IMG/VR virus record: IMGVR_UViG_3300021963_000642
Span: 1 to 24,140 of that record
DNA length: 24,140 nt
Source: a virus
Direction: 5' to 3' (one strand)
Of the stretch, positions 1 through 24,140 are shown in pieces. Within the stretch, counting starts at the first letter, position 1; every line of letters begins with the position of its first letter. The translations under genes and the position numbers were made by a program. The notes below the pieces were generated by a model. It saw nothing but the letters and a program-made list of their open reading frames with translations, was not told the origin of the DNA and ran no database searches.

Positions 1-331
1 CAGCAGTCCATGAGCTGGAACCAATCTGAACTGGACTGGATTTGTTTATGGTGGTACCATCACCTAATTGGCCATAAAGATTACGACCCCATGTAAACAA
101 TGTGCTACCAGAACGTATGGCTGCTGTGTGGAAAAGGCCAGCAGCTACAGCAGTCCATGAGCTAGATCCTATTTGTACTGGACTGGATTTGTTTGTGGTG
201 GTGCCATCACCTAATTGGCCATAAAGATTACGACCCCATGTAAACAATGTACCACCAGAACGAATAGCTGCTGTGTGGAAAAGGCCAGCAGCTACAGCAG
301 TCCATGAGCTAGATCCTATTTGTACTGGACT
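1..331 (-). repeat. 147-bp near-identical tandem repeat encoding RCC1 blades
   Basis: The same 16-base segment starts at 1, 148 and 295, giving an exact period of 147 bp (49 codons, one RCC1 blade). About 60 bases are identical at 121-180 and 268-327, and the flanking bases differ only at scattered positions. The array continues past the left edge. Confidence 0.9.
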
Positions 332-574
332 TCTTTTATCGACAAAAGCAGTACCATCCCCTAATTGGCCATACGCACCCCGGCCCCATGTAAATAAGTA
401 TCCATCAGAACGAATAGCTGCTGAATGATAACTGCCAGCAGATACAACAGTCCAACTCTTTATTTCTGATATCTCAAAAGTACCTAATTGGCCAAAATAA
501 TTAGAACCCCATGTGTATAAAAATTTTTTGGAAGTAGATCCAGTTTTGGCTAATAGTTGTTCAATGAATAACAT
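1..574 (-). CDS. RCC1-repeat beta-propeller protein, partial (3' end outside window)
   Basis: The frame is open from an ATG at 574 to the left edge, giving 191 visible codons. The start is supported by an AGGG Shine-Dalgarno six bases upstream and lies just after the stop of the preceding gene. The translation shows repeated TWG....YGQLGDGT, SSWTAVAAG and HTAAIRS motifs, the signature of RCC1-type beta-propeller blades (about 50 residues each). The first blade is shorter and diverged (TWGSNYFGQLG); the next ones are nearly identical at DNA level with a 147-bp period. RCC1-like propellers in phages are usually virion or tail-fibre components that bind a ligand, and its place last in the fibre cluster fits a receptor-binding or fibre-tip role. 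That role is inference. The full blade number cannot be known from this window. Confidence 0.85.
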   Translation of the reverse strand, partial: MLFIEQLLAKTGSTSKKFLYTWGSNYFGQLGTFEISEIKSWTVVSAGSYHSAAIRSDGYLFTWGRGAYGQLGDGTAFVDKRSPVQIGSSSWTAVAAGLFHTAAIRSGGTLFTWGRNLYGQLGDGTTTNKSSPVQIGSSSWTAVAAGLFHTAAIRSGSTLFTWGRNLYGQLGDGTTINKSSPVQIGSSSWTA

Positions 575-586
575 TTATTTCCCTAA

Positions 587-1069
587 TTATGGCCAACTAA
601 TTTGAGTAATATCAGTAATTTCATTTTCTGAATATTCTTTGGTAATATCTCTAAGTTTTTGTCTATAAACTATCCATTTATTTTTAGTAATATCATCAAA
701 TGAATTTTGTACATCTTGTAGTTGAGTCCAATCAGAACTTATTAATAAATCATTTCTTTTTTTTCTCAATTCTTCCATGAATCTAGATTTTAAAACAGAG
801 AATTCTTCTACAGGCTCTGGCTGTTTTTCAGTTAATATAGGAGTTTCTAAAACATCATCTTCTCTAATTTCATAATTATAACCACTTACATAATGAGTTA
901 AATCATTCCACGATTCACCTTGTTTAGTTACAGGATACCAACCTATAGATTTTAAAAAAGGTAAATCATTAACTGCCAAATTTAATGCACTTACATTTCT
1001 CCAATTATTTGGTAAAAAATCGTATTGTCCTACAACTTTATTATTTTCTATGTGAGCCCAATTTGCCAT
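587..1069 (-). CDS. Phage tail assembly chaperone-like protein (Phage_tail_APC domain)
   Basis: This 160-residue protein has two parts. Residues 1-65 (starting MANWAHIENNKVVGQ) form the short N-terminal segment common in phage tail accessory proteins. The C-terminal part carries the hallmark RxxRNxLLxxSDWTQ at 102-116 followed by KxxWxxYRQxLRDIT at 129-143, which I recognise as the Phage_tail_APC family found in small genes next to tail-fibre genes. Members are thought to help fold or assemble tail fibres, but the mechanism is poorly defined. An AAGGA ribosome site lies about seven bases before the ATG. It sits between a collagen-like fibre gene and the RCC1 gene, ten bases after the former, consistent with service to one of these fibres. 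No signal peptide or membrane segment is seen. Confidence 0.75.
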   Translation of the reverse strand: MANWAHIENNKVVGQYDFLPNNWRNVSALNLAVNDLPFLKSIGWYPVTKQGESWNDLTHYVSGYNYEIREDDVLETPILTEKQPEPVEEFSVLKSRFMEELRKKRNDLLISSDWTQLQDVQNSFDDITKNKWIVYRQKLRDITKEYSENEITDITQISWP

Positions 1070-1079
1070 TTTTATTCCT

Positions 1080-2186
1080 TTATTTACTATCTGTCATGGA
1101 AAGAACTCCTCGCCAAGTTGTTCCTCCATCATCTGTAATAAATGTTAATACATCAACACCACTTACGGTAAATGATGGCGCTGTGCCGCCAGGCCATTTG
1201 ACTGCAGCCGGCCATGTTAGTGCGGCTGATCCACCATTAGTTAATTCTAAAACAAAACCCATTGCTGCAGGAGATGAAAGTGGATTAGAAAAGGTCCATG
1301 TTGTAGTACCAGCAACGGTTGCTGATACATAATTACCTAAAGCTAAATCTATAGTTCTACTACCAGATCCACTTCCCAATGCATTATGAGTTGTGCCGTA
1401 TTGAGTAATAGTTCTATTGCTGTTTATGTATGCACTGCCTAATATTGCAATATTTTCTGTATAAATGAAATTACTATGTACGTTGCCTCCAATAGCCGCA
1501 CCTCCAGAAACTTGTAATGCCGCTGTAATATCTGTATTTGATGTTGATGGACTAGTGTTGGTAGTTATAATTCTACCACTTGTTGTATTAATTGTGCCGG
1601 CAGCACCGGTGGCACCTATACCAGTAGAACCAGAAGCACCTTGTATACCAGTAGAACCAGTAGCACCAGTTAATCCTGTAGAACCAGAAGCACCTTGTAT
1701 ACCTGTAGAACCGGAAGCACCTTGTATACCTGTAGAACCGGAAGCACCTTGAGTACCTGTGGAACCCGAAGCACCTTGTATACCTGTAGAACCGGAAGCA
1801 CCTTGTATACCTGTAGAACCGGAAGCACCTTGTATACCTGTAGAACCGGAAGCACCAGTTAATCCTGTAGAACCAGAAGCACCTTGTATACCTGTAGAAC
1901 CAGAAGCACCTTGAACACCTGTGGATCCTGAAGCACCTTGTATACCAGTAGAACCAGTAGCACCAGTTAATCCTGTAGAACCAGAAGCACCTTGGTCGCC
2001 TTGAACACCAGTAGCACCAGAAGCACCAGTTATACCTGTAGCTCCTGTAGTACCTGTTGAAGATCCCGAAGCACCTTGTGGACCGGTAGAACCAGTAGCA
2101 CCAAGTTCTCCAGGTCCGGTAGCTCCAGTTAAACCTGTGGCACCTGATAAAGCTACACCAGTTATTTCGCTTTGTAATAATGTCAT
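1080..2186 (-). CDS. Collagen-like tail fibre protein with globular C-terminal domain
   Basis: The protein has 368 residues. After a 14-residue N-terminus, residues 15-197 are Gly-X-Y triplets dominated by GAT, GAS, GST and GIQ, a proline-poor collagen-like tract expected to form a trimeric shaft. The Gly-X-Y register breaks near GPGELG and GSSTG. Residues 198-368 are a beta-rich domain containing [36 protein letters not shown] and DGGTTWRG, a C-terminal module widespread in tail fibres and phage-encoded collagen-like proteins. This module probably forms the trimer cap or a receptor-contact head. No strong ribosome site is visible before the ATG. A tail assembly chaperone-like gene follows immediately. 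The collagen DNA shares a 77-bp identical stretch with the 932-residue collagen gene 9 kb away. The fibre call is secure; which fibre it forms is unknown. Confidence 0.85.
1596..2144 (-). repeat. Gly-X-Y coding repeat tract of the second collagen-like gene
   Basis: Short degenerate 9-, 18- and 27-base units encode GAS, GST and GIQ triplets. Units such as ggaagcaccttgtatacctg recur many times in succession on the plus strand between about 1690 and 1855, which suggests recent expansion. Confidence 0.9.
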
Positions 2187-2211
2187 TTTATTTTTATCTT
2201 ATTAACAGTTA

Positions 2212-5200
2212 TTAATTTACGGCTGCCTTAGCGCCTACACCTTGTGGTGCATCAAATTCAACATATATTCCAGTACTTTCTTCATCAGAAAAAAGTGCGT
2301 GTGAAGAACCTGCTATTAGTAAACGATCACCAGTTTTATGTAGGCTACTTCCAAAATCAGCAGCACCCGAACCAACTTGATATTTTTTCCATATACCAGT
2401 ATTTGTATCTATAATACCTAAAAATATATCTGTTGATCCATATGTTTGGCTATCATCCGCAAAAACACCGGACGTATATCCTGTAATTGCAATACGACCA
2501 TCATCTAACAATGCACTTGGTTTTCCATTTTGTTCAAATATTTCTGATGTACTTGATCCAGTTTGATAGGCATTACCCCAAGCATCTGTACTATAATTAA
2601 ATTTAATTACACCAATATCTTCAGAACCAAAAGTTTCTGGTCCAATTTGACCTTGAGTTGAAAATACAACAGCTAAAGTATTTGCACCTAAATCATGAAC
2701 GTTTACACCTTTATCTTCAAAGCCTGTTCCTGTTGCATAGTATTCTGATATTTCTGTAACTGGATTATAAATGCCTAAGAAGATATCATAACCACCATTA
2801 CTTGTTATTCCTTCATATGTACCAGCAAATCGTCCTGTAAAAGCAATTCGACCATCCGCCAACTCTGTCAGAGCATATGTTTCTTCATCAAATTGACCAC
2901 TATTTTGATAGAATTCAAATTCTTCTGTGTTGGGATCAAACTCAACTAAAAGGTAATCGTAGGCGCCAGAGATACCTAAGTTGGTATCTCCAACATCACC
3001 TGAGGTTTGTCCAATTGCAAAGATTTTTCCTGCAGCAGGACCATTTTGTACTTGAATAATATCATATCCAAAAATATTACCATCATCAGCAGAACCATCA
3101 CCTGGTACAGCAACTTGCCAGAATGTAAAGATACTATCAGTATATTCAGAAACTCGGTGTTTTAATTCATTTTGAATATGTTGTTCTGAATTTAAATGTT
3201 GTTGTACAGCCTGTAAGCTAACTTTAGCAATATAGAACATAAACACCCCATTGGGGCCATATGAACCATCATAAACAGAATTTGTAAACACTCCATCTTG
3301 TACTGTCAATGATGGTGTGGTTGCAATAAATGTATCCGTTGTAATTGTACTTGTTGGTGTACTTAATGTATTTGAATTAACTGTATTAGCTAAATTTGTT
3401 TTTTGATAAACATAAACAGTACCAGCACTATTTTCTAAATGATAGTGTCCTGTTCCATAACCTCCACTCCAACTTCTAAACAAAATACCATCACGACCAA
3501 AACTATGACTTTCACTCCAACCAGCAGAAATAATATTTTCACCGGTGATATCATTGGTTACTGCAACTAACCTTTCATCCATATCATGGCCTAAAGCATT
3601 TTGCCACATTAGATTTCCGTTAGTATCAAACTTTGTAATCATCGCATCATTCATTCCCATAATGGAAATGTTTGAACTTGTTGTATACCCTACAACCTGA
3701 ATTTCGTCTGCTGCATTAACAAGTATTGAATAGAATGTTGTGTTTGCTAAATTTTTAGCCCAATCTTTGGTAATTGTATAACTACCTTCTGTACCAGAAA
3801 CAGAAACTTTTAATACAAGACCATTTGTATTTTCTGTGCCCACTATTGCATAAGTGTTTGCAGCAACATTCTTTATATCGTATGCATTTGTATTAGATGA
3901 GTATGTTCTTTCCCATTTAATTAAACTGCCAGCACCTAATTCGGCCACACCAAATTTGGCAACAGTAGGATTAGCTGCATTATTACCAGCAAACATAAAT
4001 CTACCGGTATTATTTTGTTCAGCATCCACACGAACACGATTCACTACAAGATTGTTTACTTTCTTTTGTTCATAGATGTCACCGTTGGTAGCCGTTACTA
4101 AGAAAGTAGTATTGCTTTCTGATACAGAAGGCACAACGACATATTCCGTATTTGCTTTTGATACAACAGCAACACTTATTCCTGTTTGATTACCAGAAAT
4201 ACCATAAGCTTTACTAAAAACCAAATTACCAGTTGAAGTAGTTTTTACCAATAACACATCTGTGCCACCTTGACCATCATTTGAAGTTGCACCAGAAACA
4301 TAAACGTTGCTAGTACTATCTAATGCTATACCATAAGCAATATCGGTATTTGCACCGGCATCAATTGTTTTTTGCCAAATTAATTCGTAATTGTAACTAT
4401 ACTTTGCACAGACAATATAGTTATCACTATGGTTGCCTACAACATATACATTACCTGTAGCATCGGTAGTAATATCCTTCCATTCAATTTGATTTGTGCC
4501 ATCATTTAGATTTCTTAAATAACCATGAATCTTCATATCTTTCTTTTCAACTAATTCACTTTTGGTATATCCAGTAATCCAAATTGCTTCTTCAGTTGTT
4601 GATTCATATAGACCGGTAATATAATCATCGCCAGCTCCACCCCAAGCAAAATGCTGAGGCTCTATATTATCATCTGCATCCAAGTCTGCAAAAAAACTTA
4701 GTAATAAATCACCAGCACCTAAATTGTTTTCATTATTTTCAATTTGTCCACCTAATACTCTCCTACCGTCAGCTAAAGTAATACCATGATAGTAATAACT
4801 TGAACCTCCAATATTAATTTGACTTTTATTAATAAATTTTGCATTTGTGGATTCATAAGTTAAAATATTTGTACCTGCAGCAATACCTTGAGGTTCAGTA
4901 TTGGCATTTCTGGCTAATGTACCAAATGTTTGATCGTATTCTATATGACCAGCAGACAAAGCATTACGTTTAATAAAAGCATTATTTGCTGAACTGTAAT
5001 CTAAATGTGTGTAACCATCAAAAGTACCTGTTAATGTAAAACTATACACGCCAGCACCAGTATATGTTCCTGTGTTGGATGTGTTACCACTTAGTATTGC
5101 ATACCATTTAACATCAGAGGAGTTATAATCAAAACCATGTACCCGTGTATAGTTTGTATTGCTATTTGTTACAATTGTACCTTCGTCCGTCCATGTTTGA

Positions 5201-6327
5201 GTTGTTGTGTTTAAACTCCACAGTTTGACACCGCCATTTGCAATATCAGATACGAGTGCATATAATTCTTGACTCAATATGTTTAAGTGGCAATCTGGCC
5301 TTTGTGATACACCTGTTAAAATTGTAGTAATCTGTAAACTGCCAGCTGAAATTTCATCAGAACTTGTAATACTCCAAATTTTTAAATCAAATCCACTTGT
5401 TGGATTATTGTAAATTACAGGAATATAAATTGTTGAACCAATAAGTTTTCCGCAGCTGGCTCGAATTGGATAACGGCTTTGTGTGCCTGTAGTTGTTACT
5501 GGATTAAAATCAGGATCAGCAAGATCATATGTTCCTAAATTTACTTCGGCGGTATATGAAGCGGCTTGATCGTTATATGTTCTTGCAAAAACATCCCATT
5601 GTGCACCATTGGCTGTTAAATAAAACGCATGAAATCGATCACTACTACCTTTTAAAATACCACCCATTAAATAATTTTTACCAGGTGTTACAGGTAAGTT
5701 AATATCATTATGTGAGTTGTGTGCGCCACCAACAGAAGGTGTGTGAATGCGTGATAGAACAGAAGTATATCCTGTTCCCATAGAAGTGACACCTGTATCG
5801 ATTGTATAACCAAAAGATTTATCGGTGGGTACAATAAAACCACCAGCTGAGAAAACTATACGACCGTTGTCAAAATCTTCATAGATGTTAGGAAAATGTA
5901 AATGATATTGATAAAATTGCCATTCTGCGGAACCTTGTGCTAAGTATGCTCGATCCCAATAGTATGGTTGATCTGATGCAGCCAAAGCACCTAGATGAGC
6001 AAAGAAAAAGGCATCATTTTCTATTGTGCCGGTAATATCATTAACACCAGCACCAATCCATTCAATACAACCACCATGATATTGTGTATTTGCTGATTGC
6101 CAGTTTTCGGTAATTAAAGGTATCGTACCATCAATCACTAAATTGGCGGTTGCAAGAGTCAACGCTGTGCCCCATTGATATGGCTGAATTGAAGAATTGA
6201 GTAATGTGTTACCTGCATTTTTGGGTAAATAATAATACCAATAGCCGTGCTGCATGCCAGAAACAGCAGGTAAATTTAAATATCTACCTGTTAAATCTAC
6301 ATTTTTAGTTACATTGGTTATTGCCAT
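2212..6327 (-). CDS. Giant tail-associated protein with SBBP-type beta-propeller repeats
   Basis: This is the largest gene in the window (1371 residues). Residues 1-270 form a beta-rich, aromatic-rich N-terminal region (GYWYYYLPK, QPYYWDRAYL). From about 330 onward the protein is built from repeated four-strand units of the kind ..GNVYVVGN..D..V.KY....ELIWQK. and ..IAFTGRF...G.YDIFLGIYNP.., resembling SBBP/Kelch-like propeller blades. One array covers roughly residues 540-960 and a second covers 1080-1371. A linker of about 120 residues lies between them and contains a predicted helix (QQHLNSEQHIQNELKHR). There is no signal peptide. The ATG follows six bases after the upstream small membrane gene. 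The location in the fibre cluster suggests a very large fibre or adhesin with ligand-binding propellers. Function is inferred from fold style only, and no enzyme motif is visible. Confidence 0.7.
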   Translation of the reverse strand: MAITNVTKNVDLTGRYLNLPAVSGMQHGYWYYYLPKNAGNTLLNSSIQPYQWGTALTLATANLVIDGTIPLITENWQSANTQYHGGCIEWIGAGVNDITGTIENDAFFFAHLGALAASDQPYYWDRAYLAQGSAEWQFYQYHLHFPNIYEDFDNGRIVFSAGGFIVPTDKSFGYTIDTGVTSMGTGYTSVLSRIHTPSVGGAHNSHNDINLPVTPGKNYLMGGILKGSSDRFHAFYLTANGAQWDVFARTYNDQAASYTAEVNLGTYDLADPDFNPVTTTGTQSRYPIRASCGKLIGSTIYIPVIYNNPTSGFDLKIWSITSSDEISAGSLQITTILTGVSQRPDCHLNILSQELYALVSDIANGGVKLWSLNTTTQTWTDEGTIVTNSNTNYTRVHGFDYNSSDVKWYAILSGNTSNTGTYTGAGVYSFTLTGTFDGYTHLDYSSANNAFIKRNALSAGHIEYDQTFGTLARNANTEPQGIAAGTNILTYESTNAKFINKSQINIGGSSYYYHGITLADGRRVLGGQIENNENNLGAGDLLLSFFADLDADDNIEPQHFAWGGAGDDYITGLYESTTEEAIWITGYTKSELVEKKDMKIHGYLRNLNDGTNQIEWKDITTDATGNVYVVGNHSDNYIVCAKYSYNYELIWQKTIDAGANTDIAYGIALDSTSNVYVSGATSNDGQGGTDVLLVKTTSTGNLVFSKAYGISGNQTGISVAVVSKANTEYVVVPSVSESNTTFLVTATNGDIYEQKKVNNLVVNRVRVDAEQNNTGRFMFAGNNAANPTVAKFGVAELGAGSLIKWERTYSSNTNAYDIKNVAANTYAIVGTENTNGLVLKVSVSGTEGSYTITKDWAKNLANTTFYSILVNAADEIQVVGYTTSSNISIMGMNDAMITKFDTNGNLMWQNALGHDMDERLVAVTNDITGENIISAGWSESHSFGRDGILFRSWSGGYGTGHYHLENSAGTVYVYQKTNLANTVNSNTLSTPTSTITTDTFIATTPSLTVQDGVFTNSVYDGSYGPNGVFMFYIAKVSLQAVQQHLNSEQHIQNELKHRVSEYTDSIFTFWQVAVPGDGSADDGNIFGYDIIQVQNGPAAGKIFAIGQTSGDVGDTNLGISGAYDYLLVEFDPNTEEFEFYQNSGQFDEETYALTELADGRIAFTGRFAGTYEGITSNGGYDIFLGIYNPVTEISEYYATGTGFEDKGVNVHDLGANTLAVVFSTQGQIGPETFGSEDIGVIKFNYSTDAWGNAYQTGSSTSEIFEQNGKPSALLDDGRIAITGYTSGVFADDSQTYGSTDIFLGIIDTNTGIWKKYQVGSGAADFGSSLHKTGDRLLIAGSSHALFSDEESTGIYVEFDAPQGVGAKAAVN

Positions 6328-6333
6328 CTTTTA

Positions 6334-6510
6334 TTAATACCCTTTTATTTTTCTTACAATTAATTCTACATAACACTCAGAACACATAAACGCCATCATC
6401 AACCACATAAACCACATTTGACCTGTGATGTTATTTGAACCACATAATGTTGGACTATTATACTCCAACCACGTCAATATTAAAAAAATAGGAGCAAATA
6501 TACATTTCAT
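6334..6510 (-). CDS. Small Cys-containing membrane protein, translationally coupled
   Basis: I choose the ATG at 6510 (58 residues) because it overlaps the TGA of the methyltransferase gene as ATGA, a classic coupling arrangement; a longer TTG start at 6540 would lie inside that gene. The protein has two hydrophobic stretches, residues 3-17 and about 30-52 (GQMWFMWLMMAFMCSECYVE), with a basic end (VRKIKGY), so a two-pass inner-membrane protein is likely. Cysteines lie at 3, 23, 43 and 46. I do not recognise a family. Small phage membrane proteins can be holin-like, superinfection-related, or anchors for a modifying enzyme. The strict coupling to the methyltransferase favours a shared job, but that is inference. 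Confidence 0.55.
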   Translation of the reverse strand: MKCIFAPIFLILTWLEYNSPTLCGSNNITGQMWFMWLMMAFMCSECYVELIVRKIKGY

Positions 6511-7148
6511 ACAGGAATTTTTCCAAATCCATCTACCCAAGATTGATTTGGATTAATGTTTTTCCATTCTTCATATGTTTTACTAACGAAAGAAATTCCG
6601 GCACCAATGTCTATCAAATGTATAACACGGCTTTCTGGTAGTTCAGCAGTCAATAAATTTTTACAATTATTCGTTATTTCTTGGTATTCATTATGAGATG
6701 TTAAAACATCTTCTGTTATAACACAATCAAAAGAATTTAAACCAGTTACTTTTTTAACTTCAGACACAAAATTATTATCTAATACAGATATGTTGTAAAT
6801 TTCAAATTGATTTTTTTCAGAAGGTTTATTTTTATTTGTTTGTATGTAATGAGAATTATCACAACCATAAACTTTCATACCTAATTTACTTAATTCTTCC
6901 ATTAAAAAACCAAATGCACATCCCACAACAAAAATTTTTGAACCAGTTTTTATATCAAATCGATTGACTATGTTCTGTGCTCGTTGTTTAAAAAACAAAT
7001 TATCTTCAAAAAATAATCTACTATACGAAATTGTAGAATCAGTACAAATACAGGTTCTGCGATGCTTGGCACCACAACCTCTTAACTTGTAATAATATTT
7101 GGAATATGCTTGAGTGTAACCAGCTTGATCCCATGTATAAATTTGCAC
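6507..7148 (-). CDS. SAM-dependent methyltransferase, class I
   Basis: The 213-residue protein shows a Rossmann methyltransferase core. Motif I is KIFVVGCAFGFLMEEL (71-86), the acidic ribose-binding position follows in VYGCDNS (93-99), and FDCVITEDVL (140-149) is the post-II strand. The N-terminal 60 residues are unusual, with Tyr-rich YSKYYYKLRG and cysteines at 25, 33 and 35. The start is GTG, supported by GGAG eight bases upstream and by its position just after the preceding TAA. It lies among fibre genes and overlaps the small membrane protein downstream by ATGA. Substrate cannot be read from sequence. Possibilities are sugar O-methylation of fibre glycans, protein methylation, or modification of a small molecule. 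I see none of the DNA-methyltransferase motifs (DPPY, PCQ), which makes a DNA modification role unlikely. Confidence 0.75.
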   Translation of the reverse strand: MQIYTWDQAGYTQAYSKYYYKLRGCGAKHRRTCICTDSTISYSRLFFEDNLFFKQRAQNIVNRFDIKTGSKIFVVGCAFGFLMEELSKLGMKVYGCDNSHYIQTNKNKPSEKNQFEIYNISVLDNNFVSEVKKVTGLNSFDCVITEDVLTSHNEYQEITNNCKNLLTAELPESRVIHLIDIGAGISFVSKTYEEWKNINPNQSWVDGFGKIPV

Positions 7149-7150
7149 GA

Positions 7151-7519
7151 TTAAACTCCAGTAATTGGCATAGTTGGTCTAAAAAATAAATCTGTTGTGT
7201 TGACTGCAAAGCCTAAGCATACTACTGTTGTCGTTGAAGTTGGTGTTGGTGGTGAACTGGTGAGTGTACCATCAGATGCTAAAAAATAAGGTGCACCAGC
7301 ACTTAATGAAGTGAAACCAGATACGATTCCCTGTCCATAATAAACACCTCCTTGTTTAACTAACAATGCATTTAATTGAACTGGTGTGTCAGTATTTGAC
7401 GCATCACTAACGGTATTTGAGCCACTAACACGAACCACTTTACCATTGGTACCACCCGTGAGATTGGGTATTGTAACCGCAACACTAGTAATAATACTTG
7501 TTGATTTAATAAAAGACAT
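7151..7519 (-). CDS. Small beta-rich virion/fibre accessory protein
   Basis: This 122-residue protein has no signal peptide and no enzyme motif. Its central region (VVRVSGSNTVSDASNTD, then GGVYYGQGIVSGFTSLSAG, YFLASDGTLTSSPP and CLGFAVNTTDLFF) resembles the small beta-barrel or decoration-like modules seen at the ends of phage fibre proteins, where a G-x-Y-FL-x-x-x-G-x-L-T motif and a closing G-x-A strand recur. It has a good AGGAG ribosome site six bases before its ATG and starts one base after the upstream stop. The most likely role is a fibre or baseplate accessory, perhaps a tip module encoded as a separate gene. The specific function is not recognised. Confidence 0.6.
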   Translation of the reverse strand: MSFIKSTSIITSVAVTIPNLTGGTNGKVVRVSGSNTVSDASNTDTPVQLNALLVKQGGVYYGQGIVSGFTSLSAGAPYFLASDGTLTSSPPTPTSTTTVVCLGFAVNTTDLFFRPTMPITGV

Positions 7520-7520
7520 C

Positions 7521-8471
7521 TTACGCTCCTAAACGTGTAACTTGTAAATAACTATTTGCTGTTAATGTTCCTGTACCGCCAGTATTTTTAATATACATTT
7601 TTATAAAATCATTTGCAGAAAAAGTATAAGTGGAATCAATATGAATAGTATCGTTTGGTCCAAAATTAATTTCATCCAATATTGTTGTGTCATTTTTCTT
7701 TAATATCAAATAATATGAATTATCTCCACCAACAGCACCAGCAATTATGTCAGATTTAATATTGTAGTACGCATTGGTATAAAATGTTACGGTATTGGCT
7801 AATGATCCGGTCCAATAAAAATCTCCAGCACCACTAGCATTAATGTTAAAATCAGTATTGTCCCAAACAATTGCAGTATTTGTTGATGTTACCGATTCTG
7901 ATCCTGTTAATATAGTTTTTACACCACTAAAAATTTGGCCAATGGTTGAACCCGCTGTATAACCTAAAAGTGTTACTTCAACAAAAGTATCTGTTGTTAA
8001 TTCTCCTGTACCATTATCTTCACTGGCTAAAATCTCAATATAATCTCCTGCAGCAAATTCAACTACATCATCATAGACGGCTGCTTGATTGGCCGCCTGC
8101 ATAATTGTTTCAAATGTTGTAATACCATTTTTTCTTATACTTGCATTATAACTTGCACCAGAACCTACTGTACCGGTAAGTAATTGAATATTCAATCTAT
8201 AATATCCAGCACGATTAAAAAATACTTTAGTTGGATTATTTGGTAGACTAAAGAAATCTCCTGTATCCCATATTTCACTATTAAAATTTAGCGGTGATAG
8301 TTGTGTTGTTAAAGAAACAGTATTCACAAATCCTAATTTTAAACCATAGAATGTATTACTTAAATTATTTTGAGTAACATTCCATTTTGTACCGTCATAC
8401 ACCCATGATATACCATTATTATCAGTGTATGTTGTATTAATAGAAGGAGAGGTTGGAAAATTTAATGGCAT
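7521..8471 (-). CDS. Fibre protein with two tandem C1q-like jelly-roll domains
   Basis: The 316-residue protein opens with the phage structural motif FPTSPSINTTYTDNNG-x-WVYDGTKW (5-30), common at the N-termini of tail fibre subunits. Two homologous domains follow, about 43-170 and 181-315. They align at AGYYRLNIQL with NAYYNIKSDI, at YNASIRKNG with YYLILKKND, and at FAAGDYIEI...GTGELTTDTFVEVTLLG with FSANDFIKM...GTGTLTANSYLQVTRLG. This pattern of hydrophobic strands resembles the C1q/TNF jelly-roll often placed at fibre tips. The duplication is old, since it shows at protein level and not at DNA level. The ATG lies 11 bases after the upstream stop with no clear Shine-Dalgarno. A receptor-binding or structural cap role is inferred. 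Confidence 0.65.
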   Translation of the reverse strand: MPLNFPTSPSINTTYTDNNGISWVYDGTKWNVTQNNLSNTFYGLKLGFVNTVSLTTQLSPLNFNSEIWDTGDFFSLPNNPTKVFFNRAGYYRLNIQLLTGTVGSGASYNASIRKNGITTFETIMQAANQAAVYDDVVEFAAGDYIEILASEDNGTGELTTDTFVEVTLLGYTAGSTIGQIFSGVKTILTGSESVTSTNTAIVWDNTDFNINASGAGDFYWTGSLANTVTFYTNAYYNIKSDIIAGAVGGDNSYYLILKKNDTTILDEINFGPNDTIHIDSTYTFSANDFIKMYIKNTGGTGTLTANSYLQVTRLGA

Positions 8472-8482
8472 CTGTATATTTA

Positions 8483-9175
8483 TTAAGTTATATTATATTC
8501 TCTTGCACGAAAATTTGGAGATAACATTGTACATCCAGATCCATGCCTTAATAAGAAATCCGCACCGTTTGCACCCGATGCTGTTGTTATTTGAAATCCA
8601 GTTTTAATGATTAAAAATTCATTATTTAATCTAACAATAGGAGCAGCCCAAGTTACCGTTGAAGTTTGCGGTGTTGTGGTTGTAGGTCCTGTTGCAATTG
8701 TACCTGCTTGTAATGCTCCAGTTAATTCCGTTACTCCTGAAAAAGCGGTACCATTACGAGTACCTTTGAACACTCTCAAGTTAATGCGCCCTGCACCCGT
8801 AGCTGATGTTGTAACTGATATCATGGGAAATGTAAACACCCAATTTCCTGCATCAAAAACTCCATTATATTCATACAATGTTGTTATTGAACCTGTATGA
8901 TATAATAAAGTTGGTGGTGTGAATGTAGCTGTTGCTGCAAATGATCCTGTCACCACCGGTGCTGTTGTATTAGGAACAATGGTGGTTGAGAAACCTGCAA
9001 CTTCACTTCCTTGAACCAAATCACGATAGTTATTGGCGGCCGTTTTTGCTGCAGTCCAACCAGACGCAGAAGTAGCTTGTGCTGGAGCCGTAGCTCGAGT
9101 AGGATCCCACCATAATATGTTTGCTGGTGCTCCTCCTGTTGCAACTTGTCTTAGTGTCCATGTCTTAGTTGCCAT
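8483..9175 (-). CDS. Beta-sandwich virion protein of unknown function
   Basis: The 230-residue protein begins MATKTWTLRQVATGG. It continues with an Ala/Thr-rich N-terminal third (to about residue 60) and then a beta-rich segment including TLLYHTGSITTLYEYNGVFDAGNWVFTF, RINLRVFKG and NEFLIIKTGFQITT, which looks like a jelly-roll or carbohydrate-binding-type sandwich. I do not recognise the family. It has no signal peptide, transmembrane segment or catalytic motif. Its first 11 bases overlap the end of the CxxCxxCC gene, so translation is probably coupled. Its position between the collagen-like fibre and the C1q-like protein argues for a fibre or fibre-cap component. Confidence 0.6.
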   Translation of the reverse strand: MATKTWTLRQVATGGAPANILWWDPTRATAPAQATSASGWTAAKTAANNYRDLVQGSEVAGFSTTIVPNTTAPVVTGSFAATATFTPPTLLYHTGSITTLYEYNGVFDAGNWVFTFPMISVTTSATGAGRINLRVFKGTRNGTAFSGVTELTGALQAGTIATGPTTTTPQTSTVTWAAPIVRLNNEFLIIKTGFQITTASGANGADFLLRHGSGCTMLSPNFRAREYNIT

Positions 9176-9542
9176 CTTCTACAATCTCAAATTTATAAGT
9201 ACAATCAGGCCAATCATTAATCATACTTGGATGTGTTGGTGACACACTACAACCATTTTTATAATATGCAGTATCTCTACCCACACACCCAGCTAAACCA
9301 TCTATCCATCTGAAGTATGCACATTTACCTGGTACTACTTGTTCTAATCCTGGAGCATTACCATTACCATCAACATCTTTAAAAATATTTTCTGTATCAT
9401 CACAGCAGTTGCCACAACGACTACAATAACCTGTTCGTTTTTGTTTTGATTGTGAATCACCTTCTACTGGTGCAAAGATAACGGTGTGTTCAGAATTTTG
9501 GTCAGCACCTTCAGGATAGTTAACTGGATAAATTGGTATCAT
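9165..9542 (-). CDS. CxxCxxCC (YkgJ-like) metal-site protein
   Basis: This 125-residue protein carries eight cysteines at 40, 43, 46, 47, 74, 86, 98 and 114. The first four form GYCSRCGNCC, the signature of the CxxCxxCC/YkgJ family (PF03692), whose members bind zinc or iron or may hold an Fe-S cluster. The later GKCAYF, AGCVGR, NGCSVSP and WPDC match the downstream cysteine spacing of that family in a loose way. The 39 residues before the motif are polar and disordered-looking. No signal peptide is present. It follows the large collagen-like gene by four bases without a visible ribosome site and overlaps the next structural gene by 11 bases, so it is embedded in a fibre operon. It could be a metal-holding virion part or an enzyme partner; the sequence does not decide. 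Confidence 0.65.
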   Translation of the reverse strand: MIPIYPVNYPEGADQNSEHTVIFAPVEGDSQSKQKRTGYCSRCGNCCDDTENIFKDVDGNGNAPGLEQVVPGKCAYFRWIDGLAGCVGRDTAYYKNGCSVSPTHPSMINDWPDCTYKFEIVEDGN

Positions 9543-9546
9543 AATT

Positions 9547-12345
9547 TTAGAATATTAATGTAACAGATAATTCGTTTACTGTACCAGCTATAGCAGTAGT
9601 TTCTAACCAAACAAAACTACCTGCCGGTATGGTTGTATTTCCGGTTAATGTAACTGCTGTACCTGTTGTTATGTTTGTGACTGCTTGAGCTGAAACAACT
9701 GCTGTACCTACTGCACTTCTATCTGAATCATAACGTATTGTAATTGTAACTGATTGACTAGCAGAACCACGAAGAACTGCTTCTACTTGTGTAACAGTTA
9801 TTTGAACTGCTGTATAAAAGAATGTTATATCTTCAGCTGAAGTTGGATCTGCAATTGAAAGAGCTTTTGGTGATGCTGAACCAGTAGGACCTGTAGAGCC
9901 TGTGGCGCCAGACACACCAGTAGCTCCAGTTAAACCAACGCCAGTAGCACCTGAAGCACCTTGAGTACCTGTGGATCCTGAAGCGCCTTGGTCGCCTTGA
10001 ACACCAGTAGCTCCAGTTAATCCTGTGGAACCCGAGGCACCTTGAGTACCTGTAGCACCAGAAGCACCAGTTATACCTGTGGCACCAGAAGCACCTTGTA
10101 CACCAGACGCACCAGTTATACCTGTAGCACCAGACGCACCTTGTACACCGGAAGCACCAGTTATACCTGTAGCACCAGAGGCACCTTGAATACCGGTAGA
10201 ACCAGTAGCACCTTGTATAGAAGCACCTGAAGCACCAATTACTCCTGATGATGAGTAAACTTGCCAAGTGGTACCATCGTAAACAATACTCACTTCTGTA
10301 TTGGCCATATTAAGCGCAACATTGTCAACAACATTTTCTATTGTTGAACCATTTCTAAAAATTAATAAATTGTTTTGTCCCCAATTATAACCATCAGCTA
10401 TTTTTATTGTATCACCTGAAGAAGGTGTGGCCGGTAGTGTAAATGTAAAAGAACCACCTCTGGTATTTGCAATATATTGTCCACCAGAAATACCATTTGT
10501 ATTGGCACTTATAACAATCCAAGGAGTTAAAGAACCTGTAGCACCAGTAGCTCCAGTTAATCCTGTGGAACCCGAGGCACCTTGAGTACCTGTAGCACCA
10601 GAAGCACCAGTTATACCTGTGGCACCAGAAGCACCTTGAGTACCTGTAGCACCAGAAGCACCAGTTATACCTGTGGCACCAGAAGCACCTTGAACACCTG
10701 AAGCTCCTTGGGTACCTGTAGCGCCTGAAGCTCCTTCTATACCTGTGGCACCTGAAGCACCTTGAACACCGGAAGCTCCTTGAGTGCCTGTAGCACCAGA
10801 CGCACCTTCTATACCTGTGGCACCTGAAGCACCTTGAACACCTGAAGCTCCTTGGGTACCTGTAGAACCAGAAGCACCTTGAGTACCCGTGGAACCAGAA
10901 GCACCTTGAATACCTGTAGAACCTGTGGAACCTGCTGGGCCTGGCGTACCTGATAAACTAATTTGCCAAGAAGAATATGTTCCAGAACCAACAGTATTTG
11001 TAACATTAACTACCATTTCTCCAGTTGTTGAATTATATGTAGAAATGGTTCCTTCCATATAATTCAAACCATCATAAGCAATCTTTACAATTTGAGATGG
11101 TATGTAAGCTAATGATGTTTCTACATAAAATGTTTTTGTGCCTGTACCTATTGTTAACGTGTTTGAACTTAGTGTTGAAAATTGGTCACCTTGTATACCG
11201 GTGGCTCCAGTTAATCCTGTGGAACCAGAAGCACCTTGTATACCTGTAGAACCAGAAGCACCTTGAACACCTGTGGATCCTGAAGCACCTTGTATACCTG
11301 TGGCTCCCGTTAGTCCTGTAGATCCTGAAGCACCTTGAATACCCGTAGCGCCTGAAGCTCCTTCTATACCTGTAGAACCAGAAGCACCTTGAACACCGGA
11401 AGCTCCTTGTGTACCTGTGGAACCTGAAGCACCTTGAGTACCAGTAGCACCTTCTATACCCGTGGCACCTGAAGCACCTTGAGTACCAGTAGAACCGGTT
11501 AATCCTGTAGAGCCAGAAGCACCTTGAATACCTGTAGCTCCTTCTACACCAGTAGCGCCAGAAGCACCTTGTACACCAGACGCACCAGTTATACCTGTGG
11601 CACCTGAAGCACCTTGAGTACCTGTGGAACCAGAAGCACCTTGTACACCAGACGCACCAGTTATACCTGTAGCACCAGAAGCACCTTGAATACCGGTAGC
11701 TCCTTCTATGCCTGTGGCACCGGAAGCTCCTTGTGTACCTGTGGAACCTGAAGCACCTTGAGTACCAGTAGCACCTTCTATACCCGTGGCACCTGAAGCA
11801 CCTTGAGTACCAGTAGAACCAGTAGCACCAGTTAAACCAGTACCAGTAGCTCCTTGTACACCAGTAGAACCTGAAGCACCTTGAACACCAGTAGAACCAG
11901 TAGCACCAGTTGATCCAACACCAGTAGCTCCAGTTAAACCAACACCCGAAGCACCTTGAACACCAGTAGAACCAGTAGCTCCAGTTAAACCAGCACCAGA
12001 AGCACCTTGTATACCGGTAGCACCAGGTACACCTACTCCAGTGGCGCCAATTGGTCCAGTTGATCCTGTGGCACCATCAATTCCGTTTGTGAGTGTTGGG
12101 TCAGCAAATAGTATCCATTGAGTGCTTGTACCATCATTATAATAAATGTAGGTTTTACCTGTGTCGGTATCTAACCATAATTGATTTTCAAATGGAATTG
12201 CGGGAGCTGCCGTGTTGGCATAGACATCCAAATTGTATCGATCACCGACCCATCGGCCAGCATCATCGACTACAGCTTTGGTATTTGTTGTGTTTCCAAC
12301 GGCCAAGCCGTTTTTAACTATGAAATAGTTTGTATTAGCTGCCAA
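9547..12345 (-). CDS. Large collagen-like tail fibre with three Gly-X-Y shafts
   Basis: The 932-residue protein is modular. Residues 1-87 form an N-terminal domain ([32 protein letters not shown]) typical of phage fibre attachment ends. Gly-X-Y tracts lie at 88-386, 466-604 and 704-822. Two globular inserts lie between them: 387-465 ([22 protein letters not shown]) and 605-703 ([19 protein letters not shown]). Residues 823-932 form a beta-rich C-terminal head. X and Y positions are mostly Ala, Ser, Thr, Ile and Gln with almost no Pro, so the helix may rely on trimeric caps. The start is TTG: an in-frame TGA lies two codons upstream, there is no other start before the conserved N-terminus, and AAGGGG lies ten bases upstream. 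Two glycosyltransferase genes precede it, which may bear on modification of its many Thr and Ser residues. Confidence 0.88.
9880..10236 (-). repeat. Gly-X-Y coding tract 3 of the large collagen-like gene
   Basis: Encodes residues 704-822. Units of [15 protein letters not shown] type recur. Bases 10002-10098 are identical to 10542-10638 in tract 2 (97 bp, offset 540). Confidence 0.9.
10534..10950 (-). repeat. Gly-X-Y coding tract 2 of the large collagen-like gene
   Basis: Encodes residues 466-604, between the two globular inserts. It contains the second copy of the 97-bp repeat and a 27-base pattern encoding [15 protein letters not shown]-type units. Confidence 0.9.
11188..12084 (-). repeat. 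Gly-X-Y coding tract 1 of the large collagen-like gene
   Basis: Encodes residues 88-386, the longest shaft. Bases 11394-11496 and 11718-11820 are identical (103 bp, offset 324 bases or 108 codons), showing an internal duplication in frame. Bases 11222-11298 are identical to 1870-1946 in the other collagen-like gene. Confidence 0.9.
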
Positions 12346-12385
12346 GGTTCATTTTCCCCTTAGTTCTTTTTAGAATATTATCTAT

Positions 12386-12393
12386 TATTTATT
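12386..12393 (-). promoter_or_regulatory. Candidate T4-late-like promoter motif AATAAATA
   Basis: Seven of eight bases match the T4 late consensus TATAAATA, on the coding strand directly after the stop of the GT4-methyltransferase gene and 40 bases before the collagen-like gene start. In such an AT-rich sequence the match could be chance. Confidence 0.35.
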
Positions 12394-14073
12394 CTATTTT
12401 GGACTTGGCCTTTCAAAATATAAAATATTATTTACAAACCACCCCATATGATATCCTTGTCTGGCATACTCAACCAATTGCTTTTCTTTTTCTAAGTTTC
12501 GAACTAGTCCTGCTTTAGTTATTTTTTCAGCCCAATCTTCTTTATTTTTACAGTTGATGTGTCCTATACCACCTTGGCCAATGGCTGCGGCTGTCCAGAT
12601 AAGGTTTTTTTCTACGGTTGATACAACCTTTTCAACGACCTCATCTTCTCGTTCTGATTCAATATGTTCAGCCACTTCCATACATATGACTGTATCGGAT
12701 TTTTCATCAGTGATATCAAACAAACTTTGATATTTTAAATGTTCTTTTCCATGGACTCTATCATCAATATCAAGTCCACTAGTTTCAACATTAATGTTTC
12801 TTAATGCTTGAACATAGGTACCTGGTCCACATCCTATATCTAAAACATTTACAGGTTTTAATTCACTTTTAATCCACTCAGCTAATCGTTTTGCCCATGG
12901 CCATTCTTCTGAATGTATATTATCGTAGTTCATTCTTTCTGGTAATTTAGGATATTCTTTTTTCAACCAGTTCAAATCTGCTCGTTGTGGATGAGGTTCA
13001 TACCAACCATTGCCTGTGTAAACATCAAGCACCATTTGAAAATATTCTTCATACATTGGTGCAACTTTTTCTAAAGTAAAGTTCTCAGCCCATGTGCGAC
13101 AGTTTTTTGGATCAATTCGGTCAATATTTTTGGCAGCCCAAACAAATTGATCCATTGTTCGACAACGATAACCTGTATACCCATGTAAATTGTTTTCCGT
13201 AAATGAACCCCAGTCGGTAGAAATTGTTGGTGTACCAGAAAACAAAAGTTCCATTTGAACTCCACCAAAAGGTTCAACATACTGTGAGGGCACAAATGCA
13301 CCTTTGGCATCTGCCATTAAACGCTTTCTTTGTTCAACTGTCGCATAACCAAATTCAATTACATGGTCTGGAGTTTTTCCATGTCCCATTTCTTTGAGTG
13401 AACTTTGACCAGCAATAATTAATTTTGCACCAATTCTTTCTGTTGCCTGTATAGCAACATCAACACCTTTACCAGAATATACTCGACCCAAGTAAAGAAA
13501 ATAATCTTTCTTTTTTTCTTTAAATGTAAAATCATCTGAATCAAAATAGTTAGGAATAACTGCATCATACCAATCTTGTTTACAGGTACCTACAGCTGAG
13601 AGTCCATAGTATGCATGATAGATGGCATATGATTCAAATATTTTCCATCGGGCCCAATGGCCACCAGCATAACCAATACCAGGTTCTACACAAATTAAAT
13701 CTGGATGCGCATCACATACTGGCCGAACACCATGTCCCCAAAAAGGAAGAATAAAGTCGTGCTTTTGTTTTCTTAGGCCAACCTCACGAATTGCATTGGT
13801 ATAAAATGTTTTATATGCATGATCGGAGGTATCAAATTTAAAAAAGTTTTTACGCCAGTCATAAGAACCATAAGCTATTTCAAGGTCTTTGTTTGTGGTA
13901 ACGGTAACGTGTTCATCACAAATTAAATCAGAATCCTCATGGCCATAATGTATGATAGTGTGTCCACGAGCCTTCATCATCTTACCAAATTTAACCACCT
14001 TTTGAGTATAAGCACAAGCATTATACTCTTTACTAGACACCGTATGTGGTAAACCTAAAATATGAAATCTCAC
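12394..14073 (-). CDS. GT4-family glycosyltransferase fused to a SAM methyltransferase
   Basis: The 559-residue protein joins two enzymes. Residues 1-350 are a GT-B glycosyltransferase of the GT4 type: an N-terminal Rossmann half, then [20 protein letters not shown] (191-210), a nucleotide-sugar binding strand, then [20 protein letters not shown] with the EX7E motif at Glu267 and Glu275, and [16 protein letters not shown]. Residues 405-510 are a class I methyltransferase: [11 protein letters not shown] (408-418), GLDID (433-437) and [10 protein letters not shown] (462-471). Such proteins transfer a sugar from a nucleotide donor and may then methylate the glycan. The start is GTG, overlapping the TGA of the upstream glycosyltransferase as GTGA, with AGGAG six bases upstream. 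Donor, acceptor and methylated position cannot be read. A role in fibre or host-glycan modification is inferred from context. Confidence 0.85.
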
Positions 14074-15662
14074 TTTCTACTCCTAATTGTATTCAAATAT
14101 AATTTAATATCACCATATGGCATTGCAAATCGGTCTACCAATTCTGGATGTTTCATTTCTACTATTGTAAAGATACTTTCTTCTGTACCAATATTACCTT
14201 GATTCAAAGATTCATATAAGTATTCGTTAAATTTTTGGTTAAATTGCACAATGTGTTCTAATCTGCCACCAAAAATAGTTGCTCTACATACATAGTTAGG
14301 CTTTCTTCCACAGATTTGTTCCATGGCTTTAATATTATAACCGTGAATTTCTGTATCTGTATAATAATCAAAAGAGGTTAAAAAGAAAGATTTTTCGGAT
14401 AGTTTATTAAAATTAAATATATCAATGTGTTCATTAATTCCGTAACTGTTACACATACCAGAATCGATCCAATAAAACTTATAACTGCCATTATAACCAA
14501 ATGGATTTTCTTTGGCAACACTTTCTAACAATTGATTTTTGTATAATGTGAGTGGAATATAATACTTGTCTTTGATAACACTTGTTTTCATCCACTCTGC
14601 TTGATTAATCCATTCATCTTTTGTAATGATATTTTGTATTGATTGAAAATAATCAGTATTTTCCAAATCTTCAATCTGTAAATTTTTTAACACAAGAGGC
14701 AATGTACCTCTATGTTCTTTAATAAAATCATGGTATTTTTCTTCAGCAAATACTACCATAGGATTTCGGCATTGTAATACCTTTTTCATACCCTCTAGAT
14801 AATGAACCTCAAAACTCCTATCGCCACGGGAAATGTTTAACATAGCAGTCACCATAGTTACCCCCCAAGGCGACCTCCAATGATTATCCAAGAACATATA
14901 GTTCATTTTAGGCCATAGTCTATCCGCTTGAAGTTCGGCAGGATAATAATCTTCTGGTGTGGTACCGTCATTTGGACGTTTGCCAGCCATTCTAGAACAA
15001 TTATCACCTAAATGACGAGCATATTCACCGTTTAAAAATACCGATTTAAATCCTAGTGCTAAAAATCTGCGATCAATATTCCATTCATTGTGCCACTTTT
15101 CAACACGACCTAAAAGAATTAAATCATCTCTACGCTTTAAATTTGGACTACCAATCCATCCATACCAATGTAAATGATAATCGGATATACGCCATGGTTT
15201 TTTCCAATAGAACTGGTTATCGATTAATTCTTTTTCATAACATTCAAATCCTTCATTCTCAAATGTTCGCCATGAAATATCAACTGTACCAATGTTTCTA
15301 TATTTTTGAAGAATTTCTTTTGATTGATTTAGATAACCAGGCTTTAATAATTCCCAATCATCCTCTAAGTAAAAAATGTATTCTGAATCACAATATGATA
15401 CCATAAAGTCCATAGCCCACCATTGCGATCTGTTTTTTGGAAAACAAACAACATCCGATATGTCACCATATCGTTCAACCAAAGTTTCAAATACACCAGG
15501 TCGTGCAGAATCATCCACAATAACCATTTTGGTTATGTAATCTCTAGTTTCTAAAAATGACTTGAGTGTTTTGTCCAGAACATCTAAACGATCACAACTT
15601 AAAACAAATGTTGTGGTGTCAGATTCGGGTTGTTCAATTGTATGAATTAATAATTTATTCAA
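14070..15662 (-). CDS. GT2-like glycosyltransferase fused to an HtrL/YibB-type domain
   Basis: The 530-residue protein has two parts. Residues 15-225 resemble a GT-A family 2 transferase: [20 protein letters not shown], then KMVIVDDS, and the metal/nucleotide motif [10 protein letters not shown] with Glu100-Asp101-Asp102. Residues 266-515 match the HtrL/YibB family (PF09612): [15 protein letters not shown] (266-280), [24 protein letters not shown] (300-310), YKFYWIDSG (394-402) and RATIFGG. That family is linked to bacterial surface-glycan loci and is predicted to be a glycosyltransferase. The only available start is TTG at 15662, preceded by GGA; an in-frame TAA, the stop of the upstream fibre gene, lies seven codons earlier, so both genes share a frame. 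The end overlaps the next glycosyltransferase by GTGA. Two active sites imply two sequential sugar additions. Confidence 0.8.
14080..14084 (-). promoter_or_regulatory. Ribosome binding site deciding the GTG start of the GT4-methyltransferase
   Basis: AGGAG lies six bases before the GTG at 14073 and inside the end of the upstream gene. It supports GTG as the start and translational coupling by the GTGA overlap. Confidence 0.65.
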
Positions 15663-15680
15663 AAAAAATCCGTATAATAA

Positions 15681-16280
15681 TTAAATTGTTAATGTGTTTC
15701 GATATACCTTAACTGTTGTAATTGAATATGTTGGAGTAAATAATAAATTTAAATTTCCACCTGATATAGAAGAATCAAATGTGCCTAAAGAATTATTACT
15801 GTACATTTCACCATATTGTGCCAACCAAACATTGGCACCATCGTGTAGTGTTCTCAATTCAATTACATGATAACTTGTGTTTGAAGTCATCTGTACTTCA
15901 TATTTAGCACTTCTATAAATGCTGGCATTAAAACTGTCTACCGTTACCTCTGATGTTGAAGAAGTTGTAAATTGAGTGGTCTTTTCTCCTACTGATGCAT
16001 TGATAGTAACTGTTTTGGTCGCTGTGCAGGCTGATAAGGTGACATTATTACCAGCAACAATATTTAAAGTGTCAGTTGATGTTGTTGCAAGTATGAGATT
16101 GCTCTCAACATTAATGGTACCAAAAGTTAATTGGTTCGTAATGTTTTTGATTGTGTTTGTTGGATCGGAATAGAATAGTTTACCATCAGCTGTATTGATA
16201 GCAATTTCACCATTGGCAAGAGATACCGGAGAGATACCCGTTGCAGAGGATTTTTTAATTCGTATTGATGTATTTGCCAT
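15681..16280 (-). CDS. Short tail fibre/structural protein with MANT-type N-terminal module
   Basis: The 199-residue protein starts MANTSIRIKKSSATG and runs into SLANGEIAINTADGKLFYSD (20-39), an N-terminal fibre module recognisable in many phage tail proteins (R-I-K-x-S...L-x-x-GEiAiN..DGklf). It is shared in outline with the 483- and 65-residue genes just upstream. Residues 103-199 form a second domain with VDSFNASIYRSAKYEVQM, HVIELRTLHDGANVWLAQYGE and LGTFDSSISGGNLNLLFTP, a beta module common in structural proteins of marine T4-like phages as I recall them. The gene starts four bases after the coiled-coil gene. It lacks the D-G-G-x-F tail of its neighbours and ends NTLTI. A fibre or baseplate role is likely. 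Confidence 0.7.
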   Translation of the reverse strand: MANTSIRIKKSSATGISPVSLANGEIAINTADGKLFYSDPTNTIKNITNQLTFGTINVESNLILATTSTDTLNIVAGNNVTLSACTATKTVTINASVGEKTTQFTTSSTSEVTVDSFNASIYRSAKYEVQMTSNTSYHVIELRTLHDGANVWLAQYGEMYSNNSLGTFDSSISGGNLNLLFTPTYSITTVKVYRNTLTI

Positions 16281-16284
16281 TTAC

Positions 16285-16815
16285 TTAAAAACTTCCGCCG
16301 TCCTTTACAACCAAGCCAGGTAAATTTTGTTTAACGATATTTGCTTTAGGTTGTTTAGGTTGATTAATTTGTTCTTGTTCTTTTTTTAACAACAACGCTT
16401 TTTGTTCATCAATTTTTTTTCTTTTTGCAGGAGTTAATTGTAAATATTCAATGTGTTCTTTTAATTTTTTAATTTTATTTTCATAGTCAGCCAAATTTTT
16501 TTGTGTTTCTTCTCTGCATTTTAACAATTCATTTCTGAAAGTATCAATGTGTTGAAGTTGGCTTTTAATATTTTCATTTTCAATTTTATAATCATTTAAT
16601 ACTGAAATTTGATTTTTTAAAGAATTAATTGTGTTTAAATGTTCTTGAACGTTATTTTCCAGGCTTTTTAATTTCTCTACTGAATTAAACTGATCTTTTA
16701 TTACATCTTCATTTATTTTAGCATTGGCTTGTAAAGAAACATTTCGAATTATAGCATCTGTTAAAGTATTTGTTAATATTTCAACATAATAATTCACATA
16801 TTTTTCATTATTCAT
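16285..16815 (-). CDS. Coiled-coil protein ending in a DGGSF tag
   Basis: The 176-residue protein is mostly helical. Residues 45-150 show heptad-like patterns rich in Leu, Ile, Glu, Lys, Asn and Gln (NNVQEHLNTINSLKNQISVL, YENKIKKLKEHIEYLQLTPA), followed by a Lys/Gln/Pro-rich linker (about 138-165) and the terminus LVVKDGGSF. It has no signal peptide or membrane segment. An AGGAG site six bases before the ATG is clear. The long coiled coil followed by a flexible linker and a tag shared with neighbouring structural genes suggests a scaffold, tape or assembly factor that docks at the same partner as the other tagged proteins. No family is recognised. Confidence 0.7.
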   Translation of the reverse strand: MNNEKYVNYYVEILTNTLTDAIIRNVSLQANAKINEDVIKDQFNSVEKLKSLENNVQEHLNTINSLKNQISVLNDYKIENENIKSQLQHIDTFRNELLKCREETQKNLADYENKIKKLKEHIEYLQLTPAKRKKIDEQKALLLKKEQEQINQPKQPKANIVKQNLPGLVVKDGGSF

Positions 16816-16851
16816 TTCAAACTCCTATTATAAAAAATTATATAGTTAACT

Positions 16852-18303
16852 CTAAAAAGAGCCTCCATCTAAATTTGTTGTCCAAACTGGAACACCAGCA
16901 TTAGTGACAGTCAATATTTGATTACTCCACGTTTGATCTGCACCTCCGGCCGCAGCAGTTACTCCTAAATTGCCTGTGCCATTACCGTATGTAATACCAT
17001 TTGTTGTAATCGAAGATAGACCTGTTCCACCTTGAGGTACCGTTAAACCTGAAATTGCAGAGAATGTGGCCGCAGTCAATCGGCCATAAGCATCAACAGT
17101 AACCGATGTGATAGTATTGTTTGATGCACCTGAACCTGTTGGTGTAAAAGATGAATTTGCTAAAGAAACTAATGCACCTGAGCCGGCACCAACAATTATT
17201 TCACCAGAAGTAAATGAGGTTTTGCCTGTACCACCATTCGGTACCGTAAGTGCATTGATTAATGTTAGTGTGCCTACACCAGCTGTTGTGGCAATTAAAT
17301 TACCTTTGAAATATGCTGCAGAAACATTGGCTTCACGATATGATGGGTCGCTTAGGTTGATGTTGTTGTTTGCATCAAGTTCACCAGTATAACCTTGGAA
17401 GAAATGATATTCTTTTGTTCCTGCATCACGAATCAAACCTGTATGAGCATTAGCACCATCATTATAGTGTGATGCAAAACCAATATCAAATGCGTCTGTG
17501 AAATAATTACCAACACCTAAGAGTAGTAATGGGTCTTGAATTTCAAATTGGTCAATATTTAATGTTGTGGTATTACCAAATACAAATAAGTTACCCGTAA
17601 CTGTTAAATCGTTGTTTGCACCAATCGTTAAATTGGTATTGATTGTTTGTGTGCCACCAGTAAAGGCGTTGGCACGAACAACTGTATCGTCAACATTAAA
17701 TGTGACTGTATTACCAGAATCGGATGTTGTGATACCTTGAGCACCAACAAATCTTAATGTGTCATTTAATAGATTAACAGAACCAGTACCAGTATCAGCA
17801 GCAGTAGAGAGAGTTGTAGAAATGGCCTGAGTCGTAACATTCATTACACGGCCGTTTGCGGCCACTTGAATGATTGGAATTTCTGTTTGTGAACCGTATG
17901 TACCAGCACCAAGAGAAGGTACTGCATTAAGAGAAGCACCTAAAATAATAGCCGCAGAACCATCAAAGCTTTGTGTTGTAGCGGTGATGTCACCACCAGA
18001 AATAGAGAAGTTGCGACCATTGGTTAAAATGTCGGCTTTACCAGCAATACCATCTAATCGACCAGAAAATTGCCCATTAACATCTCGTTTGACTAATGTG
18101 CCAGCAGTATTTGAACTAGTAGCAGCGTCTAATGTAGAAGTATAATACTGACCACCCACGTTAACAACACCGTCACCTGTAGGTGAACCAATAAAGATTG
18201 TGTTGGATGCGTATGAATATGCTAATTCACCAGCAAGTAATGATGTTGGTTTTCCTAATCCACCCACTCCAGATCGTTTAATTAAAATGCTAGTGTTTGC
18301 CAT
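16852..18303 (-). CDS. Tail fibre protein with MANT module, GGTG repeats and DGGSF tag
   Basis: The 483-residue protein starts MANTSILIKRSGVGG with LLAGELAYSYASNTIFIG (22-39), the N-terminal fibre module. The middle contains NLTIGANNDLTVTGNLFVFG, then FEIQDPLLLLGVGNYFTDAF and FASHYNDGANAHTGLIRD, a block typical of tail fibre and neck-appendage proteins in T4-like phages. The C-terminal third has repeated VPxGGTGxxS units (VPNGGTGKTSFTSGEI, VPQGGTGLSSITTNGI) and DAYGRLTA, features of shaft or tip segments of trimeric fibres. It ends TTNLDGGSF. The ribosome site is GAGAG before the ATG, and a T4-late-like motif lies 28 bases upstream. A structural fibre role is well supported; its receptor is unknown. 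Confidence 0.8.
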   Translation of the reverse strand: MANTSILIKRSGVGGLGKPTSLLAGELAYSYASNTIFIGSPTGDGVVNVGGQYYTSTLDAATSSNTAGTLVKRDVNGQFSGRLDGIAGKADILTNGRNFSISGGDITATTQSFDGSAAIILGASLNAVPSLGAGTYGSQTEIPIIQVAANGRVMNVTTQAISTTLSTAADTGTGSVNLLNDTLRFVGAQGITTSDSGNTVTFNVDDTVVRANAFTGGTQTINTNLTIGANNDLTVTGNLFVFGNTTTLNIDQFEIQDPLLLLGVGNYFTDAFDIGFASHYNDGANAHTGLIRDAGTKEYHFFQGYTGELDANNNINLSDPSYREANVSAAYFKGNLIATTAGVGTLTLINALTVPNGGTGKTSFTSGEIIVGAGSGALVSLANSSFTPTGSGASNNTITSVTVDAYGRLTAATFSAISGLTVPQGGTGLSSITTNGITYGNGTGNLGVTAAAGGADQTWSNQILTVTNAGVPVWTTNLDGGSF

Positions 18304-18331
18304 TTATTTCTCTCTTATTATAATATACTTA

Positions 18332-18339
18332 TATTTATT
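18332..18339 (-). promoter_or_regulatory. Candidate T4-late-like promoter motif AATAAATA
   Basis: The motif overlaps the stop of the 65-residue gene and lies 28 bases before the ATG of the 483-residue fibre gene, a distance that suits a late promoter with its start site about ten bases downstream. Seven of eight bases match TATAAATA. AT-richness makes this tentative. Confidence 0.4.
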
Positions 18340-18535
18340 AAAATACGCCACCGTCTACCGTATTAATGGTAACATTGGCAATGAAATTTGGACCGCCTAT
18401 TGAAATAATTTGACTGTTTGCTGTTCCAATAAAAAGTGTATTAGAAACAAACGAATAAGCCAATTCTCCATCGTCTAAACTAGTAGGTTTAGTATTTGCA
18501 TAAGAACGGAGAATCTGTATGACTGTATTGGCCAT
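18338..18535 (-). CDS. Mini fibre-module protein (65 residues) ending DGGVF
   Basis: This short protein consists almost wholly of the N-terminal fibre module: MANTVIQILRSYANT, then SLDDGELAYSFVSNTLFIG (19-37), parallel to LLAGELAYSYASNTIFIG of the next gene, followed by a 25-residue tail ending NTVDGGVF. It therefore looks like the neighbouring fibre reduced to its first and last modules. Its ATG overlaps the stop of the upstream gene by one base (TAATG), indicating coupled translation. It could be a remnant of a fibre duplication or a true mini-subunit that caps or blocks fibre attachment sites. The reading frame is intact and compactly placed, so I favour a functional gene. Confidence 0.7.
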   Translation of the reverse strand: MANTVIQILRSYANTKPTSLDDGELAYSFVSNTLFIGTANSQIISIGGPNFIANVTINTVDGGVF

Positions 18536-18759
18536 TAAAAGAATCCTGCGTCCAAATCTGGATTTAATTCATTAACAGATTGAGCAACAAAGCTATCGGT
18601 TTCTGCTTTATAAACAATAACATCTTTGTCTTGAACACCAGTCAAACTTAGATCCGTTGAACCTTTTAGTGACCTAATACCATAATTTAACTGACGAACC
18701 GTACCACTTTGTTGTTTGTTTACTTGAACATTAACTGTTCCAATTACTTGTCCAGGCAT
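18535..18759 (-). CDS. Small structural protein ending DAGFF
   Basis: The 74-residue protein (MPGQVIGTVNVQVNKQQSG, then LKGSTDLSLTGVQDKDVIVY and SFVAQSVNELNPDLDAGFF) is beta-rich and has no enzyme motif. The DKDVIVYKAETDSFVAQS segment resembles the DGDVLVYDSTTGKWV element common in phage fibre proteins. AAGGA lies six bases before its ATG. It begins nine bases after the 113-residue gene and overlaps the next gene by one base. The end motif resembles the D-G-G-x-F tag of the three genes that follow. A small baseplate or fibre-attachment component is the best guess. Confidence 0.7.
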   Translation of the reverse strand: MPGQVIGTVNVQVNKQQSGTVRQLNYGIRSLKGSTDLSLTGVQDKDVIVYKAETDSFVAQSVNELNPDLDAGFF

Positions 18760-18768
18760 GACAGTTCC

Positions 18769-19110
18769 TTAAAATTTGGTGACTTGAGGTATAACATTAA
18801 CTACACCTTCTAATACCCGTGTTACAGTATTGGCGGTATCTTTAATTGCCACATCATACACATACTGACCAGCAGCAATGTTGGATGTTACTGATGCTGA
18901 TAAAGACAACAAAATGACTCCTGTATTAGGAGTATTGATGGTGGTGGTAAATTCAGCGGTTGTATTGGCTGAATAATATGACTTACGAATTTGACTTTTG
19001 GCTGTAACTCCAGTCAAATTAAAAGGAACTCCGTCAATATCATCTAATGTAATATTGGTGGTAAATGTTGTACCTTGCTCTAGAAATAGTTCTTGATATG
19101 CTGCTGCCAT
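18769..19110 (-). CDS. Ig-like structural protein, probable baseplate or fibre-associated
   Basis: The 113-residue protein is beta-rich: LFLEQGTTFTTNITLDDIDG, VPFNLTGVTAKSQIRKSYYS, GVILLSLSASVTSNIAAGQY and VYDVAIKDTANTVTRVLEG. The sequence Q-G-T-x-F-x-x-x-I-x-L-x-D-x-D-G-x-x-F-x-L-T-G, followed later by G-x-Y-x-Y-D-V and V-x-R-x-x-E-G, is the pattern of a small Ig-like or BppU-N-like module found in phage baseplate and structural genes. An AGGA site lies six to seven bases before the ATG. It is the first gene after the only clear intergenic gap and probably opens a transcription unit. Confidence 0.65.
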   Translation of the reverse strand: MAAAYQELFLEQGTTFTTNITLDDIDGVPFNLTGVTAKSQIRKSYYSANTTAEFTTTINTPNTGVILLSLSASVTSNIAAGQYVYDVAIKDTANTVTRVLEGVVNVIPQVTKF

Positions 19111-19139
19111 CTTATATCCTGTATATAATCTTTCTTAGG

Positions 19140-19146
19140 TATTTAG
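19140..19146 (-). promoter_or_regulatory. Candidate late promoter CTAAATA
   Basis: CTAAATA lies 29 bases before the ATG at 19110 and inside the only real intergenic gap. With the preceding base it matches six of eight positions of the T4 late consensus TATAAATA. Confidence 0.4.
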
Positions 19147-19154
19147 TTAGTCTA

Positions 19155-19166
19155 ACTTCATGAAGT
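19155..19166. repeat. 12-bp perfect palindrome
   Basis: The sequence acttcatgaagt equals its own reverse complement. It lies just upstream of the candidate promoter and could be a protein-binding site; no function is shown. Confidence 0.5.
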
Positions 19167-19202
19167 AAAATCGCTTTTTTCAAACTTTGACTTGGCGACA
19201 AA

Positions 19203-19229
19203 AAATTTTGAGGCCGGAACGTAAAATTT
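19203..19229 (-). terminator. Weak terminator-like hairpin
   Basis: On the coding strand AAATTTT and AAAATTT arms flank a 13-base loop, and the 3' arm runs into more T residues. The stem has only A-T pairs, so it is weak. It lies six bases after the S74 fibre stop. Confidence 0.25.
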
Positions 19230-19235
19230 CAAATT

Positions 19236-21188
19236 TTAGGATTTCTTCAAACTATCTATTTCCGACTTCAATTCTTTGATTGCTTCAATCAATAAAGGAA
19301 CCAATCTCTCATACCGAACTGTCATGTATTGTGGGTCGATAGGTGCAGGTGCTACAACTTCTGGTAGAACTGCATTAACCTCTTGTGCCGATACACCAAC
19401 TTCACGAATGACTTCATATCCTAATGCCTGTGCGGTCTCGTTGGCCTCATGATAGAAACCATTCAGAGCCGTAACCTTAGCCAAAGCATTCTCAATATTG
19501 CCTAAACGAGTCTTTAATCGGTCATCTGAGTAGTAAGCAGTAATGTTATTTGTGGCACGAATCTCACCAGTCGTGCCTGATGCAGAAGTACCTACACCAA
19601 ACGAACCGAATTGAACAGAAGAATCTGTTGCGATATTTTGTGGTAATGATAATGTTGGTGTCGTGGTACCTGTTACTGTAATTTGACTTGCTGTACCTGT
19701 AATTGAGGTGACAGGTGCAGTACCAGAACTCAGAGCAGTTACACGACCATAAGCATCAATTGTCAATGCAGAATTGGTTGCTGATGTGGCACCAGGTCCT
19801 GCCGTGGCCAAATCAAGAACTGGTGTTAAACCACCAGTAGATGTGATACGACCTGAGGTACCTGATACAGAGCTGACACGATTGTTAGCAGTATTAAATG
19901 CACCAGCAGCTAAACCATTGGCACCGTTAGCGGTAGTAAATGCACTAGCAGCAAAAGAATTAACCTGTGTAATTGTAGTATTTTGATTACTATTGATGGT
20001 CTCAATAGAATTTAAACGTGTATTTTGAGTTGCATCAACACTTTCAATAATAGACATACGAGTATTTTGTGCAACATCAACTGTTTCAATAGAACCTAGC
20101 CTGGTGTTTTGAGTAACATCTACACCTTGAATAATAGAGATGCTTGTATTTTGTGCAACATCAACTGTTTCAATAGAACCTAATCGTGTATTCTGAGTAT
20201 TGTCTACACCTTGAATAATAGAGATGCTAGTATTCTGGTTTGTGTTGATTGTTTCAATACTTTGAATACGGGTGTTCTGTGTATTATCTACATTCTGTAA
20301 GTAATTAACAGCCAAAGATGTGGCCACATTTGATGAACTTGCAAGAGTTGTTGAGTTGCTTAAATATTCGTCAGTCAACACACGATAAAATAAACCATTA
20401 TCAACATCATTCATTTCAAAGTAATCGTTTGTTTCATTCCAACGAATTGATGCATTGGCACCAGAAATACCACGATTAACTGAGAAGGTGCTATTTAAAC
20501 CAACAGAACTATTTGCATTGATAGTAAAACTGTTGGTATTATATACTGTTGTACCCACAATAATAAAATTACCACCTACAGCCAACTGGCCACCAACTGA
20601 AGCTGAGCCTGTAATAGTAGCAGTGTCATCAATAATTAATGTTGAACCTCTAATAGAAGTATTTGAGATAAATGAATTGGTAATTAATGCACCAACAATG
20701 TTTGCTCGAGCACCAGAGATTGCACCATTGGATTGTAGTGTGTTTACAAAAGCATTACCTGAAGCATTAAGTGTGGTTGTTCGAATTATATTATTTGATG
20801 AAATATCATTCGCAAAAACATTACCAGCAGCATTAAATGTATTCGCTCTGATTAATGTATTGGCTGTTATTCCATTAGTAATAAGACTACCACGCAATAA
20901 AGTATTATTTGCTACTTCTAGTGCATTACCAGCACCATTAATAAACACATTTGATACAGCTGATATACTTCCACCTACAGATAGTGTACCTGAAACAACA
21001 CCAGAACCTAACAATGCAGCGGCCGTTACAGACAAACCTGTACCGGTTCCGTCTAAGAACAATGTACCGGTATCTTTCGTATAATTGTTTGCAGCTAAAT
21101 TGTTTAACTCAACCGCTTGGCGATTTTGTTGTGTGAGTAAATCACCAAATGTGTTGGTGAAACTAAGAATTGGTATTGTATTGGCCAT
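19236..21188 (-). CDS. Trimeric tail fibre with C-terminal peptidase S74 chaperone domain
   Basis: The 650-residue protein begins MANTIPILSFTNTFGDLLTQ, an N-terminal attachment segment. It continues through Asn/Thr/Gly-rich beta-strand repeats (LSVGGSISAVSNVFINGAG and similar) and a block with FEMNDVDNGLFYRVL. Residues 297-395 are a stalk of QNTRLxSIExV and QNTSISIIQGVD units. Residues 554-650 match the peptidase S74 intramolecular chaperone (PF13884): SDDRLK gives the catalytic Ser554 and Lys559, then NGFYHEAN, LGYEVIREVGVSAQEV, LPEVV, VRYERLVPLLIEAIKEL. In this family the domain helps the fibre trimerise and then cuts itself off before the Ser. Release before residue 554 is therefore predicted. 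Its ATG overlaps the upstream stop by one base (TAATG). Confidence 0.88.
   Translation of the reverse strand: MANTIPILSFTNTFGDLLTQQNRQAVELNNLAANNYTKDTGTLFLDGTGTGLSVTAAALLGSGVVSGTLSVGGSISAVSNVFINGAGNALEVANNTLLRGSLITNGITANTLIRANTFNAAGNVFANDISSNNIIRTTTLNASGNAFVNTLQSNGAISGARANIVGALITNSFISNTSIRGSTLIIDDTATITGSASVGGQLAVGGNFIIVGTTVYNTNSFTINANSSVGLNSTFSVNRGISGANASIRWNETNDYFEMNDVDNGLFYRVLTDEYLSNSTTLASSSNVATSLAVNYLQNVDNTQNTRIQSIETINTNQNTSISIIQGVDNTQNTRLGSIETVDVAQNTSISIIQGVDVTQNTRLGSIETVDVAQNTRMSIIESVDATQNTRLNSIETINSNQNTTITQVNSFAASAFTTANGANGLAAGAFNTANNRVSSVSGTSGRITSTGGLTPVLDLATAGPGATSATNSALTIDAYGRVTALSSGTAPVTSITGTASQITVTGTTTPTLSLPQNIATDSSVQFGSFGVGTSASGTTGEIRATNNITAYYSDDRLKTRLGNIENALAKVTALNGFYHEANETAQALGYEVIREVGVSAQEVNAVLPEVVAPAPIDPQYMTVRYERLVPLLIEAIKELKSEIDSLKKS
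19995..20300 (-). repeat. Stalk repeat coding region of the S74 fibre
   Basis: Units encoding VDxTQNTRLxSIE and TVDVAQNTSISIIQG alternate. Long stretches, such as gtgcaacatcaactgtttca (20070-20089 and 20154-20173), are repeated at DNA level 84 bases apart. The encoded pattern, with Asn and Ile recurring at fixed spacing, fits a trimeric coiled-coil stalk. Confidence 0.75.
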
Positions 21189-21409
21189 TATTGATTTCCT
21201 GACAATTTAAGTAAAAGTTCTTTGATGATTTTAACATCGTCTTTTACTTCATTGATTTCATTTTTAATAGTATTTATTTCTTGTTTTTGGCTGTTTAATA
21301 ACTTAGACTTAAACTTGTATTCCTCAAGACCAGAAATATCGGTATTAATAAGAGCCATTGTTTTTGTGTCCCTCACAAAAGTTGTACCTTCTACTTTTAC
21401 GATAGCCAT
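21188..21409 (-). CDS. Small coiled-coil structural protein
   Basis: The 73-residue protein has a short beta-type start (MAIVKVEGTTFVRDTKTMAL) followed by a long helix from about residue 27 to 70 with heptad spacing (LLNSQKQEINTIKNEINEVK, DVKIIKELLLKL). The N-terminal phrase on a self-labelled beta hairpin plus helix is seen in small proteins placed between baseplate and fibre genes of T4-like phages, as I recall them. It starts one base after the stop of the large upstream gene and ends in a one-base overlap with the S74 fibre gene, so all three are probably made together. A fibre connector or assembly helper is a reasonable guess. No catalytic motif or membrane segment is present. Confidence 0.65.
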   Translation of the reverse strand: MAIVKVEGTTFVRDTKTMALINTDISGLEEYKFKSKLLNSQKQEINTIKNEINEVKDDVKIIKELLLKLSGNQ

Positions 21410-21410
21410 A

Positions 21411-24140
21411 TTATATCAATGCCGATGGTAAAGCAATTGCACGAATGTCAGTTAAGAATGGCACAGACGTTTTATCGGATGTTGCCAAAACAACTTTGAT
21501 TGCAAATTGACTAAAGTTATTATATGTTTGACCAGTTACATTACTAATATACTCCACATAGTTTTGTGCCACACTACCAGATCCTGGTGCAGCCACAAAC
21601 TCATAGGTACTATCTCGTGTCTGAGAATATAACGAATCAGTATTGTTAATCAATGTCATTAACTGCCAGTTACCTGAATCAAATGTCTGTGTATCACTTC
21701 TTGATAGTATCTTATAGTAAACATAGATGTTTGTATTAACTGGACGATAGGCAGTAAAGTATACACGCAAATCACCAGAATCAAATCCTTGGTCTAGAAT
21801 AACTTTCTTGGTAATATATCGTGCAATTCCGTTACCACCTGAAGATGATGTTTCACCACCAACAGTGATTGTTGCACCAGTACCGGGTGATGAGTTAGCA
21901 TCAACAACAGTAATAGTTGGTGTTGTTGCATAACCAGAACCGCCATTGGTGATATAGATGTTTCTAATCACACCACCATCCACATTGGCCGTAGCAGTTG
22001 CACTAGAACCATATCCATTGGCGGATGTAATGGATACAGATGTTGTATTCACATTGTAACCAGAACCACCATTAGCAATTGTAATCATACTATTTGATAA
22101 TTCTAAATTGTTAATGTTCCAACCAATTGTATAAACACCTAAACCATCATCTGAAATCATAGGTGATACAGCATCATCAACAGTAGACATTACAGCATAC
22201 AAAGAGAATGATGTGTTAGAGTTGGCAACAAGAACACGCTCACCAAGACCATCATTCAAATAGATGTCATCATACATTGGTGTACCAAATTTACCAGGAT
22301 TAACTCCTTCTGTTGGTGCAGCTGTCTTAGTTGAGTTTAATGTGGCACCATACGAATAACTGAGTGTGGTACTACCTGGTACAAAATCGGATGTAGAAAT
22401 ATTAAATGCATCAACCACAACATTTGTATTGGCTGCTGATGAAATATTTGTGTTGATTGTATTTGGACTGAGGTAGTATGAGATGTCCTGTTCAGTCAGT
22501 TTACGGTATGGTAAACGATTTGGTACAACGAACTGTAGTGTTGGCTGAGTACCGACTGAGAACACACAACGGTCAATCGTGAACATCATGGATTCGTTTT
22601 GATCCGCTGTCCATGTTTGTGAGTTCTGAGATACAAACAAAGAACCAACATAAGGTGCAGAATTAATCTTCGTAATTGTTGCTGGTGTTGGGTCAGTTGG
22701 TAAATTTTTAACAGAAGATGCTAATGCTGTATCTCCATTTTCTGCCGTGTAAATGGTGTATTCATTTGAAGAAGGACACCTAACAATCAACGAATATAAT
22801 TTGTTTGATTCTAGATATACAGGTGCTGGAAATTTAAACACAGTATATGTGGTAGGATCCAAATAATGTGGATTATTAGACACATTAATATTCTCAGATG
22901 TCAAAGTCACCTGTGAGTTATCTAATGTTTCACCGTTTGGATAACCATTGAGTGTACCTACAATAGACAAAGTAACTGGTGCATATTGACTTGCTTTGGT
23001 CTTAAAGAATAACTTAACAGAGTCAACAAAACATCCATTTGGATAATTTTCTTTGTTGATAATAAATGTTTGTGCTACAGGATCCCATACAGTTGTATAG
23101 GTGTAAGATGATATGTTTGTTCTTTCGCTTGTTTGTGTGAAAGTATTCTTAGCAGAATCAATTGACGAAGCATAGTTTACACCTTGCTTGGTCTGTTGTA
23201 GACCAGAAGCATAGAATGTTGCCTCTGCAAATGTCTGAGCCGATTCAATGTTACCACCTATTGAATCATCAATTCTAAATGTTCTTTGACCTGTGTGAAA
23301 TATACCACCAGGTACTGCAAAGATACCAGAAATCATACCGGCTTCATTAGTTTTCATGGTGCCAATAGAGTAGATATCACTATTTGCTGTTGTGATTGCA
23401 GAACTCAAAGTAACTAACTTGGTTGTACCATTGTATGCAGAGATGGTTGCTGATTGTCCAATACCTGTACCATTAATAATATAGATTGTATTACCATTGT
23501 AGAAGTTATTGGTTGAAGAAGCAGTTGCACCTAATGTGATTGATGTTGTTGTATTGGAATTAACAACTTGGCCAGAATTATGCGTGAATGATAGAATTGT
23601 TCCACTTGCAGTTGTTGTTTGATACTGGCCACCAGCATTGAACTGTGCATTTTGAATTGTTGCACCAGTAGCAAATGTTTGACCAACAATATCACCTACA
23701 ACATATAGACGCCATTTCGTGGTGTCATCTGTGTAATGGTAATAAGAAACAATCTTGGCAGCCGGTGTAAAATTACTACCAGCAAGATAACCAATAATGT
23801 CACCATCTTTAAATGATCCAGTAACACCCGTTAATTCTAATACGTTTGGTTTACGAATGTATTTGTTAACAGCATCATTATCAAAATAAGCATTGACATC
23901 GGTGTTGACAGTTAAACCATAAGTATTAAAGAATAAGAACTGTGAACGAATATATGGTAGAATACTTACGTCAGTAATAAATCCACCAGTTTCAACATAA
24001 CTTGAATTTAATTTATCATAGTTACCTAAAACTGTTTTTTGTTGTTCTGTGGTATATGTTGTAACTTGGTTAACACGCCAGTTACGACCAGCTGCAATCA
24101 CATTGTCAGTTGATGTGGCTACAGTAGTTTTCCAATCACC
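21411..24140 (-). CDS. Large virion/baseplate structural protein, DUF4815-like, partial
   Basis: The frame is open to the right edge, giving 909 visible residues. A GTG at 24101 is internal: the 13 codons before it (GDWKTTVATSTDN) read smoothly into the rest. The segment WDPVAQTFIINKENYPNGCF-VDSVKLFFKTK (about residue 350-380) followed by GxPNGE and a beta-rich tract is the kind of sequence I associate with DUF4815 tail proteins. Later, about residues 685-765, two units of ANGGSGYNVNTTSVSITSA and TNGGSGYATTPTITVVDA form a repeat common in phage structural proteins. The C-terminal 120 residues (YITKKVILDQGFDSGDLRVY, FAIKVVLATSDKTSVPFLTD) are a beta domain typical of baseplate wedge or fibre-attachment proteins. 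The exact baseplate position is not certain. Confidence 0.75.
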   Translation of the reverse strand, partial: GDWKTTVATSTDNVIAAGRNWRVNQVTTYTTEQQKTVLGNYDKLNSSYVETGGFITDVSILPYIRSQFLFFNTYGLTVNTDVNAYFDNDAVNKYIRKPNVLELTGVTGSFKDGDIIGYLAGSNFTPAAKIVSYYHYTDDTTKWRLYVVGDIVGQTFATGATIQNAQFNAGGQYQTTTASGTILSFTHNSGQVVNSNTTTSITLGATASSTNNFYNGNTIYIINGTGIGQSATISAYNGTTKLVTLSSAITTANSDIYSIGTMKTNEAGMISGIFAVPGGIFHTGQRTFRIDDSIGGNIESAQTFAEATFYASGLQQTKQGVNYASSIDSAKNTFTQTSERTNISSYTYTTVWDPVAQTFIINKENYPNGCFVDSVKLFFKTKASQYAPVTLSIVGTLNGYPNGETLDNSQVTLTSENINVSNNPHYLDPTTYTVFKFPAPVYLESNKLYSLIVRCPSSNEYTIYTAENGDTALASSVKNLPTDPTPATITKINSAPYVGSLFVSQNSQTWTADQNESMMFTIDRCVFSVGTQPTLQFVVPNRLPYRKLTEQDISYYLSPNTINTNISSAANTNVVVDAFNISTSDFVPGSTTLSYSYGATLNSTKTAAPTEGVNPGKFGTPMYDDIYLNDGLGERVLVANSNTSFSLYAVMSTVDDAVSPMISDDGLGVYTIGWNINNLELSNSMITIANGGSGYNVNTTSVSITSANGYGSSATATANVDGGVIRNIYITNGGSGYATTPTITVVDANSSPGTGATITVGGETSSSGGNGIARYITKKVILDQGFDSGDLRVYFTAYRPVNTNIYVYYKILSRSDTQTFDSGNWQLMTLINNTDSLYSQTRDSTYEFVAAPGSGSVAQNYVEYISNVTGQTYNNFSQFAIKVVLATSDKTSVPFLTDIRAIALPSALI

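What the first reader, a model, noticed from the sequence alone, without database searches (positions are those of the whole stretch)
12394..15662. Two coupled two-domain glycan enzymes directly upstream of a Thr/Ser-rich collagen-like fibre
Seen: a GT2-HtrL/YibB fusion and a GT4-methyltransferase fusion overlap by GTGA and sit immediately before a fibre whose Gly-X-Y triplets are mostly GAT, GST and GAS. Known: in Bacillus BclA, Thr in collagen-like triplets carries O-linked glycans that include methylated sugars. Inference: this phage may build a methylated glycan on its own collagen-like fibres, which would alter host binding, stability or antibody-like recognition. A self-glycosylating collagen-fibre cassette in a phage would be a notable system. 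The alternative is modification of host surface glycans to block superinfection.
Basis: partly seen in the sequence, partly recalled or inferred. Interest (0 to 1): 0.78.

Follow-up and report, generated by a model that had tools for sequence, protein, structure and literature searches.

The report
Phage sugar-and-methyl enzymes beside collagen fibre
A T4-like, cyanophage-type virus carries two linked two-domain enzymes that look built to make a methylated sugar chain during late infection, most likely on its own collagen-like tail fibres; if a virion test confirms this, it would be a case of a bacterial virus glycosylating its own collagen.

Summary
14070-15662(-) is GT2 + HtrL_YibB; 12394-14073(-) is GT4 + SAM methyltransferase. 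They overlap by GTGA and lie 48 nt before a Gly-X-Thr/Ser fibre. Models show a tandem GT-A enzyme and a GT-B + methyltransferase enzyme; the motifs checked are intact. The GT4 is a conserved phage family (phrog_3408; mostly 70-84% identical in T4-like phages). Its partner slots hold different sugar-O-methyltransferase types (MT23, FkbM, TylF), so the 'methylated glycan' part is well supported. All 21 GT4-bearing records of at least 60 kb from the GT4/GT2 survey also encode collagen (one weakly), against 6 of 32 GT4-negative T4-like records. The closest relative (L082) keeps enzymes, late-promoter motif and collagen fibre in order; G059 has collagen-GT4-2OG oxygenase-collagen. Against this, in 4 of 13 long records GT4 lies 28-50 kb from collagen, sometimes beside NDP-sugar or heptosyltransferase genes, and the window-type pair more often precedes neck/terminase genes. 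Thr-rich collagen is normal in bacteria. Verdict: late-expressed virion glycosylation, collagen fibre the likeliest acceptor (about 0.5); host-surface remodelling remains a live rival (about 0.25). The acceptor is unproven. New variant of a known kind.

The parts
14070..15662 (-). GT2 + HtrL_YibB protein, 530 aa, modelled as a tandem GT-A enzyme (two glycosyltransferase domains); motifs DDS50, EDDW100, WIDSG398
12394..14073 (-). GT4 (GT-B, phrog_3408) + SAM methyltransferase fusion, 559 aa; GRVYSGK196, EX7E 267-275, DIGCGPG412 intact
14070..14073 (-). GTGA stop/start overlap coupling the two genes
12386..12392 (-). late-promoter-like ATAAATA between GT4-MT and the fibre; conserved in relative L082
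9547..12345 (-). collagen-like fibre, 932 aa, 177 counted Gly-X-Y triplets (GAS/GAT/GST); proposed acceptor
1080..2186 (-). second Gly-X-Thr/Ser collagen-like protein, 368 aa, 55 counted triplets; possible second acceptor
6507..7148 (-). stand-alone methyltransferase (213 aa) inside the same fibre gene cluster; possible accessory enzyme
15681..16280 (-). small fibre-type protein ending 18 nt before GT2-HtrL; leaves no intergenic room for a private promoter of the enzyme pair

Best explanation
A late-expressed virion glycosylation module of a T4-like, cyanophage-type phage. The GT2-HtrL protein (two GT-A domains) and the retaining GT4 act in sequence, in the cytoplasm, on newly made virion proteins to build a short glycan, which the fused methyltransferase caps with O-methyl. 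The likeliest acceptors are Ser/Thr in the Gly-X-Thr/Ser shafts of the phage's collagen-like fibres (9547-12345 and 1080-2186), where the glycan could stabilise a triple helix that is poor in Pro and charge and alter its surface. Shown: gene structure, motif integrity, predicted folds, conserved pairing, association with sugar methyltransferases, genome-level co-occurrence with collagen, a shared cassette in L082. Inferred: late timing (from promoter-like motifs and position), order of reactions, donor sugars, acceptor residues, function.
For: Active-looking enzymes: GT4-MT model pLDDT 86.7, best-superposing solved fold the alpha-1,2-glucosyltransferase tll1591 (TMt 0.80); GT2-HtrL model pLDDT 81.9, matching two-domain GT-A polymerases (heparosan synthase 2, K4CP), with LH3 and LH3/ColGalT1 as weak low-TM hits. 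Methylated glycan: GT4 fused to MT23, to FkbM (L043, L045), to both (L004) or to a second GT4 (L068); TylF-type macrocin O-MT between GT2-HtrL and GT4 in L101 and its cluster-mates. Genome co-occurrence: 21 of 21 GT4+ records of at least 60 kb have collagen (G018 weakly), as do S-CAM7, ACG-2014f and G059 and L082's 121.9-kb record; GT4- T4-like records of at least 60 kb: 6 of 32; Fisher p about 1e-9 on dereplicated counts, about 3e-6 for complete or at least 120-kb genomes. Position: collagen at 47/401 gene slots within 3 genes of GT4, 9/332 at 5 or more; in 9 of 13 long records GT4 is within 0.4-5.2 kb of collagen. L082: GT2-HtrL > GT4-MT > ATAAATA > collagen, with a different fibre C-terminus. 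G059: collagen-GT4-2OG oxygenase-Gly-rich protein-collagen. Late: all 6 MTAAATA sites lie on the coding strand, 5 of 6 between genes, 18.6 expected on both strands; 23 of 38 GT2-HtrL genes have one within 120 nt upstream. Thr at Y is higher in collagens of GT4+ than GT4- phages (p 0.02).
Against: No biochemical evidence of acceptor. Four of 13 long records have GT4 28-50 kb from any collagen, no closer than a random gene; in such loci GT4 sits by an NDP-sugar epimerase, a fatty-acid desaturase or a heptosyltransferase-like gene. Most GT2-HtrL/GT4 pairs precede neck and terminase genes, not collagen. Six GT4-negative T4-like records of at least 60 kb have Thr-rich collagen anyway. GT4+ records contain a structural region by construction, which inflates the contrast with portal-sampled fragments, and the collagen E-value cut-off was looser for the GT4+ set (1e-3) than for the last control set (1e-6).
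Confidence: 0.5

Rival explanations
1. Host-surface remodelling: the enzymes modify the LPS/O-antigen or a surface glycan of the infected cell, blocking superinfection.
For: Glycosyltransferases in pelagimyophage host-recognition regions are interpreted this way (PMC7029224). HtrL appears in an Acinetobacter LOS outer-core paper (PMC4172580, found, not read). In some GT4+ loci the neighbours are an NDP-sugar epimerase, GT9-like heptosyltransferase or fatty-acid desaturase.
Against: Recognisable GT4 neighbours include many structural genes (neck, terminase, fibres); the pair is hemmed into a structural gene run with late-type motifs; collagen is near-obligate in GT4+ genomes and infrequent in GT4- relatives. 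Exclusion functions are expected early (general knowledge).
Confidence: 0.25
2. Virion glycosylation, but of other structural proteins (short fibres, neck/whisker, capsid); collagen co-occurs only because both mark complex tails.
For: The pair is usually next to neck/terminase or non-collagen fibre genes; glycans on major capsid proteins are known in mycobacteriophages (cited in PMC11256854).
Against: The genome-level collagen link holds over divergent T4-like lineages, and the closest relative keeps the collagen gene directly downstream.
Confidence: 0.17
3. Modification of phage DNA bases (glucosylated hydroxymethyl bases) or another small molecule.
For: T4 itself uses DNA glucosyltransferases (general knowledge); a phage glycosyltransferase, HY126, is among the weaker fold hits (9iqz).
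Against: Late structural location; sugar-O-methyltransferase partners of several families; the best fold hits are glucan and pterin glucosyltransferases rather than DNA glucosyltransferases.
Confidence: 0.04

Closest known systems
Mimivirus L230 collagen lysyl hydroxylase/glucosyltransferase (PMC9614988)
   Same: A virus carries enzymes that modify its own collagen-like proteins; some GT4+ phages also place a 2OG-Fe(II) oxygenase (PF13640) beside GT4 and collagen (S-CAM7, ACG-2014f, G059).
   Different: L230 acts on hydroxylysine; the window's collagens have essentially no Lys at Y, GT4 is a GT-B enzyme rather than a GLT25D1-type one, and there is a methyltransferase. Different host domain.
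PBCV-1 A064R (GT-GT-methyltransferase fusion; PMC9614988)
   Same: One viral polypeptide carries glycosyltransferase and sugar-O-methyltransferase domains that act in sequence on a virion glycoprotein.
   Different: Other GT families, N-glycan, eukaryotic virus; here the GT domains are split over two proteins and the acceptor is unknown.
Mycobacteriophage virion glycosylation (Freeman et al. 2023, cited in PMC11256854)
   Same: A phage whose virion proteins carry covalent glycans and which encodes glycosyltransferases.
   Different: Major capsid proteins of mycobacteriophages, not collagen fibres; homology to this GT4 was not tested.
Bacillus BclA exosporium collagen glycoprotein (PMC8968730)
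   Same: A bacterial collagen-like protein that is glycosylated.
phrog_3408 glycosyltransferase of Synechococcus phages S-CAM7 and ACG-2014f
   Same: Same GT4 family, 71-74% identical over residues 1-359, in a structural module that includes collagen proteins.
   Different: No fused methyltransferase, and GT2-HtrL was not among the hits there; annotated as a group 1 glycosyltransferase or hypothetical.

Membership tests
phrog_3408 / GT4 retaining glycosyltransferase | Full-length family profile match | tested here: met
   638 bits over residues 1-359
phrog_3408 / GT4 retaining glycosyltransferase | GT-B fold with EX7E and phosphate-binding R/K | tested here: met
   E267/E275, R197/K202 invariant in 44 homologues; GT-B hits
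SAM-dependent sugar O-methyltransferase | SAM-binding motif I and class I fold | tested here: met
   DIGCGPG412; ChlM-type match
SAM-dependent sugar O-methyltransferase | Sugar is the methyl acceptor | not testable with these tools
   inferred only from fusion to GT4 and from FkbM/TylF types in relatives
HtrL_YibB family | Profile match over the domain | tested here: met
   PF09612 positions 3-251/267, E 2.6e-9; modelled as GT-A
Virus-encoded collagen glycosylation (L230-like, by function) | Collagen-like substrate encoded by the same virus | tested here: met
   two collagen genes in the window; collagen in all GT4+ records of at least 60 kb surveyed
Virus-encoded collagen glycosylation (L230-like, by function) | Lysyl hydroxylase domain / hydroxylysine acceptor | tested here: not met
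   Lys about 0% at Y, charged residues 4-6% per triplet; no 2OG oxygenase found in the window fragment
Virus-encoded collagen glycosylation (L230-like, by function) | Sugar transferred to Gly-X-Y repeats | not testable with these tools
   needs glycopeptide MS
T4-like late gene | NATAAATA-type late promoter upstream | tested here: inconclusive
   MTAAATA upstream of 23/38 GT2-HtrL relatives; in the window the nearest is about 245 nt upstream, inside 15681-16280

The most novel reading that the evidence does not exclude
T4-like phages carry a modular collagen-maturation pathway (phrog_3408 GT4 hub, exchangeable sugar methyltransferases, tandem GT-A partner and, in relatives, a prolyl-hydroxylase-type 2OG oxygenase) that glycosylates their own Gly-X-Thr fibres in the cytoplasm; no such pathway in bacterial viruses turned up in the paper searches made here.
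Probability: 0.38. Interest if true: 0.82.

Novelty: new variant of a known kind. Interest (0 to 1): 0.62.

Why it matters
Phage collagens are common but how they are stabilised without hydroxyproline is not generally settled. The phage collagen studied in PMC3368898 is credited to Pro and charge and is unglycosylated when made in E. coli; the window's collagens lack both. A phage pathway that adds methylated sugars to collagen Thr/Ser would explain this, would add bacterial viruses to the mimivirus precedent for viral collagen modification, and would give a use to a phage glycosyltransferase family now filed as a moron. It is testable in cultured marine Synechococcus phages that carry the same GT4.

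Tried and rejected
Thr-richness as direct evidence: rejected as weak, since Thr at Y is ordinary in bacterial collagens (PMC8968730) and GT4- phages have it too. First control set sampled by portal gene gave few long contigs, so lineage-matched portals and cultured cyanomyoviruses were added. Near/far methyltransferase counts with profiles built from the near genes are circular and are not used as a control; the unbiased Pfam scans of near versus far genes are (2OG oxygenase 10/110 vs 2/110). HtrL domain: no sequence relative in PDB; the fold search gave GT-A hits only at modest TM. The one bacterial genome hit for the GT2-HtrL fusion (Bacteroidetes MAG contig L497) carries phage-type genes and is probably a phage contig. 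TATAAATA exact: no match in the window. The CxxCxxCC gene at 9165-9542 matched no Pfam family even at E 5.

Full report
Observation. All stated features are present at the stated coordinates on the minus strand. The GT2-HtrL gene follows a small fibre gene by 18 nt and overlaps the GT4-MT gene by GTGA; 48 nt after GT4-MT begins a 932-aa collagen-like fibre. The gap holds a late-promoter-like ATAAATA. A second collagen protein lies at 1080-2186. The record is a 24,140-base viral record, evidently a fragment since genes run off both ends; the flanking genes have T4-like tail-fibre and baseplate relatives, with weak DNA similarity to cyanophages.

Enzymes. AlphaFold models and fold search give GT-B + class I methyltransferase for the first and two GT-A domains for the second, so HtrL_YibB is itself probably a glycosyltransferase. 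Motifs EX7E, GRVYSGK, DIGCGPG, DDS, EDDW and WIDSG are present; in the GT domains most of their residues are invariant among homologues. The top-ranked solved folds for GT4 are mostly UDP-glucose enzymes of cyanobacteria; the donor is therefore perhaps UDP-Glc (inference).

Relatives. The GT4 occurs in S-CAM7 and ACG-2014f and in 80 environmental loci kept of 158; GT2 or GT2-HtrL in 40 loci, about 32 of which carry GT4 as well. GT4 is a hub with exchangeable partners: fused MT23, fused FkbM, both, or a second GT4, and neighbouring TylF-type and other methyltransferases, a second GT4, or a 2OG-Fe(II) oxygenase. FkbM and TylF families include sugar O-methyltransferases (general knowledge), which is the best support for a methylated glycan. 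A 2010 review discusses the prolyl-4-hydroxylase-type oxygenases of cyanophages as possible DNA-repair proteins (PMC2984593), so their link to collagen is not established.

Acceptor. Collagen was found in 21 of 21 GT4+ records of at least 60 kb (G018 weak) and in S-CAM7, ACG-2014f and G059, against 6 of 32 GT4-negative T4-like records of that length, including 1 of 10 cultured cyanomyoviruses over the curated cut-off. The set is biased by fragment length and by GT4+ records containing structural genes by construction; restricting to complete or at least 120-kb genomes leaves 13/13 against 2/15. Collagen genes are enriched within three genes of GT4 (47/401 vs 9/332 slots). In 13 long records the distance is bimodal: nine within 0.4-5.2 kb, four at 28-50 kb, where GT4 is no nearer than a random gene. 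L082, the closest relative of the pair, repeats the cassette with a fibre whose C-terminus differs; G059 has GT4 and a 2OG oxygenase between two collagen genes.

Timing. MTAAATA, which includes the cyanophage late promoter core (NATAAATA in S-PM2; PMC2984593), occurs six times in the window, all on the coding strand and five times between genes, where about 19 are expected by chance on both strands. In relatives it lies within 120 nt upstream of GT2-HtrL in 23 of 38 loci, not dereplicated. This favours late expression and virion targets over early host-surface exclusion, by inference.

Collagen composition. Window triplets: Thr 44% and Ser 25% at Y in the fibre, Pro 2%, charged residues about 4-6% per triplet. 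The phage collagen EPclA uses X-Pro and charge and is unglycosylated when made in E. coli (PMC3368898); the window's collagens have neither stabiliser. Thr at Y is higher in GT4+ than GT4- collagens (p 0.02), but Thr-rich collagen is common in bacteria anyway (PMC8968730).

Conclusion.

Noticed in passing
window 9165-9542 (-): 125-aa protein with CSRCGNCC and further Cys residues, CxxCxxCC-like, directly downstream of the collagen fibre; no Pfam hit even at E 5.
   Followed up: partly
window 6507-7148 (-): A further methyltransferase gene with a GTG start inside the fibre cluster.
   Followed up: partly
window 2-574 (-): RCC1-repeat protein running off the fragment; RCC1-repeat genes also lie next to GT4 in L091.
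   Followed up: partly
window 21271, 19140, 18332, 15901, 12386, 8477 (-): Six late-promoter-like MTAAATA sites, all on the coding strand and fewer than chance predicts: apparent avoidance elsewhere.
   Followed up: yes
L390 3424-12506 (record G059): Collagen - GT4 - 2OG-Fe(II) oxygenase - Gly-rich protein - collagen cassette.
   Followed up: partly
L040 7118-7960: Papain-family cysteine protease gene directly upstream of GT4; Pfam Peptidase_C1 also matched 4 of 110 sampled near-GT4 proteins.
   Followed up: no
L497 (Bacteroidetes MAG contig): The enzyme pair in a bacterial MAG contig that carries phage-type genes, probably a misbinned phage.
   Followed up: yes
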